Source: Brevibacillus laterosporus (GTDB taxonomy: Bacteria > Bacillota > Bacilli > Brevibacillales > Brevibacillaceae). From it: 64,000 bases of DNA. This document shows, one piece after another, positions 1 to 64,000 of this stretch. The notes beneath the pieces are model-generated. The model worked only from the letters and a program-made list of their open reading frames with translations, was not told the DNA's origin and made no database searches. The DNA lies in contig CP033464.1 in assembly GCA_007833815.1 (NCBI GenBank), positions 2,970,001-3,034,000 on the forward strand. Direction: 5' to 3'. The position numbers and the translations under genes are program-made. Numbering within the stretch: the first letter of the stretch is position 1; every line of letters starts with the position of its first letter.

Positions 1-24
1 TAACCGAAATGCATATCGCGAGGC

Positions 25-60
25 AATACGCTGGTCCTTCGGGATTGGCGTATTTTATTT
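25..60 (+). terminator. Rho-independent terminator of a gene before the window
   Basis: Bases 25-37 pair with 42-54 in a 13-bp stem (a few G-U pairs) closed by a TTCG tetraloop, followed by a T-rich tail. It probably ends a + strand transcript that enters from before position 1; the TAA at 1-3 could be the stop codon of that gene. Confidence 0.75.
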
Positions 61-126
61 GGATTATACTGGATAATCTAGTAAGATTAACGTATATTGA
101 AGCTGTTGAAATCTGGAGGGATAGAA

Positions 127-561
127 GTGGAAAAATTTGCATATGCAGTAATACTTGCACTCTTGCTAGCCGGTTGTAGCTCGGAACAAACGAGTAAGTC
201 TTTAAGCGTAGAGGAGCAACTCGCACTTCAATACGTAGAGCAGTTTCAGAACAGTAAGGATGTAGAGGTTAAGAAGAAATTCGTTGAGGAACATATTTAT
301 ACTGATGCCAAGCCGATTTTCACGTTAGTCGCGAGCACTCCGTCCAAAGATAGCGTAGCCCTTAACGATGTATCTATAGTTGGATCGGTAGATTACGAAA
401 AAGACGGAGAAAAGGGTAAATCCGTATTAGTCCGCGGTAAAAAGAGTAATGGTGAGGATGTTGAAGAAATATTTCTGTTCTCAGATGGCAAGCTTGTGTG
501 GGGATACACAGAGGCAGACGATAAAGCAACCTTCGATAAGCTCCGCATGGAGTTTAAATAA
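127..561 (+). CDS. Predicted lipoprotein, unknown function
   Basis: The protein has a short charged N-terminus, a hydrophobic stretch and a lipobox (LLAGC, Cys at about residue 17), so it should be lipid-anchored on the outer face of the cytoplasmic membrane. The rest is hydrophilic and Lys/Glu-rich. The GTG at 127 is chosen because GGAGGG lies six bases upstream; an in-frame ATG at 97 has no such site. It stands alone between two terminators, which suggests independent expression. Phage lipoproteins of this kind sometimes block superinfection, but nothing here proves that role. Confidence 0.7.
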   Translation: MEKFAYAVILALLLAGCSSEQTSKSLSVEEQLALQYVEQFQNSKDVEVKKKFVEEHIYTDAKPIFTLVASTPSKDSVALNDVSIVGSVDYEKDGEKGKSVLVRGKKSNGEDVEEIFLFSDGKLVWGYTEADDKATFDKLRMEFK

Positions 562-614
562 TATAAATCTAGGCGTACTATTCGCCTATTACTCTTAAAT
601 ACATAACGGACGGA

Positions 615-643
615 GCCTGTCGAGAGACAGGCTTTATTTTTTT
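615..643 (+). terminator. Terminator of the lipoprotein gene
   Basis: A perfect 7-bp stem GCCTGTC/GACAGGC (615-621 with 626-632) with a GAGA loop is followed by TTTATTTTTTT. It lies 54 bases after the lipoprotein stop. Confidence 0.85.
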
Positions 644-669
644 GCTCAAAAAAAATTTTTTAAGGTTTA

Positions 670-711
670 TGTACCAATTTTGACTACCTCATACCCCTAT
701 TAATAGTAGAG
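670..711 (+). promoter_or_regulatory. Repeated regulatory element, copy 1
   Basis: This 42-bp element starts TGTACCAATTTT and ends with the 10-bp palindrome CTATTAATAG followed by TAGAG. It aligns without gaps to copies at 825, 988 and 15296. It is either a promoter for a phage-specific sigma factor (TGTMCCAA as -35, TATTAATAGTA as -10) or a repressor operator. Confidence 0.5.
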
Positions 712-754
712 ATGTGCAATTAATGCTAGTCGAGTGAAATTAACTTATTAAACG

Positions 755-796
755 TGTACCAAATTTTTAAATTTTTGTAGTCTCGTAATTATAGGC
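755..796 (+). promoter_or_regulatory. Degenerate copy of the repeated regulatory element
   Basis: It shares TGTACCAA and a T-rich block with the other copies, but the palindrome part is decayed and needs a small gap to align. It may be a weak site or chance similarity. Confidence 0.25.
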
Positions 797-824
797 AATA
801 GTTAAAAGAAAAAATTTTGTAAGT

Positions 825-866
825 TGTCCCAATTTTAATGACTCCATGGTCCTATTAAGAGTAAAG
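825..866 (+). promoter_or_regulatory. Repeated regulatory element, copy 2
   Basis: It begins TGTCCCAATTTT and ends GGTCCTATTAAGAGTAAAG. It aligns gaplessly to copy 1 and is closest to the copy at 15296 in the ATGGTCCTATTAA core. Confidence 0.5.
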
Positions 867-987
867 GAACAAAAATATTTCTCCTAAAAGTGTGCGAACT
901 TTCCATCGCGTACGTATGAATAAGTGTAAGAGTAATTCGAAGGTGGTCCATTCCGATTTGCTCATGGACAAAAAAATATGAGGGGTG

Positions 988-1029
988 TGTACCAATTTTC
1001 ATGACTTGATGCAGTATTACATAGTAAGG
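988..1029 (+). promoter_or_regulatory. Repeated regulatory element, copy 3
   Basis: It begins TGTACCAATTTTCATGACT and ends TATTACATAGTAAGG, running straight into the ribosome site of the gene at 1043. If this were a promoter, transcription would start within the SD sequence, so for this copy an operator role is more natural. Confidence 0.45.
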
Positions 1030-1042
1030 AGGTGAAACGTAA

Positions 1043-1441
1043 ATGACCGAACAGAATCTCGTTTCAGTCGAAACCCAATCGGAGTTCTCCGTCACCAGCG
1101 GTCGTCGAGAAACCCGCATCTTCCTTAAGATGTACGTAGACGCCGTCCATTCCGGCCTACTCGCGGACATCGGCGATGAGAACTGGCGTACACTCTGCGT
1201 AATAGCCGCCTTCATGAACGAACGAGGCGAGTGCTACCCGACGCAAGAGATGATCGCGCATAGACTCGGAGTCAAACGGGAAACGGCGAACAGGCGAATC
1301 AAACGCCTGCTGAAATATCGATGGGATGGGCGGGAGGTGGTACGCGCGTCAAAAGTTAGGGGCGGCGATGGGAAGTGGCAAAATACGCGTTATACGGTGC
1401 TTCCGATAAGCCATTTAGCGATATTTAAGGGAGCTACGTGA
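1043..1441 (+). CDS. Winged-helix DNA-binding protein, possible replication initiator
   Basis: Residues of about 50-95 form a helix-turn-helix of the type used in plasmid and phage replication or repressor proteins (YPTQEMIAHRLGVKRETANR then RIKRLL). The start follows AAGGAGGTG at ideal spacing. The gene is preceded by three regulatory elements and followed at once by 17-18 bp direct repeats and a 49-bp block that recurs after the other winged-helix gene at 41481. A replication or copy-control role is inferred from this context; a transcription factor is the alternative. Confidence 0.65.
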   Translation: MTEQNLVSVETQSEFSVTSGRRETRIFLKMYVDAVHSGLLADIGDENWRTLCVIAAFMNERGECYPTQEMIAHRLGVKRETANRRIKRLLKYRWDGREVVRASKVRGGDGKWQNTRYTVLPISHLAIFKGAT

Positions 1442-1487
1442 CGCGTATGTAACATGGTTGAGTATCACATGGCACGAACGTCACACT

Positions 1488-1530
1488 AACAAGAACTAAT
1501 CTTTTAACAAGAACTAATCTTTAACAAGAA
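1488..1530. repeat. Tandem 17-18 bp direct repeats (iteron-like)
   Basis: AACAAGAACTAATCTTT occurs at 1488 and 1506, and a third partial copy (AACAAGAA) at 1523, giving a period of 18 then 17 bases. The array sits 47 bases after the winged-helix gene. Arrays of this form bind initiators or repressors in plasmid origins; that function is inferred. Confidence 0.6.
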
Positions 1531-1531
1531 A

Positions 1532-1580
1532 AAGATAACGCATCAATCAGTCACTACGTTCCTTCTATCGCGCGGTCACT
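1532..1580. repeat. 49-bp conserved block, copy A
   Basis: This block matches 42114-42162 at 44 of 49 bases; the central stretch from TCAGTCACTACG to CTATCGCGC is identical. Both copies follow a winged-helix gene and a direct-repeat array. A second shared piece, AAAGC[TA]TATTCGAAGAAG, lies at 1650-1667 and 42242-42259. Confidence 0.7.
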
Positions 1581-1675
1581 ATTAGATAAGGAATAACAAT
1601 ATAGTGGACTTGCAACGCGGCCTAATATATACAACCAGAGGGAACCATTAAAGCTTATTCGAAGAAGAAAGGAGA

Positions 1676-2491
1676 ATGAATGTGGAGATTCAAAGTAAAG
1701 AGTCCACGCCAATTACCTCAAATAATATCGCTGTTCTTACCGCGGAAATCAACTCATATAAAAAGCTAGCTGGACAGGCAATTTTTGAGATTGGACGTAG
1801 GTTAAAATCGGTACACGACGCCAATATAGATTCGGAGAACGCGGAGGAACGTAAGCTTGCAGAACAACGTGAGTCACTAGGCGGTTGGTTAAAGTGGTTA
1901 GGGGAGCACGTTGAATTTACGAGACAAACAGCAACTCGATTTATTCAAGCGTTTGAGCAGTTGGGCAGTGGTACGACGTCGTACCATTTGGATAGCGGTA
2001 AAATTTTCGAACTCATTTCGCTCCCAGCCGACGTCGACCGCGCCGACTTCGTTTCCCAACCGCACACGATCCCGTCCACAGGCGAGACCAAGTCCGTAGA
2101 TGAAATGACCGTCCGTGAACTCCGCGAAGTCAAACGGGAACTCAAAGCCGAGAGGGAATCGCGTGAAATAGCGGAACGTCAGCGGGACGAGGCGTTGGAA
2201 TCAGCGCGGACTATGCGTGATACACTCGAATCCATCCACGACGACGTCCACGAGATAAAGACGGGGACAGAAATCAGCGGGCGATCGCTTGAGTTCTCCG
2301 CATCTGTCCGCGATTTTCTAAAAAGGTATTCGTTTATGACACATTTTGACGCAGAGTTCTCGACTATGAACGATCGCTCTGCGAAGGAATACCAGACGGC
2401 GGTCGACGGCATGTACGACTTTTTAGACGGAATATCCAAGATGCTTCCATCACGACGGAATCGTGAATCCATAATAATAGAGGCTAATTAA
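1676..2491 (+). CDS. DUF3102-type protein
   Basis: The first half has the DUF3102 pattern: a helix with YKKLAGQAIFEIGRRLKSVH, then GGWLKWLGEHVEFTRQTATR. The middle (about residues 140-200) is a charged coiled coil rich in Arg and Glu. DUF3102 proteins are common on Bacillota plasmids and phages and are thought to bind DNA, but the role is unknown. GTG at 1682 is an alternative start with better spacing to AAAGGAG. It is the first gene after the iteron-like region and probably starts an operon with 2508. Confidence 0.65.
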   Translation: MNVEIQSKESTPITSNNIAVLTAEINSYKKLAGQAIFEIGRRLKSVHDANIDSENAEERKLAEQRESLGGWLKWLGEHVEFTRQTATRFIQAFEQLGSGTTSYHLDSGKIFELISLPADVDRADFVSQPHTIPSTGETKSVDEMTVRELREVKRELKAERESREIAERQRDEALESARTMRDTLESIHDDVHEIKTGTEISGRSLEFSASVRDFLKRYSFMTHFDAEFSTMNDRSAKEYQTAVDGMYDFLDGISKMLPSRRNRESIIIEAN

Positions 2492-2507
2492 CGAGGGGGA
2501 ATTTATT

Positions 2508-3152
2508 GTGTTCAGTTTAAAACAAGTAAAAGACGGAAAGAAAATCGCGTTTTATATGGATAATACTCCGGAGTATCGCGAGCAAATGCTATTGATTACA
2601 AACGCTATCTTCTCAGGTGAGTTGACGCAGATTACGACATTAAACAAGATAAGCGAATTGCTTACGACGCATCTGGCATACTGCTCAGATAAGTTTGAGT
2701 GGCAAGAGCGTAGGGCAATAGAGCAAGAACGCGCGATTAACGAGTTGGTGAAGCTGGTCGAGAGCCTTACGGAACAGAAGCCAGTTGTCGAAGCCAAACG
2801 TAAATCCGGGCGTCCGTCTAAGAAACAGCTTGAATTATGGGAACGTCAATATGACGAGATTATTGTACTTCATAGGCAATGGGCGAAGAACAAAGGTTAT
2901 GACGTGGACAATCAAAATTCAATGGCTCATTCGTGGAATACGATGCATCACGATTACCGAGACGCTTCGGGTTACTGGCCTGCTAAAAAAGATAAGCATC
3001 CAGTATTCGGAAGCCGTCAGGCAACTCGCCTTATGACAACCCTTTTTGACGGAGAGGGCGAGGGACTTATTCAATTCCTACGTAGTGATATCGGAAGGAG
3101 ACCGTCTTCCTCAAAAGAAGTAACTTTACGTCTAAACATAAAAGGAGCCTAG
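2508..3152 (+). CDS. Hypothetical protein with coiled coil and basic centre
   Basis: I do not recognise the family. The protein (214 residues, GTG start after GAGGGG) has a helical N-terminal half with a possible coiled coil (about 60-90), a basic KRKSGRPSKKQ segment at about 98-108 that could contact DNA, and a C-terminal region rich in Trp and His. It follows the DUF3102 gene by 16 bases and is likely co-transcribed. Confidence 0.5.
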   Translation: MFSLKQVKDGKKIAFYMDNTPEYREQMLLITNAIFSGELTQITTLNKISELLTTHLAYCSDKFEWQERRAIEQERAINELVKLVESLTEQKPVVEAKRKSGRPSKKQLELWERQYDEIIVLHRQWAKNKGYDVDNQNSMAHSWNTMHHDYRDASGYWPAKKDKHPVFGSRQATRLMTTLFDGEGEGLIQFLRSDIGRRPSSSKEVTLRLNIKGA

Positions 3153-3156
3153 TCCA

Positions 3157-3237
3157 GTGCGTATACTTGCCGGAACGTGGCGCCGGTTATCTCCCGCCAC
3201 TAAACTACGATTACTCAACGCGTGGTCGCGTAAATAA
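3157..3237 (+). CDS. Small basic peptide (26 aa)
   Basis: A short GTG-started ORF follows AAAGGAGC and encodes a very basic peptide ending LLNAWSRK. It lies immediately after the previous stop, and its stop codon is embedded in a 19-bp sequence repeated at 3851. It is weakly supported as a gene. Confidence 0.35.
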   Translation: MRILAGTWRRLSPATKLRLLNAWSRK

Positions 3238-3258
3238 AACGATAGGAGGACGGAAATC

Positions 3259-3663
3259 ATGACAGAGCCACGGTATAAAGGAGTAGCAGGAGAATTACTA
3301 GTTCAATTCGAATTAGCCATGCGCAATATTAGCGTCTATCCAGCGGGTACCGCGTTTTCGGACTGTGATCTTGTCGCGGAAGTTGACGGTAAGCTACATA
3401 AAATTCAGGTAAAATGCGGAAGCAACACTCGCAATAGTAACCGCATAGAGACTACTGTAAAACGTGGAACCGGCGTTAAAAAACGCGAATATGACGAGGA
3501 CGCCTTTGATATCCTCGCGGTAGTTGATTTAGAAAATCGTAAAGTGGCGTTTCTCCCAAGAAAAGAACTAGGAATAAAATCATCCGTAACCCTCTGGTTA
3601 GAACCGCCGAGTCCTAATTCTAGTCGGCTAGAGTTCAAAGACTATCTCGAAATCGCTTCGTAA
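3259..3663 (+). CDS. PD-(D/E)XK nuclease-like protein
   Basis: The fold is suggested by a conserved N-terminal Glu (E12), D37 in SDCDLVAEVDG, and the Q50-V51-K52 motif, the arrangement of metal ligands in archaeal-type Holliday junction resolvases and related endonucleases. At 134 residues it is a stand-alone catalytic domain. A related arrangement appears in the protein at 18451. A role in resolving branched phage DNA or in recombination is inferred. Confidence 0.6.
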   Translation: MTEPRYKGVAGELLVQFELAMRNISVYPAGTAFSDCDLVAEVDGKLHKIQVKCGSNTRNSNRIETTVKRGTGVKKREYDEDAFDILAVVDLENRKVAFLPRKELGIKSSVTLWLEPPSPNSSRLEFKDYLEIAS

Positions 3664-3689
3664 ATAAAACGAAAGTAGGGCGCTTCCTC

Positions 3690-3860
3690 ATGATACTTTG
3701 TAATGACGATTGTACTACTATATGCGACTTCTGCGTGTACTTTCAGGATAGTCACATGCTTTCGGAAGAGTGTGACGGCATTTGCTCGCTAACTGGCGGA
3801 GAGACGTACGCAACGAGCACCTGCGACAATTTCCATTGTATTCGCGTAAAGGTCGCGTAA
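3690..3860 (+). CDS. Small Cys-rich protein (56 aa)
   Basis: The ORF encodes 56 residues with eight cysteines in a spaced pattern (CxxxCxxxCxxC...CxxxC...CxxFxC type), suggesting zinc binding or disulfides. It contains the core CDFCVYF, close to CDRCVYF in the protein at 30615, so the two are probably paralogues. No strong SD site is visible upstream, only AAAGTAGGG. It is the middle gene of three whose ends carry the CGTAAATAAAACGA repeat. Confidence 0.55.
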   Translation: MILCNDDCTTICDFCVYFQDSHMLSEECDGICSLTGGETYATSTCDNFHCIRVKVA

Positions 3861-3886
3861 ATAAAACGAATATGGAGGTGCCAACT

Positions 3887-4192
3887 ATGCCGTATCCACG
3901 ATCCGAACAAGAGACCGTTTTGACATATGAATACGAAACCCGCAAATGGATCGCCTATTCCTGCGTTCCTACTCACATCCGTAAACTTACCGAAATTGGC
4001 CGTAACGTCACCGTATTAGATCGCGACGAATCCGGTGACCCATCCGCAATCCGAGCCGAACTATCACCGAAACAAGTCCGTATGGTCGCGGAACGGGTTA
4101 TGACGGAAGAGCAACGGGCGGCCGCGGCTGATAGGCTCCGTTTACTCAACGTTAATAGGACGAAAACAGACGTAGTAGAACCGACGGGATAA
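3887..4192 (+). CDS. Hypothetical early protein
   Basis: ATG at 3887 is preceded by GGAGGTG; longer in-frame starts upstream overlap the Cys-rich gene and have no ribosome site. The 101-residue protein is charged and probably helical at the C-terminus (EEQRAAAADRLRLL). I do not recognise the family. Confidence 0.55.
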   Translation: MPYPRSEQETVLTYEYETRKWIAYSCVPTHIRKLTEIGRNVTVLDRDESGDPSAIRAELSPKQVRMVAERVMTEEQRAAAADRLRLLNVNRTKTDVVEPTG

Positions 4193-4257
4193 TTCGTACC
4201 ACCCGAAAGTCAATCCAATTTAGCTCGATTATAATCAATGAAAACGGAGGTCATATG

Positions 4258-4737
4258 ATGCGTAAACACTTCGTCAATCTAACGAATGGAATCGAGGCTA
4301 TCCCGGATATTTCTTATGAGTATTCATTTATCCGTATTCAATCGACAGCTTGCGAACAGAAACGATGGGACTTCCTCCTTCAAGACCTCGATTATACGTT
4401 TCTCATGTCGCTGGCCCTCGGACATACGTGCGTTGTTTACGATTACGGCGCGAGGAAGAACGTCCCCCGTGCGATTTATCAAGGCTTAGAGTTCATCTAC
4501 TTCGCGTTGAACCGCAGATGGCTCGGCAAAGATGTCATCCCCGTAGTTCGCGGCAAAAACGTTTATCAATATTTCGATGAATGCTACCGGGAGCTCACCG
4601 ATCGGACGTTGAAAAAACTGGACTACTTCCGCAAGTTTCTACTTACGGATGAGATTCGGCTAGAGGTTAAAACAGCAGCGACTGAACACGACGGGGACTA
4701 CCGCTGGTACCGCGACGTGCTTGCGGAGGTATCGTGA
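4258..4737 (+). CDS. Hypothetical protein
   Basis: The protein (159 residues) is a mixed alpha/beta globular protein with a central YQGLEFIYFALNRRWLGK segment. GGAGG sits seven bases before ATG 4258 and four before ATG 4255, so the second ATG is preferred. Its 3' end overlaps the opposite-strand gene at 4698-4907. The function is not recognised. Confidence 0.6.
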   Translation: MRKHFVNLTNGIEAIPDISYEYSFIRIQSTACEQKRWDFLLQDLDYTFLMSLALGHTCVVYDYGARKNVPRAIYQGLEFIYFALNRRWLGKDVIPVVRGKNVYQYFDECYRELTDRTLKKLDYFRKFLLTDEIRLEVKTAATEHDGDYRWYRDVLAEVS

Positions 4738-4907
4738 CCCAATAGACGATACACCACCGCAAATTGCCGCACATGTAATTCCGGCAACCCTAACGTATAG
4801 TGTCTGCCTTTCCATTCGAGTTTGTACGGGATCGCGGCGGAATTTAACTCGGAAAGTATTAACGTAATTTGATCGTAAGGTACAACGTAAGTAAACGAAA
4901 TATTCAT
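4698..4907 (-). CDS. Small - strand protein, unknown
   Basis: The 69-residue reading frame on the - strand is preceded by AAAGGAGC at workable spacing and fills a stretch with no + strand gene. The sequence looks like a compact alpha/beta protein. It converges on, and overlaps by 40 bases, the + strand gene before it. It is one of few - strand genes here, so it may be separately regulated from the 4908-4979 gap it shares with the next + strand gene. Confidence 0.5.
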   Translation of the reverse strand: MNISFTYVVPYDQITLILSELNSAAIPYKLEWKGRHYTLGLPELHVRQFAVVYRLLGHDTSASTSRYQR

Positions 4908-4979
4908 AATATCCACGCTCCTTTAGCGCAAATTATAGTGCGAGGACGTGGGACAAAAAAAAGAAAGGGAGTCACTCCT

Positions 4980-5234
4980 ATGAAAAAATATAAAATCAAG
5001 TGTCAATCTAGCTCAGTTGAGCAAGTAGTTATTCTGTCTGCAAATTCATCAGCAGAAGCGTTGGAAGAGGCGAAAAAATACTTTCCTGAACGGATGTATA
5101 GTTATTTATCACTTAGTTCAGATGACTGCGAATTTCGGGAATTGCTCCGGAAAAATAGATATCCAGAAAGGGCGCTGGAGAAACTCAGCGATGAAGAATG
5201 CGAAGGTGAATGCGAGGCAATAGGGATTATATGA
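4980..5234 (+). CDS. Hypothetical protein, 84 aa
   Basis: ATG 4980 follows AGAAAGGGAG. The protein starts with a beta strand rich in Lys and has an acidic, Cys-containing tail. From here to about 6860 the DNA is richer in A+T than its surroundings, suggesting a separately acquired block of accessory genes. Confidence 0.55.
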   Translation: MKKYKIKCQSSSVEQVVILSANSSAEALEEAKKYFPERMYSYLSLSSDDCEFRELLRKNRYPERALEKLSDEECEGECEAIGII

Positions 5235-5341
5235 TCGAACAACAAAAATTCGAAACGATGGACATATGTAAAATGTGTCTAAATGTAGAGCTAGTAAACT
5301 GCGAGAAGTTATGCAGAGAGTGTGCTAGAGAACTGGAATAG
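5231..5341 (+). CDS. Tiny zinc-ribbon-like protein (36 aa)
   Basis: It overlaps the previous stop by ATGA. Cysteines in CKMC and CRECA (plus two between) form a pattern that could bind one zinc ion. Translational coupling supports it as a real gene. Confidence 0.5.
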   Translation: MIEQQKFETMDICKMCLNVELVNCEKLCRECARELE

Positions 5342-5358
5342 CTAGGGAGTATATAGGG

Positions 5359-5673
5359 GTGATCGGGTTGAAACGCAAAATTGCATTAAGACGACTAAAA
5401 CGAACATGCGGTATCTGCAAATGCTTCTTTAAAAAAGGTGATGTTTATTATCGAAAACGCACTGTTCTTGAAGCATATGGGGACTTGTTTTCATTCGAAC
5501 AAACATACTGCGCAAGATGCCAATACAAAATGGTACAACGAGCATCTAGGTTCGAAGTTTTCAAAGCGAAATGTCATCATCCAATCGGAGAAGAAGTGTG
5601 GTCAACTATTCCTGGAGAAGCAGTCATGCAGCCAGACCGCTATGAATGTGGTATTTGCGGAAAATGGCTTTAA
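5359..5673 (+). CDS. Zinc-ribbon-like protein
   Basis: The 104-residue protein contains several Cys pairs: CGICKCF near the N-terminus, CARC in the middle and CGIC at the C-terminus, with KCHH between, consistent with one or two zinc sites. The GTG start at 5359 is used; TTG 5368 is possible. The function is unknown; nucleic-acid binding is a reasonable guess. Confidence 0.55.
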   Translation: MIGLKRKIALRRLKRTCGICKCFFKKGDVYYRKRTVLEAYGDLFSFEQTYCARCQYKMVQRASRFEVFKAKCHHPIGEEVWSTIPGEAVMQPDRYECGICGKWL

Positions 5674-5692
5674 AAAATGGAGGGGAAGCGCA

Positions 5693-6034
5693 ATGACCGA
5701 ACAGCAGATCGTTGAAACACTGGCAACTGAGGTAATGGGGTGGGATATAGAAGATGAGAAAAACTTTCGCTTTCAAGGAGTGCTTGAAGTGAGGGATTGT
5801 CTTAATCATTTTGAGGAATGGAACCCACTCCAAAACATAGCTGATGCATGGCAATTGGTTGATAAAATTGGACCATTTGAGTATAGGAAGTCTCCAACGT
5901 TGGAGGGTGATTATCAGCACTTTGCAAAGTTTTTCTATCATGGTCACTGGTATTCAGAAGAAGGAGCAACCATACAAGATGCGATATGTCGAGCTGTATT
6001 AAAAGCCTACGGAATTGATTTAACACATCGGTAA
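5693..6034 (+). CDS. BC1872-type phage ABA sandwich protein
   Basis: ATG 5693 follows GGAGGGG. The sequence fits the small phage family known as BC1872 or phage ABA sandwich domain: an N-terminal TEVMGW motif, the central WNPLQNIADAWQLVDKI block and the C-terminal AICRAVLKAYG helix. The family is widespread in Bacillus-group phages; its function is unknown. Confidence 0.7.
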   Translation: MTEQQIVETLATEVMGWDIEDEKNFRFQGVLEVRDCLNHFEEWNPLQNIADAWQLVDKIGPFEYRKSPTLEGDYQHFAKFFYHGHWYSEEGATIQDAICRAVLKAYGIDLTHR

Positions 6035-6057
6035 CCATAACGAATGGGGAGATTGCT

Positions 6058-6252
6058 TTGAAAGTAGAATGGCGGATTGATGGAGAGGATTGTATAAGGG
6101 TCATTGTAGGTGGGGTAGAAGTAGTTACTATTGATGCTTCAGAATCAAATGAACGTGAGTTTGGATTATGGGAGAAGCCGGAGATAGAGGAGTTATTGCT
6201 AGAACAATTCTCAGAGTACCTTCCTGATGATCCAATTTTCGTAATGCTGTGA
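6058..6252 (+). CDS. Hypothetical protein, 64 aa
   Basis: A TTG start follows GGGGAG. The protein is acidic with alternating strands. I do not recognise the family. It sits in a run of small same-strand early genes. Confidence 0.45.
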   Translation: MKVEWRIDGEDCIRVIVGGVEVVTIDASESNEREFGLWEKPEIEELLLEQFSEYLPDDPIFVML

Positions 6253-6288
6253 TCTAACACACGATTTGTAAATAGGGTGGCGGGCACA

Positions 6289-6423
6289 ATGAAAAAACAT
6301 GAAGTCTTATCTGCTTTAGACAGGATTAGAGAAATGACGGATGCGGAGATTGAAATGAATACGGATTGGATACGCAAAGTAGCTCTATCTGCGTACACCC
6401 TGATTAAGCAGAAATCTAAGTAA
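6289..6423 (+). CDS. Small helical protein (44 aa)
   Basis: ATG 6289 opens a 44-residue ORF predicted to be almost entirely helical (SALDRIREMTDAEIE core). The ribosome site is weak (GGGTGG). Its position in the gene run and tight spacing support it. Confidence 0.4.
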   Translation: MKKHEVLSALDRIREMTDAEIEMNTDWIRKVALSAYTLIKQKSK

Positions 6424-6447
6424 ATACAAGATGTAGGAGGTTTTTGA

Positions 6448-6571
6448 ATGGCTAGATTTAAGTTTTGTGTATCGATTGGATACGTGGGATCAAAACGAGA
6501 AGATGGTGCAGCGATACTTTGACGAATGGCTTTATAACAACATCGATGTAAGTTGGGGAAGGGTAAATTAA
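6448..6571 (+). pseudogene. Frameshifted small phage gene
   Basis: TAGGAGG precedes ATG 6448, and the first frame reads MARFKFCVSIGYVGSKRE and stops at 6522. A second frame continues with YFDEWLYNNIDVSWGRVN to a stop at 6571. The two halves together look like one small phage protein of the type that starts MARFK...GYVGS and ends with a Trp-rich helix. The simplest reading is a gene broken by an internal deletion or frameshift. Confidence 0.5.
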
Positions 6572-6604
6572 CAAACCATTACTTGTGATAAGGGAGGATG
6601 CGGA

Positions 6605-6862
6605 ATGGCCCAAACAATTAAGTTTTCGGAATTACGGCTGGGGCAATTTATAGCTCACGGCGATGATGTGATAACACAGAAAAAAGCCTTAGAAAGGCAC
6701 AATGAAGGAACAACAGAGCCTATGTACACTGTTACCCAAGAGTTTATCGATTCTATTCTACATCAAATTTATGACGATTATGTCAAGGGGATCGATAAGG
6801 AGAAATATACAGCCCCTAATGACGGAATGTTGATTGTGTTTGATGAGGTGGTATCGCGATGA
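6605..6862 (+). CDS. Hypothetical protein, 85 aa
   Basis: ATG 6605 follows GGGAGG. The protein has a helical centre and an acidic C-terminus. It starts a chain of four genes overlapping by ATGA (6605, 6859, 7098, 7406), so they are probably translationally coupled. Confidence 0.55.
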   Translation: MAQTIKFSELRLGQFIAHGDDVITQKKALERHNEGTTEPMYTVTQEFIDSILHQIYDDYVKGIDKEKYTAPNDGMLIVFDEVVSR

Positions 6863-7101
6863 CCGCGGATATAGTCGTTGATCTAGACGAGAGCCAACGT
6901 TTTGTAACGAAAGACCCAGAGAGTTTGCGAATAGTGATCGTTGATCAAATAGTCTTATGTCCAATCGCCAATCAAATTAATTACTGCGGATACGCTTTTG
7001 ATGTTGATTATGAAGAAGCGGAGCTCACGAACAAACAAAAAGTACGCATGATTTTTAGTACGAAATTAGAACTCGCGTTAACTGGAGGGGATGCGCTATG
7101 A
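6859..7101 (+). CDS. Hypothetical protein, 80 aa
   Basis: It is coupled to the genes on both sides by ATGA overlaps. It is acidic, with a beta-rich middle (RIVIVDQIVLC). No family is recognised. Confidence 0.55.
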   Translation: MTADIVVDLDESQRFVTKDPESLRIVIVDQIVLCPIANQINYCGYAFDVDYEEAELTNKQKVRMIFSTKLELALTGGDAL

Positions 7102-7409
7102 CCACGAATATTTGTGGCCGCCCATACGTTTTATTCGATCCCGGGCAGACGGCGGAGATAAAACGAGTTGAGCGAAAAAATGACGCTATTGACCGCATCG
7201 TGAACGGTTTAAACGAAGCCCTAAACGCAGTTGACGACTATGTCTACGAGCATAGCGTAGACGGTGCCTTGCGAGGGACGGTTAGTGACGCGATTGGTCT
7301 GCTCCTGCATGCGTCAGGCTTAGAGTGGGACGAGGATATCAACGAGGCTTTTATAACAATGGGAAGCTTATCGGAGATCGAATGGAAAGGGGAACGTGAT
7401 CTAATATGA
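7098..7409 (+). CDS. Hypothetical protein, 103 aa
   Basis: It is coupled to its neighbours by overlap. The long central part is predicted helical. No recognisable motif is present. Confidence 0.55.
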   Translation: MTTNICGRPYVLFDPGQTAEIKRVERKNDAIDRIVNGLNEALNAVDDYVYEHSVDGALRGTVSDAIGLLLHASGLEWDEDINEAFITMGSLSEIEWKGERDLI

Positions 7410-7774
7410 TGACGCGTGAAGAAATCGGAGCGATACGTGAACGTGCGGAGGATGCGACCGTGGTAGTACCGATACAGACGGAAATCGGAAACTCGGGATA
7501 CGGTATGCACAACGCTGTGGTAAATGCGTACCATACGGACGAGCAGTTCATCATTCGCGAAGACATACCGAAGTTACTAGCGGAGATCGAACGATTACAA
7601 ACCAACTGGCGACGGTTGAAGGAGTACGTAGAGGGCTGGCGAGACAAAGCCTTTGCAGATCACGAGGCAATAGAGGGAGAAGGTGCTCGATACTTCTACG
7701 GTGGCAGGTCCGGGGCACTTACTAATGTGCAAGACATGATTAACGCACTGGAATGGGAGGGCGAGGAATGCTAA
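7406..7774 (+). CDS. Hypothetical early protein with coiled coil
   Basis: This 122-residue protein has a helix PKLLAEIERLQTNWRRLKEY that resembles the C-terminal half of many small phage early proteins of unknown role. It overlaps both neighbours. Confidence 0.55.
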   Translation: MMTREEIGAIRERAEDATVVVPIQTEIGNSGYGMHNAVVNAYHTDEQFIIREDIPKLLAEIERLQTNWRRLKEYVEGWRDKAFADHEAIEGEGARYFYGGRSGALTNVQDMINALEWEGEEC

Positions 7775-7902
7775 CCCGTCTCAAACTAGTCTATCACGCG
7801 TGGCAATTAAAACGCGCGGTCAAACGACGGATAGCCGCAGATAAAGCGTATACACGACACTATTGCGAATGGCATGCGTTACGATTACGTAAAAAGGGGT
7901 GA
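7768..7902 (+). CDS. Small, very basic protein (44 aa)
   Basis: ATG 7768 overlaps the end of the previous gene and has GGGAGGGCGAGGA upstream. The product is rich in Arg and Lys (LKRAVKRRIAADK) and could bind nucleic acid. It ends six bases before the next start. Confidence 0.5.
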   Translation: MLTRLKLVYHAWQLKRAVKRRIAADKAYTRHYCEWHALRLRKKG

Positions 7903-7908
7903 CGGATA

Positions 7909-8145
7909 GTGCGCAAGGTGGAACGGCTAGCGATGAAGATTATATGGCGAATAGTGATGTGCATTGGGTTGCTCGCGGTTTTTTTATGGTTCGTAAGCGG
8001 CGATCCTCCGAAAAGGGTAGAGATATACGGGCCTAAGCATGTGCAAACGAAACAAATTGATTCTGGCGAGTCAGATGTAGACGACTTTTCGGACTACATG
8101 TATAACCAATGGCTACCGCAGACAACGACGGTAATTCTATTTTAG
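7909..8145 (+). CDS. Small single-pass membrane protein
   Basis: A basic N-terminus precedes one hydrophobic segment (about residues 10-29, IIWRIVMCIGLLAVFLWFV) and an acidic outer tail, so a N-in, C-out membrane protein is likely. AAGGGGTGA lies upstream of the GTG start. The function is unknown. Confidence 0.55.
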   Translation: MRKVERLAMKIIWRIVMCIGLLAVFLWFVSGDPPKRVEIYGPKHVQTKQIDSGESDVDDFSDYMYNQWLPQTTTVILF

Positions 8146-8159
8146 GGAGAGATTTATGA

Positions 8160-8405
8160 ATGAGTAAAAGAGTCATGCCTCATGATGGCGGGTGTTGGTC
8201 CTGCTATACGAAAATGGACGACATGACGTTCGACACCGCATTTGACACGTACGTACATCGCGCTTGCCTCGTAGGAGCCCTGATTCTTGCCGAAAATCCA
8301 GAGGCGGTAATCATCACAGAGGAAACGTTTTGTGATGATGCTGAGATATCTGCACTGGCAAAAGAGACACGTAAACTAATAGATGCGAAAGGGAGCGATG
8401 TGTAA
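8160..8405 (+). CDS. Hypothetical protein with Cys/His motif
   Basis: CWSC near the N-terminus and HRAC about 20 residues later could form a zinc site. The remainder is helical and acidic. Confidence 0.5.
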   Translation: MSKRVMPHDGGCWSCYTKMDDMTFDTAFDTYVHRACLVGALILAENPEAVIITEETFCDDAEISALAKETRKLIDAKGSDV

Positions 8406-8792
8406 ATGGAACGGAATCTACACGAAGACTTAGAGATATGCAACACGGCTACAGAAGGGGCGTGGAACGCGGATCGTGTTGAGTGGCCGGGGAACGAAAA
8501 CTTGCGGCACTGGGTAATGACGCACGAGGACGGATTAGCTTGCGCTGTAAGTTACGAAGATGCTCGGTTTATTGCCGAAGCTCGTGACGGATGGCCTCAT
8601 GCGATTGAACGTGCGTTATCCGCCGAAGCGGATGTAGAACGGTTGCGTAAGATAATTGACCGAATATATGCGTACGTCCAAGAAAAATGGGAGGAAGAGC
8701 CGGAGCGAGAAGCACAGATTGCGTATTGTCGCGTCTTATTTGAGATTGAACGTTCAGAAAGGGAGGAGGTGTCCCTCGATGACAAAGCGTAA
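8406..8792 (+). CDS. Hypothetical phage early protein
   Basis: It has an N-terminal globular part and a helical C-terminal part (GWPHAIERALSAEADVERLR) of the kind seen in many small actinophage and Bacillus phage proteins of unknown role. It overlaps the next gene by 14 bases. Confidence 0.5.
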   Translation: MERNLHEDLEICNTATEGAWNADRVEWPGNENLRHWVMTHEDGLACAVSYEDARFIAEARDGWPHAIERALSAEADVERLRKIIDRIYAYVQEKWEEEPEREAQIAYCRVLFEIERSEREEVSLDDKA

Positions 8793-9165
8793 ACTCCCGC
8801 CCGCAAAGGCGTGGCGCGAACGGGAAATTTCTGATTGGAATACGACAACTTTTACCGAATTTCTACGTGACAGACACGAAGAACTCTATGGACTCCCTTA
8901 CGTCCCAGCCCGTGGCTGGCGCGCCGAGCAAGGGATGATTAAACGGATGATCGACGAACACGGGGCGGAAGTGACCAAGCGGTTTATTGACGGATGCTTT
9001 CGTGAGTACAAGCCAACGCGCGAATATCCGGCATTGACTTGGACGTTCATGTACGTTTACATGAGGGCGCGTATCCTGCCGAAAGCGTTACGGGAGAGTG
9101 AACGTGTGGCGCGCGATGAGAAAGCCGCGCAGCAGACTTCGGAAGAGTTGGCGGATTGGTGGTAA
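8779..9165 (+). CDS. Helical protein upstream of replication genes
   Basis: GGGAGGAGGTG precedes ATG 8779. The protein is basic and helical (RGWRAEQGMIKRMIDEHG, then ALTWTFMYVYMRARIL). It lies two genes before the helicase loader, where phages often encode replication accessory proteins, but no family is recognised. Confidence 0.5.
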   Translation: MTKRKLPPAKAWREREISDWNTTTFTEFLRDRHEELYGLPYVPARGWRAEQGMIKRMIDEHGAEVTKRFIDGCFREYKPTREYPALTWTFMYVYMRARILPKALRESERVARDEKAAQQTSEELADWW

Positions 9166-9185
9166 AACGAGGAGGGAATGAGCAC

Positions 9186-9506
9186 ATGTTGTTAAGTATG
9201 AAAGACGGCGGAATTATAAACATTGCTTCTGATAGCAGTTATTCTCCCGGCTGTGAAACTTGTGATTATGGAAGTAGTTATATAAATGAGTTTTCAATAC
9301 AGTTGACGACAGGCGTAATCAACATCGAAGTAGACCAGATGTTTGAGTTCGCTCTGTCGGATGGTTATATGATGCAGTTGATATTACCCAACGTAGAAAA
9401 AATCAAAGAAATGACCGAGAAAGAGTTTTGTGACTGGTTGAGAGAGACAATGGAAAAAGATCACAAGGAGGGTATAGAGATTGAGTTTCGAGTTAACTTT
9501 GACTAA
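9186..9506 (+). CDS. Hypothetical protein, 106 aa
   Basis: GAGGAGGG precedes ATG 9186 at nine bases; an earlier out-of-frame ATG stops at once. The protein is acidic with a PGCETCDYG motif near the N-terminus and a beta-rich middle. The family is not recognised. Confidence 0.55.
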   Translation: MLLSMKDGGIINIASDSSYSPGCETCDYGSSYINEFSIQLTTGVINIEVDQMFEFALSDGYMMQLILPNVEKIKEMTEKEFCDWLRETMEKDHKEGIEIEFRVNFD

Positions 9507-9522
9507 ACGGAGGTGATTAAGT

Positions 9523-10287
9523 TTGACTAATGCACCTAACTGCATCCTACGCGAACCCTGCCGTCAGTCCACCGACCCGACCGCCTGTACACGCCTGTGC
9601 CCGTCCTTCATCGCGATGCACGGAGCCAGCGGAATAGGGGGCCGAGTAGCCGCCGCCTGCATCCCGAGTGATTACGCCTTTGTAACCGTCGAGACGGCAC
9701 CGCCACGCGTCGATCAGCGCGGTATCTATACGAATATAGAACGTTATATAACGACGTTTATACGCCAGTTTAACGATGATTCTGAACGTATTAAATCGTT
9801 GTATCTATTTTCGTATGAACCCGGCACAGGCAAGACAACGACAGCCGTCGCAATTGCGAACGCGTACCTAACAACGCACTACATCGGCTCAATCCAACGG
9901 GGGCTCCAACCTCTACAACGGCCGGTCTTCTTCCTCGATGTCAACGAGTGGCAGACGTTATTTAACCAGTTTAATCGACCACGCGTACCCGACCACGTTG
10001 CCGAACCAGCATCGGGGAAATACTACGAGTGGATGAAACACGCGACGAACGCTCCGTTCGTGGTGCTGGACGATATCGGGGTTCGGGACGCGACCGATGC
10101 TTTCCGAGGCGATCTGCATACGATTATTAACCATCGGGTGACCAATCGGATGCCTACCGTTTATACCTCGAATTTACCTATGGATGAGTTGGCGGAGGTA
10201 TTTGACGAAAGGCTTGCGGATCGTGTGAGGGATCAATGCGCACAGCTTATGTTTTACGGCGAGTCTAAAAGGGGGCTACGAAAATGA
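9523..10287 (+). CDS. DnaC-type AAA+ helicase loader
   Basis: This protein should load the replicative helicase encoded at 10577 onto phage DNA. Walker A (EPGTGKTT, about residue 98), Walker B (FVVLDDIG, about 179) and a sensor-1 region (VYTSNLP) are visible. GGAGGTGA lies upstream of the TTG start. Unusual for the family is the N-terminus, which carries four cysteines (C7, C13, C22, C26) that may bind zinc or an iron-sulfur cluster. It is followed by a coupled 61-residue gene and then the helicase. Confidence 0.85.
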   Translation: MTNAPNCILREPCRQSTDPTACTRLCPSFIAMHGASGIGGRVAAACIPSDYAFVTVETAPPRVDQRGIYTNIERYITTFIRQFNDDSERIKSLYLFSYEPGTGKTTTAVAIANAYLTTHYIGSIQRGLQPLQRPVFFLDVNEWQTLFNQFNRPRVPDHVAEPASGKYYEWMKHATNAPFVVLDDIGVRDATDAFRGDLHTIINHRVTNRMPTVYTSNLPMDELAEVFDERLADRVRDQCAQLMFYGESKRGLRK

Positions 10288-10469
10288 TTGCGAGATTATT
10301 CCGTAGGAAACCGCGTATGACCGATGAAGAACGGGATTACTGCGCAGAGGCGATCATTGATTATGCGCTTCTAATAGAGTTTCGAAATGAGTTCGGTGGA
10401 TTATCGGATGAGAAGGAGGATCGGTTGTCAGGAAAGCTAACGGAATGGTGGCTGAATTTACGTCTATAA
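10284..10469 (+). CDS. Small helical protein between loader and helicase
   Basis: It overlaps the loader stop by ATGA, so it is translationally coupled. The 61-residue product has a basic start (RLFRRKPR) and a helical remainder. The role is unknown. Confidence 0.5.
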   Translation: MIARLFRRKPRMTDEERDYCAEAIIDYALLIEFRNEFGGLSDEKEDRLSGKLTEWWLNLRL

Positions 10470-10576
10470 AATCCAATTAATAGGAGTAATTGTAAATATT
10501 TATGCATGTAACTGGTAAACGTCACCATAGTATAATTTGGTTGTAAAGGCGTTTTCATACACGGAGGTGAGCGGTT

Positions 10577-11923
10577 TTGGCATACGGTGAATCGTTTCTA
10601 TCGAAAGTGATTGACGCAAACGATACGGCTGCATTTATTCGATACGACATTAGCGCCGAGCATTTCCTTACGGAAGCCGAACGGAAGGCATACCGGTTTA
10701 TAACAGATTACGCGGACACTAACGGAGGGCAGGCGCCTGACTATCGGACGGTGGTCGCTGAGTGTGCGGACTTTACGTACATGCCGGAAGTGGGCGACTC
10801 CTTCGAATACATGGCGCGTAAAATAAAGAACGATGCGGGTAAAGTACGGCTACATTCGTTCTTGACGGGACGAGACGTAAGCGCCAAGTTTACGGAACTA
10901 CCTACGGAAGAGTTTGCCGCGTGGCTCATCGAGCAAACAGAACGGATCAAGACGGAAACGGCTACGCGATCAAAGGTAGGAACGGATATCAAACGTGATA
11001 CAACAACGTTCCTAGACGAGTATCGAAAACGTAAGGAAGGAACGTCGTTTAAGATATGGAAGTCGAAATTTCCTACGATTAATAAAGAGATCGGCGGCTA
11101 CCTTTCCGGCAACGTCTACACATGGTACGGACGGAGCGGTCGTGGTAAATCTATCTTTACGATGGAGGAGGCGATAGAGGCCGCAGCCCAGGGCGCAAAC
11201 GTACTCGTATGGGCGATGGAAATGTCACGGTTTGAGTGGATGGCGCGTGCCTACTCATCTATATCAGCGCGACAAGGGGCGATTACTGCGAGCATAGACG
11301 GCGTGAATTACGAGGCAGGCTTCGAGAATAAGGCGCTTCTTACTGGTAAGTTAACGGAAGAATTTGAACGGGGCTTTGAACAGTTTTTGACGCAGATTAA
11401 CGAAACCTTGCCGGGGACTATCGTAGTCCGTGCGGTAGATGATGTCGACTTTTCTTCGCGTAAAGTCCGTGACTTAGAGGCGGATATCATAGTAACCAAG
11501 GCGGACGTTGTCGTTATCGACCCGTATTACTACATGACATACGAGGCTAATACGTCTAAGACGACGGGCGGGGATGCGGCAGAAACTTCGAAAAAGATAC
11601 GGGCTATTGCGGGGCGACACCAATGCGTCATTCATGGTATTACGCAGGCAGAGGAAGTGCGCGACGACAAGGATGACGAAGGAAATCGGGAACTAAGACC
11701 GCCTACACGCGCAGAGCTAAAGAAAAGTAAATCGTTTCTCGAAGATTCAGCGTTAACTATCGGTATAGATACGTTGGATGGAATCGGCATTATACAGTTA
11801 AACAAAGGGCGGAATGGTGGCGAGGGAGTAACGGTGGAAGTCGTGTATCTGCCTAATTACGGGATTGTACGCGAACTACCAAGCGGAGAGGCAGCCGTAG
11901 CGCAGTTTAAACCGCAGTTCTAA
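10577..11923 (+). CDS. DnaB-type replicative DNA helicase
   Basis: The protein has an N-terminal helical domain (to about residue 110) and a RecA-like C-terminal ATPase domain with Walker A GRSGRGKS (about 184) and Walker B VVVIDPYY (about 315). The order loader, helicase, primase marks a replication operon. GGAGGTGA precedes the TTG start. A TATAAT at 10531 lies in the 107-base gap upstream but has no clear -35. Confidence 0.85.
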   Translation: MAYGESFLSKVIDANDTAAFIRYDISAEHFLTEAERKAYRFITDYADTNGGQAPDYRTVVAECADFTYMPEVGDSFEYMARKIKNDAGKVRLHSFLTGRDVSAKFTELPTEEFAAWLIEQTERIKTETATRSKVGTDIKRDTTTFLDEYRKRKEGTSFKIWKSKFPTINKEIGGYLSGNVYTWYGRSGRGKSIFTMEEAIEAAAQGANVLVWAMEMSRFEWMARAYSSISARQGAITASIDGVNYEAGFENKALLTGKLTEEFERGFEQFLTQINETLPGTIVVRAVDDVDFSSRKVRDLEADIIVTKADVVVIDPYYYMTYEANTSKTTGGDAAETSKKIRAIAGRHQCVIHGITQAEEVRDDKDDEGNRELRPPTRAELKKSKSFLEDSALTIGIDTLDGIGIIQLNKGRNGGEGVTVEVVYLPNYGIVRELPSGEAAVAQFKPQF

Positions 11924-11935
11924 GGAGGCGTATAT

Positions 11936-12937
11936 ATGCAGATAGACATTCGGGCAGAACTCGAACAGTTTCCGTGGACAGCCGCAACGTGGACGGAGGA
12001 TAAGCTGCTTGCGGCCAGTCCGTTCCGTTTGGATCGGTCGCCGTCATTCTACGTATGGTTACGGGATAGTAATATAGCAAAAGCCGGCTACTGGTCGGAT
12101 TTAGGCGCTCAGGACCCGGATTATCAACGTGGTGGGATCGTGAAGTTACTGGTGTTTTTACGGGAGGAAACGGAAGGAGAGACGCGGGAATACTTACGGT
12201 GGAAATACGGGGAGGGAACGGTTGACCCCGATGAGCTGACGCTGGACCTGTCGGGGAGCTTGCGGCTGTCTTTGGGGCACTTAAGATCAATAGATTCGAG
12301 CTTGTTGTCGGAATATGAACGTACAAAGCACGAGTATCTAACATCACGCGGGATATCTCAGGAAGTGCAACAGTTATTTCATACGGGATACTGTCCGATT
12401 ACCAACGCGATAACCATGCCATGGTTTAACGCGGATGGAACGCTTGGTAACGTTAAGTATCGAAAAATTAGCGAGAAATCGTTCTGGTACGCAAAGGGAG
12501 GGCGGCCTATCCGGGAGATGGTTTACGGTTTACACATCGTATACACACAGAAGATCAAGCGGGCAGTACTCGTGGAATCAGATATTGACGCAATGTATTT
12601 ATGGAGCGTGGGGGTCCCGGCTATTGCTCTTGGGGGGTCGAACTTTAGCGAGGAGAAGGCGGAGGCTCTACGGAGGAGTCCGTTGGAGGGAGTCGCGGTA
12701 ATGGCAGATCACGACGAGGCCGGACAGAAGATGAAACGGGCTGTTGTCGGAGAGATGGCTGGGTATATGACGGTTAAAGTCGTAGGGTATCCGATCCGAT
12801 ACAAGGACCCGAACGAAATAAAAAATAAGGCAGAATTAAATCATGTGTTAAAAAATGTGTTTACAGATAAAAAAAGTTTTATTAAGATAAATTTTTGTAA
12901 AGGTGATGATTATTTTTTACGAAATATGATTTCATAA
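11936..12937 (+). CDS. TOPRIM DNA primase-like protein
   Basis: A TOPRIM domain is shown by LVESDIDAMYLWSVG (about residue 210) and MADHDEAGQKM (about 256), which hold the catalytic Glu and DxD residues that make RNA primers. The N-terminal part, SPFRLDRSPSFYVW, resembles the CHC2-type substrate-binding start of phage primases but without zinc cysteines. The last 35 or so codons are abruptly AT-rich and overlap a - strand gene, so the natural C-terminus may have been replaced when the regulatory island joined. Confidence 0.8.
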   Translation: MQIDIRAELEQFPWTAATWTEDKLLAASPFRLDRSPSFYVWLRDSNIAKAGYWSDLGAQDPDYQRGGIVKLLVFLREETEGETREYLRWKYGEGTVDPDELTLDLSGSLRLSLGHLRSIDSSLLSEYERTKHEYLTSRGISQEVQQLFHTGYCPITNAITMPWFNADGTLGNVKYRKISEKSFWYAKGGRPIREMVYGLHIVYTQKIKRAVLVESDIDAMYLWSVGVPAIALGGSNFSEEKAEALRRSPLEGVAVMADHDEAGQKMKRAVVGEMAGYMTVKVVGYPIRYKDPNEIKNKAELNHVLKNVFTDKKSFIKINFCKGDDYFLRNMIS

Positions 12938-13128
12938 TCAAGAGCTTCAAGTAGGGTAATAACATCACTCAAGTTCATATTTTCTCGTGTAAGGCGCATG
13001 CTAAAAGTTGATTCCTTCACGCCTAATAGTTCGGCTAATTCCTTATAAGTTTTTATTTTCTTCTCTGCTTTCATAATATCTAAGCACTCTTTAAACGTAT
13101 TTCCTTGTAGTTCAATTTCCTTCTTCAT
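12910..13128 (-). CDS. XRE-type repressor-like protein (72 aa)
   Basis: A helix-turn-helix is visible in YKELAELLGVKESTFSMRLT, followed by MNLSDVITLLEAL. AAAGGAGAG lies nine bases before ATG 13128; the longer frame to 13173 lacks a site. It is divergent from the RRNPP receptor gene, and the 20-bp phased CACATAATGTG sites lie between them, so it could bind or be controlled by those sites. Confidence 0.7.
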   Translation of the reverse strand: MKKEIELQGNTFKECLDIMKAEKKIKTYKELAELLGVKESTFSMRLTRENMNLSDVITLLEALDYEIIFRKK

Positions 13129-13190
13129 CTGGAATATCTCTCCTTTACTAAATATATATTCATCATAGCACATATTTAAGTATAATACAG

Positions 13191-13241
13191 CACATAATGT
13201 ATTTTATATTCACATATTGTGTTGACAATTCACATAATGTG
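13191..13241. promoter_or_regulatory. Operator array of three phased palindromes
   Basis: CACATAATGTA (13191), CACATATTGTG (13211) and the perfect palindrome CACATAATGTG (13231) begin exactly 20 bases apart, about two helical turns, so bound proteins would face the same side of DNA. The third lies between the -35 and -10 boxes of the receptor promoter. Confidence 0.75.
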
Positions 13242-13250
13242 ATTTATACT
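13222..13250 (+). promoter_or_regulatory. Sigma-A type promoter for receptor-peptide operon
   Basis: TTGACA (13222-13227), a 17-base spacer and TATACT (13245-13250) form a near-consensus promoter ending 42 bases before the receptor ATG. The spacer contains one operator palindrome, which suggests repression by occlusion. Confidence 0.75.
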
Positions 13251-13292
13251 TTGTTTATACTATTTCGAATAATTGATGGCAGGTGATAACAA

Positions 13293-14624
13293 ATGATCGA
13301 CACCAGTGACTTGACTTATTATCGTCTTAAATTAAGGGAAGAAATACTAATCCAAATGCATTCAAATAATCTTAGTCAAAGAGACCTAGCTAAACTGTTG
13401 TACATTTCTCCTCAGTCGCTTTCTTATATTATGAAAAATAAGCAATCGCTTTCGATGGACCAGATAAATTTACTGACACGCGTGTTCAAACTAGACGACG
13501 ATTTTTTTTATGGAATGGTTTATGGAGAGCTTTTCAAGGATTCGTCCAAAGTCTCTCTTCCCAAAGTAACAGACTTTATTAAGGCTTGCTCTCACTGTAA
13601 ACCGGGTGTCAATCATTGTGGTAAAGTAGTCGAACTATTCTTGGAAACAATAGATATAAAGGATATGTCAACCGCCTTAACTTTTGCAGAGACACTTTTC
13701 GGCTACGGCTTTCTAGCAGAGGCCGCGTCTGTATATTACGCAATTACAAATATTGAAAAGAAAATATCAGAAAGGTTTGCGGTTTGCTGCCATCGAATTT
13801 TCTTGATCGAACGCGACAGGGATATGCGTAAGAAGGGCGTAGAGGCATTACATAAACTACGAGCGGTACTGAACGATTTGCCCACAGAATATCCTGCGCA
13901 GAAAAACGGTGATGTAGAAACAGTAAATTTACAATTAGATGGGTACTATCGTATCGTTACTTGGTATAATGTTACCAAAGAGTGGGAGGAGCTTTCTGTT
14001 ATTGCAGATGCATACTACAAAGAGGCAAAGGACGCCAAAGATACCGAGCATCTAGGGGAGTCGCTTCTTTATCGAGCCGCAAGTTTAATAGGATTGGGAG
14101 AACTCAGAAAAGCGGCAGAACTTCTCAGAGAGTGTCACGATATAGGGGATTATTACCGTTGGGCAGCGTTGTCAAATGAAAAGTTAATCGAAGTAATGGA
14201 GGGCAAGATCGAAGCCGTAAGCGAATTTATCCGGCTGGTTGTAGATAAGAACCGCGAACATGAAATCATTACGGTAGCTCCATATGCCATACGGATTTTA
14301 CTTTCAAAAGGGCAATTAGAAAGAATAGATGTTTTTTTAGAGAAATATAACGCAATTTTTGAGTCTATTTCATTAAAAAAGGATAAGTATAATAAGAGTC
14401 AATTTTATAATTTTCAAGTAGTTAGATTACAGTATTATCTAGCTAAGAAACAATATAAAGAAGCATTTAACGACGTTCTTGAAGTGATGAAAACTGCATT
14501 AGAATTCGGGGATATTTCAATATACCAAGAAATGTCTGCGATCCTCTTTGAGCACAAGGCTATTCTAGGAGAGGACGTTGAACATAGATATATGAATATT
14601 TTAAAAAGGGGCGAAACAGGATGA
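13293..14624 (+). CDS. RRNPP-type HTH-TPR peptide receptor
   Basis: The N-terminal HTH (SQRDLAKLLYISPQSLSYI, about residues 27-45) is followed by about 370 residues of paired helices with TPR character, for example GESLLYRAASLIGLGELRKA and FNDVLEVMKTALEFGD. This is the architecture of the RRNPP family (NprR, PlcR, AimR), cytoplasmic regulators that bind re-imported peptides. At 443 residues it is slightly longer than NprR or AimR. The next gene overlaps its stop and encodes a secreted micro-peptide, the hallmark of such pairs. A lysis-lysogeny communication role (arbitrium-like) is inferred; sequence alone does not place it in the AimR subgroup. Confidence 0.8.
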   Translation: MIDTSDLTYYRLKLREEILIQMHSNNLSQRDLAKLLYISPQSLSYIMKNKQSLSMDQINLLTRVFKLDDDFFYGMVYGELFKDSSKVSLPKVTDFIKACSHCKPGVNHCGKVVELFLETIDIKDMSTALTFAETLFGYGFLAEAASVYYAITNIEKKISERFAVCCHRIFLIERDRDMRKKGVEALHKLRAVLNDLPTEYPAQKNGDVETVNLQLDGYYRIVTWYNVTKEWEELSVIADAYYKEAKDAKDTEHLGESLLYRAASLIGLGELRKAAELLRECHDIGDYYRWAALSNEKLIEVMEGKIEAVSEFIRLVVDKNREHEIITVAPYAIRILLSKGQLERIDVFLEKYNAIFESISLKKDKYNKSQFYNFQVVRLQYYLAKKQYKEAFNDVLEVMKTALEFGDISIYQEMSAILFEHKAILGEDVEHRYMNILKRGETG

Positions 14625-14764
14625 AAGCAATTATGATCACATTAGTAGCACTTGTCTCTGTCTTATTCACTCAACCGGCACAAGCAGAAGCATTGAGGTA
14701 TAATATCGATTCGGAAAAGAGCGTAACTTACGTGACTTCGAAGATAGTTGGAGGAGGATGGTAG
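14621..14764 (+). CDS. Signal pro-peptide of the RRNPP receptor (47 aa)
   Basis: ATGA overlap with the receptor stop gives direct translational coupling. The 47-residue product has a Lys, a hydrophobic core (ITLVALVSVLF) and a signal-peptidase site after QPAQA (about residue 22), then a 23-25 residue hydrophilic pro-region ending SKIVGGGW. Known RRNPP pro-peptides are exported and trimmed to a C-terminal 5-10 residue signal, so the mature signal is probably drawn from these last residues. The SK..IVG portion recalls the NprX signal of Bacillus but is not identical. A terminator follows after 16 bases. Confidence 0.8.
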   Translation: MKAIMITLVALVSVLFTQPAQAEALRYNIDSEKSVTYVTSKIVGGGW

Positions 14765-14780
14765 GAATAGCGGTTGTTAG

Positions 14781-14808
14781 GACACCTGTATAAGGTGTCT
14801 TTTTTTTT
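14781..14808 (+). terminator. Terminator of the receptor-peptide operon
   Basis: A perfect 7-bp stem GACACCT/AGGTGTC with a GTATA loop is followed by nine T residues. Read-through would run antisense into the convergent XRE gene at 14995-15252. Confidence 0.9.
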
Positions 14809-14950
14809 GTTGTTGGTTTCGTCTAATTTCGACAAAATGCGAGAAAAATCAAAATTATAAAGCTAGTAGTAAAATTATCCTTTAGTGGGTGTACAATAAA
14901 AACAAGATAGTGGGATGGAGCACTATATAAGAAGAGACTAAGCAATGCAT

Positions 14951-14966
14951 TACCGAAGTTTCGGTA
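14951..14966. promoter_or_regulatory. 16-bp palindrome near the XRE gene end
   Basis: TACCGAAGTTTCGGTA is a nearly perfect palindrome 29 bases beyond the stop of the - strand XRE gene, and a second hairpin (AGCGG/CCGCT) overlaps that stop. They lack T runs; they may be an operator or an RNA 3' structure. The 170 bases between the terminator at 14808 and this gene hold no ORF that I can support. Confidence 0.35.
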
Positions 14967-14994
14967 CAAAAGTCGGTGAGAGCGGATGATCCCG

Positions 14995-15252
14995 CTACTC
15001 TTCTCGGTCCCGATTGTTGTTACGGTTACGCTCTGAGGGAGGTATCTCGACCCATTCGTATAAATCGTCGATCTGACACCCGAGTGTGTGAGCAATAGCT
15101 TTCGCGTTAGATAACGACATGACATTACGATTGTTTGCGTAGTCGGATACTTGTTGGCGCTTCATATGAATCTTTTCCGCAAGTTCTGTCTGCGTCATAC
15201 CAGCGAGCTGTAACCGTTCATACAAGCGGCACCTTCCGACTTTAAAAGTCAT
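14995..15252 (-). CDS. XRE-family transcriptional regulator (CI-like candidate)
   Basis: The 85-residue protein is a single HTH domain: MTQTELAEKIHMKRQQVSDY (about residues 19-38), then LSNAKAIAHTLGCQIDDLYEW, followed by a basic Asn/Arg tail. AGAGGTG lies upstream of the ATG. It is divergent from the sigma-like gene at 15372, and the shared gap holds one copy of the TGTCCCAA...CTATTAATAG element. It is a natural candidate for the lysogeny repressor; which sites it binds is not shown by sequence. Confidence 0.8.
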   Translation of the reverse strand: MTFKVGRCRLYERLQLAGMTQTELAEKIHMKRQQVSDYANNRNVMSLSNAKAIAHTLGCQIDDLYEWVEIPPSERNRNNNRDREE

Positions 15253-15295
15253 ATGGCACCTCTGATTACCATTATCAAAAATAATTTTTTAACAG

Positions 15296-15337
15296 TGTCC
15301 CAACTTGGGTGTAAGCATGGTCCTATTAATAGTATAG
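15296..15337 (+). promoter_or_regulatory. Repeated regulatory element, copy 4
   Basis: TGTCCCAACTTG...GGTCCTATTAATAGTATAG aligns without gaps to the elements at 670, 825 and 988. It ends 34 bases before the sigma-like gene. As a promoter it would give a short leader; as an operator it sits ideally between the divergent XRE and sigma-like genes. Confidence 0.55.
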
Positions 15338-15371
15338 AGGAAAAACATAGAAAATGGAGGAGTAAATTTTG

Positions 15372-15962
15372 ATGGGTAAAAAAATAGAGAGGACAGTAAT
15401 TGCTGCTAGAGAAGGGTGTCACATATCAAGGGATTTAGTTTATAGAGAGTTTATCCCAATAATAAATAACTACGCACATAATAACTGGTTTAAGGTCCAG
15501 AACGAAGCAACTTTAACAAATCGGCTACTCGCAAAATTAGATGAAACTATTAAGGATTATAACGTGGAAAGGGGATCGTTCCATAAATTAGTTAGAATTA
15601 ACTTGGAAAGGTCATTTAGGCTATTTATAAAAAGTAGAAAGTATTGTAATGGAAACTTGACTCCATTACACAAGAATGTTGATGAAGACGGAAATACTCT
15701 AGCTGACCTGTTGCCTGATATCTTGGTGGATATTGAAAGCAACGTAATCGAAAAAGAGTCAGTAAAAGAAAAAATCGCCCTTTTGGCGAAGGGCGATTTG
15801 AGAAAAAAAGCGATCCTACTCGCTTGGTCTGACGGCTTCTATAATGACTCAGCTCTTTCGGAGTTGTTGACGCAACTCTTTGGAGGTAAACCTGATTCAC
15901 ATAGACGAGCCATCACAAGGTTTAGAACATTTTGTCAAGCGGCCCTCTCACAGACAGCCTAA
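15372..15962 (+). CDS. Sigma-70-like factor, divergent
   Basis: Residues of about 25-92 resemble sigma region 2 (YNVERGSFHKLVRINLERSF, then RLFIKSRK), and the C-terminal 50 residues contain a helix-turn-helix-like segment (ILLAWSDGFYNDSALSELLT). This suggests a phage-encoded sigma factor redirecting host RNA polymerase. The fit is weak and it could be another DNA-binding protein. ATG 15372 follows TGGAGGAG. The gene lies in the AT-rich regulatory island, directly after a copy of the repeated element. Confidence 0.5.
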   Translation: MGKKIERTVIAAREGCHISRDLVYREFIPIINNYAHNNWFKVQNEATLTNRLLAKLDETIKDYNVERGSFHKLVRINLERSFRLFIKSRKYCNGNLTPLHKNVDEDGNTLADLLPDILVDIESNVIEKESVKEKIALLAKGDLRKKAILLAWSDGFYNDSALSELLTQLFGGKPDSHRRAITRFRTFCQAALSQTA

Positions 15963-16157
15963 CAAATTTTTGAAAGCAATACGGACGAGTATATACGCGT
16001 CGTATCTCTTTCTTATAGACATTATAGAGTACTTCTATGTTGTTCTCAATCATAACAAAGTGGTTATTACAAAATCTTAACCATCTTTATTCATGATTAT
16101 ACAGAACGTTCTGCCAAATATAGCGATTTAATTTCTCATGAAACGGAGTTGATCCCG

Positions 16158-16289
16158 ATGACACACCGTAACCTACTCGAAAATACCGATCTTACATACA
16201 ACGGAGGTTTCCCGCCCTATGATGATCCTGCGGACTATATTCCGATTACCCTATCCGCCACACTCCGAAAGGCGGTGCGGCTCGGATGA
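16158..16289 (+). CDS. Small protein (43 aa)
   Basis: ACGGAG precedes ATG 16158, and the stop overlaps the next ATG (ATGA), so the pair is coupled. The peptide is rich in Pro, Asp and Tyr (GGFPPYDDPADYIPI). No family is recognised. The 195 bases before it hold no supported gene. Confidence 0.5.
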   Translation: MTHRNLLENTDLTYNGGFPPYDDPADYIPITLSATLRKAVRLG

Positions 16290-16840
16290 CTACACTCGCT
16301 CAACGGTTGGCCGGAAAACGACTATGCATTACGGATCATGCCGCGGAGGAAGCAACGAAAGACTTTGGCATAGAGCGGAGAAGAGCCGCAAGTTGGGTCG
16401 CTGAGAACGCGAAGAAAGCCGTATATATTAGCCATGTGATGGGCGCTGATAAGAAGCATAGTTATTTTTACGGATACAGACGCGCCTGCTTTATCGTAAG
16501 AGAGACAGGCAAGAAGCTGACGGTCGTGACTGTACATCCGGCAAAGCCGCGAGCAGCCATTCGCGACAAGGTAGATTCGTTGCTTTCCCGTGAGTTACGG
16601 AAGATCGAAACGCAGGAGCGGAATTTAAAACGGAAAATTACGCTAATCAAAGCGGAGCTTAGTATCGAGAAGGCGGAATTAAACCTGCGATACCTACGAG
16701 CGCGAAGTGAATCGAAAAAACTCGCTTATAAAGCTCGCATACGAGCGATTGACGAATACTTTACGCAACTGGACGCGGACCTGCTTTCGGTCAAGCACGA
16801 TAAACGAGGCGTCGCTAAGTCAATAGTCGCCTATATGTAG
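16286..16840 (+). CDS. Toxin-fold-like N-terminal domain with coiled-coil tail
   Basis: Residues 1-85 read like a small alpha/beta domain of the RelE/DUF4258 kind: LCITDHAAEEATKDFGIE, then YFYGYRRACFIVRE and KLTVVTVHP. Residues of about 95-185 are basic and helical, probably a coiled coil (ERNLKRKITLIKAELSIEKA). The combination is unusual. It could be an RNA-binding phage protein rather than a toxin; no antitoxin is evident unless the coupled 43-residue gene serves. Confidence 0.5.
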   Translation: MTTLAQRLAGKRLCITDHAAEEATKDFGIERRRAASWVAENAKKAVYISHVMGADKKHSYFYGYRRACFIVRETGKKLTVVTVHPAKPRAAIRDKVDSLLSRELRKIETQERNLKRKITLIKAELSIEKAELNLRYLRARSESKKLAYKARIRAIDEYFTQLDADLLSVKHDKRGVAKSIVAYM

Positions 16841-16843
16841 TGG

Positions 16844-16881
16844 AAAATAAAAAGCCCCTCCCGCAGTTAGCGCAGGAGGGC
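16844..16881 (-). terminator. Terminator of the - strand peptide transcript
   Basis: On the - strand GCCCTCC...GGAGGGGC forms a GC-rich stem followed by TTTTTATTTT. It overlaps the stop codon of the 27-residue peptide and lies just past the end of the + strand gene at 16840. Confidence 0.7.
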
Positions 16882-16950
16882 GAGGACCCCCAAGACAACA
16901 AGAGCTAAGTCGAGTATCCCGGAGTCGCGTAAGTGCTGGAGCAATCTCAC
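16867..16950 (-). CDS. 27-residue hydrophobic peptide, type I toxin-like
   Basis: GTG 16950 on the - strand is preceded by AAAGGAGGTGATC, a full-strength SD site. The peptide has a polar N-terminus and the hydrophobic run ILDLALVVLGVLALLR, fit for one membrane helix. A consensus promoter 80 bases upstream and a terminator at its stop define a compact transcript of about 170 nt. This resembles the toxin mRNAs of Bacillus type I systems or holin-like peptides. I cannot see a clear antisense RNA promoter. Confidence 0.6.
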   Translation of the reverse strand: MRLLQHLRDSGILDLALVVLGVLALLR

Positions 16951-17029
16951 GCGATCACCTCCTTTCTGGCCTTGACAGCCTCAGCCCGGAGAGTCCCAGA
17001 CCGAACGAAAGAAAGATTGTCCCATATGG

Positions 17030-17058
17030 AGTATACGAAATATTCAAGTTTTTGGCAA
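17030..17058 (-). promoter_or_regulatory. Sigma-A type promoter on the - strand
   Basis: On the - strand TTGCCA (17058-17053), a 17-base spacer and TATACT (17035-17030) match the sigma-A consensus closely. It points toward the 27-residue peptide and gives a leader of about 70 nt. Confidence 0.7.
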
Positions 17059-17060
17059 TA

Positions 17061-17216
17061 GCCGACCTCCCGCGTCGGCAAGGCGGTGTGGACGAAAAAG
17101 GCGAGGCACCCCGTATGCCTGTCGTAAACCTGTGGGGGTAGTCAGCGTCCTTGGATAGCTGATTCTAGTAGACGACCGTTCATGCCGTCTCGCGGACGCG
17201 GGATCACCGGTGTCCG
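17061..17216. ncRNA. Candidate structured RNA: five successive hairpins
   Basis: Five consecutive inverted repeats fill this gene-free stretch: GCCGAC/GTCGGC (17061-17079), AGGCA/TGCCT (17104-17120), TCAGC/GCTGA (17142-17162), AGACG/CGTCT (17170-17190) and CGGAC/GTCCG (17193-17216). The stretch is GC-rich and has no supported ORF. It could be a + strand small RNA or the leader of the SSB operon; the direction is not decided by sequence. Confidence 0.4.
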
Positions 17217-17240
17217 AAATAATAACGGGGAGTGTTGCGG

Positions 17241-17648
17241 ATGGCGTTTGAAACGATTGTTCACGAGGGTAAGTTGTACCGGAAGGTCGATCGTAGGGTG
17301 AAGAAGGGCGACAGGTACGTTACTCCGAAGAAGAATCGATTTAACGCCGATCTAACTAAAGGAAAGGTTTACGAACTCCAAAAAGACGAGTGGGGAAGGC
17401 TATTCTTCCGCGATAACGCCGATGACGCAAGGTACTTTCCCTTAGAAGCGGAAGATGTCTACGTCTTGGAAGCTGTGGAAGACGCCGCACCAATCACGCT
17501 AATCTCTACGACACCAGCCGTTGAAAAAACGTACACTTTGCAAGTGACAGACAGCACCTTGGCTACGATTCGTAACGCGGCATTACTGTTGCCGGTTGAA
17601 ATCGGAATGGGTCTTCTCGCCCAGTTCGAAGCAATCCGCCAATCATAA
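17241..17648 (+). CDS. Small-barrel domain protein upstream of SSB
   Basis: The N-terminus, IVHEGKLYRKVDRRVKKGDR then YVTP, matches a domain repeated in the proteins at 18849 and 32254 (pattern V-x-G-x-x-Y-R-x-V...A-x-x-G-D), which looks like a small beta barrel. ATG 17241 follows GGGGAG. The C-terminal half is different and mildly hydrophobic. The function is unknown; the position before SSB suggests a replication-linked role. Confidence 0.55.
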   Translation: MAFETIVHEGKLYRKVDRRVKKGDRYVTPKKNRFNADLTKGKVYELQKDEWGRLFFRDNADDARYFPLEAEDVYVLEAVEDAAPITLISTTPAVEKTYTLQVTDSTLATIRNAALLLPVEIGMGLLAQFEAIRQS

Positions 17649-17667
17649 CGTTAAAGGAGCGATGTGC

Positions 17668-18432
17668 ATGGGAATCCGCGAAAAGTTAAAGGAACGTGAG
17701 GAAGCACGCGACAAGGCGGCACAAGGAGCGGGCGGAGGCATTAACGCAGGCCTACCGGAAGGTGTCACACGCTACGTTAAACTCGGACAAGAGCTTACGG
17801 GAGGCAAGACGTATGTCCTCCTCGCACCATACGGACAATGGTACTTTTACTACACGCATGAGGACGGCGATAAGTACCCGTCACGCGAAACCTACTATCG
17901 AAAGCATACGTGCACACACAGTCCGAAAGTAGCGCCGGCAAACGACGATGAGAGCGGTACATTATTCGACCAGTACGCGAAGTCAAATGCAAACGTATGC
18001 CTGTCGTGCAAGGCGAAAGCCAAACGTAAACTGTACTTCATGGTGCCGGTGTATGACCCCGAATATAAAACGTGGCGCGTCCTCGACCTCAAAGAGTTCC
18101 ACGCGAAAAACATTATGGATGACTTCGATAAAATCCAGCTTACCGCGCAGAAGTTCAAGCCGGACTATACGCTCGTTGGCGATGCGGTGACTATCGCGAA
18201 AACTTCCGACGGTAAATCGTATTCGATGGAATCCGGGAACCTTGACGGGACTGTCATCGAAGCTGCCCGTGCCTTTACCGGATCGGCCGAAATCAAATAC
18301 GAGGAGCTCGCCAACTTCCGAACCGAAGATGATATTCGCGAGATACTCGGAAAAGCAACGAAGAATGTCGACAAGACGGTACTAGAGGACGGGGTCCCGA
18401 TTACAGTTTCCGACGAAGACTTGCCATTTTAA
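17668..18432 (+). CDS. Single-stranded DNA-binding protein (gp32/gp2.5 type)
   Basis: The 254-residue protein ends in an acidic tail with the tip VSDEDLPF, the SSB signature for binding partner proteins. A central C-x-H...C-x-x-C set (C82, H84, C111, C114) resembles the zinc site of phage T4 gp32. The order SSB, nuclease and polymerase supports a replication role: coating single strands at the fork. ATG 17668 is preferred over 17662 because AAAGGAGC is eight bases upstream. Confidence 0.75.
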   Translation: MGIREKLKEREEARDKAAQGAGGGINAGLPEGVTRYVKLGQELTGGKTYVLLAPYGQWYFYYTHEDGDKYPSRETYYRKHTCTHSPKVAPANDDESGTLFDQYAKSNANVCLSCKAKAKRKLYFMVPVYDPEYKTWRVLDLKEFHAKNIMDDFDKIQLTAQKFKPDYTLVGDAVTIAKTSDGKSYSMESGNLDGTVIEAARAFTGSAEIKYEELANFRTEDDIREILGKATKNVDKTVLEDGVPITVSDEDLPF

Positions 18433-18450
18433 CCGAGAGGAGGCGACCAG

Positions 18451-18846
18451 ATGGCGAACTATTCAAATAACATCGGCGCCCACTCGCAGCTATTGGCGAA
18501 AACGGCGCTACTCGCTAACGGCTACGAGATCGCCAACCCGGAAGCTCCCGAAGTGTACGACATTGTGGCGCGCCATCCTCTGTCACGCGATTGGCAGACG
18601 TTCCAAGTAAAGACCGTACGTAGACGGGAGGATCGCGGCGCACTTGTCGTATGTGGCTCACGCAATAGCGGCGACGTATATTCGCTGGATGATTGCGATT
18701 ACCTTATCGGAGTGCTCGACGGAGGCGACGTATATCTGATCGAGAACCGGGAGCTGTCCGAATACTGGGCGACGCCGGACAATATCAACGAGAAATGGCG
18801 CAAGTTATCGACAGTAATTCAAAAACAATTATCGGAGGCGGTTTAA
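18451..18846 (+). CDS. PD-(D/E)XK nuclease-like protein
   Basis: D37 in EVYDIVARH and the QVK motif at 52-54 give a PD-(D/E)XK-like core, as in the protein at 3259. It sits between SSB and polymerase, so a branch-resolving or processing nuclease is plausible. GAGAGGAGG lies before the ATG. Confidence 0.55.
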   Translation: MANYSNNIGAHSQLLAKTALLANGYEIANPEAPEVYDIVARHPLSRDWQTFQVKTVRRREDRGALVVCGSRNSGDVYSLDDCDYLIGVLDGGDVYLIENRELSEYWATPDNINEKWRKLSTVIQKQLSEAV

Positions 18847-18848
18847 TA

Positions 18849-20231
18849 ATGGGAAAACAACTAAACTTTAAAACGGTAAATGGCGTTCAGTATCGTGTGG
18901 TAACGGATCGTGAGGCGCAGGTAGGCGATTACGTGCTCTATGATGTATCGCTAAGGTCCTATATTGAAGAAGGTAAACCGTATGAGGTAGTGAGAGTTGA
19001 TTCTTGCGACGATCCTCAAATCATTGATGAGGACGGTGACGAATTCGATACTGCGTATAGTGGTGCCTACGAGTTACTAGAAAAAATCGGCAGTGTTCTG
19101 AACGATCTTGTGACGCATGAGGGCGTAACTTATCGGAAGGTTGTGCGAGATGCGAAGCCGGGAGATAAGTTTGTAGTTCCGAATGAATCAGCCATGGATT
19201 ATACCGCGGGTAAAATTTACGAGATCATCAGATTAGATAGAGACGGTGATCCTCGCTTTATTGATGACATAGATGATGAATATCACGTAGTGTCCGGAAG
19301 CTACACCGTACTAGAACCCGTCACCATCGACGAGGAGCTATCCGTTGCACAAGCGCGAGTTGCCGAACTTGAAGCGAAGAAGAAGGAATTGGTGGAGGCT
19401 AATCGGTTGAAAGTCGGGGATTATGCGAAAGTGGTAGTGCCCGGGGAATGGTGCGTTCCAGTTGGACGGATAGTGGAGGTTATCGAAGATGATGAAACCT
19501 ACATGCCATTCCGTACCAAGAAGTTAAACGGGGATTTCACAGGTTGGTTCCGAGTGCATGAGCTAGTCCGCGCCACCGACGAAGAAGTTGCGGAAGCACG
19601 GTGTCAGCTTGACCGAAATAAGATCAAGCCGGGCGTTACCGTCAGATTAGTCATAGAGGTCGGGAAGTATCCGAAGCACGGTTGGGGCGACGCTAGTAAT
19701 GGTGATATAGGCAAGGTACGTACAGTAGACGGTAGTAGTGTTCGTGTAGACTTTCCAAACCAAAGCGATTGGAAAGCGCACATTGACGAATTAACGATAG
19801 CGACGGAAGAAGAAACGCGTCTTCTCGTAGGCGAGTACGCGAAAGTCGTTGCGAATGGTTCGGATCACTCAGCCAACAACGGGGATTTCGTTAAAATTGT
19901 GCGAGATGACCGGTCCAAACTTCCGTTCCGTTGCGAGACGGTAGACGGAAAAGTACTACGCAGACCGTGGTTCCAAGCGTCAGACCTAACGCGTGTATCT
20001 GACGAAGAAGTGAAATGGGCCGGAATCGGACGTAAGGTTGGCGAGTTCAAGGCGGGTGACATTGTTCGTTTGAATAGAAATACCGGAGGACACCTACGTC
20101 AAGGTGACATAACAGTTCTCGATTATGTACGCGGTACCTCTATTGGATTTGGTGAAGGTTATGTCGGAGAAACTGACTGGATCGAGATGGTCGCACCAGT
20201 CGAGTCCACCGTAAAATTAAAAGCATCCTAA
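18849..20231 (+). CDS. Multi-domain small-barrel repeat protein
   Basis: The 460-residue protein is built from at least four tandem small beta-barrel-like units. The first two carry the pattern VNGVQYRVVTDREAQVGDYV and VTHEGVTYRKVVRDAKPGDK; the later two have a KVGDYAKVV or VGEYAKVVANG core. The repeats recall SH3/KOW-type domains. The first repeat family also occurs at 17241 and 32254. Many copies suggest a scaffold or nucleic-acid-binding role; I know no named family. GGCGGTTTAATA precedes ATG 18849. Confidence 0.6.
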   Translation: MGKQLNFKTVNGVQYRVVTDREAQVGDYVLYDVSLRSYIEEGKPYEVVRVDSCDDPQIIDEDGDEFDTAYSGAYELLEKIGSVLNDLVTHEGVTYRKVVRDAKPGDKFVVPNESAMDYTAGKIYEIIRLDRDGDPRFIDDIDDEYHVVSGSYTVLEPVTIDEELSVAQARVAELEAKKKELVEANRLKVGDYAKVVVPGEWCVPVGRIVEVIEDDETYMPFRTKKLNGDFTGWFRVHELVRATDEEVAEARCQLDRNKIKPGVTVRLVIEVGKYPKHGWGDASNGDIGKVRTVDGSSVRVDFPNQSDWKAHIDELTIATEEETRLLVGEYAKVVANGSDHSANNGDFVKIVRDDRSKLPFRCETVDGKVLRRPWFQASDLTRVSDEEVKWAGIGRKVGEFKAGDIVRLNRNTGGHLRQGDITVLDYVRGTSIGFGEGYVGETDWIEMVAPVESTVKLKAS

Positions 20232-20267
20232 CGAAAGGGGGCGGTCGCCCTGACCGTTAAACTAACG

Positions 20268-22427
20268 TTGAATTTACGTTCGCCTACTGCGGTCGATCCT
20301 GACGCTAAAAAACGAGTGGACGACGCGGTCAAACGTAAGTCTGCTGCAACCGAGACTATCGAGCAGGCGTGGGATCGTATACTTGCAATGAGTAACAGCG
20401 CATCGGACCAAGGACGTTTACTAGAAGTTAAAAAAGCGATGGAGTCGGGCGTAATAGGCAGACGTCCGACCGACTCTTCCAAACGGTTTAGTAAGGCGGA
20501 AGCTCTCCGGATATGGGTAGATTTAAACGAGCGTCAACGCGGTGAAAAATTGGCGGAGATGGTACGAAACACTCCGTCTAACTACCACCTAATAAACAAC
20601 GTCGCCTCGTTAGAATATATGATTCGAACGATTGAATCTGCGGATATCATTGCGGTTGACTGTGAAACGTTCGGTGAAAATGACGCGGCTCTCGATCCTT
20701 GGCGCGGTAACATGGCGGGATTCAGCGTTTCAACTCGATACGAGAGCTTCTATGTCCCGTTAAATCACGAGGAAGAGGCGATGTACGACGAATACGTAAT
20801 CGATAAAATGCGTGAAGTACTTCCGAAGGCCAGAATCGTCATGCACAACGCGCCCTTCGATTGCAAGTGGTTCTATGTCAAATACGGGCTTGATTTGATA
20901 GACGCTCTTTATGCAGATACACGGATAATGGCGATGGCACTCGACGAAAACCGTAATCACCGTTTGAAGGATTTGTGCGCGGATTGGCTAAAACTGCCGG
21001 GCGACAACTTCGACCAACTTTTCGGTAAAACACCGTTCAACCAAATCCCGTTAGATGTCGCATTGGTATATGCGGCAGGCGACACGGAGAAAACGCTAAA
21101 ACTTTACGAATGGATTCGCGCATGGTACTCGAAGCGTGACGATCTCAAACGCATTGAGCGGTTGGTATTTGATATCGAAATGCCTGTGTGCCGACAATTT
21201 ATCCGGTCTGATTTATGTGGAATCCGATTTGACGTGGAGATGGCGCGGGAATTGGACGCAAAGTTTAAGCGAGAGGAGTTGCAGTTGGAGGCGGAGATAC
21301 ACGAATATCTGCGCGAGAAAATCAACCTAAACTCGCCGGTCCAGTTATCGAAAAAATTATACGGAGACCTGCAATTGCCTGACAACGATAAAGGGTCTAC
21401 GGGGGTGCGTACCCTAAAGCGCATTAAAAAGAACCATCCGGTTATCCCTTTGATTCTCGATTATCGCGCGGTGGGAAAATTGCGCCAGGCGTTCACGTCA
21501 AAACTGCCGCATAGTGTAAAAGCCGATGGGAAGATTCATCCGTGGCATAACACTTGGGGCGCCGCAACCGGTCGATTTACGTGTGCCAACCCGAACACAC
21601 AGCAAATTCCAGCCAAGCGACCAGAAATACGTCATCTGTTCCTCTCAACTAACAGTGATCGGATTCTTGTTTCAGTCGATTACTCGCAAATTGAATTACG
21701 CGTGTTGGCGCATATGGCGGAAGAACCGGTACTTATCGAGGCGTTCGAGATAGGACGCGATATTCACTCGACCACGGCGGCACTCATCAGTAAAGGACGA
21801 TACACTTATAGTGACATCGAGCATTACAAAGATACGGAGGGTCACGAGTGCCAGAAACTTCGGAAACAGGCGAAAATTGTTAACTTCGGGATCGTTTATG
21901 GAATGGGCGCCGGTAAGCTTGCGGATACACTCGAAGTAACGAAAGCCGAAGCGCAAGCGATCATCAACGATTACTTTCGCGGATATCCCGGCATTAAACG
22001 ATATATGGACGAACAGCATCGGAAGGTTATGAAAGACGGATTTGTAACCGGGATTTTTGGAAGAAAACGCCGACTTCATGACGATATTAAATCGAAAGAA
22101 CGTTTTCGTGTCTACGGGGCGCAACGACAGGCTGGTAACTTCCCGATTCAAGAGAGCGCGGGTTCGATTCTTAAGAAAGCGATTGTTGATCTAGTGCCAG
22201 TTCTCAAACATTATGACACCTTTATCCTACTACAAGTGCACGACGAACTACTTTTCGATTGTCCTAGAGATATAACACAAGACGCGTTAGATCACATCAG
22301 AACAACAATGGAGAACACTGTAAAATTGCGCTGTCCAGTCCGTTGTGACGTGGAAATTAACCCGGAACGATGGATGAAAAAAGTAGATGAACACGAATGG
22401 TTTGAGGAAAACGAAGAGGGAGAGTGA
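20268..22427 (+). CDS. polA: Family A DNA polymerase with 3'-5' exonuclease
   Basis: This is the phage replicative DNA polymerase. The exonuclease domain begins at AVDCETF (D131, E133). The polymerase domain shows motif A VDYSQIELR (about 469), motif B KIVNFGIVYG (about 535) and motif C QVHDELLFD (about 656). No 5'-3' nuclease domain is present. An in-frame CTG at 20250 is better placed after AAAGGGGGCGG than the TTG at 20268, so translation may start there (MTVKLTLNL). A homing endonuclease gene follows after four bases. Confidence 0.9.
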   Translation: MNLRSPTAVDPDAKKRVDDAVKRKSAATETIEQAWDRILAMSNSASDQGRLLEVKKAMESGVIGRRPTDSSKRFSKAEALRIWVDLNERQRGEKLAEMVRNTPSNYHLINNVASLEYMIRTIESADIIAVDCETFGENDAALDPWRGNMAGFSVSTRYESFYVPLNHEEEAMYDEYVIDKMREVLPKARIVMHNAPFDCKWFYVKYGLDLIDALYADTRIMAMALDENRNHRLKDLCADWLKLPGDNFDQLFGKTPFNQIPLDVALVYAAGDTEKTLKLYEWIRAWYSKRDDLKRIERLVFDIEMPVCRQFIRSDLCGIRFDVEMARELDAKFKREELQLEAEIHEYLREKINLNSPVQLSKKLYGDLQLPDNDKGSTGVRTLKRIKKNHPVIPLILDYRAVGKLRQAFTSKLPHSVKADGKIHPWHNTWGAATGRFTCANPNTQQIPAKRPEIRHLFLSTNSDRILVSVDYSQIELRVLAHMAEEPVLIEAFEIGRDIHSTTAALISKGRYTYSDIEHYKDTEGHECQKLRKQAKIVNFGIVYGMGAGKLADTLEVTKAEAQAIINDYFRGYPGIKRYMDEQHRKVMKDGFVTGIFGRKRRLHDDIKSKERFRVYGAQRQAGNFPIQESAGSILKKAIVDLVPVLKHYDTFILLQVHDELLFDCPRDITQDALDHIRTTMENTVKLRCPVRCDVEINPERWMKKVDEHEWFEENEEGE

Positions 22428-22431
22428 TTAT

Positions 22432-22941
22432 TTGGCGCGAGAGATTCCTTTGACGAAAGGGGAAGTCGCGATTGTCGATGACCTAGATTACGAGTTGCTA
22501 TCTAGGTACAAATGGCACTATGTAAGTAGCGGATATGCAGGAAGGTCAATTCACCACCGAGATACGATAGCCAGGTCATTTGTACTTATGCATCGTAAGA
22601 TAGTGGGGGCGCCAGTAGGTAAAGTCGTTGATCACATAAATGGTAACAAGTTAGATAACAGGAGGTCAAATTTAAGGATTGTAGACCAGACCAAGAATCA
22701 GGCCAACAGACAGCAACTTAATAGGAATAATAAATCGGGATTTAGAGGTGTTTCATGGTCAAAAGCTGCTGGAAAGTGGGAAAGTAGTGTGATGTTTTTA
22801 GGAAAGAAGATATATCTAGGTATCTACGAATCACCGGTCGATGCGGCTGTTGCTTACAACACAAAAGCATCAGAATTATTCGGGGATTGTGCACAATTAA
22901 ACGATATTCCTAAGGAGGACGATGCTCTATCTCACAACTAG
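22432..22941 (+). CDS. Free-standing HNH homing endonuclease with AP2 domain
   Basis: The HNH core lies at about residues 52-85 (LMHRKIVGAPVGKVVDHING then NKLDNRRSNLRI), followed by an AP2-type DNA-binding domain (about 103-150, KSGFRGVSWSKAAGKW). Such genes are selfish elements that insert beside conserved replication genes. The TTG start lies just after the polymerase stop with GAGGGAGAG upstream. It separates the polymerase from the next nuclease gene, whose ribosome site it appears to have disturbed. Confidence 0.85.
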   Translation: MAREIPLTKGEVAIVDDLDYELLSRYKWHYVSSGYAGRSIHHRDTIARSFVLMHRKIVGAPVGKVVDHINGNKLDNRRSNLRIVDQTKNQANRQQLNRNNKSGFRGVSWSKAAGKWESSVMFLGKKIYLGIYESPVDAAVAYNTKASELFGDCAQLNDIPKEDDALSHN

Positions 22942-22958
22942 CCGATGATTTCAAAACG

Positions 22959-23927
22959 ATGCTTGACCGATGGCATTCTTCCCCCGAGGTTTGGGACAAC
23001 GAATTGGACGCGTTAATCTCCGAACAGAAAGCGCAAGCCCTCCGGACTCGACCGTTCCTCAACTTCCGAGCACAGCCGTATTTCTCACCGTCTAGTGCTA
23101 ACGCTGATAAACGCGAAATATACGAAAAGTTACGCGGTGCTAAGAAGGATATTCAACCGCGACCACCACACCAAGGCAGGTGGACCCGAATTGGTACCGC
23201 AATTGGCGACGTAATCCAACGCGATCTACTATTCATCGAGAAGCATTACGAGCGTATTTTCGGCGAGGCACCACCGTTTACAGTCGAGCGTACGCCGGGC
23301 GGTCTGCCGATGTGGGAGGACTTCGCGCAGAAACTCCACGTTATCGATCACGGAGGTCAGCGTTACGCTCTCTACGGTAAGCCTGACGGTATCCTCCGAT
23401 ACAAAGACGGGCGCCGCGTAGGACTCGAAGTCAAGTCGAAGCAGACGACCGCAGCCAAGACGAGCCCGCATTCGATGACCGAGCCGAAAGCCAAGCACGT
23501 TGCCCAGTGCGTCGGCTATACGGAAATGTACGGGACTCCTGATGCGCCGTTAGACGATTACATTATCGTGTATGTCAACGCGTCGAAAGCTAGTTGGAAT
23601 CTAACGGAGGAAGAATACGAAGGCAAGCCGGATTTACGTCCATTCCACGTAACAATGACGGACCACGACCGACTTGGACTACGCAATGATTTAGCGGACA
23701 TTGTGGCGCGTGCGGAAGACGGTCGACCGCCGAAGCTCGACCTCGAAAAATGGACGTTTAACAACTTCAAGACGGCGTGCGCTCTGTCGTTAAGCGCCGA
23801 AGAATACGGGGAACTGGAACGACAAGTGGCGATGGTGCGTAGATCGCGAATGCCGGAGTGGAAGAAGAAATCGTATATCGGCGCGTTCGAGCAGATTACG
23901 TCGATTCGCGAGAAGGAGGCGGCTTAA
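22959..23927 (+). CDS. PD-(D/E)XK (RecB/Cas4-like) exonuclease
   Basis: The sequence KPDGILRYKDGRRVGLEVKS holds the metal-binding Asp and the ExK motif of RecB-type nucleases, and GYTEMYG fits the later Tyr/Gln helix. It likely processes DNA ends in recombination or replication. The start is unclear: AAGGAGGA at 22912 is followed by an out-of-frame ATG (22922) that encodes only eight residues, while the in-frame ATG at 22959 has no SD. Codons back to the in-frame TAA at 22911 are open and protein-like. Confidence 0.75.
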   Translation: MLDRWHSSPEVWDNELDALISEQKAQALRTRPFLNFRAQPYFSPSSANADKREIYEKLRGAKKDIQPRPPHQGRWTRIGTAIGDVIQRDLLFIEKHYERIFGEAPPFTVERTPGGLPMWEDFAQKLHVIDHGGQRYALYGKPDGILRYKDGRRVGLEVKSKQTTAAKTSPHSMTEPKAKHVAQCVGYTEMYGTPDAPLDDYIIVYVNASKASWNLTEEEYEGKPDLRPFHVTMTDHDRLGLRNDLADIVARAEDGRPPKLDLEKWTFNNFKTACALSLSAEEYGELERQVAMVRRSRMPEWKKKSYIGAFEQITSIREKEAA

Positions 23928-24526
23928 TGGGTGAAATTTACACGTTCATTGATTTGGAAACGACGGGTCTCGATCACGAAACTGACCAGATTATCGAGAT
24001 AGCCGCGGTAAAAACGGATTTAGAACGGGAGTATGGACGGTTCCAGACGTTTGTGCAACTCGATGAGGGGCGCGAATTACCAAACTTTATCACGGAGCTG
24101 ACGGGTATCACAGAGAGAGAATTGCACGGAGGTACCTACAGTTTCCTTGCGGTCGGTGCGTTAGCTAAATTTTTCACTGATACTACTGTCGTTGCTCATA
24201 ACGCCTCATTCGATCTATCGTTTGTTACTGGACGCGCTATGTTCCTTGAAAAGTTCGTCTGCACCCGATCACTCGCCAGACTCGTAGCGCCCACGGAATC
24301 CCCTTCGTTAAAAGACGTATGTGCCCGACATGGCATTGAGTTAAACGGACATCATCGCGCGATGAACGATGTACTCGCCACAATCGAGGTCTTCCGCAAG
24401 CTTAAACCTATCGCAGATTACCGAGGAATTGACTACCGGAATGTGGTCGTAAATGCTCCGGATCGGCCGTTAAAATACGTGCCTTATGGGGCGAAAATTG
24501 TGGAGGTGTCCGCCTGGTGCCGTTAG
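23927..24526 (+). CDS. DnaQ-like DEDDh 3'-5' exonuclease
   Basis: Exo I (FIDLETTG, D9 and E11), Exo II (AHNASFDL) and the Exo III region (HRAMND) are all visible, so this is a proofreading-type exonuclease. At 199 residues it is a single domain. GAAGGAGGCGGC precedes the ATG, which overlaps the previous stop (TAATG). The polymerase already has an exonuclease domain, so this one may trim ends or RNA. Confidence 0.85.
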   Translation: MGEIYTFIDLETTGLDHETDQIIEIAAVKTDLEREYGRFQTFVQLDEGRELPNFITELTGITERELHGGTYSFLAVGALAKFFTDTTVVAHNASFDLSFVTGRAMFLEKFVCTRSLARLVAPTESPSLKDVCARHGIELNGHHRAMNDVLATIEVFRKLKPIADYRGIDYRNVVVNAPDRPLKYVPYGAKIVEVSAWCR

Positions 24527-24720
24527 TCCCCTACGAAATGATCGAACGCTACGACGAACTTGAGCGTGAAGTGGACTCGCTTAAAACGGTAATGGCGGTC
24601 GTGTCCGGCGACCTCCGCCGTTTAGCCTCCGAGTTACATACGGAGGACGGCGATGTGATTTACGATAACCTGCTCGAATACGCGCGCCACTTGGAGACCG
24701 CGACGGGCTTACGGAGGTGA
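24517..24720 (+). CDS. Small coiled-coil protein
   Basis: The 67-residue product is helical with heptad-like spacing (RYDELEREVDSLKTV). The GTG start overlaps the exonuclease end by ten bases, and GGAGGTG lies upstream. The role is unknown. Confidence 0.5.
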   Translation: MPLVPYEMIERYDELEREVDSLKTVMAVVSGDLRRLASELHTEDGDVIYDNLLEYARHLETATGLRR

Positions 24721-24723
24721 CGG

Positions 24724-25248
24724 ATGGCAACTCGTAAAAAAGAACGGTACCTAGGCTTAGATATCTCGATGAGCCCCGGATTCGCGGTGATAGACGTAAT
24801 AAGCCGAGTACCAACGTTAGTACACGCGTCATCCCTCGTAACGGCTACGACTCATACGGACGGACAGCGATTCGCATACATCGAAGCCAAAACGGTAGCG
24901 ATCGCACATGATTACGGACCATTTACCGCGATTATCCGAGAAGACTTTACGGATGGCCGGTCGAAGCGTGCCCGCCAAGGCGTGTTCGGCGCATGGGCGG
25001 CGGTGGATCAAGGGTTGGCTCGATATGGATATACGGTGACTGACGATATTAGTCCGACGTCAGTAAAACGGCTGGTAACCGGTAGTGGTAAGGCGGAGAA
25101 GGTCGAGGTCGCGGCGAGTGTACGGAGGATACTAGGATTGCCGGAAGATTATGAGTTTGCGGCTGGTTACGATGACAGCGATGCGTGTGCGGTGGTGCTG
25201 TCGTATCTTATCGCGAATAAATTGATAGACGTTGAGGGGGCGGAGTAA
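24724..25248 (+). CDS. RuvC-like Holliday junction resolvase
   Basis: An RNase H-like fold is indicated by D13 in YLGLDISMSPG, a central Glu in AIIREDF, SPTSVKRLVTGSGKAEK (the Lys-rich strand/helix) and the C-terminal GYDDSDACAV. These fit phage RuvC proteins that cut four-way junctions before packaging. The gene lies in the replication/recombination operon. Confidence 0.8.
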   Translation: MATRKKERYLGLDISMSPGFAVIDVISRVPTLVHASSLVTATTHTDGQRFAYIEAKTVAIAHDYGPFTAIIREDFTDGRSKRARQGVFGAWAAVDQGLARYGYTVTDDISPTSVKRLVTGSGKAEKVEVAASVRRILGLPEDYEFAAGYDDSDACAVVLSYLIANKLIDVEGAE

Positions 25249-25484
25249 TGCAAATCAAACTTATTCACGGTACTGACTGTAACGACGCGGCTAGATTGGA
25301 TATAGAGGTAAACGGAAAGCCGGCGATATGGGCTAGCCCATTATACGATTGCCCGGAGGACGCTACTTTGGAACGCGACCTAAACTTCGTGTACAACATT
25401 CCCGACCTCATGCGTCAAGCGTACGAGGCAGGTAAGAACGGTGAGCCATTCGAGGTAGTTGAAGTTGATGAGGAGGTGGAGTGA
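25248..25484 (+). CDS. Hypothetical protein, 78 aa
   Basis: An acidic protein with a beta-rich start (QIKLIHGTDCNDAARLDIEV) and a C-terminal EEVE tail. It starts on the last base of the RuvC stop. The family is not known to me. Confidence 0.55.
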   Translation: MQIKLIHGTDCNDAARLDIEVNGKPAIWASPLYDCPEDATLERDLNFVYNIPDLMRQAYEAGKNGEPFEVVEVDEEVE

Positions 25485-25486
25485 GG

Positions 25487-25771
25487 ATGGCAAAAGTTAC
25501 TTTTAGAACAGAGGAGTTAAGAGAATACGGGCTTCCGTGGAAAGGTTACGACGGAGTGGAAGTGATTTTAGATCAGATTGTCGACCAATCGAGATGGTCC
25601 ATACATCACGATATTATCTTCAAGTGGATCGATGGAAAGTATTACTCCACTGGCTACAGTGAAGGAGCAACAGAGTGCCAAGACGAAGCGCCGTGGGAAT
25701 ACGAGGATGAAGTCGAATGCACGGAAGTACATCAAGTAGAAAAAATGGTCAAAGTGTGGGAGGCGGTTTAA
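25487..25771 (+). CDS. Hypothetical acidic protein, 94 aa
   Basis: ATG 25487 follows GGAGTGAGG; GTG 25481 is an alternative. The protein is acidic and Trp/Tyr-rich. The clamp-like gene follows without a gap. Confidence 0.5.
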   Translation: MAKVTFRTEELREYGLPWKGYDGVEVILDQIVDQSRWSIHHDIIFKWIDGKYYSTGYSEGATECQDEAPWEYEDEVECTEVHQVEKMVKVWEAV

Positions 25772-26404
25772 TTGGTATTTACGGTATATGAACGGCATGC
25801 AATCGCGATGAAACACGCGAAGAGGTTCGTAGGAAAGTCGGCAGTACGCCCGATTCTCGCAGGCGTATATCACGCGTCAGACGGGGCGTTGGTCATGTCG
25901 GACTCGCACCGGTTTCTCCAGGTGAAGAGCGCACATGAATGCAGTGAGCCAATTGTACTGGACGCAAAAACAAACGCACCAATTGACGGTACATATCCCA
26001 ATGTTTCGCGTATCATCCCGGAGACATATCGTGCTGAGTATACGGTCGGCGGTGAAGCACTTGGGGAACTAATCACGGCACACGAGGTCGCGGTCAAGGT
26101 TGGTGGCAAGAAGACGCCATATGCGTTAATCACGGTCACAGGCGCAGGAATCACATTCATGACTACGTGCGGTACCGGTATATACGAGTTTACGCCGACC
26201 GTTCGCGTAGACAGCTTTTCGGAGGAAGTCACGCTTCATTACAACGCGCAGTACGTACTTGACGCTCTGGTTGCGTTACGCGACTTCAAACCGAGAACGG
26301 TCGGGATTAAGTTTACAGGTGCGGTAAGTCCGTTCGTACTCGACACAGACAACGGAGTTCTTGCGCTGATTCTTCCGATTAGAAAGCCAAAGGAGGCGGT
26401 TTGA
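25772..26404 (+). CDS. Sliding clamp-like protein (DnaN-like)
   Basis: The 210-residue protein has clamp-like strands and the closing motif GVLALILPIRK, which matches the C-terminal end of bacterial DnaN. It is much shorter than DnaN (about 370 residues) and would hold two rather than three clamp domains. It lies in the replication operon. The TTG start follows GGAGGCGG. I am fairly but not fully sure of the family. Confidence 0.6.
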   Translation: MVFTVYERHAIAMKHAKRFVGKSAVRPILAGVYHASDGALVMSDSHRFLQVKSAHECSEPIVLDAKTNAPIDGTYPNVSRIIPETYRAEYTVGGEALGELITAHEVAVKVGGKKTPYALITVTGAGITFMTTCGTGIYEFTPTVRVDSFSEEVTLHYNAQYVLDALVALRDFKPRTVGIKFTGAVSPFVLDTDNGVLALILPIRKPKEAV

Positions 26405-26562
26405 TGTTAACGCAGATTCTTGGCTGGTACTCCCTTATTATGAATATCCTTGCTGTTGCGGCAATCATCGCCACGAGTAGTGATTCAGGTGGGAAACGAC
26501 TTGCATCATTTCTCCTTGCAATTCCATTAACTGCTTATATCTGCATTACCTTATTTCAATAA
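26404..26562 (+). CDS. Small two-helix membrane protein (52 aa)
   Basis: Two hydrophobic segments (about 8-24 and 34-51) flank a short polar loop with GGK. The start overlaps the clamp gene stop (TGATG) with AAGGAGGCGG upstream, so expression is coupled. Confidence 0.5.
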   Translation: MLTQILGWYSLIMNILAVAAIIATSSDSGGKRLASFLLAIPLTAYICITLFQ

Positions 26563-26577
26563 TAAAGGGGCGGTAAG

Positions 26578-26754
26578 ATGAGTTGGTTCAAGATTGGTGT
26601 CTGTATTTTTTGGTTACTGATGGGTGTATGCATGTTTTTACTTGGCGGCACTGTCTTGTATTACATTTTCGCTCTACTAGGCGTAGGCATTTCGTTTATT
26701 CACTCAGTCTTACTATTCGCACTATTCCAGTTGTTGCGAGCACTAACCGGATGA
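26578..26754 (+). CDS. Small two-helix membrane protein (58 aa)
   Basis: GGGGCGG precedes ATG 26578, and the stop overlaps the next start (ATGA). Two or three hydrophobic segments cover nearly the full length (IGVCIFWLLMGVCMFLLGG; YYIFALLGVGISF). With the gene before, it forms a pair of membrane peptides of unknown role. Confidence 0.5.
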   Translation: MSWFKIGVCIFWLLMGVCMFLLGGTVLYYIFALLGVGISFIHSVLLFALFQLLRALTG

Positions 26755-26945
26755 ACACGTATGACGAGCAGCCAATCGTACGATCACTCCGTTACCTACG
26801 CGAGGAGCTAGAGGACGTAAACGAAAGTTTGTCCGTCAGTGAACGAAGATGTCTGACGCTAATATTACGAAGGCAAACGATATTAAACGCGATAAGCGAT
26901 ATCGAAAGGGAGATGACGCGGATTGACTCGACTACTAACGGATGA
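26751..26945 (+). CDS. Small coiled-coil protein (64 aa)
   Basis: ATG 26751 overlaps the stop of the membrane peptide. The product is a charged helix pair (YLREELEDVNESLSVSERR). A longer frame upstream is a shadow of the membrane gene. It overlaps the start of the reductase. Confidence 0.5.
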   Translation: MNTYDEQPIVRSLRYLREELEDVNESLSVSERRCLTLILRRQTILNAISDIEREMTRIDSTTNG

Positions 26946-28167
26946 GTTTATCGGGAAATACCCGGATTTTCCCGAACACATGAACGAGCTTGGCAAATTC
27001 GTATATTACCGGACATATTCACGGTGGTTGCCCGAAATGGGTCGCCGTGAAACGTGGAAGGAGACGTGCCGACGTGCCACGGAATACAACGTCGGGCTTG
27101 CGGTAAAGCATTACGAAAAGATCGGCTATACGGTGCCTTACGTGAGCTTACAGGTGGAAGCCGAGGGGTTTTTCAATGGCATGTTTAATCTACGTCGATT
27201 CCTGAGTGGGCGGACGTTATGGGTCGGAGGGACTGAGGCTGGGGCTAGATACAGTCTGGGCCAGTTTAATTGCAGCTTCCTTAATGTCCGAAGTTGGTCG
27301 GACTTAGGCGACCTGTTCTATCTGCTAATGGTCGGTACTGGCGTCGGTTTCAAGTGTACGAAGGAGTTCGTGGCAGGTCTGTCACCAATTCGCACTAATA
27401 CAACGCTAATCAACGCGCCCTACGAACCTGTTCCCGTAGACCGACGATTAGAACGAACGAAAGTGACCGAACTCGATAACGGCTACGTGAAAATCTACGT
27501 AGGCGACAGTAAAGAGGGGTGGGTCGAAGCACTCCGAGCGTATTTCGAAATCCTAACGGAACCGCAATACGAGTCAGTCCACACCGTGAAAATTTCGTAC
27601 AACTCAGTCCGGCCGAAAGGGGAACGATTGAAACGATTCGGAGGCACTGCGTCCGGTCACGAACCCCTTGCGGAGATGTTTGCGGGGATTGACCGCGTAT
27701 TGAAGAATCAGATCGACCCGACACTGGCTCCGTTGGAGACCGTTGTAGAAGTAACGGATAGCCCTGAATGGGGAGTGAGTGCCTACGACACCGATTACAA
27801 ACGCGTCCGCCCGATTCATGTTCTTGATATCGGCAATCTTATCGGAGCTAACGTAGTGGTCGGAGGCGTCCGTAGAACAGCCGAAATATTCCTCTTCGAC
27901 GCGGACGACTACGAGTGTCTTCTCGCTAAGTACGGTATCAACGGTGTCTGGACGGAAGATCAACTCGCGCATCATCGCAAGGTAGGCGAAATGCTAGAAG
28001 CCATCGGACGAAAGCCGGAGTGGTTCGACGCTATTTCGAAAGCAGGTGACGGTCGGTTCGGACTTGACCATCGAAGACTATCGAATAACTCTATCGCGTT
28101 CGAAACGAAACCTAGCCGTGGAATGCTTAACCTCGTGTTCGAGATTATGAAAGGCGAAGGTGAACCT
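26923..28167 (+). CDS. nrdJ: Class II ribonucleotide reductase, exon 1
   Basis: The first 415 codons encode the N-terminal part of an adenosylcobalamin-dependent ribonucleotide reductase, which makes dNTPs from ribonucleotides. QFNCSFLNVRSWSDL holds the first redox cysteine (about residue 116), and LFYLLMVGTGVGF is typical of the class II family. The reading frame runs to a stop at 28173 inside the intron. Joining GAA CCT at 28167 to GGA TTT at 29185 restores the conserved E-P-G-F sequence and gives 754 residues, close to known class II enzymes. Confidence 0.9.
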
Positions 28168-29184
28168 AGATAATAACTGGGCTTCGGCGTAGTGATATGC
28201 CGTCGAAACTCCTCTAAATGCTGGAACACCCTAAAGCCGCGCGCCCACAACGTGACTGGTGACGGTGAGCGTGATGGGTCAAAAACGGCGCGGATGCAAC
28301 AATGGGCAATCAGCAGGTAAGCAGGTGTCCGCTAATCCTATCGAAAAGAGTGGCGGATATAGACAAACACCAGTTTCTCATTGAAAACTATTCCAAAATG
28401 TCAACGGAGGAGCTAGCTAAGACACTCGGTTACAAGAATGCATCCTCACTACGTACAGTCGCTAGTCGATTAGGCATCAAGAAGTCATATAAAATCGAGG
28501 ATATTTCCGGGGAGAACTGGCTAGAACATCCGGATTACCCTGACTTTTTAGTCAGCAACAAAGGCCGCATTAAATCGAGAACACGTAACACGCTGATTTT
28601 TACGCGTGTACACGAGGGTTACTATGATTGCAGGATTAAAGACAAGTCCGGTAAAAAGAAATCACCACGCATTCATAGGCTGGTCGCAGAAGTGTTCGTT
28701 CCGAATCCAAAAGGATTACCATTCGTTAACCACGTGGACGGGAACAAGCTGAATAATGATGCTACTAACCTAGAATGGGTCACGCGATCAGAAAACAGCA
28801 GACACGCTCGTGAAATGGGGCTGGTTGGGGTAAGAAGGGATACTTTGGATGAAGATTCAGTAAGAGACATATGCAAGAAATTACAAGCTGGTGCGTCGAT
28901 ACGTGAGATAACACATTCTAACGCGAGGTACACTCGAGCAAGAGTAGAAGGTATACGGCAGCGTCGTCGATGGCTGAGAATTAGTGGAGATTATTCTTGG
29001 TAAAGTAATTTCTGGCGGACACCTGAAACCTCAACGACCATCCCTTTGAGGGAGTACGCTGCAAGCGGTAGGCAGTGGAAATGGGGAGGCGCTCATGTAG
29101 CGTTTGATATGGTCTGGACTTGCGGGAAACCGTAAGCAGCTCAAAAGAGCGGCGCAAGCCTAGCGAACTTGCGTGAACAAGTCG
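28168..29184 (+). mobile_element. Group I intron in nrdJ
   Basis: The 1017-base insert splits nrdJ between E-P and G-F codons. The upstream exon ends in T and the intron ends in G, as group I introns require. Core-like stretches are visible: AATGGGCAATCAGCAG (28301-28316, P/Q side) and GATATGGTCTGGACT (29107-29121, S side). An HNH endonuclease ORF is nested inside. The two splice junctions were placed by restoring the protein frame, not by experiment. Confidence 0.85.
28302..29003 (+). CDS. Intron-encoded HNH homing endonuclease
   Basis: The protein has an HTH-like start ([20 protein letters not shown]), a NUMOD4-like stretch ([20 protein letters not shown]), and the HNH core [14 protein letters not shown]...[10 protein letters not shown]. 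It should cut intron-less nrdJ alleles and so spread the intron. The ATG at 28302 lies within the intron core, so real translation may begin at a later codon such as GTG 28350; no good SD site is seen. Confidence 0.85.
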
Positions 29185-30204
29185 GGATTTATCAACTTGG
29201 AAGAGGCGCGACGAAGACGGCCAAACGCCGAGGGCCTTAATCCCTGCGCGGAAATACTACTGGATTCATACGGGGTCTGCAACTTAACGACTGTCAACGT
29301 CATGCAGTTCGTGCGCGACGGTAGCCTCGACATTCCCGCACTCCTACAAGCACAAAGACAATCCGCACGTGCCGGCCTGCGCATGACTCTCGTAACACTC
29401 GAATTATCACACTGGGACGCGATCCAGCAACGTGACAGGCTCCTCGGCACGTCGTTAACCGGATGGAAAGACGCGATGGCAGCCGTTAACTATAACGAAC
29501 GTCAGGAACGCGACTTACTCGAACTCCTCGGAACAGTGGCGAATGATGAGGCGGAAGCCTATGCGAAGGAACTCCGTGTGAACGCACCTTTACTCGTCAC
29601 AACGGTCAAGCCGGAGGGCACTATCTCACAAGTAGCAGGCGGCGTATCGTCCGGCCTACATTGGTCGCACAGCCCGTACTACATCCGTCGCATTCGTATC
29701 AACGCGTCCGATCCACTCGTAAAGGTGGCGCAAGAACTCGGCTGGACGGTTAATCCCGAGGTAGGAACACCGGGCGACACCGAAGCAGAACGTCTCACTA
29801 ACGCCCGTACACTGGTCGTCGACTTTCCCGTAGCTTCTGGCGCGTTAGAAACGAAAGACGACGTAAGTGCAACGCGTCAATTCGAGACCTACTTCCGATT
29901 CCAGCGCTCATACACCGACCACAACTCGTCCAATACGATCACGGTAAGGCCGGATGAATGGGCAACGGTTGAACAAACGGTGTGGGACGGATGGGACGAC
30001 TTCGTAGGCGTATCGTTCTTGGCGTTGGACGGTGGTACGTACCAGCTCGCGCCGTACGAGGCTATTACGAAAGAGGAATACGAGGAGCTACGTGCCAAGA
30101 TGAAGCCGTTTGATCCGGCGATCTTAGCGAAGTACGAAACGGATGGGACTAGCGATTTGGAGGGCGCGGATTCGTGCGAGTCTGGCGTTTGTCCTGTCAG
30201 GTGA
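29185..30204 (+). CDS. nrdJ: Class II ribonucleotide reductase, exon 2
   Basis: The second exon (339 codons plus stop) carries the catalytic N-x-C-x-E set in LNPCAEILLDSYGVCNLTT and the C-terminal redox pair ADSCESGVCPVR used for reduction by thioredoxin-like donors. A GTG at 29173, 12 bases before the exon, lies inside the intron and would give a separate ORF only if splicing failed. Downstream genes continue nucleotide metabolism (dUTPase, ThyX, dNMP kinase). Confidence 0.9.
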   Translation, partial: GFINLEEARRRRPNAEGLNPCAEILLDSYGVCNLTTVNVMQFVRDGSLDIPALLQAQRQSARAGLRMTLVTLELSHWDAIQQRDRLLGTSLTGWKDAMAAVNYNERQERDLLELLGTVANDEAEAYAKELRVNAPLLVTTVKPEGTISQVAGGVSSGLHWSHSPYYIRRIRINASDPLVKVAQELGWTVNPEVGTPGDTEAERLTNARTLVVDFPVASGALETKDDVSATRQFETYFRFQRSYTDHNSSNTITVRPDEWATVEQTVWDGWDDFVGVSFLALDGGTYQLAPYEAITKEEYEELRAKMKPFDPAILAKYETDGTSDLEGADSCESGVCPVR

Positions 30205-30224
30205 TGAAGGGTGGGTGAGTTGAT

Positions 30225-30299
30225 GTGGTTGGTTTGGAAATATTAATTATGTATATGTTTGGTTTGCTTTCAGCTTTTTTATCAGAAGTGGTGGACTAA
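30225..30299 (+). CDS. Possible 24-residue membrane peptide
   Basis: A GTG-started ORF after GGGTGGGTGAG encodes a hydrophobic peptide (LEILIMYMFGLLSAFL core). It fills the short gap after nrdJ. Its stop sits in TAAATAAAACGGAGG, similar to the gene-end repeat near 3230. It is weakly supported. Confidence 0.35.
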   Translation: MVGLEILIMYMFGLLSAFLSEVVD

Positions 30300-30318
30300 A
30301 TAAAACGGAGGTGTCCGA

Positions 30319-30618
30319 ATGGAGATTTTAAGTACGGTATCAAACGGCGGTGCATTGTTTGGCGTGATAGCCATTGGGTTACTAACGATTCTGGGTTTAG
30401 TACTGACGGTCTTCTGCATACTAGACGGCGAGAGTGCGGGATTAGCACTTTTAGTAATGTCGGCGTTCTGCGGGTTCGCGATGTACCATGCTACGGTAGA
30501 CTACGTAACACCGAGATATGAGGTCACCATAACGGACATGTCCCGATTTGACACCGACAAGTACGAGATTATTCAGCAACGAGGCAAGGTATTCGTCGTT
30601 AAGGAGATACGACGATGA
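30319..30618 (+). CDS. Two-helix membrane protein, 99 aa
   Basis: Two hydrophobic helices (about 13-35 and 40-58) are followed by a 40-residue soluble tail. GGAGGTG precedes ATG 30319. The function is unknown; it overlaps the next Cys-rich gene by ATGA. Confidence 0.6.
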   Translation: MEILSTVSNGGALFGVIAIGLLTILGLVLTVFCILDGESAGLALLVMSAFCGFAMYHATVDYVTPRYEVTITDMSRFDTDKYEIIQQRGKVFVVKEIRR

Positions 30619-30851
30619 GCTACGGTCCGACGAAGGAACAACGCGAGTTAATCGAGATGTTACGAGGCGGTGTTAGAGTGAGCGAATTGAAATGGCACGA
30701 CGATTTATACTGCGGCTCCCTGCCGAACTGTGATCGGTGCGTGTATTTTAAAACATCACCTTTAGCGTGTCCCAGTGGTAAGTGCAAAAAACATGGATTT
30801 GATTGTGGAGTTGGCTACTACTGTGAGGATTTCATAAAGGAGGCGGAGTAA
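30615..30851 (+). CDS. Cys-rich small protein
   Basis: The C-terminal half has eight or so cysteines in the order YCG..NCDRCVYF..ACPSGKC...DCG..YYCEDF. This is close to the pattern of the small protein at 3690 and suggests a metal site. The N-terminal helix is charged. It is coupled on both sides. Confidence 0.6.
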   Translation: MSYGPTKEQRELIEMLRGGVRVSELKWHDDLYCGSLPNCDRCVYFKTSPLACPSGKCKKHGFDCGVGYYCEDFIKEAE

Positions 30852-31399
30852 TGGTTCCCGTAAAAATCAAACGTCTACACCCGGACGCAGTAATTCCGCA
30901 ATACGCAACGGCTGGCTCGGCCGGCTTCGATCTTGTCGCGGTTGAGGACGTAGCTATCTCACCCGGCGAGACGAAAAAGGTTCCGTTAGGACTCGCGTTT
31001 GAAATGCCGGCGGGCTACGTGATGATGGTGTGCATGCGGTCGGGCATCGCATATAACACGAAGCTTCGACAGCCGAACGGTATCGGTATTATCGACAGTG
31101 ACTACCGAGGCGAGGTTGCGATGGTGTTCGAAAATACTTGCGGAGAGAGTGAATTTCACGATTTCACCTACGGTTTGGTTAATGGAAACTATCTCGTTAG
31201 TTCTGACGGGGATGAAATGGAGGTGGACGGCAACTACTACGATCCGGGTGTAGACGTTTACTATCTAATCCGCAAAGGCGACCGCGTTGCCCAAGGACTG
31301 ATATTGCCGGTGATGCTTGCGCAATTTATCGTAGTAGACGAATTAAGCGAGACAGAACGCGGAGCTGGTGGTTTTGGAAGTACGGGGGTGTCAGCGTAA
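30851..31399 (+). CDS. dut: dUTPase (trimeric type)
   Basis: The enzyme hydrolyses dUTP to dUMP, feeding thymidylate synthesis by the next gene. Motif 1 (AGSAGFDL), motif 2 (RSGIA), motif 3 (GIIDSDYRGE), motif 4 (GDRVAQGLILP) and the C-terminal motif 5 (RGAGGFGSTG) are all present. The protein is 182 residues, longer than the usual 140-150, because about 35 extra residues (acidic, Gly/Tyr-rich) lie between motifs 3 and 4. Confidence 0.95.
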   Translation: MVPVKIKRLHPDAVIPQYATAGSAGFDLVAVEDVAISPGETKKVPLGLAFEMPAGYVMMVCMRSGIAYNTKLRQPNGIGIIDSDYRGEVAMVFENTCGESEFHDFTYGLVNGNYLVSSDGDEMEVDGNYYDPGVDVYYLIRKGDRVAQGLILPVMLAQFIVVDELSETERGAGGFGSTGVSA

Positions 31400-32199
31400 T
31401 GGCAGAAACGCAAATGTCCGTAAAATTAATCGCTCACACCGCACTTGCAGACGATTTCTGGTGGGAAGTCGAGCTAGAGGGTGGAGTTCCTACGGACGGC
31501 CAAGCCGTAGCCCTCACCACGATCAGAACGTGTTATTCCGCCAACAAGCCGTCCGAAATCGTTGCTCTCGAAGGCGACAAATACTTCAACCAGACCGCAT
31601 CCGACGACGAAGGCGGTACGGAAGCCGACCGACTGTTCCGCCACATCACACGATCCGGCCACACGTCTACTTTAGAACACCTTACGTTCACATTCGCGGT
31701 CGAAGGCGTAAGCCGCGCCCTCCTAGCGCAATTAACACGCCATCGGGTCGGCTTTAGTTACTCCGTTCAGTCACAGCGCTATGTACGGATGGGCAGTTTC
31801 GATAAGTCGGGTGGATTTGATTATGTATTACCACCTTCGCTCAACGGAAAGGATACGGATTCTACTCGAATGACCGGAATTAACGAAGAGACTGGTGACG
31901 CCATCTGGCGAAACATTACGGCGGTAGAAGAGTTCGAAGAGTCTATGCGTAATATTCAATCGATATATGACCGTCTACGTCGGGCCGGAGTCCCGCCGGA
32001 AGACGCCCGAATGGTACTCCCGAACGCGGCCGCAACCAATCTAGTCATGACCGTGAATCTTCGGGCTTTGCTCGACTTCTACGGCAAACGACGAGAGGGT
32101 CGCGGTAGCCAGTGGGAAATTGCGGAACTAGCCGAGCAGTTACGAAGAGAGGTCACGAAAGCAGAGCCGTGGACAGCGCCATACTTTGACGCAGCCTAA
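31399..32199 (+). CDS. thyX: Flavin-dependent thymidylate synthase ThyX
   Basis: The ThyX signature RHRVGFSYSVQSQRY is at about residue 114. The enzyme methylates dUMP to dTMP using FAD and methylene-tetrahydrofolate. The start overlaps the dUTPase stop (TAATG), so the two steps are co-expressed. Confidence 0.95.
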   Translation: MAETQMSVKLIAHTALADDFWWEVELEGGVPTDGQAVALTTIRTCYSANKPSEIVALEGDKYFNQTASDDEGGTEADRLFRHITRSGHTSTLEHLTFTFAVEGVSRALLAQLTRHRVGFSYSVQSQRYVRMGSFDKSGGFDYVLPPSLNGKDTDSTRMTGINEETGDAIWRNITAVEEFEESMRNIQSIYDRLRRAGVPPEDARMVLPNAAATNLVMTVNLRALLDFYGKRREGRGSQWEIAELAEQLRREVTKAEPWTAPYFDAA

Positions 32200-32228
32200 T
32201 ATAAAAATATCGGAGGGTGATCGGTAAT

Positions 32229-32291
32229 ATGACGAATGTAACTATTTTGACGGATGATAACGGAGTTAAGCGTGAGTATCGCCGAGGTTAA
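32229..32291 (+). pseudogene. 5' fragment of a frameshifted gene
   Basis: GGAGGGTGATCGGTAAT leads to ATG 32229, which opens a 20-codon frame ending KREYRRG. The natural family start (NGV.YREVKR.A.VGE) would be restored by removing one C from GCC at 32281-32283, joining this piece to the frame of 32254. It is either a real frameshift mutation, a sequencing error, or a coupled leader. Confidence 0.45.
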
Positions 32292-33384
32292 ACGTAATGC
32301 GAACGTGGGGGAATTAGTAAGAGTCGTCGGGGCATGTGCCCCGTATTATCGAAAGGGTGATATTGGTAAGTTTGTAGGTGGAAGTTTCAACGTGAACTTT
32401 ACTGGTCATGGAAACGCGGAAGTTTGTGGTGATGGTAAGTGGGCAGTTGATTCTTACGTAGTCCTCGAACCCACCGACATTATTCACGTTGATGGCGTAC
32501 GTTATCGCGAGGAGAAACGGGCGGCAACGGTGGGCGAACGTATATTAATCGTCGCGGCGGAACAGACGGGAGGCGAATATAATAACGGGAGTGTCCTAAC
32601 TGTCAAAGGGACACTAGGGGAATTCGATTGTGTATACGTAAATGGACATGATCTAATTATCTACGATCGCGAGTACGTAGTACTAACGCCATTGCGCGAG
32701 AATATAACAGGATCATACGAACTGCCCACGAATAACATCACGTTAAATCTAAATATTACCGTAGCCTCATCGTCTCCTTCCGAAATCCTTAAAGCGATCG
32801 CGGATAGCGTACAGGCGGAGTTGGCGAAATTCAAGGGTGCGCCAAACGACAAGGAGTCTCGGGGTAAGATAACGGAAGTTCTAACGAATAAGTCACCGCA
32901 ACAAATTCGTGATGGGATCGTAGAACAGGCGAAGGCGGACGTGGAGGAGTTAACACGAATCGACCACAGGGCTGAGTTCGTCGTAAACCGTGAAAAACGT
33001 ACGGTAGTTGCGCTAATTCGCAAATGTGGTTCATTAACGATATCCGCTCGCGGCATCGCCAAATGCTCGCCTGACGACTGCTTCAACGCCCATATCGGCA
33101 AGGCTATTGCGTTGCACCGCGCATTGGGACTCGATGTGCCTTCAGATTATTTAAAGGCTCCACAGCCTACGGAACCGCGCGTCGGGGATGTTGTATTGGT
33201 GACGGAATCCGGAGCAATAACAGGCTCTACTATGACCGTAACAAGAATGGAACCTGAGCTTGATGAATTCGGTTACGGAAAGGCGTTTAGCCACACGCAC
33301 GATCCCGGATGGTTAGGCTCTGACCAAGTGAGCGTAATCGACGACTCCCGCGACCAAGAAACGGAGGTGCCCGCCGTTGCCTAG
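32254..33384 (+). CDS. Small-barrel repeat protein with helical C-terminus
   Basis: The first 140 residues hold two units of the same domain found at 17241 and 18849 (VKRNANVGELVRVVG; VDGVRYREEKRAATVGERIL). A central helical part (about 165-230) and a beta-rich C-terminal barrel (GDVVLVTESGAITGSTMTVT) follow. ATG 32254 lacks its own good SD; see the upstream fragment. The function is unknown. Confidence 0.5.
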   Translation: MITELSVSIAEVKRNANVGELVRVVGACAPYYRKGDIGKFVGGSFNVNFTGHGNAEVCGDGKWAVDSYVVLEPTDIIHVDGVRYREEKRAATVGERILIVAAEQTGGEYNNGSVLTVKGTLGEFDCVYVNGHDLIIYDREYVVLTPLRENITGSYELPTNNITLNLNITVASSSPSEILKAIADSVQAELAKFKGAPNDKESRGKITEVLTNKSPQQIRDGIVEQAKADVEELTRIDHRAEFVVNREKRTVVALIRKCGSLTISARGIAKCSPDDCFNAHIGKAIALHRALGLDVPSDYLKAPQPTEPRVGDVVLVTESGAITGSTMTVTRMEPELDEFGYGKAFSHTHDPGWLGSDQVSVIDDSRDQETEVPAVA

Positions 33385-33934
33385 TTCGATTAAACTCGCC
33401 CTCTGCGGCAAAATGCGGAGTGGAAAAGATACCGTCGCGGGTTATCTCGTTGAACATTACGACTTCGTACCGTTTGCATTCGGTGACGGGATCAAACGGG
33501 TATGTCTCGAACTGTTCCCCGAGCAATTTGCAAACGGCAAAAAGCCCCGTGCGCTATTGCAAGGCGTGGGGCAGGCGATGCGGGCGTTTGACCCCGATGT
33601 GTGGGTTAACCGGACTCTACGCGAAATACGTCAACTGACCTACTCACCGAGTTTCGATGTATTAATCAGTGATCTCCGCCAGCCGAGCGAATATGCCCGT
33701 CTACGTTCCGAAGGCTTCGTCATAATCCGAGTAAATGCATCCGAGGCTATCCGCCGTCAACGAATGATAAACGCTGGTGACACGTTTACGGACGCGGACC
33801 TCGACCATGAAACCGAACAGCATGTCGATACCTTTGCGGTTGACTATGAGTTGGATAACAACGGGAGTGTACTGGACTTGTACGAACAGATTGACGTTAT
33901 GATGCGGGAGATTATACGTAAGGAGGCGGTTTGA
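33377..33934 (+). CDS. Deoxynucleoside monophosphate kinase-like P-loop protein
   Basis: The P-loop GKMRSGKDT (residues 11-19) and the LID-like stretch with RRQRMINAGDTFTDADLDHE fit phage dNMP kinases, which phosphorylate dNMPs to dNDPs. This follows dUTPase and ThyX in the same strand block. The TTG start follows GGAGGTG. Confidence 0.75.
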   Translation: MPSSIKLALCGKMRSGKDTVAGYLVEHYDFVPFAFGDGIKRVCLELFPEQFANGKKPRALLQGVGQAMRAFDPDVWVNRTLREIRQLTYSPSFDVLISDLRQPSEYARLRSEGFVIIRVNASEAIRRQRMINAGDTFTDADLDHETEQHVDTFAVDYELDNNGSVLDLYEQIDVMMREIIRKEAV

Positions 33935-34086
33935 TGCGAAAAGTTTTACTGAGTGGTTATGTGATTTACGATGAGGACGATTTGACAAACGGTGAACATG
34001 TCGCAGGCCGTATCGAGGACTTATTATTCAACGAGACGTTTCCACGTGAGTGGTCGTTTTCGGTTGTTGAGGACGGTGAGTTTTAG
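33934..34086 (+). CDS. Small acidic protein (50 aa)
   Basis: The start overlaps the kinase stop, with AAGGAGGCGG upstream. The product is an acidic alpha/beta peptide (VIYDEDDLTNGEHVAGRIED). The family is not recognised. Confidence 0.5.
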   Translation: MRKVLLSGYVIYDEDDLTNGEHVAGRIEDLLFNETFPREWSFSVVEDGEF

Positions 34087-34244
34087 TGGAACTTGCGAAA
34101 GACGATCCGTTCTTGTCCGACTGGCCCACGTATGTTCGCGAGGCGTACGCAGACGGCTACCGCGCTGGATATGCGGAGGGCCGTCACGCCGCCTCAACGG
34201 AGATTACTTACGATTTCTTACGGCCACGTCCAGGTGCTTCGTGA
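34086..34244 (+). CDS. Small protein (52 aa)
   Basis: GTG 34086 shares a base with the previous stop. The peptide has the pattern EAYADGYRAGYAEGRHA, typical of small phage proteins of unknown role. Its end overlaps the convergent - strand gene by 37 bases. Confidence 0.45.
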   Translation: MELAKDDPFLSDWPTYVREAYADGYRAGYAEGRHAASTEITYDFLRPRPGAS

Positions 34245-34582
34245 TTCTCATGTCGGAACGCGTACCAGTTGTTGGATCGTTCGATGTAAAGATACTTGCC
34301 GATAGGGACGTTGTTCTTGCGGATAAACGAGCTTACTGACGCATAGTAACGCTTGCCGTCGAATGTAGCCGGCTGTACCGAATCAGCAACGGAGACTTCG
34401 CCCGGACGTGCGATTCCGATATTGCCGGTGGCAGGGTCGTAGCCAACGTGACATTTAAACGGCGTGCCGGCTACAATGCCGAGCTTGACGCGAAGAGCTG
34501 ACGAAAGGTACAGACGGTTGAATTTGTCCACCGAAATGTAGGCTTCGAGGGATTCCGCAAAATTATGAGCGACGAAAGACAT
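34208..34582 (-). CDS. AbrB-like - strand regulator candidate
   Basis: The segment YISVDKFNRLYLSSALRVKL resembles the swapped-hairpin AbrB/SpoVT DNA-binding fold near the N-terminus, but the match is weak. CGGAGTG precedes ATG 34582. It lies divergent to the C5 methyltransferase gene, which suggests that it may control it. Confidence 0.5.
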   Translation of the reverse strand: MSFVAHNFAESLEAYISVDKFNRLYLSSALRVKLGIVAGTPFKCHVGYDPATGNIGIARPGEVSVADSVQPATFDGKRYYASVSSFIRKNNVPIGKYLYIERSNNWYAFRHENHEAPGRGRKKS

Positions 34583-34638
34583 AGTGATCACTCCGATCAT
34601 TAACGTTTGTTTAACGATAGTATACGTGAAAAGGGGCG

Positions 34639-36078
34639 ATGTTGATAGTGGGATTTACGTATGTTTCGCTATTTTCTGGAATCGGTGGTTTTGAAACGGC
34701 ATTAAACGCACTCGGTGGTAGATGCGTCTTTGCGAGCGAGATTGATAAATACGCGAACAAGGCTTACGAGGTGCTATATGGAGAGTCTACGGCTGGCGAC
34801 GTTACACAGATCGCAGCCGAATCCGTACCGGATCACGATTTACTAGTCGGTGGCTTCCCGTGTCAGGCGTTCTCAGTAGCGGGTAAGCAACTCGGTTTCG
34901 ATGATACGCGAGGCACCCTATTCTTCGAGATTGCACGGATTGCTCGCGTGAAGAAGCCGAGGATGTTGCTGTTAGAAAACGTAAAGGGACTCGTCAGCCA
35001 CGATAAAGGCAGGACGCTTGATACGATTATCCAGACGTTAGACGAGATGGGATATGCGGTGGACTTCCGTGTACTCAATTCAAAATATTTCGGCGTACCG
35101 CAGAATAGAGAGCGTATCTTTATTGTTGCGGTAAGAGACGCGTTGCACGAGTCCTGGGCAATCTCGAAGAATAGGGGTGTTGTCGAGCGTGCCAAAGAAC
35201 GGATAAAGGCGTTAGGTGTCCGGATATTTAATTTCGATTGGCCTAATGAGGGTACGGTTACGACATGCATTCGGGACATTCTCGAAGATGATGTTGAAGA
35301 GAAGTATTATCTGAGTGAAGAGAAGACGGCGAAGTTGATCGCTCAATTGAACGGTACGCATGAAGGCGTAACCCAAAGATTTCTTATCGATGATCAAGGA
35401 CGGACCACGAAAGAACTACGTCCACTCAATGTATCCCCTACGATTAGGCGTGAGATGCACGGGAATGAACCGAGAGTAGTCGAGCCGGATTTAGTACAGA
35501 TCGGACTCCTCGACATGAAAGGCAATGAATCAATACGCCGAGTCTACTCGGCGGAAGGGGTTTCGCCAACGCTCACGACAATGGGCGGTGGGCACCGTGA
35601 ACCGAAAGTCGTAATTGAACGCCCACAACAGTTTACGGACGGGGCTGGAATCAGCTACTGCCTGGACGCTAACTACGCTAAAGGCACGTCACTAGGAGAT
35701 TTAGGGAAGGGTCGTCGTACGCATGTAACGGAGGAAGTCCGCCCTGTTCTAACGCCTGATCGCGTTGAAAAAAGGCAGAACGGGCGCCGTTTCAAAAAGG
35801 AAGGGGAGCCGGCGTTCACACTAACCGCACAGGACAAGCACGGGGTCGCTATCGGAAACTACCCGCGCTACCGCATCCGCAAACTAACACCACTCGAATG
35901 CTTCCGTTTACAAGGATTCCCAGACACTTATTATCACGCGTTAAAATCCGCAGGAATCAGCGACTCTCAACTCTACAAAATGGCGGGCAATGCCGTAACT
36001 GTTAACGTAATAAGCGCGATAGGCAGGCGTTTATTACCGTATTTGACGGAAGAGTCTACGGTAAAGGAGGCGGCGTAA
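34639..36078 (+). CDS. C5-cytosine DNA methyltransferase
   Basis: Motif I (SLFSGIGGFE), motif IV (GGFPCQAFS, catalytic Cys), motif VI (LLLENVKG), motif VIII (QNRERIFIVA) and the C-terminal motif X (YKMAGNAVTVNVI) are clear. It transfers a methyl group to cytosine C5. The target-recognition region is long (about 190-400) with repeated SPT(L/I) type motifs, suggesting more than one recognition unit. No partner restriction enzyme is seen, so it probably protects phage DNA. The start is ambiguous: GTG 34648 is an option. Confidence 0.9.
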   Translation: MLIVGFTYVSLFSGIGGFETALNALGGRCVFASEIDKYANKAYEVLYGESTAGDVTQIAAESVPDHDLLVGGFPCQAFSVAGKQLGFDDTRGTLFFEIARIARVKKPRMLLLENVKGLVSHDKGRTLDTIIQTLDEMGYAVDFRVLNSKYFGVPQNRERIFIVAVRDALHESWAISKNRGVVERAKERIKALGVRIFNFDWPNEGTVTTCIRDILEDDVEEKYYLSEEKTAKLIAQLNGTHEGVTQRFLIDDQGRTTKELRPLNVSPTIRREMHGNEPRVVEPDLVQIGLLDMKGNESIRRVYSAEGVSPTLTTMGGGHREPKVVIERPQQFTDGAGISYCLDANYAKGTSLGDLGKGRRTHVTEEVRPVLTPDRVEKRQNGRRFKKEGEPAFTLTAQDKHGVAIGNYPRYRIRKLTPLECFRLQGFPDTYYHALKSAGISDSQLYKMAGNAVTVNVISAIGRRLLPYLTEESTVKEAA

Positions 36079-37295
36079 TGGGAAAAGCCGACCGCAAACG
36101 GTGGGACGGAAATGTACGTTCAATGGCGATAGTTACGAAAGCACTCGAAGATATCACGGAGGATGACGTTCAGTTTCTGCGCGACAATTACACGTCGGCA
36201 GGCGGCTTACTCCCGAATGCCTGCTCCGGTGGGGCTTTCTTCACGCCGGCACATGTGGCGCGGTTCATGGTCGAAGCGATTGCGGGGTTGTCTGGAGAAT
36301 TTACGTCAGGCACCCGCGTACTTGAACCGTCAGCCGGCTCCGGCGTCTTTCTCGAACACATTCCGATAGATTGCGAAATTACTGCGCTCGAATTGGACGA
36401 AACGAGCGCGAAGGTGACGAAGCTCATTTATCCGCACGTTAACGTTATAAATGCGGATGCACTAACGCATGAGCGACGCGACTACTACGACCTAGTCATC
36501 GGTAACCCGCCGTACGGGCTGACGCTAGAAACGGAGCGCGACGATTTCCAGACGATGAGCAAGTCGAAAGGGAAGTATCGCGGCAAGTCCGAGAACGTGT
36601 TCATTGAACTCGCCATTAAGGCAGCGAAGCCCGGCGGTTACATTGCGTTTGTCCTGCCGATGGGCGTTTCGTTCTCGCAAGTGTCCAAAAAGATACGCCG
36701 CCTAATGTACGAAACGTGCTGGCAAATTGCGACGGTCCACCTGCCGGGCGAAACGTTCCAACATGTAGGGACGACGATAGAAACGCAGATATTGATATTA
36801 CGGAAGGCGCCACCTGACACTCCGTTATTTGAACCCGCGACTAAACGATGGAGATCGAGCTTTAAGCGTGGGGGAGACGGCGCTATCACGCAATACGATG
36901 CGCGGTTCCTAGCCGGACAGCCTCCGTCCTATTTCGCGGTGGTGACGGACATCGGGTGGGATACGAAGGGGCGACGGACTGAGGCGGCACAACTGGACGA
37001 TCTGCTCGTGGACTTTACGGATGACGGCTTAGTCCGCGAGAACTTGTATCCACATATTCCGAGTTGGCACGGGATCGGCAAGGGTAACGAGGCGTTTTTC
37101 TTCTCGCATGGTAACGGCTACTGCGATGGATACAGAGACGGGTCCCGAACGTATGCCGACGGACCTTACCGGTGGAATGAACTGACACTCGGCGCGGGCG
37201 ATGAGATAGACGGTAATAGTACGTGGGACTTCGAGTGGATGGATCGGATTGTGGCGGAGTATTACGAGGGAACTACGATAAGGGAGGCGGCGTAA
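36078..37295 (+). CDS. N6-adenine DNA methyltransferase
   Basis: VLEPSAGSGVFLEHI (SAM-binding motif I) and VIGNPPYG (catalytic motif IV) mark an N6-type methyltransferase. The C-terminal half has no clear nuclease motif, so it is likely an orphan methyltransferase. The start overlaps the C5 gene stop (TAATG). Together they would hide the phage from more than one host restriction system; that is inference. Confidence 0.85.
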   Translation: MGKADRKRWDGNVRSMAIVTKALEDITEDDVQFLRDNYTSAGGLLPNACSGGAFFTPAHVARFMVEAIAGLSGEFTSGTRVLEPSAGSGVFLEHIPIDCEITALELDETSAKVTKLIYPHVNVINADALTHERRDYYDLVIGNPPYGLTLETERDDFQTMSKSKGKYRGKSENVFIELAIKAAKPGGYIAFVLPMGVSFSQVSKKIRRLMYETCWQIATVHLPGETFQHVGTTIETQILILRKAPPDTPLFEPATKRWRSSFKRGGDGAITQYDARFLAGQPPSYFAVVTDIGWDTKGRRTEAAQLDDLLVDFTDDGLVRENLYPHIPSWHGIGKGNEAFFFSHGNGYCDGYRDGSRTYADGPYRWNELTLGAGDEIDGNSTWDFEWMDRIVAEYYEGTTIREAA

Positions 37296-37663
37296 TGGGC
37301 GCATGTGCCGTAGATATCGAAAAGGGACACCGAAATCTTTCCGTAAGATACGCATTAAACGACCGCGACGGCGTACACGCAATCCTACGCGACATCCACC
37401 ATTTACGGTCGAGCCGGTTCGAACGGGGCGACTATGCGGCGTGTGACGTGCTGATTGATCTGGCGGAGGCGATCGGACGGGCGGGGCTGACAGCGCGCGA
37501 GAAAGAGGTGTTGTATTACGTGTATGAACGGGACTTGGACGTAAAGGAAGCCGGGCAACTGATGGGCATTAGCCCTCAAAAAGCCGGATTGCGCGTAAGA
37601 AATGGATTGGAACGAATTGCGAAGGTTTATACGGCATGGAATTACGGTGAGGAGGCGGCATGA
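37295..37663 (+). CDS. Sigma region 4-like DNA-binding protein
   Basis: Residues 65-112 (LTAREKEVLYYVYERDLDVK, then EAGQLMGISPQKAGLRV) match the helix-turn-helix of sigma region 4. Proteins of this size and place before the late operon often switch on late genes in Bacillota phages (ArpU/RinA-like role). The start overlaps the previous stop. Confidence 0.65.
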   Translation: MGACAVDIEKGHRNLSVRYALNDRDGVHAILRDIHHLRSSRFERGDYAACDVLIDLAEAIGRAGLTAREKEVLYYVYERDLDVKEAGQLMGISPQKAGLRVRNGLERIAKVYTAWNYGEEAA

Positions 37664-38112
37664 TGATGGAGTTAACCAAAATGGATCGTATGGATCGTAT
37701 AGTAACTATTAGCGAGTGGATAGACGGTGTAATCCTACGGACTGGCAATCGACCAAACTCCGGCGAACTAGAACGCCTAGCAGACGCGATCCTACACGAA
37801 GAACTTACGGATGATGATGAGCATAAAATCGCACACCAAGAATATCCGATACTGTCTGCGACACAATACGCCCGCCGAACGCTCGGTAAGCACAAACGAC
37901 GTGGTTCCGGCATGGGTGGTGAGACTTCGCTTAAAATCGTAGAGGAGACGGGGACGGATGGGATTTCCTATCGCAAGCCTTCGCGTAGAAGACGCAGCCC
38001 TTACGAAATGCAATTCGTGGATAACAACGCGAAGATACGGAATAAGGCGAGGCGGGAACAGTACGCAAAAGACACTAAGGCGGGCGAAGTCAAGAGCTAT
38101 TTTATTGCGTAA
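37660..38112 (+). CDS. Hypothetical basic protein
   Basis: The 150-residue protein has a helical N-terminus and a very basic C-terminal half (KPSRRRRSPYE, then KIRNKARREQYAKDTK), which suggests nucleic-acid contact. It overlaps the sigma-like gene by four bases. No family is recognised. Confidence 0.55.
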   Translation: MMMELTKMDRMDRIVTISEWIDGVILRTGNRPNSGELERLADAILHEELTDDDEHKIAHQEYPILSATQYARRTLGKHKRRGSGMGGETSLKIVEETGTDGISYRKPSRRRRSPYEMQFVDNNAKIRNKARREQYAKDTKAGEVKSYFIA

Positions 38113-38148
38113 GGGGGTTCGTTTTGGGCAATTTCGTATCTATGCACG

Positions 38149-38289
38149 TTAGAGACGTTCGTGCGAAAGTTCGAGTATATCCGTAATCCCAACGCCTAGC
38201 ACTTCGCATATTTTCGCAAGATTATCTAGTGGCATCCGTACGGTTTCATTGTTGCACAATCGTTCGTAGTTCCAATATGTTGTTGATAT
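38149..38289 (-). pseudogene. Truncated XRE regulator remnant
   Basis: The - strand frame reads YWNYERLCNNETVRMPLDNL, then AKICEVLGVGITDILEL, the second half of an XRE helix-turn-helix domain. A stop codon lies just upstream and no start is present, so the N-terminal half is lost. It marks the left edge of the AT-rich cassette. Confidence 0.6.
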
Positions 38290-38311
38290 TTAAAACAATA
38301 ACTATTATACT
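38283..38311 (+). promoter_or_regulatory. Sigma-A promoter of the secreted protein gene
   Basis: TTGATA (38283-38288), a 17-base spacer and TATACT (38306-38311) form a near-consensus promoter 46 bases before ATG 38357. Its host-type strength suggests expression outside the lytic programme. Confidence 0.75.
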
Positions 38312-38356
38312 AAATTCTGTAAATTAAAATTAGTATATATTTCCAAGGAGGAAAAA

Positions 38357-39085
38357 ATGAAAAAAGTTATTTTATCTAGTGCTCTTGTTTTATCATTAAT
38401 TGCTTCATCTAGTATTCCTGCTTTTGCTATGAATGAATCTAATCAAATTGTTGAAGCCGAGAATCTCGAAGACAGTCAAGGAAATAAATATAGGATTGAG
38501 ATTTTAGAGGATAATGATAGCGTAAGAATAGTTAGAGTAGAAAGTGAAAATGGAATTATTGAGGCTACGTATGATAAAATGAATCATACTATAGAGTTCG
38601 ATGAAGATGGTACCATAACGCAGGTCTCTATAGCAGATTCTGACGAACAAGTAGAGAAAGAAAAACAAAAACAGTCTAAAATTGCGGCATTTGCAGAGAA
38701 AAATATAGTACGGCAATCACATGAACAATACTATGGTTATTATTATGTAATCGATAAGAGTGGGAGCAATAGATACTGGGATGTCGGGAATGGTAAAAAA
38801 GGAACCTATGTAAAACAAACATCGGTTAATCAAGACGATTTGTTTGATTTTGAGGATAAAGTTGATGAGTTAATTAAAGCTGAGGCTCTGTTAGTGGTGA
38901 ACACAACTGTTTCAGGCTCGGCATTTATGGCAAGTGTAAAAGACATTAAATCAGGGTGGGGCGCTGATAGATTGATCGCTTTTTTTGCAGGCGCTGGTTT
39001 TGGTATGGCAGCAGCCGTTAACGCTGCGGATGTGGTTCTAGCTGAGAAAAAAGCAGCACGTGCATTTGATAATATTATGGATTGA
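38357..39085 (+). CDS. Secreted protein with Gly-rich hydrophobic C-terminus
   Basis: A classic signal peptide (MKKVILSSALVLSLIASSSI, cut after PAFA) is followed by an acidic middle and a hydrophobic, Gly/Ala-rich segment near the C-terminus (LIAFFAGAGFGMAAAVNAAD). AAGGAGG precedes the ATG. The AT-rich DNA and private promoter mark it as a moron gene. With the next membrane protein it resembles a bacteriocin plus immunity pair, but I do not recognise the family and other exported roles are possible. Confidence 0.65.
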   Translation: MKKVILSSALVLSLIASSSIPAFAMNESNQIVEAENLEDSQGNKYRIEILEDNDSVRIVRVESENGIIEATYDKMNHTIEFDEDGTITQVSIADSDEQVEKEKQKQSKIAAFAEKNIVRQSHEQYYGYYYVIDKSGSNRYWDVGNGKKGTYVKQTSVNQDDLFDFEDKVDELIKAEALLVVNTTVSGSAFMASVKDIKSGWGADRLIAFFAGAGFGMAAAVNAADVVLAEKKAARAFDNIMD

Positions 39086-39300
39086 GGAAAGTAGTGAGTG
39101 AAATAATAACAAGTATTTTTTTAAACAAGTGGATTTTCTTGATTTTACCTTTGTTTTTATTTCTTAACATAGTAATCCAGCCGTTTCTTTTTAAGGGTAA
39201 ATTTGAAAAGTTAAGAAAAGTACTATTGGTTGTAAATATGGTAGTAGTGGCATATTCGTCTATCATGCTTATTTATATCATATACAATTCATTTAATTAA
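39082..39300 (+). CDS. Small two-helix membrane protein, partner of 38357
   Basis: Two hydrophobic helices (about 17-35 and 47-68) with basic loops cover the 72 residues. It overlaps the secreted-protein stop. GTG 39094, with GAGGA upstream, is an alternative start. An immunity or transport role is inferred only from pairing. Confidence 0.6.
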   Translation: MRKVVSEIITSIFLNKWIFLILPLFLFLNIVIQPFLFKGKFEKLRKVLLVVNMVVVAYSSIMLIYIIYNSFN

Positions 39301-39329
39301 GTCCTTTCACACCCTTGTCCAACGGAGCC

Positions 39330-39437
39330 TTGGAAACTATTACATTGGTAATCTTGGTGGTAGCTCTGGCTATCTCGATCAGAAACGCGATTAGTCGTCG
39401 GACATCCGGCGGCTTTTTGCATTTGGAAGGATTTTGA
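39330..39437 (+). CDS. Possible 35-residue membrane peptide
   Basis: A TTG-started frame encodes a hydrophobic helix (LVILVVALAISI) followed by a basic RNAISRRTSG tail. CGGAG is only two bases from the start, which is too close, so the call is tentative. Confidence 0.3.
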   Translation: METITLVILVVALAISIRNAISRRTSGGFLHLEGF

Positions 39438-39477
39438 AATCTTCATGTCGAAAGGTGTAGGCAAGGAGGTGGATAAG

Positions 39478-39597
39478 ATGAAAACACATAACGGTTTCGA
39501 AAGCTTCCCGGAGTGGAAACACCGCACAGAACCGGAATGGGACGCAGGCCCACGTTGGAAAACGGCTCCTGAGTGGGACCCAGACCCCGGCCATTAA
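39478..39597 (+). CDS. W/DPG micro-protein 1 (39 aa)
   Basis: AAGGAGGTG precedes ATG 39478. The 39-residue product is rich in Trp, Glu, Asp and Pro, contains internal repeats (TEPEWDAGPRW and TAPEWDPDPGH) and ends in DPGH. It is the first and longest of five tandem micro-ORFs that share (E)P(D/E)W and DPG[HY] motifs. No signal peptide or membrane segment is present. The family is unknown to me. Confidence 0.6.
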   Translation: MKTHNGFESFPEWKHRTEPEWDAGPRWKTAPEWDPDPGH

Positions 39598-39614
39598 TCG
39601 AAGGAGGCTTTCCT

Positions 39615-39671
39615 ATGACAGAACCAGATTGGATTTTGGACCCCGGTTGGACTGACGATCCGGGTCACTAG
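39615..39671 (+). CDS. W/DPG micro-protein 2 (18 aa)
   Basis: CGAAGGAGG precedes ATG 39615. The product is MTEPDWILDPGWTDDPGH: it opens with TEPDW and carries DPGW and DPGH. The leader ATTAATCGAAGGAGGCT is identical to that of micro-protein 4, showing local duplication. Confidence 0.6.
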   Translation: MTEPDWILDPGWTDDPGH

Positions 39672-39689
39672 ACAAGGAGGGACCGCGAT

Positions 39690-39725
39690 ATGATTTATGA
39701 TTGGACGGATAATCCCGGCTATTAA
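39690..39725 (+). CDS. W/DPG micro-protein 3 (11 aa)
   Basis: ACAAGGAGGG precedes ATG 39690. The product is only MIYDWTDNPGY, a single W...NPGY motif. On its own it would not be called; the SD site and its place in the series support it. Confidence 0.5.
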   Translation: MIYDWTDNPGY

Positions 39726-39744
39726 TCGAAGGAGGCTACAGAGT

Positions 39745-39822
39745 ATGACCGAACCAGAATGGGCAGTGCAACGTAATTGCAATACGGGCGATCCGGGTTA
39801 TGTCGACGATCCCGGTTATTAA
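39745..39822 (+). CDS. W/DPG micro-protein 4 (25 aa)
   Basis: CGAAGGAGG precedes ATG 39745. The product starts MTEPEWAVQR, has one Cys, and carries DPGY twice, the second at the very C-terminus. The codons for the repeated motif differ between copies, so the repeat is in the protein and not just in the DNA. Confidence 0.6.
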   Translation: MTEPEWAVQRNCNTGDPGYVDDPGY

Positions 39823-39844
39823 TATCACCGAAGGGGTGCGCTAT

Positions 39845-39901
39845 ATGACAGAATCTGATTGGACAAAACAACGTTTTAATGACGGTGGAATCGGCTGGTA
39901 A
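39845..39901 (+). CDS. W/DPG micro-protein 5, divergent (18 aa)
   Basis: CGAAGGGG precedes ATG 39845. The product MTESDWTKQRFNDGGIGW keeps the TE-x-DW start and a QR motif shared with copy 4, but ends GIGW in place of DPGY. Confidence 0.5.
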   Translation: MTESDWTKQRFNDGGIGW

Positions 39902-39966
39902 GCAGCCACTTTTACCACGATGTACGCGGACCAGAGTAGTACGGAGTTGCTACTACGCTTAGTCTC

Positions 39967-40113
39967 GTGGGAGCCGGATTCATGTCGGGGTGTACACTTG
40001 ACGTGGTTGGCGCTGGCAATCCGACCTTTCGGGCTACGAGCGCTAGAATATTCGGAATTGACGAGGAACAGGCCACCTATGTCGAAAGTAATGGGACGAG
40101 AGGAGGTGTCTAG
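39967..40113 (+). CDS. Possible truncated lipoprotein
   Basis: The open frame from 39940 reads VATTLSLVGAGFMSGC, like a lipoprotein signal with its Lys-rich start missing, then a short hydrophilic domain ending at a TAG two bases before the next gene. GTG 39967 is the first usable start but has no SD site. It is either a remnant or an overlapping misread frame (a 68-residue alternative frame starts at 39920). Confidence 0.3.
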   Translation: MGAGFMSGCTLDVVGAGNPTFRATSARIFGIDEEQATYVESNGTRGGV

Positions 40114-40115
40114 AT

Positions 40116-40202
40116 ATGGAGCTTGATTTACTAGCTGCAACCACTAAGATTGCTCTTAGTACTCTGATTGGCTTAGGTATTAAAGAAATGTTTGGTATTT
40201 AG
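40116..40202 (+). CDS. 28-residue hydrophobic peptide
   Basis: AGGAGGTG precedes ATG 40116. The peptide (core LAATTKIALSTLIGLGIKEM) is an amphipathic or membrane helix. It ends at a terminator and closes the micro-ORF cluster. Confidence 0.5.
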   Translation: MELDLLAATTKIALSTLIGLGIKEMFGI

Positions 40203-40230
40203 TCGCCAATTACGGCGGCTTTTTCTATTT
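40202..40230 (+). terminator. Terminator of the micro-ORF cluster
   Basis: GTCGCC/GGCGGC (40202-40207 with 40214-40219) forms a 6-bp stem followed by TTTTTCTATTTT. Confidence 0.7.
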
Positions 40231-40248
40231 TAAGGGAGGCGACGTGAT

Positions 40249-40608
40249 ATGGCGGAAGTATCCATAAAAATCAACGTAGACACATCGGAAGCAATTTCTA
40301 ATATACACGCACTAAGAAGCGAAGCAGAACGGGCATTAGCTGCGGTAGAACAGCTAGGCGGTTACGTACCGACAGACGGCTATCTCGCGGTACTCCACCA
40401 CGGTGAGGTGCGTCTTCCTGCGCGGGGGTACGCCAACCACGTTCGAGAAGTGCGCGAGTCACAGTGGCGGGAATTAGACGGAAAGGACCTCCGTATTAAG
40501 GTATCGGAAACAGACGATGAGGTTAGAGTGTTCGCGATTGAGGAACGTAAGGTCCACGTTGTATTCGAAAGTGACGATTTCAAACGTAAATTAAACGAGA
40601 GCTTCTGA
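40249..40608 (+). CDS. Hypothetical protein, 119 aa
   Basis: GGGAGGCGACG precedes ATG 40249. The first third (VSIKINVDTSEAISNIHALRS) resembles the start of tape-measure-type or coiled-coil phage proteins; the middle has LHHGEVRLPARG. It is flanked by terminators on both sides, so it is its own transcript. The function is unknown. Confidence 0.55.
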   Translation: MAEVSIKINVDTSEAISNIHALRSEAERALAAVEQLGGYVPTDGYLAVLHHGEVRLPARGYANHVREVRESQWRELDGKDLRIKVSETDDEVRVFAIEERKVHVVFESDDFKRKLNESF

Positions 40609-40636
40609 CGAGTGCCTTCCGTCGGGAGCTTTATTT
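40600..40636 (+). terminator. Terminator after 40249 gene
   Basis: AGCTTCTGACG (40600-40610) pairs with CGTCGGGAGCT (40620-40630) in an 11-bp stem with three G-U pairs, followed by TTATTTAG. The T-tract is weak. Confidence 0.5.
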
Positions 40637-40653
40637 AGTTTACGTACGCTACA

Positions 40654-40699
40654 TGCGGCCGAGGGACGGCGTCATGTAACGTCCACGCATTCGGCCGCA
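40654..40699. other. Strong two-stage hairpin
   Basis: TGCGGCCGA (40654-40662) pairs perfectly with TCGGCCGCA (40691-40699), and within it GGACG pairs with CGTCC (40664-40668 with 40680-40684). There is no T run, so it is not a simple terminator. It lies alone in the gap before the gene at 40741; a structured RNA, replication or recombination site are all open. Confidence 0.55.
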
Positions 40700-40740
40700 G
40701 ATTTACCTTATGGGAGCGTAAATATAACGGATTGGGGACG

Positions 40741-40998
40741 ATGACGGTGGAAAGACGAAGAATTGACGATTTACTTGGTTACCTACGTTTACTTACCGAT
40801 TTGAACCGCGACGACTTCCGAGTGGCGAAAGAGATCGGAAATGTTATGCGTGAGCTTGATGAGGAGCTTTACGTCAGACCATGGGATCGCGCGGCGACGT
40901 ACGAGGTCAGAGACGGTATCCTCGTCGTTATTGAAGACGGAACCGGACGCGACATTCGAATTGAGGGACCATCGGAACTTACGGTGTTGCCGTTATGA
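40741..40998 (+). CDS. Hypothetical protein, 85 aa
   Basis: GGGGACG precedes ATG 40741; TTG 40732 is an alternative. The N-terminal half is helical (IDDLLGYLRLLTDLNRDDFR), the C-terminal half is beta-rich. It overlaps the next gene by four bases. Confidence 0.5.
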   Translation: MTVERRRIDDLLGYLRLLTDLNRDDFRVAKEIGNVMRELDEELYVRPWDRAATYEVRDGILVVIEDGTGRDIRIEGPSELTVLPL

Positions 40999-41279
40999 TG
41001 AGTTACGGTAGCCTCTCGGAACACAATGCGACCGCCATCCGCACGACCGAACTATTTATCGAGGATCGCGGATATAAAGTGGAATATTTACGCGAACTAC
41101 CGGACGATTGGCGGTTAGAATTTGCGGAGTATATCACGCCCGAAATACACGAGTGGTTACGGAATCTATTTGAATACCGAACTCATTACGAGATTGGCGC
41201 GATGGTACTGGACACGATAAATCCCATACGGAAGGTGACGGTAAATGAACGGATCACTGACGAAAGCTCACGAGGATAA
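40995..41279 (+). CDS. Hypothetical protein, 94 aa
   Basis: It starts with ATGATG overlapping the previous stop. The protein is acidic and helical. It overlaps the next gene by 35 bases in another frame. The family is not known. Confidence 0.5.
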   Translation: MMSYGSLSEHNATAIRTTELFIEDRGYKVEYLRELPDDWRLEFAEYITPEIHEWLRNLFEYRTHYEIGAMVLDTINPIRKVTVNERITDESSRG

Positions 41280-41460
41280 TTCCCGTGAGTATTTTTATTG
41301 TTACTCCCCGAATCTGTACGAGTTCTTGAAACGTAAAGGCCTACGGTTTATCTGCTCGGGCCTTCACGAGAAAACACTCCGCAAATTCTGGCAGTATAAA
41401 CGCGACGAAAAGCTAGACGGATGTCTGGCAGAGTACGAACGTAACAAGCCGTTAAATTAA
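41245..41460 (+). CDS. DUF5659-like protein, 71 aa
   Basis: The stretch YSPNLYEFLKRKGLRFICSG followed by KTLRKFWQYKRDEKL resembles the small DUF5659 family of phage and Bacillota proteins. The function is unknown. GGAAGGTGACGG precedes the ATG. Confidence 0.55.
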   Translation: MNGSLTKAHEDNSREYFYCYSPNLYEFLKRKGLRFICSGLHEKTLRKFWQYKRDEKLDGCLAEYERNKPLN

Positions 41461-41480
41461 CGAATAAGGGGCGCGAGAAG

Positions 41481-41990
41481 ATGACCGTTAAGCCACAGCC
41501 GAATGATAAGCGAATTTTGCTGGATAACCCGAATGGCTACGAGATTTATAACCGTGAATTGGTACGTAAAGTGTTCCCGCGGATTATTAACGAGGCATAT
41601 GACGTCGTATATGCGGATGCAAAACGTAAACCGGAGATACGCGATATAGTGGCGTTTTACTTCCTGCTACAGGCGTATATAGACGGTAGGTATGAGTGCG
41701 GAGATGGCACGGTAAGCGACCGTTTTGGGGCGTGCTTCCTATCGTACGAGGCGATAATGGGTACGCTGAGGATCGATAGGGCGCGTGTTAAGTTGCTTGC
41801 GGACATACTCGCTACGAACGGGATAATACGGACAGTGGATCACTGGGAGGGAACGAAACGGTTCAAATGGTACTTTCCTTCGTTCTGCCCGCGAATTACA
41901 GATGACGGGTACATTATCGATGAGGACGGCGAAATTATCCTGCCGGACTATACGTTGTACAAGTCGAGAAGGAGACGGAAGACGGCGTAA
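41481..41990 (+). CDS. Second winged-helix protein, possible replication initiator
   Basis: The 169-residue protein has a winged-helix region (about 80-125: FLSYEAIMGTLRIDRARVKL then LADILATNGIIRTV). Its gene is followed nine bases later by three exact-length 25-bp repeats, and then by a 49-bp block shared with the 1043 locus. A DNA-binding protein that acts at these repeats, for origin or copy control or self-repression, is inferred. GGGGCGCGAG precedes the ATG. Confidence 0.6.
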   Translation: MTVKPQPNDKRILLDNPNGYEIYNRELVRKVFPRIINEAYDVVYADAKRKPEIRDIVAFYFLLQAYIDGRYECGDGTVSDRFGACFLSYEAIMGTLRIDRARVKLLADILATNGIIRTVDHWEGTKRFKWYFPSFCPRITDDGYIIDEDGEIILPDYTLYKSRRRRKTA

Positions 41991-41998
41991 AGTTGCCG

Positions 41999-42073
41999 TA
42001 GTATGCACTGGACACACTACCGGTAGTATGCGCAGGACACACTATCGATAGTATGCACTGGGCGCACTGTAAA
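41999..42073. repeat. Three tandem 25-bp iterons
   Basis: The unit TAGTATGCACTGGACACACT occurs at 41999, 42024 and 42049, exactly 25 bases apart, with the core TAGTATGC and CACT kept in all. The first two units carry TAGT...ACTA dyad symmetry. The 25-base period rules out a coding repeat. Purine-rich GTAAAAGAG repeats follow to 42112. Confidence 0.75.
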
Positions 42074-42113
42074 AAGAGAAAGTAGTAAAAGAGCAATTAG
42101 TAAAAGAGAAAGA

Positions 42114-42162
42114 AAGATAGCGCCTCGTTCAGTCACTACGTTCCTTCTATCGCGCTGTCACT
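42114..42162. repeat. 49-bp conserved block, copy B
   Basis: It matches 1532-1580 with five differences. It lies after the winged-helix gene and the iterons, exactly as copy A does. Confidence 0.7.
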
Positions 42163-42196
42163 TTATATAAAAGATAGAGACAAAGGGAAGAGATAA

Positions 42197-42232
42197 ACGC
42201 GATCTAGGTATAGTAAGTACATTTGATCGCGT
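42197..42232. repeat. Inverted repeat ACGCGATC/GATCGCGT
   Basis: Perfect 8-bp arms (42197-42204 and 42225-42232) flank a 20-base AT-rich centre that contains TATAGT. It could be a protein site; copy A of the locus does not have it. Confidence 0.4.
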
Positions 42233-42278
42233 AGGTATTTGAAAGCATATTCGAAGAAGTAAGAGATAGGAGGCGGTT

Positions 42279-42389
42279 GTTTTCAATCCGTTTAGTGAAC
42301 TACGTTGGTACCACGTACCATTACTACTCATTGGGGCTTCGTTGGAATTTATCGCGGATAGATACCGTGACTGGAGACGTAGAGATTAA
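42279..42389 (+). CDS. Possible small membrane protein with unusual start
   Basis: After a strong ATAGGAGGCGG site, the frame from GTT 42279 reads FNPFSELRWYHVPLLLIGAS, a membrane-like helix ending in a basic tail (RYRDWRRRD). It has no ATG, GTG or TTG. The TTG at 42277 opens another frame of 40 residues to 42399 that looks less protein-like. A terminator follows. Confidence 0.35.
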   Translation, partial: VFNPFSELRWYHVPLLLIGASLEFIADRYRDWRRRD

Positions 42390-42401
42390 TCGGAAGTAAG
42401 C

Positions 42402-42432
42402 ACGCGGCGCCACTCGTTGGTTCCGCGTTTTT
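42402..42432 (+). terminator. Terminator before the long gap
   Basis: ACGCGG/CCGCGT (42402-42407 with 42423-42428) plus an inner CCA/TGG pair form a hairpin followed by a run of five T. Confidence 0.7.
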
Positions 42433-43075
42433 CTATGTCTACGGAAGCACAATCGTTACGCTACGTCAAGATCACGTTTCCTTCGCGTATATAATGAAGC
42501 GTCAGGACGGATTAAGCTACGTATTGTTACCGATACATACCGAATCAAAAGGACTATCTAGCCGAATACATCCGCACGGACGTTCCAGACGCGTGCCCTC
42601 CGAAAACATCGGGTCGCCGTTAAATTGTGTTAATTGTACGTATTAACCAACGCTTATATACGTGTTTGCACCCGTTCCCCGTTTATGCACTGATTGTGTA
42701 TACGGCTGTATTCGAACATATGTTTGAGTCCGATAATCTACGGTATGTTAACAGCCGTTCGTATACGCAACCAGCGCCGTTACAGCATTCGTATGGTTAC
42801 GTTTCGTTATACAGTTAACATAATCGGATGCATATCGATATATAGTGCGAACACGGCGTTATACGGGAGATTAGCGGGGGCGTACGCTTGCATAACGGTT
42901 GCATGGAGTAAACGGAAGATACTACGGAAAAGTAAGTAAAAATAGTGACGTAACGTATGTAACTACTGAAAAGTAAGTGACTAACGAATCCCCCCAAGGC
43001 GGCCGTCGGTATCCCCGCGGTCTGGTGCCGGACTATTTCTTGCAGGTTTTAAATCACCGGGTCTAATTTAAACGA
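42433..43075. other. 640-base gap without a convincing gene
   Basis: Two short overlapping + strand ORFs exist (42627 and 42694) but have no SD site and biased, CGTA/TACG-rich sequence. The only clear structure is a 17-bp direct repeat, ACTAC[GT]GAAAAGTAAGT, at 42921 and 42962. Its place just before the terminase genes fits a packaging (pac/cos) or origin region. Confidence 0.4.
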
Positions 43076-43108
43076 AAGCTACCGAATGCCTATCGGTGGC
43101 TTCTTTTT
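43076..43108 (+). terminator. Terminator before terminase operon
   Basis: AAGCTACCGA pairs with TCGGTGGCTT (10 bp, one G-U) around ATGCCTA, followed by CTTTTTG. It ends any upstream transcript 29 bases before the terminase start. Confidence 0.8.
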
Positions 43109-43137
43109 GTACTCAATTTACGAAAGGAGACGATAAC

Positions 43138-43593
43138 ATGGCGAAGGATTTACGCAAGTTAGAGGCGCGGCTTACCCAAGAACAGATTAAGGCGGCGCAG
43201 TTACTCGCGGTTAATAACTTTCTAGCCAAAAACCCCGTCGGCGCGGAAAAAGGGCGAATGAAGCTCGATGAAATTGCGAAGGAAGCGGGTTGCTCCGTTA
43301 GCTCACTCTACAAATGGCGCAACTATAACGAGACCTTTATCGATTACGTGAACGGCCTGTCCGCAAACGCGTTTATGTCGCATCTTCCGCAGATTATGGA
43401 GAAGCACTTGGACATGACGCTAAAGGGTCAAGGATCGATGAAGGGGATTGAGCTTTTTTATAAATTCGGAGGTCTGCTGATCGATAAGTCGGAGGTTACA
43501 AACGATGATGGGCGTTCACTACAATCGATCGACGAACGACTAGCGGCCTTGTTGGAACGATCCAAGGAGCCTGATACCGATGGCATATCTTAA
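43138..43593 (+). CDS. terS: Terminase small subunit
   Basis: The N-terminal HTH (LDEIAKEAGCSVSSLYKWRN, about residues 43-62) would recognise the packaging site; the helical C-terminal part should make the ring. AAAGGAG precedes ATG 43138. The stop overlaps the large subunit start by 14 bases. Confidence 0.8.
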   Translation: MAKDLRKLEARLTQEQIKAAQLLAVNNFLAKNPVGAEKGRMKLDEIAKEAGCSVSSLYKWRNYNETFIDYVNGLSANAFMSHLPQIMEKHLDMTLKGQGSMKGIELFYKFGGLLIDKSEVTNDDGRSLQSIDERLAALLERSKEPDTDGIS

Positions 43594-45283
43594 CGGGGAG
43601 TGGCTAGATCGGGAAGCTCGGGAAGAGGAAATCACGCAACGATACCGTCTTGTCGACGCATATAAGAAACTAGCGAAAAGCGGTAGCCTTACCGAATACG
43701 ATCTAGACCAGTGGGAAAACGTCGTGGCGGAACTCGAAAAACTAGAACGAGTTCATCGCGCCGAACATGACGTTCTCTTTTTCACGTACGAATATTTTTC
43801 AGAGGACAGGAATCCCGATAACAATTCGAATTTAATTCCGAAGGGGCAGACGCTAGAGGGCGCTGCCTCTTTTCATATTACGCTGTGTGGTCTTCTAGAT
43901 CAGATCGTAAAGGGAGACATTAGCGAGAATGTGGCGTGGTCAGTAGGGCGGCGTCACGCGAAAACAGCGTACCTATCGAACTCGTACCTATGCCACCAAA
44001 TCACGTTCCGCATGCAGAAGTACATCGTGGAGGTCTCCGAAACTACCGACGTAGCCGGTGACTTTATCAAATGGACGGTTAACCAGCTCAAGTTCAACGA
44101 GAAGTTACGGGAAGATTTCGGGCCCTTACTTCACCCGAAGCCCTCGATGAATGAAGTCGACAACAAATACGAGTTTATTACGACAACAGGCACGAAGGTA
44201 GAGGCGAAAGGGATCGGGACTCAGATGCGTGGTCTGCGTCATTTGAGTGAGCGGCCCGGTTTGTTTATTCTCGATGACTTGGAATCCGCCGAAAATACCA
44301 ATACACCAGAGACTCGCGCCAAAAACCTACATTGGTTTAGGTCTGAGATGTTGGAGGCATTGGGGTTTGGTGGTATTTGCGTATACATGGGAACAATCGT
44401 GCACTACGATTCGTTGCTTAATCACGTACTGACCAAAGGTAAGGACTTCGTTTCTAGGAAATTCCCTGCTATTTTAAGCTGGTCAGAGCGTGAGGACTTG
44501 TGGGACGAATGGAGAAGAATCTACGTCGAAGATCGTCCCGACGCAAAAGAACTCGCACGGAGTTTCTATAGGAGCAATGAGGAGGAAATGACCAAGGGCA
44601 CTGAAGTCCTTTGGCCGCAGATGTATACGTATCTCTACTTCATGGAGAAGCGAGAGTCGATGGGAGCCCGCGCCTTCAATCAAGAGTATCTCGGCAACCC
44701 CGTCGATGAAGAGTCGCAGATATTCGATCCAGAGCAGTTTACCTATTATATCGATTCTGAACTTGAGGAACTGACCCTCGACTATTACGCGGGGATTGAC
44801 TTTGCCATGGGAAAAGAGAAAGGCGATTACTCGGCTATTATCACACTCGCCCGAAATCGCGACACGGGTGTTTGCTACGTCACCGACGTCTTTCTAAGAC
44901 GTGTTCATCCCGACGTACTGCTAAACGAAACGGTGGACAGGGCGTTGCGGTTCCAGTACGAAGGTATAGCGGTCGAGGCGCAACAGGCCCAAGAATGGTT
45001 TGCGCATAAACTGGCGGAAGAATTACGGAGAAAAGGATACCCTACGCACCGGCGCTTGAAGGAAATCAAGCAACGCATGCGTAAAGCACTCCGCATTGAA
45101 TCGTTGTTGCCGGATATTCAGAGTGGGAAGATTCGGTTTAAGCGAGATCAACGTCTACTGATCGAAATGTTCGAAATGTACCCGAATCATAATCACGATG
45201 ATGGTCCAGATGCCTTGCACATGGCGTATGACGCGGCAAGACTGCGTAGAAAACGGGTAGTTGATAAGCCCGCATATATGTAG
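43580..45283 (+). CDS. terL: Terminase large subunit
   Basis: The packaging motor has an ATPase domain with a variant Walker A (SVGRRHAKTA, about residue 120) and Walker B (GLFILDDLES), and a nuclease domain with YAGIDFAMGKEKGDYSA and DDGPDALHMA holding the metal-binding Asp residues. At 567 residues it is full length. It pumps DNA into the procapsid through the portal encoded next. Confidence 0.92.
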   Translation: MAYLNGEWLDREAREEEITQRYRLVDAYKKLAKSGSLTEYDLDQWENVVAELEKLERVHRAEHDVLFFTYEYFSEDRNPDNNSNLIPKGQTLEGAASFHITLCGLLDQIVKGDISENVAWSVGRRHAKTAYLSNSYLCHQITFRMQKYIVEVSETTDVAGDFIKWTVNQLKFNEKLREDFGPLLHPKPSMNEVDNKYEFITTTGTKVEAKGIGTQMRGLRHLSERPGLFILDDLESAENTNTPETRAKNLHWFRSEMLEALGFGGICVYMGTIVHYDSLLNHVLTKGKDFVSRKFPAILSWSEREDLWDEWRRIYVEDRPDAKELARSFYRSNEEEMTKGTEVLWPQMYTYLYFMEKRESMGARAFNQEYLGNPVDEESQIFDPEQFTYYIDSELEELTLDYYAGIDFAMGKEKGDYSAIITLARNRDTGVCYVTDVFLRRVHPDVLLNETVDRALRFQYEGIAVEAQQAQEWFAHKLAEELRRKGYPTHRRLKEIKQRMRKALRIESLLPDIQSGKIRFKRDQRLLIEMFEMYPNHNHDDGPDALHMAYDAARLRRKRVVDKPAYM

Positions 45284-46856
45284 AGAGGAGGCGAGACCCA
45301 TCGCTAAGTTATTCGTTACAGGCGCACAGTACCCACCAGTCCGTGATATCGAACGGTTGTCCAAATACTACCGTGGCCGTAAGATTTTCGACGGTAAGCA
45401 GGCGGAAGTACTCGAACGTGCAACCGAAATCCTAAAGGATACGCCGCACGCCGCCCAATTGTCGAAGCTATATATCGCGGTTAACTTGATGGACGTACTT
45501 TTGACGAAGCCAGCCGACTTGATGTTCGGTGAGCCTCCTTCGTATGAGTCCGGTAAGCCGGACGCCTCCATCGAGCAACAACGCCTGACCTCTATCGTTG
45601 AAGAGAACGATTTGAACGTGTTGGGCCATGAGTTAGTCACCGGAGCAGGTATACGAGGAGACGCGTTCATCAAGACGTACTATGCCCAACGACAGGACTT
45701 ATCGGAAGTGCCCGTGGGTATCGAAATCAACGTTAAGCCCGAGCCGATTATTGAAGCAGTTGACCCATCGAACGTATTCCCTGAGCTAACAAAAGGCTCG
45801 CGTAAACGGTTCAAGGCGATCAATATTGCGTGGGTCGAGTGGATGACAGAGGCAAACGGGTTGCTCGAATCAATTGTCGAGGCCTCAAAGACAACGCAAA
45901 CTCCTTATCTTAACGTCGAGCGTCACGTTCCAGGGGCGATCATATACGAGCGGTTCCGATTGTACCCTAAGTCGGTAGATACTCGATATGATGCACCTAT
46001 CCAAACGTTCACTATCGGTGAGGCGGTTAGTACAGGTCACGAGAAAGACGTTGTTGCAACAGGTCTGTCTCACATGGCAATTCATCATATTCCGTATAAG
46101 TCTACGGATACGGATTGGCGTGGAAGTAGCGGTATCGAAAAGATAGAGTCGATACTAGCCGCGATTAACGACCGACTCGTACAGATCGATTACATCCTAT
46201 GGAAACACAGTGACCCGACAGCGTACGGACCCGACTTAGGGGAGTCAGACGTACGGTTCAGCGGACGTTATATCCCCGTTGAGAAAGCGGACGTTAAGCC
46301 CGGATACATGACGTGGGATTCGCAGTTAGATGGTGCCTTTAAGGAACTAGACGTTCTGCTAGGTATCGTATTCCAGATGAGCGAGACACCGCAATGGTTA
46401 TTCGGTACGACACTTGCAGAAGACAAAGGCGGAACGGGTACGTCACATACCGACGGTTCAGCGATTAAGGCTCGTTTTATGCCGATACTATCGAAAGTTA
46501 AGCGGATAAGAGCCCACATTGATAGAGCATTTAGGGACGCACTATACTCCGCCCAATTGCTAGAGAACTACGCTAATGCCAGAGTTGACGGGTTTGAAAG
46601 TTACGAGGCAGTTTATCCAACAATTAACTGGAAAGACGGGATTCCTCGCGACGAAAAAGAGCTTGCGGAGATCATGGACATCAGAACGGGCGGTAAGCCG
46701 ACAATTGACGTTCAGAGTGCCGTTAAGACGCTGTCCGAAGTGGACGACGAAAAGGCACGCGAGATCATGGTACGCATAGAGGAGGACGAGAAAGCCGCGA
46801 ACGGAACGGTGGACGCGTCTATTTTTAATGGGGATAACGGTGGAGTAGATGTGTGA
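45261..46856 (+). CDS. Portal protein (SPP1 gp6-like)
   Basis: The length, the order (terminase, portal, Mu F-like head protein, scaffold, capsid) and the core ETPQWLFGTTLAEDKGGTGT fit Bacillota portal proteins. The TTG at 45261 lies inside terL. A perfect GAGAGGAGGCG at 45285 is followed eight bases later by in-frame ATC 45299 (Ile-Ala-Lys), so translation may start on ATC rather than TTG. Either way the conserved part is intact. Confidence 0.85.
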   Translation: MISPHICREEARPIAKLFVTGAQYPPVRDIERLSKYYRGRKIFDGKQAEVLERATEILKDTPHAAQLSKLYIAVNLMDVLLTKPADLMFGEPPSYESGKPDASIEQQRLTSIVEENDLNVLGHELVTGAGIRGDAFIKTYYAQRQDLSEVPVGIEINVKPEPIIEAVDPSNVFPELTKGSRKRFKAINIAWVEWMTEANGLLESIVEASKTTQTPYLNVERHVPGAIIYERFRLYPKSVDTRYDAPIQTFTIGEAVSTGHEKDVVATGLSHMAIHHIPYKSTDTDWRGSSGIEKIESILAAINDRLVQIDYILWKHSDPTAYGPDLGESDVRFSGRYIPVEKADVKPGYMTWDSQLDGAFKELDVLLGIVFQMSETPQWLFGTTLAEDKGGTGTSHTDGSAIKARFMPILSKVKRIRAHIDRAFRDALYSAQLLENYANARVDGFESYEAVYPTINWKDGIPRDEKELAEIMDIRTGGKPTIDVQSAVKTLSEVDDEKAREIMVRIEEDEKAANGTVDASIFNGDNGGVDV

Positions 46857-47784
46857 TTTCCGTGAGTTACCGAAGCCATCGTATGACTACGACGTTAATG
46901 AGATCACTGAGGCGTACAAAAAAGCACTAGACGACGTGCAATCTGAATTACAACGCGTTGATCTTCCTGACTTCTCCCGATCCAACGCACAGGCTGTATA
47001 TGCACAAATTACCGTGATACTTACGAATCTAGCGAAAAAGACAAAGGAATGGGTAGCGCGTGTCATTCCGAAAGCGGCTTACGACGGCATTGCACGTACT
47101 CTACTTGCACTTGGTCTCGCTTCTAACCGTAAGCAAGCGCTCAAGAAAGCGAAGCTAAATCCGATTAATCAGCACGCTGTCGCCGCCGCAATTGCCGATA
47201 CGCAGACTGATTTACTCGCGGTGACGGACAACGTAACGAAGAGAGTCCGCGCGGCGGTTCGTAAGGCTGTTGCCGAAACTATGCGGTCGCAGATGGCTAC
47301 CGGTGTCAACGGACGCAGAACGATAACGGCTGACGTGCTTAAACGCATACGTAAGACACTCGGTGACTCAGCAGATAACGCCATTATAGACGCGGCCGGA
47401 CGTAAGTGGAAAATCGAACACTACGTTGATGTGGTTGCACAAACAAAGCTCATGGACGTACACAACGAGGCAACGATCAACGAGGCGTTATCTCGCGAAG
47501 TATTATACGCAGTTATATCGTCACACGGCGCAACTGATGCGTGCCGTTATCATGAGGGACGGATTATCCGGCTAACGGACGCGGGCGATACGAAATACCC
47601 GACGTATGACGCATTGCGTGCCTCTAGGCAGATATGGCACCCGAAGTGTAAACACACGATATCACCTATTCGAGTGCCGGAGAATCTATCGGAAAAACGA
47701 CGTACTCTTGCGGAGAGTCAAGGTGAGTTAAGCGATAGGGCGTTGGCTACTGGCAAGCGTAATCCTGATTTGTCTGAACGTTAA
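46849..47784 (+). CDS. Minor head protein (Mu gpF/SPP1 gp7-like)
   Basis: The protein has a helical N-terminal two-thirds and the conserved C-terminal core DACRYHEGRIIRL...WHPKCKHTISPI, with the Cys/His set of phage head-morphogenesis proteins. It overlaps the portal gene and should sit inside the head near the portal. Confidence 0.8.
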   Translation: MCDFRELPKPSYDYDVNEITEAYKKALDDVQSELQRVDLPDFSRSNAQAVYAQITVILTNLAKKTKEWVARVIPKAAYDGIARTLLALGLASNRKQALKKAKLNPINQHAVAAAIADTQTDLLAVTDNVTKRVRAAVRKAVAETMRSQMATGVNGRRTITADVLKRIRKTLGDSADNAIIDAAGRKWKIEHYVDVVAQTKLMDVHNEATINEALSREVLYAVISSHGATDACRYHEGRIIRLTDAGDTKYPTYDALRASRQIWHPKCKHTISPIRVPENLSEKRRTLAESQGELSDRALATGKRNPDLSER

Positions 47785-47843
47785 GACGTTAAAAGAAACG
47801 GACCCTAACTTATAGCCGACGGGCTTAAAACGGGAGGTAACGA

Positions 47844-48536
47844 ATGACTGACGTATTGAAGATGTTGTTTCCGATGAATTTGCAAACTTTCGCAGAGGAT
47901 GAACCGGAACCAATCGATGGACCAGAACAATCTGCGGAACCACCAAAATCATTTACGCAGGAAGAACTCGATAGAATCGTAGCAGAACGCGTCGCCCGAG
48001 AGCGTAAGAAAACGGAGAGGTTCGCTGACTACGACGATCTCAAGACGAAGCTCGCAGAGTATGAGCAAGAACGTGAGGAGAAACAGCGCGCAGAAATGAC
48101 CGAGATTGATCGATGGAAAACGGATTTAGAGAAAGAAGTTGCAGCAAAACAGGCGCTTGAGCAGAGTGTTACCGAGATGGAAGCGAAGTACCGTCAAGAG
48201 AAGATTCGTAATGCTTTTATCACGGCGGCTACCGGCGCAAATATCGCACATATCGATGATGCGTACGTACTGGCGTCGTCTGATCTCGCGAAGGTAACGA
48301 TTGATGATACGGGCAACGTAATAGGTGTTGATAGCGTTGTGCAAGCGCTTGTGGAGAACAAGCCGTTTTTAATCGCGCAGAGCAAAAGGGAGCCTATCAC
48401 GATTGGCGGGCCTTCCGGTTCCGAGCATGAAACGGAAACAAAAACACTCGAAGCACGGTTGGAAGAAGCTAAGAAGCAGAGGGACTTCGGAAAAGTTTTA
48501 GAACTGTCAAATAAGCTAGGTCAATTGAGTAAGTAA
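47844..48536 (+). CDS. Capsid scaffold protein (DUF4355-like)
   Basis: Acidic, coiled-coil protein between the minor head and major capsid genes: an Asp/Glu/Pro-rich start, FTQEELDRIVAERVARERKK, then long helices. It should guide shell assembly and then be lost or cleaved. The terminator after it tunes expression of the capsid gene. Confidence 0.8.
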   Translation: MTDVLKMLFPMNLQTFAEDEPEPIDGPEQSAEPPKSFTQEELDRIVAERVARERKKTERFADYDDLKTKLAEYEQEREEKQRAEMTEIDRWKTDLEKEVAAKQALEQSVTEMEAKYRQEKIRNAFITAATGANIAHIDDAYVLASSDLAKVTIDDTGNVIGVDSVVQALVENKPFLIAQSKREPITIGGPSGSEHETETKTLEARLEEAKKQRDFGKVLELSNKLGQLSK

Positions 48537-48539
48537 CCC

Positions 48540-48568
48540 CACCACCGATCTATTAGCGGTGGTTTTTT
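48540..48568 (+). terminator. Terminator between scaffold and capsid genes
   Basis: ACCACCG/CGGTGGT (48541-48547 with 48557-48563) with a 9-base loop precedes TTTTTT. Since the capsid gene follows with no clear new promoter, it is likely partial. Confidence 0.8.
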
Positions 48569-48597
48569 ATACCCAAAAACAAGGAGGAATCCCATTA

Positions 48598-49716
48598 ATG
48601 CTATTTACCTATGACTTTAAAGACCAAGTACGTGAATTATCCGCAGGTATCGATTTGATTATCAACGATTCACCTACGTTGCTAGGTTTGGTGGGTCTAA
48701 ACGGTGAGCCACTAACGCAAACGAAATTTGAGTGGATGTCCGACAACCTTAACTCGAACCGCGCCAATGTAAAGGCGGACGCAACGGCTACGGATACCCA
48801 GTTGGTCGTAAATGATGGCGACGGGGAGAAATTCCGTATTAATGCAATCGTGGTAAGCGGCGAAGAGTACATGAAAGTTACTGCCGTTGCTGGCGATGAG
48901 GTCACGGTAAGTCGCGGTTTTGACGGGACTACAGCAGTCGCGCTAAAAGCCGGTGCCGAACTTCGAATTGTTGCTCGTCCACAATTGCAAGGCGCAGGCG
49001 TCGGTCAAGACGAAGGCCACGATCGCTATGTTGACGATAACTATACGCAAATCTATGAGCGTTATGCATCCGTATCCAATACGCAAATGGCTGTCCGTAC
49101 CCATAACGTAACGAACGAGTTGAACTACCAAGTTGAACTTCGCTTGAAGGAAATGTCTCGCGAGATGAACGATACTTTGATCTACGGCCGTAAAATCATG
49201 GGTAACAAAGGCACGCCGAGCATGAGTGGTGGTCTCTTGTATTACGCGGATAAGAAAGGCGCAGCGAAAAAGAATCTTACTGGTAAAGAGATCGACGCCA
49301 AGGTAATCAACGACCTAATGGAAGAGGTTTATCTGCGTGGCGGTAACGTGAACACGATCCTTACAAATACAGCAGGCGCACGTCAATTTTCGAAACTAGC
49401 AACCAACACCATTCGTACAGAGCGCCAAGATACTGCTACTGGTCACCGTATCTCCACGTTCGTTTCCGACATCGTTGGCGGCGGTGAGGCGACTATCATC
49501 GTGGACCCTAACTTCCCGAAAAACAAAGTAGCGCTGTTTGATCGAAACATCTTGTCGATGCAAGCGTTGCAAGGTCGTGCGCTATACGACGTAGACGCAG
49601 GAGTACCGGGCGCGGACTTTGTAGCACGTCAGATTCGCGGTGAGTATGGCGTCAAGGTGAAGAACGCAAAAGAGAAAATCGCGATCCTCGAAAATATCTC
49701 CACCTCGGTATCGTAA
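48598..49716 (+). CDS. Major capsid protein (SU10/DUF5309 type)
   Basis: The 372-residue protein has the HK97-like fold features of the SU10 capsid group: VSNTQMAVRTHNVTNELNYQ, then REMNDTLIYGRK, and an inserted Ig-like or barrel segment near residues 55-130. AAGGAGG precedes ATG 48598; the longer frame from 48559 runs through the terminator. It forms the icosahedral shell. Confidence 0.85.
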   Translation: MLFTYDFKDQVRELSAGIDLIINDSPTLLGLVGLNGEPLTQTKFEWMSDNLNSNRANVKADATATDTQLVVNDGDGEKFRINAIVVSGEEYMKVTAVAGDEVTVSRGFDGTTAVALKAGAELRIVARPQLQGAGVGQDEGHDRYVDDNYTQIYERYASVSNTQMAVRTHNVTNELNYQVELRLKEMSREMNDTLIYGRKIMGNKGTPSMSGGLLYYADKKGAAKKNLTGKEIDAKVINDLMEEVYLRGGNVNTILTNTAGARQFSKLATNTIRTERQDTATGHRISTFVSDIVGGGEATIIVDPNFPKNKVALFDRNILSMQALQGRALYDVDAGVPGADFVARQIRGEYGVKVKNAKEKIAILENISTSVS

Positions 49717-49727
49717 GGAGGTAGCAG

Positions 49728-49946
49728 ATGGCTAACTATAAAGCATCTCCTTTCTATGAAATTGATAGTGGCGATGTTCGCGTCAAGTTTGATTTCTTCG
49801 GCATGTATACAACTGAAAAGGCGGACCAGATTGCCACGCTAGACGAGTTAGTCCCTACGTGGATTAAACGCCTAGATTACGAAAAACAAACGGAGGAGCC
49901 CGCCACTCAGCCCGTCAAAAAGGGACGCGGCAAAGCCTCCGAATAA
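49728..49946 (+). CDS. Small head-region protein, 72 aa
   Basis: It lies between the capsid and connector genes with GGAGG before the ATG. The C-terminus is basic (KKGRGKASE). Proteins in this slot are often head-completion or decoration factors; the role here is unproven. Confidence 0.5.
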   Translation: MANYKASPFYEIDSGDVRVKFDFFGMYTTEKADQIATLDELVPTWIKRLDYEKQTEEPATQPVKKGRGKASE

Positions 49947-49964
49947 TAACGGGGGTGTTACCGC

Positions 49965-50348
49965 ATGACCTTATCAATCGAGGCCGCAGACGAATATATT
50001 GACGTAAATGTTATCGATATCGAGGATTGGACGGATTGTGACGAAGCGAGAAAACAACGGATAATTAACGTCGCATCACGTACATTAACGTCCACTTATC
50101 CGAAGTATACGATACCGGATGCGGCTGTGTACGAGTTTGCGACTGTGTTGGCTACGGCTTTCAATGACACGCTAAGACAGGCACAAAATGGAGTGAGTTC
50201 GTTCTCACTAACCGACGTAGGCTCATTTACCTTCCGCGACAAACCGAAAGAGCTTGCAGGTCTAATACCGCCAATAAGTCGTGAACTAATTGGGGCGGAA
50301 AACGACGTGAAGCTCGGAAGCCGTGGCGCAGGATGGAGTGTGTTATAG
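49965..50348 (+). CDS. Head-tail connector protein (YqbG-like)
   Basis: The helical N-terminal part (SIEAADEYIDVNVIDIEDWT) and the position directly after the capsid genes match connector proteins of skin/PBSX elements. It should sit under the portal. Confidence 0.65.
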   Translation: MTLSIEAADEYIDVNVIDIEDWTDCDEARKQRIINVASRTLTSTYPKYTIPDAAVYEFATVLATAFNDTLRQAQNGVSSFSLTDVGSFTFRDKPKELAGLIPPISRELIGAENDVKLGSRGAGWSVL

Positions 50349-50714
50349 ATGCCGATGGTATCAATGAATAACAAAATAAAGGTTTACCCTGCGTTGTTGG
50401 ACGATGAGGGTAAGCCGCAAACAGACGAGTGGGATCGACCGGTTTACGGCGATCCTTTTTCGTTACGTTGCCGTATGCACGAAACAACGAAGCTAGTCCG
50501 AGCACAGACGAATCAAGGTGGTGTCCACGGCATAAATGCGCAGGAAGTCGTCTCTACCGCGCAGATATATTGCGATAAATTGGCGCCGATTGAGGAGGGC
50601 GATCGGATTGAGTTCGTCAACGAACGAGGGCGGATACGGACATATACGCCGATCTCAATAGAGATTAGACGATGGGTAAACGGTAAGCCGTTACTTACCG
50701 TGATCAACGTATAA
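50349..50714 (+). CDS. Head-tail joining protein (YqbH-like)
   Basis: A beta-rich 121-residue protein (VYPALLDDEGKPQTDEWDRP start) next in the connector series. It fits the head-closure/stopper slot. Confidence 0.6.
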   Translation: MPMVSMNNKIKVYPALLDDEGKPQTDEWDRPVYGDPFSLRCRMHETTKLVRAQTNQGGVHGINAQEVVSTAQIYCDKLAPIEEGDRIEFVNERGRIRTYTPISIEIRRWVNGKPLLTVINV

Positions 50715-50726
50715 GGAGGAGGTAGT

Positions 50727-51206
50727 TTGACGCGTTTAGATATCGACATTGACTTAAACGGGCTCCGAACTAGTGGCCAGCGGATCGCGTCGTTAATGCC
50801 TGCCTATCGGAAGAAGCTATTAGCTACGATGGGACGCGGCGCCAAGCGCGGTATGCACGATGTCCTTGACGAGTGGAAGGTGGAAGCAGTCGACCTAGCT
50901 CCGTTGGACAAAGGGTTGCTACGGCGCGGTATCCATACGAAAGTTACTGGTAAGAGCGCTAATCTTACGGCCACCATCCAATCATCAGCGGTGGAATCAA
51001 GCAATGGGCAGCGGTTTGACTACGCGTATTATCTCCACAACGTATACCCGGAGAAGTACGGCGACTCGTTTCAGAATCCGACCACGCCCGGCACCATTCC
51101 GAATTATCTCGAAAAGCCTGCGGAAGAGAACAAGGAACGATGGAAGCAGATGATTGAGGACGAAATCAAAGCAGAGATGTCACGGGCGGGCTATAACATC
51201 CGGTAG
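50727..51206 (+). CDS. HK97 gp10-like protein (YqbI-like)
   Basis: The pattern DEWKVEAVDLAPLDKGLLRR followed by RGIHTKVTG is typical of HK97 gp10-type connector proteins. AAGGAGGAGG precedes the start (TTG). Confidence 0.75.
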   Translation: MTRLDIDIDLNGLRTSGQRIASLMPAYRKKLLATMGRGAKRGMHDVLDEWKVEAVDLAPLDKGLLRRGIHTKVTGKSANLTATIQSSAVESSNGQRFDYAYYLHNVYPEKYGDSFQNPTTPGTIPNYLEKPAEENKERWKQMIEDEIKAEMSRAGYNIR

Positions 51207-51218
51207 GAGGTGGAATAC

Positions 51219-51665
51219 ATGTCCGTTGTGACTGAATTGGAGTCGGTGGGCTCGTTCGTAAGCGCAGTCGTACCGAAAGTAGCGTTAAAATACGACGTGC
51301 CGAAGCAACCGACGAAAGACACGTTGGTTGTCCGGGTGCAGTCGTCCAGTCCCGAGTCTGAAACGCGCTACCATTATCGGATTGATCGCGATTACCAGAT
51401 CGTAGTGTACGGCGTTGATTCAGCGTCTGCTCTAACGAAAATGGGCGACATTGAACGCGTTCTGAACGATAAAACAATGCTTATCCCCGTAAAAGGCTCG
51501 ACGCGGTATATCCGTATCGGGGCTTTTTCTTTTTCCATGACGTTCGCGACAGAGGGCGGGTTATCCGCCTGCATTGCTGTGCTTTCTACGGAAGTACGTG
51601 AGGCACGGACGCAGGAACAGTACGACAAAATCATGCATGTATACGGGCGGATTGAAGCCCGATAA
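51219..51665 (+). CDS. Tail terminator-like protein (YqbJ-like)
   Basis: The fourth of the connector genes; alpha/beta protein with ASALTKMGDIERVLNDKTML. AGGAGGTG is placed for ATG 51219 rather than GTG 51210. It probably caps the tail tube. Confidence 0.6.
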   Translation: MSVVTELESVGSFVSAVVPKVALKYDVPKQPTKDTLVVRVQSSSPESETRYHYRIDRDYQIVVYGVDSASALTKMGDIERVLNDKTMLIPVKGSTRYIRIGAFSFSMTFATEGGLSACIAVLSTEVREARTQEQYDKIMHVYGRIEAR

Positions 51666-51679
51666 AAGGAGGTTACGCG

Positions 51680-52717
51680 ATGGAATGGGACCAGATCACC
51701 ATGCCGACCCGTCCCGGGCTTTATATGATGTACGTGGAAGCCGCGGCATCACAGATTCGCGGTGGAGCTCGTGGTATCGTAGCGATTCCACTTGTAAAGT
51801 ACGGGGCGAAGGCGACAGAAAAAATGATTTACACGATTGAGACCGAAAAGCAGGCGGTCGACTTGTTTGGCGTTACTAACATCCAGTCGATTCGTTTCGT
51901 GTTGCAGGCTGGTGCAAAGCAAGTAATCGTATACACCTTGCCGAAGGAACAAACGGCAGAGTCATTTATTGAGATGCGCGAGTCTTTTGATACACGAGCA
52001 TTTAACGTGTTTGTGTACGACGGGCCTGTGGATGTAGCCGAAATTGATGCGACAGTAGCGTGGACGAAACGCAATCGTAAGGAAGGCAAGCATTTCGTAT
52101 ATGTAACGGGTGGCACGGCGACCGACGATGCTGATCCGAAAGTAGGCAATGCGCGGAGTAAGAAGTTAGCGGACGATTACGTAGCTAACCTAATAACCGG
52201 CGGCGTGGTCAACGGTAAGGAATACCCGTCCTGTGAATACGCGGCGTATGTTGCTGGATTGATTGCAGGCACGCCGATCAACAAGTCGATTACGTACGCG
52301 AAATTACCGTTAGATGACGTTAATAAACGATTGACGAATGCGCAGATCGACGAAGCACTTGAAGCAGGCTCGCTGATCCTCGTACACAACGGTGACTACG
52401 TTCTCGTTGAGAAAGGGCAACTGACAAGCGGAGCTAAGATTCGTAAGATTCGCGGACGTCAGGCGATTAGTACGGACATTCCGAAGACGGCCGCGAGTGA
52501 GTACATCGGTAAGCTCGATAACAACCGAGACGGTCAGGCGGCACTTATTGCGGCGATCAAGGCGTACCTAGAACGTTTAGGCAAGGCGAACGTCTTAGAA
52601 GACCCCGTTGTGACGTTAGACCCCGAATTTGAATCGAAGGGAGATGCTGTATTTTTGTACATCGCTTACACGGAGACCGACAGTATGGAACGCATCTTTC
52701 TACGAATCCACGTATAA
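51680..52717 (+). CDS. xkdK: Contractile tail sheath protein
   Basis: The start MPTRPGLYMMYVEAAASQIR, then GGARGIVAIPL is the usual opening of PBSX-type sheath proteins, and the C-terminal LDPEFESKGDAVFLYIAY with TDSMERIFLRIHV fits their end. At 345 residues it is on the short side for the family. It shows that the phage has a contractile tail. Confidence 0.85.
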   Translation: MEWDQITMPTRPGLYMMYVEAAASQIRGGARGIVAIPLVKYGAKATEKMIYTIETEKQAVDLFGVTNIQSIRFVLQAGAKQVIVYTLPKEQTAESFIEMRESFDTRAFNVFVYDGPVDVAEIDATVAWTKRNRKEGKHFVYVTGGTATDDADPKVGNARSKKLADDYVANLITGGVVNGKEYPSCEYAAYVAGLIAGTPINKSITYAKLPLDDVNKRLTNAQIDEALEAGSLILVHNGDYVLVEKGQLTSGAKIRKIRGRQAISTDIPKTAASEYIGKLDNNRDGQAALIAAIKAYLERLGKANVLEDPVVTLDPEFESKGDAVFLYIAYTETDSMERIFLRIHV

Positions 52718-52731
52718 GGAGGTAACTATAA

Positions 52732-53178
52732 ATGGGACGAAATTTACTAGAGTCCACCCGTACAATGAGTGGTTCGTTCGGTGAAATTTGGATGGACGGA
52801 GAGTGGTTGTCGAATTTTCATTTGGGAGAGGCATACGGCGATATACAATACGAAAAAGTGAAACGATCGGGTACTCGTAAATCAGGAAATAAGGCAATGA
52901 GTATCGAATACGCGGGAACCATTTCGGGTTATAAGGTAACCTCCGGTCTATCGCAAAGAGTTGGACAGATTAATGACGATCGTAAAGGTCCTTTTGTCTG
53001 TCAATTGATTATGAAAATTGATGATCCAGAGGCTTATGGCGCGGAAAGGGTACTGCTTAAGGGGGTTCAGTTCAACAAAATAGATATCTTTAAATTCGAA
53101 CATGGGGCCCTCGTAGAAACTGAGTGGCCTTTTGTTTTTGAGGACTATGAGTATCTGGATGTAATTACACAAAACTAA
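52732..53178 (+). CDS. xkdM: Tail tube protein (XkdM-like)
   Basis: The 148-residue protein has the XkdM features SGSFGEIWMDGEWLSNF, then EVYG-like ekvkrsGTRKSGNKAMS. It forms the inner tube under the sheath. A terminator follows directly. Confidence 0.85.
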   Translation: MGRNLLESTRTMSGSFGEIWMDGEWLSNFHLGEAYGDIQYEKVKRSGTRKSGNKAMSIEYAGTISGYKVTSGLSQRVGQINDDRKGPFVCQLIMKIDDPEAYGAERVLLKGVQFNKIDIFKFEHGALVETEWPFVFEDYEYLDVITQN

Positions 53179-53179
53179 C

Positions 53180-53208
53180 GGACAGGTTCGATCCTGTCCT
53201 CTTTCTCT
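53180..53208 (+). terminator. Terminator after tube gene
   Basis: GGACAGG/CCTGTCC is a perfect 7-bp stem with a 6-base loop, followed by TCTTTCTCT. It may lower expression of the tail chaperones relative to sheath and tube. Confidence 0.75.
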
Positions 53209-53236
53209 AAAAATAAAACTTTACGGAGGTAATCAC

Positions 53237-53620
53237 ATGAGTACTACACAGGAAGATGTTTTACGTTCACTTTTGGATACACCCGAATCTTATGAAGTTC
53301 CACATTATATCCCACGATTTAAAGTTAACTTCACACTAAAAGCACTAGACGAAAAAACAATTGAACATCTAAGGGAGCGTGCGATTTGGAAAGATAAATT
53401 TGATAACTCGAAGTTTAGACGTCTGATGATTGAAGCCGGTTGCGTCGTACCTAACTGGAAAGACCCTGTGTTGCTTGAAAAATACCAAACAATGGATGCT
53501 ACAGATGTAATTCAGAAACGACTATTTGCAGGCGAAATTGAGTCGATGGCTGAGAAAATTGCCAGTATTTCCGGGTTCGGCCAAACGGAGCCTGAGCTAG
53601 TTGAAGACATAAAAAACTAA
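53237..53620 (+). CDS. xkdN: Tail assembly chaperone, short form (XkdN-like)
   Basis: The 127-residue protein lies between the tube and tape measure genes, the fixed position of tail chaperones (lambda gpG type). GGAGG precedes the ATG. Its last sense codons form the slippery sequence A AAA AAC before TAA. Confidence 0.8.
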   Translation: MSTTQEDVLRSLLDTPESYEVPHYIPRFKVNFTLKALDEKTIEHLRERAIWKDKFDNSKFRRLMIEAGCVVPNWKDPVLLEKYQTMDATDVIQKRLFAGEIESMAEKIASISGFGQTEPELVEDIKN

Positions 53621-53781
53621 TTAAGCAGGGGGGCGTTCTTACTTCCCTGCATTACCTATTTCAAGAACAAGGGCTCATGCCAGATGAGGTGCTAAAGAAA
53701 CCTCGAATGGTGCGGGCTTTTCTTTATGCCTCATCTGCCGTAACGATGGAAGAACGAAGGGAGGCGGCTAGTCATGTTTGA
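53237..53781 (+). CDS. Tail assembly chaperone, -1 frameshift fusion (gpGT-like)
   Basis: If the ribosome slips back one base at 53617, reading continues through CTA ATT AAG CAG to a second domain (LHYLFQEQGLMPDEVLKKPR, then MVRAFLYASSAV) and stops at 53781. This gives 181 residues. The second part has no start codon or SD of its own in the right place, which fits expression only by frameshifting. The fused form is thought to bind the tape measure protein during tail assembly. Confidence 0.75.
53611..53650 (+). promoter_or_regulatory. Programmed -1 frameshift signal
   Basis: The slippery heptamer A AAA AAC (53611-53617, in the 0 frame) is followed by a 7-base spacer and a 6-bp stem GCAGGG/CCCTGC (53625-53630 with 53645-53650). 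This is the classical layout of a -1 frameshift site. Confidence 0.8.
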
Positions 53782-55696
53782 CCTCTTGGCTCGAATTAGG
53801 CTTGTTGACAATGCCAGTTCAGCGTTGGGTAGTATTACTGCCAAGTTGGGCACACTCGCCGCCGCCGCCGGTGCGACCGCCGTGGTCTTTAAGTCGGTGA
53901 ACAAGGCAATGGATTTCGAAGCACAGCTTTCTTCTATACAAGCGTTAACGGGTGCGACCAATACAGAAATGGCAGCAATGCAGAAATTAGCGCTTGATAT
54001 GGGTGCTAAAACGAAGTACAACGCTCTAGAGGCTGCACAGGGTATTGAGGAGCTACTAAAAGCAGGTCTTTCACCAGCGACTGTACAAGCGGGCGGGCTA
54101 GAAGCCGCGCTTAACCTCGCAACAGCCGGTGGTCTTGGGCTTGCGGAGGCCGCCGAAATCATGTCGACGTCGCTAAACGCGTATAAGGCTGACTCAATGA
54201 CGGCGGCTAAAGCGTCCGATATTCTAGCCGGTACTGCGAATGCTTCCGCAACGGGCGTGTCAGACTTACGCTTCTCATTATCGGCTGTATCAGCGGTTGC
54301 CGCAGGTGTTGGCATGACATTCAAAGATACAAATATCGCGCTCGGTTTGTTTGCGAACAACGCATTAAAAGGTTCCGACGCAGGTACCTCGTTAAAAACG
54401 ATGCTGATGAACTTGCAGCCGACGACTGACGACCAGATTGAACTATTTAAAAAGCTTGGTATCGTAACGAAAAACGGCGCCAACCAGTTTTACACGGCTA
54501 AAGGTAAACTAAAATCACTCGAAGAAATCTCCGGCACCTTGAATAAAGCGCTCGGGGGGCTTACGGATCAACAACGTATGCTGGCGCTAGAGACGATGTT
54601 CGGATCGGATGCTATACGAGCCGCCAACATCCTTTATAAAGAGGGTGCAAAGGGCGTTAAAGACTTTGAGCAGGAGATGCTGAAAGTTACCGCATTGGAT
54701 GTCGCGAAGAAGAAAATGGACAACGCTTCTGGTGCAGTCGAGCAGTTGAGCGGCGCCTTGGAGACGATGCAAATTTCCGCAATGTTGCCGTTCATGCCAA
54801 TTATAAAAAGGATTGCGCTAGGTGCAGCAGACTTCTCTGATAAAATTTCGCCATCGATTGTAAGCGCTATGGAAAGAGCGTCTAAAGGCGTTAGTAGTTT
54901 CATCGATGAGCTAGCAAAAGATACCACTTTTAAGAATTTAGAGTGGGGCGATGCTTTTATCTATGCTACCGACAAAGCATTCGACAAACTTAATGGATGG
55001 ATTTCATCGAGTGGCGGTAATCAGTTAGACAAGGCAATCAGTAAGTTGGCAGAAATGGGAGCAAGCGCAGGGGCTGTTTTAGTTAGTGGAATGGGATCGA
55101 CTGCTCTAGCAACTATTAAAGAAAATCCAATGATGGCACTGCTACTAGGAGGTTATGTAGGGCTCGCTGCTCCGGGTCCAATTCAGTTGAAAGCTATTTT
55201 AGGTCTAAGCGTTGCTGCCTCACCCCACGTGATGAAGCTAATAGATTGGCTACGGGGGTACAAACCAGAAGGGAGTATTGACATCCTCACCAACCTAGAC
55301 CAGAAGGCTGCGGAGATGAGGGAAAAAGGACTAGACCCTTCTAAAACTCCGATCTATGGTGGTGGTACTTTAACTGGAACGGCTCCAGAAAAGTCATTCT
55401 CAGATAAAGTCTCCGATTGGATTGATAATATCGGACTACCAACTCCGGGAAGGCAAGAGGCGCCTAGTATAAGTAGTAGTCGTTACCATGGAATTGACTA
55501 TGTTCCTAGAGATGGCATGACTTTTAGGTTGCATCAGGGAGAAAAGGTTATGACTGCTCAAGAAAACAAGCAGGGACAATCGTCAAAAGGAACTATTATT
55601 ATCCCAAAATTAGCAGACCAGATTATAATACGCGAAGAAGCGGATATAGACTTGTTGACTAGAAAACTAACTATGTCCCTTGCAGAACAGTATTAG
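53774..55696 (+). CDS. xkdO: Tape measure protein (TP901 type)
   Basis: The N-terminal 350 residues carry the TP901 tape-measure core (LSSIQALTGATNTEMAAMQK, then ALDMGAKTKYNALEAAQGIEEL). Its length of 640 residues sets a fairly short tail. The C-terminal third (DNA after about 54850) is more AT-rich than the rest, suggesting exchange. The ATG overlaps the end of the frameshifted chaperone. Confidence 0.9.
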   Translation: MFDLLARIRLVDNASSALGSITAKLGTLAAAAGATAVVFKSVNKAMDFEAQLSSIQALTGATNTEMAAMQKLALDMGAKTKYNALEAAQGIEELLKAGLSPATVQAGGLEAALNLATAGGLGLAEAAEIMSTSLNAYKADSMTAAKASDILAGTANASATGVSDLRFSLSAVSAVAAGVGMTFKDTNIALGLFANNALKGSDAGTSLKTMLMNLQPTTDDQIELFKKLGIVTKNGANQFYTAKGKLKSLEEISGTLNKALGGLTDQQRMLALETMFGSDAIRAANILYKEGAKGVKDFEQEMLKVTALDVAKKKMDNASGAVEQLSGALETMQISAMLPFMPIIKRIALGAADFSDKISPSIVSAMERASKGVSSFIDELAKDTTFKNLEWGDAFIYATDKAFDKLNGWISSSGGNQLDKAISKLAEMGASAGAVLVSGMGSTALATIKENPMMALLLGGYVGLAAPGPIQLKAILGLSVAASPHVMKLIDWLRGYKPEGSIDILTNLDQKAAEMREKGLDPSKTPIYGGGTLTGTAPEKSFSDKVSDWIDNIGLPTPGRQEAPSISSSRYHGIDYVPRDGMTFRLHQGEKVMTAQENKQGQSSKGTIIIPKLADQIIIREEADIDLLTRKLTMSLAEQY

Positions 55697-55757
55697 ACTA
55701 ATATTTGGGAACTGTGCTAAAATAATGGTAATTAATTGTTTGCGGAGGAGACTTGAC

Positions 55758-55931
55758 ATGAGCGATATGAAAGAGGATAAAATAAAAAGGCAATTTGATA
55801 TCGATTATGATGAAGAGAATGTTAAATCGGATAACCGTCCTTTTTATGATCGCGGAATGTTTTGGGTCTCCGTAATCATGATTCTTGTACTAGTCACGTT
55901 TTTCTTTGTTCTACGTATTGATATCGTTTAG
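55758..55931 (+). CDS. Small tail-anchored membrane protein (58 aa)
   Basis: GGAGGAG precedes ATG 55758. A charged 32-residue start is followed by one hydrophobic segment (VSVIMILVLVTFFFVLRI). It is AT-rich and sits between tail genes where no membrane protein is expected, so it is a probable moron. Confidence 0.55.
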   Translation: MSDMKEDKIKRQFDIDYDEENVKSDNRPFYDRGMFWVSVIMILVLVTFFFVLRIDIV

Positions 55932-55948
55932 AAGGGAGACGATCTATA

Positions 55949-56611
55949 CTGCCTAATACTATTCAATTCTGGCTGTCGTATAATAACGGAGCCGAACGAT
56001 TACAACTTCCAGTCAATCCCGAATATATTCAAATCTCACAACAACATAGGTATGATGACGTACTAGTCTCGCATCTAGGCGAATTTACCATTATCGGTGA
56101 CGCCAAGTTGCGGGACTTTTCTTTTTCCTCGTTCTTTCCTCGTGATTACCATTCATCTTATTGCGAATACGAAGGCGTTCCCGATCCGTGGGCAACCGTA
56201 GAGATGCTCGAAAGGTGGCGCGATTCCCGTAAACCGTGCCGATTGACCGTTACGGGAACTCCGATAAACTATGCGGTCACTATCCGTAGTTTCGAAATCG
56301 TACCCGAAAAACACGGAGCGCCGGGCGACATCTATTACGATATCGCGTTGAAAGAATACAAGTTCGTGAGTATTCGTCAGATTGATATGAGTGCGAAGAA
56401 AAGCGACGGAACGGCCAAGGTGAAGAAAACGGCCACACGGGGTGGTAAGAAAGACGTTCCGAAGCCGTATGTCGTGAAGAAAGGGGACTGCTTATCGGTG
56501 ATTGCGGCAAGATACGGGCTTAAAACACGTGATGTCTACGCAAAGAATAAGGCCGTGGTAGGTCCCGATCCCAATCGAATCTATCCCGGTCAAAAGTTGG
56601 TGCTCGTATGA
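55949..56611 (+). CDS. xkdP: LysM baseplate protein (XkdP-like)
   Basis: The N-terminus (IQFWLSYNNGAERLQLPVNP) matches XkdP-type proteins, and the C-terminal LysM domain (YVVKKGDCLSVIAARYGLKT) binds peptidoglycan. The conserved part begins 53 codons before the first ATG/GTG/TTG start, so translation must begin at CTG 55949 or ATA 55946 after AGAAGGGAG. The protein links the tape measure to the baseplate. Confidence 0.8.
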   Translation: MPNTIQFWLSYNNGAERLQLPVNPEYIQISQQHRYDDVLVSHLGEFTIIGDAKLRDFSFSSFFPRDYHSSYCEYEGVPDPWATVEMLERWRDSRKPCRLTVTGTPINYAVTIRSFEIVPEKHGAPGDIYYDIALKEYKFVSIRQIDMSAKKSDGTAKVKKTATRGGKKDVPKPYVVKKGDCLSVIAARYGLKTRDVYAKNKAVVGPDPNRIYPGQKLVLV

Positions 56612-57672
56612 CGTGGGAAGTTCACTATGACGGTGCGCCGATGCTTGTTCAGAGTACCACGTGGTCCGGTGACATTACGCAGCCCGCCCGTACGTTGGAA
56701 GTATCTTTTATTAATACGGGGGACGGCCGGAAAAAAGCCGTCCCCATCGAACTTGGCAAAGAACTACGACTCTACAGCAACGGGCGAGAATTATTCCGTG
56801 GTCTAACGTTTAAGCATAATATCAATGATCGCGGTGCTATGAGCGTTACTGCGTACGATGACAACATCTATCTCGCGAAGAATCAGGATACGCAGATATT
56901 TCGTAATATGAAAGCGAGTGGCATAGCGCAAAAACTATGTAAGCAATTCGGGATAGCCGTCGGTAAGATCGACGATACAGGCTACGTGATACCTAAGTTA
57001 GTATTCCGCAACAAATCGATATGGGACATGTTAATTACAGCGCTAACGGTTACGCAGAAGCAGACCGGAAGGCGCTTTTTTATTTGCTCGAAGGAAGGCA
57101 AGTTTCATCTCTTGTCGCGGAAAGAACAACCTGTACGGTGGGTGCTCGAAAACGGCGTCAATATACTAGATGCGTCATACTCGCAGTCAATCGAAGAACT
57201 ACGCACACAGGTTAAAGTGACGGGCGGGGACGATAAGAAAAAGCCGTTGGTGGCTGTAGTCAAAAATGATGCACTCATACAGCGATTCGGTATTATGCAA
57301 CACCTCGAAAGCGCCGACTCGGATAAGACTCGTTCGCAAATCGAGCAACTAGCGAAACAGCTACTAATAGACCTCGGTACCATTCACGACGAGGCGACAG
57401 TAAATGCTCTAGGAATAGATACGGTGTACGCGGGCGTCGGCGTCTATGTGCAGGAGTCTATGACGGAGATCATTGGAGGCTACTACGTTTCAGCCGATAA
57501 TCATACGTTTGAAGGCAGTAAGCACACGATGTCACTCAAGTTAAGTGCTACAGACGACTTACCGACGTTGAAATACGATCCACCACCGGAAGACAAAGCG
57601 AAGAAAAAGAAAAATAAACGGAAGGGGAAAACGTCCATTGTCGACACAATCTTCAAAGCTACCGGAACCTAG
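56608..57672 (+). CDS. xkdQ: Baseplate hub protein (XkdQ-like)
   Basis: Order, length (354 residues) and a Phage_GPD-like core (LRTQVKVTGGDDKKKPLVAV) fit XkdQ. It overlaps the LysM gene stop by ATGA. It belongs to the central hub of the contractile tail. Confidence 0.8.
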   Translation: MTWEVHYDGAPMLVQSTTWSGDITQPARTLEVSFINTGDGRKKAVPIELGKELRLYSNGRELFRGLTFKHNINDRGAMSVTAYDDNIYLAKNQDTQIFRNMKASGIAQKLCKQFGIAVGKIDDTGYVIPKLVFRNKSIWDMLITALTVTQKQTGRRFFICSKEGKFHLLSRKEQPVRWVLENGVNILDASYSQSIEELRTQVKVTGGDDKKKPLVAVVKNDALIQRFGIMQHLESADSDKTRSQIEQLAKQLLIDLGTIHDEATVNALGIDTVYAGVGVYVQESMTEIIGGYYVSADNHTFEGSKHTMSLKLSATDDLPTLKYDPPPEDKAKKKKNKRKGKTSIVDTIFKATGT

Positions 57673-58078
57673 TCGACTGGAAGGCGGGGGCCCGAGTCAG
57701 TTGCGGCAACTCATTAAACAAATCGGTTACAACAAAGACGTAGACATTGAACTCGGCACCGTTATCGCCCCTCCGCCTGCTATACGCGTCAAGGTTGATA
57801 ATGACGAAAAGCTCGAATTGTTGGCGGAGGATTTGATTGTTGCCGAACATCTAACTCGACACACGCGTAAGGTTACTCTGACCAGTGAACGCGTGGATGA
57901 GAGTATGGCTACGGCAGGCTACACGCCGCATACGCATGATATTACATCGCTGGTCATTACGGGCGAGATCGAATTTACTGACGAACTGAAAGCCGGCGAT
58001 CGCGTTATCATCCAGTCAATTAACGAAGGGCAGACGTACATCATACAGGATCGGGCGGTGTTATACGATGGCGCTTAG
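57638..58078 (+). CDS. xkdR: DUF2577 baseplate protein (XkdR-like)
   Basis: Sequences LIKQIGYNKDVDIELGTVIA and LKAGDRVIIQSINEGQTYII match the DUF2577 family. The TTG start overlaps the hub gene by 35 bases. Confidence 0.8.
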   Translation: MSTQSSKLPEPSRLEGGGPSQLRQLIKQIGYNKDVDIELGTVIAPPPAIRVKVDNDEKLELLAEDLIVAEHLTRHTRKVTLTSERVDESMATAGYTPHTHDITSLVITGEIEFTDELKAGDRVIIQSINEGQTYIIQDRAVLYDGA

Positions 58079-58481
58079 TCCGTTGCAACGACTAGAGGAT
58101 CGGGTGATCCAATCGGAGCCAGACACACAGCCAACGTTAACCTATTCGCTAGACTTCAATACAGGCGATATCGGCGGCATGATCGATGGCGAAACGGCCG
58201 TTCGTCAATTTATTCGAAAAGCTATCATAACGGCGCGATTCCGGTTTCCGATCTATGACGGAGAGTACGGCTGTGAACTCGTAGACTTAATCGGGCAAGA
58301 TTTGCCGATAGAACTTTTACGGTCGGAGATACCCCGCGTCATTACCGAGGCGTTAATTTATGACGATCGAATAGACGATGTGTACGATTTTGAGATAGAA
58401 CGAGAGGCGGACAAATTGACCGTCTCTTTTTACGTTGATACAACGGATGGTTTGACGATAGAAACCGTGGAGGTGGTGTGA
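58068..58481 (+). CDS. xkdS: DUF2634 baseplate protein (XkdS-like)
   Basis: TYSLDFNTGDIGGMIDGETA, then RQFIRKAIITARFRFPIYDG is the DUF2634 signature (gp25-like role). It is coupled to both neighbours by overlaps. Confidence 0.85.
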   Translation: MALSPLQRLEDRVIQSEPDTQPTLTYSLDFNTGDIGGMIDGETAVRQFIRKAIITARFRFPIYDGEYGCELVDLIGQDLPIELLRSEIPRVITEALIYDDRIDDVYDFEIEREADKLTVSFYVDTTDGLTIETVEVV

Positions 58482-59539
58482 AATTGTCCTACGAGAACCA
58501 AACCCGAGACGTGATCCTCCAACGAATGCTTGATAATTCGCGACCGGATATAGATAAAAGACAAGGGGCAGTGACGTACGATCTGTCGGCTCCCGCGGCA
58601 ATGGAGATTGAAGGCGCTTATCTTGAATTAGACGCAGTAATAGATAAGGCTATGCTAGATACGTCATATGACGATTACTTGACGGAAGTTTGTGCCGGAT
58701 TCGGTATTGATCGAAAGCCTGTTATCAAAGCAACCGGACAAGTAACGTTTCAAGGTCATGATGGCACGTTTATTCAAGCCGGTACGCAAGTATCAACAGA
58801 CGGGACGCTACCCGTCTTTTTTGTTGTGATCGAATCGGGTGTTATTACGAACGGAAAGCTTACGTTGGCGGCTGAAGCAAGAGACGGCGGAAGTTTGGGC
58901 AACGTCGAAATCGGAGCGATAAAGTTGACACAAGGCGACCTCACGGGAATTACGGACGTGACGAACGAGGTTGCGTTTCGGGGCGGAGTTGACGAAGAAC
59001 CAGACGAAGAGCTGCGCGAACGATGCTACGATCGGCTTCGTAGACCAGTTACTAGCGGTAACATTCATCATTATCGGCAATGGGCGAAAGAGATCGCAGG
59101 TATCGGAGACGCGAAAGTATATCCTTTATGGAACGGGAATGGGACGGTCAAGGTCGCATTAATAGACGGTAACAAGCGGTCGCCGGTCGACTCCAAAGTT
59201 GCAGAGGTAGCGGCACATATCGAAAAGGTACGACCTATCGGGGCAACGGTCACTGTAGTGGGTGCGACCGAATTACCGATTAACGTTGAGTCTAAGTTGA
59301 CACTACAGGCCGGGGCTTCTTTATCAACTATCAAGCCAGCGGTATCCAGAGCGTTAACCGAATATCTAAAAACAATCGCATTTAAGGAAAGCATCATTCG
59401 GTATTCGAGAATAGCAAACATACTCTTGGACGCTGAAGGTGTCATTGACTATGCGGGATTGAAGGTGAACGGAGGTACCTCTAACGTAGTCATACCGGAT
59501 AGCTCGGTTGGAGTTCCGGGGACGGTGACGTTATCGTGA
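58478..59539 (+). CDS. xkdT: Baseplate wedge protein J-like (XkdT-like)
   Basis: Full-length baseplate J family protein: SRPDIDKRQGAVTYDLSAPA near the start and FRGGVDEEPDEELRERCYDR in the middle. It builds the outer baseplate with the DUF2313 protein. Confidence 0.9.
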   Translation: MKLSYENQTRDVILQRMLDNSRPDIDKRQGAVTYDLSAPAAMEIEGAYLELDAVIDKAMLDTSYDDYLTEVCAGFGIDRKPVIKATGQVTFQGHDGTFIQAGTQVSTDGTLPVFFVVIESGVITNGKLTLAAEARDGGSLGNVEIGAIKLTQGDLTGITDVTNEVAFRGGVDEEPDEELRERCYDRLRRPVTSGNIHHYRQWAKEIAGIGDAKVYPLWNGNGTVKVALIDGNKRSPVDSKVAEVAAHIEKVRPIGATVTVVGATELPINVESKLTLQAGASLSTIKPAVSRALTEYLKTIAFKESIIRYSRIANILLDAEGVIDYAGLKVNGGTSNVVIPDSSVGVPGTVTLS

Positions 59540-60195
59540 TGGATCGAGATAGAAAGCGAAGTATGCTAGATTCGTTGCCGCCGTACTATACCGAGTCTAC
59601 GGTAGTCGGTAATCTTCTCGAGCAGGAAGCTGCTGAACTAGATAGATTCAGTCATGCCGTAGACGACGCGACAGATCAACTCGTTATAAACACGGCAACG
59701 TGGGGTCTCGATCGATGGGAAGCGATATTTGATTTACCGAATAAAAAGTATGCGGACTTAACGTGGGATATCGTCACCGCGAACAGGCCTGTCTTTAACG
59801 CGTTAGACCAGTATACATGGGACGGGCTTTCAGAGGCCTCCGTTGTTTTAGTCCCAAACGAAGACCGTCGTTCCGCCATCCGAGCAAGATTACGCGGGAC
59901 TGGGACAGTTACGAAAGAGATGTTGAAGAACGTGGTGGAGTCGTTTACGAACGGCGAAGTCGAGGTCATAGAGGATAACGAACATTATGCGGTCACCATT
60001 AAGTTTGTAAGTAACGTTGGGATACCTGCGAATTACGATGATGCAAAACGTGCTGTACTCGAAATCATCCCCGCACACATCGGCGTTGAATTTACGAACG
60101 AATACTCGATGTGGCAAGACGTAGGAAAAACCACGTGGGGCAATCTCGCTTCATATCCGTGGACTGACGTAAAAGGAGGAATGTGGAATGCCTAA
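59539..60195 (+). CDS. DUF2313 baseplate protein (YmfQ-like)
   Basis: LPPYYTESTVVGNLLEQEAA opens the protein and VSNVGIPANYDDAKRAVLEI, then IPAHIG near the end is the DUF2313 signature. ATG 59539 overlaps the previous stop; GTG 59536 is possible. Confidence 0.85.
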   Translation: MDRDRKRSMLDSLPPYYTESTVVGNLLEQEAAELDRFSHAVDDATDQLVINTATWGLDRWEAIFDLPNKKYADLTWDIVTANRPVFNALDQYTWDGLSEASVVLVPNEDRRSAIRARLRGTGTVTKEMLKNVVESFTNGEVEVIEDNEHYAVTIKFVSNVGIPANYDDAKRAVLEIIPAHIGVEFTNEYSMWQDVGKTTWGNLASYPWTDVKGGMWNA

Positions 60196-60568
60196 TCTAA
60201 CGCCGCGTTTGAAGCTAAAAAAGCCTCTGCCCAATGAAGTAGCGGACATCGCTGTGCTAAACGAAAACTTTGATAAGATCGACCAGCAGATGTTAACGGT
60301 GGGCGAAAATAATCAAGCAGTTAACCCAATTACTGCGATTGAGCTAAAGGTAGATACGCGGACCATGCATTTAACGTATGTGAACGGAAGACTAACGAAA
60401 GTAGAGGAAAAGGACGGGGCTACCGTAGTCAAGACGACAACAATCGATTACACAACGGCAGGAAAAGCGAGTACGGTTCGTCAGATGGCGGGGAAAAGTA
60501 CGGTTACTCAGACGTTGAACTACGGTACTAATGGGGCACTTTCTTCTGTCTCAAAGGCGGTGATCTAG
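60188..60568 (+). CDS. Tail fibre N-terminal protein
   Basis: The opening TPRLKLKKPLPNEVADIAVL, then NENFDKID is the usual baseplate-binding start of tail fibres in Bacillota phages. At 126 residues it is far too short to be the whole fibre; the beta-rich rest (YVNGRLTKVEEKDG) may be a stem. The next two genes may supply other parts. Confidence 0.7.
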   Translation: MPNLTPRLKLKKPLPNEVADIAVLNENFDKIDQQMLTVGENNQAVNPITAIELKVDTRTMHLTYVNGRLTKVEEKDGATVVKTTTIDYTTAGKASTVRQMAGKSTVTQTLNYGTNGALSSVSKAVI

Positions 60569-61468
60569 GTGGACGCGGTAGGATACTCGCTTGCACAGAA
60601 CTTTATTCCGTACCGGTGGCGTGAAGAATCGTCCTTTCCAATAGAAGAGGATTACGTAAGATCCGTGTGCCACGGCTCGTTGGTTTACTGCGTGAGTCGG
60701 ACGCGTGTTCAGATATTTGACGTGACTACGAAAACGTGGAGGAACGGGGCCCCGCCGCCGCCGCCGAAGTCTTATTTTCCGGTGGACGCGGAGGTTCGCT
60801 TCGACATCGTTCTTTATAAAGATAGTATTTATTGGGTCGGAGGAACAATGGATGGTTACAAAGGGGCGTTCCATGTATACGACATAAAATCAGACAAATG
60901 GGAACAAGGACAAAATCCTTATGTAATAGATGCGGTCGCCTGTGAAGTCGTGGGCGATAAGTTGTACGTAATTTCTTCGGAGGGTCGCTCCTTGTGGTAC
61001 GGGAAATCTTTTCTAGTTTACGATTTCTTAACCAGTACGTGGAATCCCACTGGCGACTTGATGGATACCGCGCTAGGAGAGTCAGCAACTTGTGCGATTG
61101 GGAGAAATATCTATATATGTGGTGGACGCAAGGATGCAACGAACAGCAACTATCTATCTAGTTGGATTTGGAAATTCGACACAGAACAAAATCGTGTAAC
61201 TTATCAAACGAGCTTGATTATTGGTCGGACAAATGGCGCGGCAGTTGGGTTGAATGGTGAATTAGTCGTACTTGGAGGAGAGAACTTGCCGGTAACACAG
61301 TTGGGCAACGGATCGATTCTACAAGGCCCTAATTTCATATCTAAGTATTATGACGCTGTTTCGTATCAAGATGTCGCCTATGTATTCAACGGCAAAAAAG
61401 TCTATAGCTACGCAAATAGAAGCGCTGACCACGAGGCATTAATGGCTTGGTTAGCGATTACCGAGTAG
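60569..61468 (+). CDS. Kelch-like beta-propeller tail protein
   Basis: The 299-residue protein has four or five repeats of the Kelch kind: LYKDSIYWVGGTMDGYKGAF, CAIGRNIYICGGRKDATNSN and NGELVVLGGENL. It is placed among the tail fibre genes, so it may bind host receptors. AAAGGCGGTGATCTAG lies before the GTG start. Assignment rests on repeat pattern only. Confidence 0.7.
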   Translation: MDAVGYSLAQNFIPYRWREESSFPIEEDYVRSVCHGSLVYCVSRTRVQIFDVTTKTWRNGAPPPPPKSYFPVDAEVRFDIVLYKDSIYWVGGTMDGYKGAFHVYDIKSDKWEQGQNPYVIDAVACEVVGDKLYVISSEGRSLWYGKSFLVYDFLTSTWNPTGDLMDTALGESATCAIGRNIYICGGRKDATNSNYLSSWIWKFDTEQNRVTYQTSLIIGRTNGAAVGLNGELVVLGGENLPVTQLGNGSILQGPNFISKYYDAVSYQDVAYVFNGKKVYSYANRSADHEALMAWLAITE

Positions 61469-61477
61469 GAGGTACAG

Positions 61478-62389
61478 ATGAGCTCACAAAGGACTTCTAA
61501 TTTAAGTTTACATGTATGGTCTGGTCAAGATATGTTTAGTCGTCAAGAATTCAACGACAATTTCAAAAGAATCGACGAACTCAAAGCACAAGACATTGCC
61601 CTAGAGAGCGGATCATTCACGGAAAGAACGGTGAAAGATGCGTTAGAAGGTTTAAAGTCTGGTGCCAGTGATGTTAAACAAAAGGTCGCTAGTGCAATCA
61701 CTGGTAAAGGAGTACTTGCGTCGCCTACCGATACAGGTCCACAACTAGCGGCTAAAATAACGCAAATACCATCGGGTACAAATACCTCTGACGCGACTGC
61801 CACTGCATCCGATATCCTATCCGGAAAAACAGCATACGTTAAAGGTGTTAAGGTAACGGGTAATATTGTGAATAGAGGTTCGGGAGAGACAATAACGCCG
61901 GGTACCAGCGCAATCACCAGACAGGCGGGCTATTATAGCGGGAACATCACGGTAGCTGGCGACTCTAACTTGACTCCGAGTAATATCGCAAAGGGAAAGT
62001 CGATCTTTAATGTAGTAGGTACGTTAGATGTGGGTAAAAAGTGGGCAACGGGGAGACAGCGGCCTAGTGAATCGTTGGGCCCCAACGGCAGTACGTACTT
62101 TTTTCGAATCGAAGTTTCAAACCTAGAATTTACTCCAAGTTTGGTTACCGTCCGGATAAGGCTAAGACTTCGGTGGTCCAACATTCAGGGGACTGTAGCA
62201 GAGTATGAACTACCGGTTATTTACAGTAATGGTACTTTCGTAACGACTGGATATGAGAGCGGGGGGTCCGTCAAGGTTAATACCTACACGAACCCCTCTG
62301 AGATAACGCAAAAAGGCTTTGTTGTTGTTGTAACTAGCTCACAGAACGCGACAGAAATCTTAGAGGCTACTTGGCATGCGTTTGAATAA
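61478..62389 (+). CDS. Tail fibre-like protein
   Basis: The start (SLHVWSGQDMFSRQEFNDNF, then KRIDE) again resembles a fibre attachment segment. The middle has the Gly/Thr repeats ATASDILSGKTAYVKGVKVT and SNIAKGKSIFNVVGT typical of phage fibre shafts, and the C-terminal third is a beta-rich tip. This suggests a receptor-binding fibre. Confidence 0.75.
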   Translation: MSSQRTSNLSLHVWSGQDMFSRQEFNDNFKRIDELKAQDIALESGSFTERTVKDALEGLKSGASDVKQKVASAITGKGVLASPTDTGPQLAAKITQIPSGTNTSDATATASDILSGKTAYVKGVKVTGNIVNRGSGETITPGTSAITRQAGYYSGNITVAGDSNLTPSNIAKGKSIFNVVGTLDVGKKWATGRQRPSESLGPNGSTYFFRIEVSNLEFTPSLVTVRIRLRLRWSNIQGTVAEYELPVIYSNGTFVTTGYESGGSVKVNTYTNPSEITQKGFVVVVTSSQNATEILEATWHAFE

Positions 62390-62400
62390 GGAGGTATAAC

Positions 62401-62679
62401 ATGAAACAAATTCCACGTAAAATATACTACGACAAGGGAACCGGCACTGTCTTGCTAGATACGGGCGAGAGTGTCGGTTCTGTTTTTGAAGAAACGGTAG
62501 AGCAAGGACTCGAATCCTACTCCGTATTAATCGGACGCGCCCCCGAAACGGTCGGCTGCGTACGTCTTGAATACGGACAGTACTCCGAATATTTTGCACA
62601 AGGGTACGCTTATCGGGTGAATGCGGAGACAGATAACGTTGAATGGGAAATCCCTCCAGTTGAGGAATCGGAGAATTAA
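62401..62679 (+). CDS. Small tail protein (XkdW-like)
   Basis: The 92-residue protein has the fibre-adjacent position of XkdW and the opening IPRKIYYDKGTGTVLLDTGE common in such proteins. The role is unknown; it may cap or assemble fibres. Confidence 0.55.
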   Translation: MKQIPRKIYYDKGTGTVLLDTGESVGSVFEETVEQGLESYSVLIGRAPETVGCVRLEYGQYSEYFAQGYAYRVNAETDNVEWEIPPVEESEN

Positions 62680-62691
62680 GGGAGGGCGCGC

Positions 62692-62955
62692 ATGGGAGAA
62701 CACGATACCGTATCTATTTTACAAGACGTCCGCGAGCGCATGGTCCGGGTAGAAGAAAAGGTCGACCACTTATCACGTGACCGTGAAAAGCTCGATCAAG
62801 TGAGCGAAAAGGCACGGGATGCACTTGCGTTGGCCCAAGAAAACGCCCGTGACATTGCGGAAATCAAAGCGGACTCACGCCGAAGTTGGGGCGTGATCAT
62901 CGGGATGGGAACGAGTTTTATCGGTTCCATCCTTTTTTATTTTCTTACGAAATGA
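62692..62955 (+). CDS. xhlA: XhlA-type haemolysin/holin accessory protein
   Basis: A coiled coil (RMVRVEEKVDHLSRDREKLD) followed by one C-terminal membrane segment (WGVIIGMGTSFIGSILFYFL) is the XhlA layout. In PBSX it acts with the holin to open the membrane for the endolysin. GGAGGG precedes the ATG. Confidence 0.85.
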   Translation: MGEHDTVSILQDVRERMVRVEEKVDHLSRDREKLDQVSEKARDALALAQENARDIAEIKADSRRSWGVIIGMGTSFIGSILFYFLTK

Positions 62956-62965
62956 GGTCGGTAAC

Positions 62966-63724
62966 ATGACGAAGCAGGAACGGTTAATCTCGTTGATTTC
63001 ACCGCATGTAGTCGGGCGCTATCCGTGCGCGTCCGGCGTCATTGCGCAACTCATTCTCGAAGTCGGATGGGACCTACGTACGCCCCGCGATTTGGTAACG
63101 GGACGCGAATCGTATAATCTCGGCAATATCAAAGGAACGGGACCAGCCGGTAGCGTTACGATCTTGACCACGGAGTATTATTCGGCCACCGACGTAGCAA
63201 AGGCGAGGGCCAGCGGTGATCTGGTAAAGGTACTCGACGCGTCCGGCGCCAAGACGAAGGTGCAAGTAAAGGCGCGGTTCCGTGCGTACAACAATTACGG
63301 CGAGGCCATCGACGACCATTTCGCATTATTAAAGAATCCGCGCTACGTCAATGCGGGCGTATGGAAAGCGAAGACGCCGCGGGAGTTTGCAGAAGCGGTT
63401 AAGGGCGCGGGTTACGCAACCGATCCGAATTACGTTTCGTTGATTATGTCGATTGTAAACGGGAATCAGTTAACGCGGTTTGATAAGCCGGTCGCTCCGG
63501 CTGTACCCGTAAAGAAAATAGAGGAGGCGGTAGAATTGGCGTTGAAAGAATGGCAATTACAACTAGCGGATAAGTCGATCGATAGTCTCGCGGCAAAGTC
63601 GATGTTATCGGATGCGGCCGAGTGGAAGGAACGTTTACGGAAAGAACCGCAGAAAGTAATCGAGGATATGCCGTGGCTCGTCTTCGTACTGGCGGATCGA
63701 GTATCGGGTAAGGAGGGGGCGTAA
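62966..63724 (+). CDS. Endolysin, glucosaminidase type
   Basis: An N-terminal glucosaminidase domain (about 1-160) is shown by SGVIAQLILEVGWDL with catalytic Glu near residue 32, YNLGNIKGTG, FRAYNNYGEAIDDHFALL and AVKGAGYATDPNY. It should cut glycan strands of peptidoglycan. The C-terminal 85 residues are helical and may bind the wall. It sits between xhlA and the holin gene. Confidence 0.88.
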   Translation: MTKQERLISLISPHVVGRYPCASGVIAQLILEVGWDLRTPRDLVTGRESYNLGNIKGTGPAGSVTILTTEYYSATDVAKARASGDLVKVLDASGAKTKVQVKARFRAYNNYGEAIDDHFALLKNPRYVNAGVWKAKTPREFAEAVKGAGYATDPNYVSLIMSIVNGNQLTRFDKPVAPAVPVKKIEEAVELALKEWQLQLADKSIDSLAAKSMLSDAAEWKERLRKEPQKVIEDMPWLVFVLADRVSGKEGA

Positions 63725-63725
63725 C

Positions 63726-63971
63726 ATGGAATTTACGTATGATATCGCGACATTGGCCGCAATCGTGGCGGCATTGACGGGAATAGCGAAGGGATTCGGA
63801 ATACCGACGAAGTATGCTCCGTTGGCTGCGATGGCGATTTCGGGCCTATTCGTGTTTCTACCGGATGGCGCGTTGAAGGCGAATCTATTGACTACGGTCG
63901 TGGTCGGGTTGACGGCGGCGGGTGCATATTCGTATGTGAAACCGGATAGTAATGAAGGAAAATCGAAATAG
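63726..63971 (+). CDS. Holin
   Basis: The 81-residue protein has three hydrophobic segments (about 8-22, 31-48, 52-70) and a charged C-terminal tail, and directly follows the endolysin with GGAGGGGGC before its ATG. It should form membrane lesions that release the endolysin. It is the last gene in the window. Confidence 0.8.
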   Translation: MEFTYDIATLAAIVAALTGIAKGFGIPTKYAPLAAMAISGLFVFLPDGALKANLLTTVVVGLTAAGAYSYVKPDSNEGKSK

Positions 63972-64000
63972 ACTCTAGTTCACGTTGCAGCAGACCTTCA

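Follow-up and report, generated by a model that had tools for sequence, protein, structure and literature searches.

A Brevibacillus laterosporus prophage carries a probable RRNPP-type receptor-peptide pair between repressor-like genes that may act on the lysogeny balance

To our knowledge, arbitrium in Bacillus phages is the tested case in which an RRNPP peptide controls phage lysogeny. AimR acts on aimX, which is on when the receptor is free and off in the presence of the peptide. In the Paenibacillaceae, the AloR/AloP systems consist of an HTH-TPR receptor gene followed by a small propeptide gene, and the AloP13 pheromone is SHGRGG (PMC7425212). In addition, candidate cluster 8 of RRNPP_detector is reported to have a laterosporus plasmid example (PMC10075063), and the receptor family described here may be, or may include, this cluster. 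Within the part of the literature that we could reach, we found no tested RRNPP or arbitrium system from a Brevibacillus phage; the wider literature may hold more.

The window, a 64,000-nt stretch of the B. laterosporus genome (G000:C4 2970001-3034000), lies wholly within one prophage of about 66 kb. The prophage is bracketed by a 115-bp exact repeat with copies at 2969753-2969867 and 3036038-3036152; the left copy coincides with the end of spo0A (3' side), a gene that we named by eye from its sequence, and the right copy adjoins a tyrosine integrase gene on the minus strand. The attachment site is the spo0A 3' end (L070 14753-14867, L071 2038-2152; both flanks, outside the window). Since the repeat spans the last 25 spo0A codons, the stop codon and 37 bp beyond, spo0A stays whole. 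A related prophage in genome G002 likewise starts beside spo0A (L085). The prophage carries replication, nucleotide-metabolism and packaging genes. An HNH endonuclease gene interrupts the ribonucleotide reductase at profile position 365/366 (26923-28173, 28302-29003, 29173-30204), the layout that a mobile intron or an intein-like insertion would produce, and two tandem DNA methyltransferase-like genes lie at 34639-37295. The locus of interest runs from a primase gene (11936-12937) through xreA, the receptor gene, the propeptide gene and a terminator to xreB and a further gene, for which we found no Pfam match at 0.001 and no relative in L060 (Table 1).

Table 1 Features of the receptor-peptide locus (positions in the window)
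Feature	Position	Strand	Remarks
xreA, 72-aa XRE/CI-type repressor-like	12910..13128	-	divergent from receptor; open frame reaches 13173
Three operator-like 11-bp palindromes	13191..13241	.	CACATAATGTA 13191, CACATATTGTG 13211, CACATAATGTG 13231; start to start 20 bp
xreA promoter candidate TTGTCA-16-TAAAAT	13201..13228	-	10/12 matches; second operator in spacer
Receptor promoter TTGACA-17-TATACT	13222..13250	+	11/12 matches; third operator in spacer
Receptor gene, 443 aa	13293..14624	+	HTH ~residues 6-80, TPR superhelix ~89-442
Propeptide gene, 47 aa	14621..14764	+	signal peptide, variable pro-region, C-terminal hexapeptide IVGGGW
Codons of proposed mature hexapeptide IVGGGW	14744..14761	+	silent changes only in 6 sequences compared; register from tandem copies
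Intrinsic-terminator-like hairpin	14779..14801	+	1 found vs shuffle mean 1.7; kept in 5 viral-contig relatives
Conserved non-coding block	14818..14907	.	downstream of terminator; 88-92% identical in L001, L003, L004
Weak promoter match TCGACA-18-AATTAT	14829-14858	+	9/12; within block, points at xreB 3' end
Palindrome TACCGAAGTTTCGGTA	14951..14966	.	between peptide gene and xreB
xreB, 85-aa XRE repressor-like	14995..15252	-	core-phage gene; also in phage contig L069, which is without the cassette
197-aa gene divergent from xreB, phrog_24888	15369..15962	+	sigma-like by eye only

The initial annotation had described a 443-residue HTH-TPR gene that overlaps a 47-residue gene and is followed by a terminator, and this plan is confirmed, with an overlap of 4 nt and the hairpin listed in Table 1; because shuffled sequences contain such hairpins on average at least as often, the argument for the terminator is its place and not its number. 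Sequence and modelling indicate that the receptor joins a DNA-binding HTH to an NprR/Rap-like TPR superhelix, and its length and TPRs place it in the peptide-binding class of RRNPP(A), for which 250-500 aa is the stated range. The 50 rows shown of the fold search included NprR and Rap; AimR, PlcR, PrgX and Rgg were not among these rows, an absence that excludes no family. The fold alignment with NprR has 9% identity, and no NprR chain was among the PDB sequence matches listed at E up to 1 and up to 10 (in the further search, the best 60 of 87); the PDB sequence search did not list PlcR either, with the same limit on what absence implies.

The likeness to AimR/AimP that the annotation had drawn is upheld for the gene plan and fails for family membership. 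Like arbitrium, the pair has a phage-borne receptor, a probable hexapeptide signal and conserved non-coding DNA downstream. In contrast to arbitrium, it is flanked by XRE genes, and we identified no aimX-like gene and found no product for the downstream block. BLASTP against phi3T AimR gave a best E of 11, and hhalign of 34 receptors against three AimR sequences gave a probability of 0.4% (E 0.16), which together rule out membership of the AimR family. AloR-like homology was found in 18 plasmid records (15 Paenibacillus, 2 Brevibacillus and 1 Arthrobacter) at 20-30% identity, with four alignments covering 80% or more of the query. A receptor on a plasmid of P. polymyxa ATCC 842, possibly one of the numbered AloR, shows distant homology (26% identity over residues 14-172). 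AloP13 SHGRGG and IVGGGW are both hexapeptides with glycine third, whereas AloP tails read HGxGG and those of the window type G-x-G-W, and the window pair differs from AloR/AloP in belonging to a phage cassette that includes a divergent XRE gene and operators of its own. With the window receptor as the query, no annotated phage had a close receptor at E 1e-5; phages Emery and SecTim467 were reached only with the L061 and L064 receptors as queries. A receptor match was present in 29 of the 100 genomes searched, counting the window's own, which holds seven matches at E <=0.001 including the window receptor itself.

The propeptide gene directly adjoins the receptor gene and falls within the 10-100 aa range given for RRNPP(A). 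Its signal peptide was judged by eye from the basic start, the hydrophobic core and AQA, and the cut is expected after residue 22. A 47-aa propeptide ending in IVGGGW follows the receptor in all seven cases compared (the window, five IMG/VR contigs and genome G002, whose L013 is a near-copy of L004). Against L001, L003 and L004, codons 24-41 of the pro-region are 61% identical, the signal part 83-87% and the last six codons with the stop 90-95%, and the six sequences compared show none but silent differences in those six codons. The register of IVGGGW is given by tandem hexapeptide copies in Emery, L063, L064 and L093-L097, which fix the frame: HGGIGW twice in Emery gp61, EDGPGW twice in L063, DSGGGW twice in L064 and L093-L095, and DNGGGW twice in L096-L097. 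In each of these propeptides the first copy begins directly after a small-x-A site, the site type of a signal-peptidase cut, and the second ends at the stop. Together, the gene plan, the fold, the conservation of the C-terminal hexapeptide and the tandem hexapeptides in relatives strongly support the annotation's assignment to the RRNPP type, and we consider it highly probable that this is a true receptor-pheromone pair.

Among 18 non-orthologous receptors (phmmer E <=1e-20), nine have xxGEGW tails, one has WLGTGW, one has NVGEHG twice and seven have no recognisable propeptide (L014, L041, both of L042, one each of L043 and L047, and L048; all in G001, Brevibacillus dissolubilis). These seven G001 receptors, some of which stand in tandem, are possible eavesdroppers or recombining receptor arrays. 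In 25 stretches (444,155 bases, both strands), a set that includes near-copies (L062 and L075), 22 frames end in G-x-G-W-stop; 19 of them are propeptides beside receptors, two are a duplicated frame and one is antisense. Of the set's 22 receptor loci, 19 carry a frame of this kind; the exceptions are L087, L089 and L090. A duplicated stretch (~39886-39900; L071 ~6544) contains a frame that terminates in NDGGIGW-stop and so resembles the tail of Emery; it shows no recognisable signal peptide and may be due to chance. Glycine is the third hexapeptide residue in 27 of 27 distinct tails of a hand-compiled list that includes DNGARP (L009), where TKK comes between the hexapeptide and the stop, and leaves out L025 and L055 (both fitting; L055 ends QHGVGG), L023, L089 and L090 (no fit when read from the stop), near-copies, and loci without a pickable propeptide (L020, L028, L032, L034, L040, L087 and others). 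The window's genome has the tails IVGGGW, SVGEGW, SFGEGW, THGVGG, DNGARP (internal) and DAGERP in two copies, and the receptor that goes with SVGEGW shares 99% identity with a receptor of a viral contig. The annotation's suggestion that the peptide may be a new signal is compatible with what we found, as the literature available to us in part returned, for IVGGGW, DSGGGW, DNGGGW, HGGIGW, VGEGW and YGEGW, matches only on T-cell receptors and fatty acid desaturases and no relevant paper for the tails; IVGGGW may be new as far as this search extends.

The class of the peptide follows the branch of its receptor. A quick maximum-likelihood tree was built from 34 receptors that had been selected for likeness to the window receptor or its relatives. 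On this tree, the three peptide classes need three changes (the minimum is two), compared with a mean of 12.6 after shuffling and with none of 200 shuffles as low, in a sample where near-copies make a label cluster. One side of a branch (support 100) consists of the nine HGxGG (Alo-like) receptors. The window receptor is not on that side; its own branch is long (1.81) and lies close to the GEGW receptors and to two peptide-less G001 receptors (support 93, not starred). The receptors of L063, L064 and Emery fall on the Alo-like side. Because of this placement and the three changes needed, the GxGW receptors are not one clade, and the tail is therefore either ancestral or arose more than once.

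The triplet of palindromes between xreA and the receptor gene occurs once in the window, and when the 164-bp region was resampled 20,000 times (first-order), no resample contained one. Allowing up to two mismatches, the window has eight palindrome matches, six of which are the three sites read on both strands and two of which are single sites elsewhere; as shuffled sequences have 12.9 on average, more than this total, it is the clustering alone that stands out. The three sites have all changed in L004 and its near-copy L013, at unchanged spacing, and in L004 the recognition helix of XreA differs while that of the receptor is unchanged. XreA is therefore the likelier binder of the operators. 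The receptor as the binder of the CACATAATGTG operators appears less likely, judging from the single lineage L004.

Downstream of the terminator, the 41 bp next after the conserved block are 44-49% identical in the same three relatives, so that something in the block is probably under selection. That the block is the target of the receptor is a tentative proposal, which we regard as possible but rather doubtful. The region has 12 promoter-like sites compared with a shuffled mean of 7.5, and 12800-15500 has no Rfam match to a known RNA. The arms of TACCGAAGTTTCGGTA are exact in four of the five viral-contig relatives, and one arm base is changed in L004.

Phage contig L069 has the same order of loader, helicase, primase, xreB (60%) and the 15369 gene (43%), with about 100 bp between the primase and xreB matches, and no match to xreA, the receptor or the peptide at E 1e-3. 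Since L069 has the flanking order without the cassette, xreA, the receptor and the peptide form one removable unit placed beside xreB. A recurrent plan is seen in Emery, L063 and L064: first a minus-strand XRE gene (divergent or upstream), then the receptor and peptide genes, and lastly another XRE gene on the minus strand. In Emery, an isolated phage, gp59, gp60, gp61 and gp64 match this plan with gp62 and gp63 in between, and in L063 a 245-aa ORF separates the first XRE gene from the receptor. In L061 and L062 the XRE genes lie upstream of the receptor on the same strand. The two genes usually point the same way, whereas in L064 and L093-L097 they are convergent, with the peptide encoded on the other strand. 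Directly upstream of the receptor, L093 and L095 have a serine recombinase gene, and in L094 the frame of the recombinase is broken; in L096 and L097 a tyrosine integrase ends about 1.4-1.5 kb upstream of the receptor with other ORFs between. The placement among phage repressor-like genes that the annotation had pointed out is supported, both here and in Emery, L063 and L064, and recombinase or integrase genes accompany the receptor in other lineages as well. Not far from the RRNPP-type pair, Emery further carries an AgrB-like gene (L086 3257-3775; AgrB 3.9e-21) and after it a 38-aa ORF, so that one phage may combine two kinds of peptide signalling. Judged by its integrase, Emery is reported to be possibly temperate, yet no stable lysogens were obtained (PMC4909266).

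Read from the sequence, conservation is concentrated on the hexapeptide, xreA diverges from the operon with three phased operator-like sites over both predicted promoters, and core xreB lies just downstream. The explanation that we find best overall, with moderate confidence, is a prophage-encoded RRNPP-type pair acting on the lysogeny balance, and an influence of the pair on lysis versus lysogeny is reasonably likely. We infer the steps of export, trimming, uptake, binding, target and phenotype as follows. The propeptide would be exported by the Sec route and trimmed to IVGGGW, which would re-enter neighbouring cells through an oligopeptide permease and bind the TPR groove, altering the action of the receptor at phage DNA. 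XreA would keep the receptor-peptide operon low in the lysogen. On infection, the operon would be expressed and the peptide would accumulate with the number of infections, and the liganded receptor would tip the XreA/XreB region toward lysogeny. The most likely second target would be the conserved block, whose plus-strand promoter could yield an RNA antisense to xreB and, by analogy with AimR and aimX, would be driven by the free receptor and off with peptide.

A true RRNPP signal could instead act on host functions, such as sporulation or competence genes, for the benefit of the lysogen, so that the XRE vicinity would merely mark accessory DNA expressed from the prophage. The portability of the cassette and the position of the prophage in the spo0A 3' end fit such a role, as do the spo0E-like genes near receptors in phage SecTim467 and a Paenibacillus plasmid; links to spo0E-like genes are reported for some Alo systems (PMC7425212), and the RRNPP_detector study describes phage systems next to spo0E, abrB or rap (PMC10075063). 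However, a scan of seven proteins surrounding the window's pair recognised no homologue of spo0E, abrB or rap, the neighbours of the pair being XRE and replication genes, and we consider this explanation unlikely. Slightly less probable still is that the cassette regulates only itself, XreA and the receptor forming a closed switch for exclusion of, or immunity against, phages of the same peptide type without setting the phage's own lysis or lysogeny: the clustered operators are confined to the cassette and L069 dispenses with it, but the conserved block lies outside the operon, xreB is close by, and recombinase or integrase genes lie near the receptor in other lineages. That the small ORF is no signal, being a chance frame or an unrelated secreted peptide beside an XRE-TPR regulator that senses something else, is highly improbable, for although the signal peptide was called by eye and the seven G001 receptors of the 18 have no recognisable propeptide, the pattern of silent versus replacement changes and a tail motif that tracks both the receptor loci and the receptor tree rule out a chance ORF and argue against the rest.

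Returning to a signalling pair that acts on lysogeny, the temperate phages of Brevibacillus and its kin might share a peptide language apart from arbitrium, a broader reading to which we give about even chances. It would use xxGxGW hexapeptides (IVGGGW, DSGGGW, DNGGGW, HGGIGW and xxGEGW), carried in exchangeable cassettes beside repressors or integrases in several phage types, with several dialects per host genome. The window's genome has IVGGGW, SVGEGW and SFGEGW, the last at a locus that may or may not be in a prophage, and with several dialects in one host, co-resident phages could count their own kind separately. The locus offers exact peptides for synthesis, a natural cassette-less phage (L069) and an isolated phage with such a pair (Emery). 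If the reading is true, phages would seem to have recruited peptide counting more than once, given a second receptor branch that is not homologous to that of arbitrium and has a hexapeptide class of its own in several phage types.
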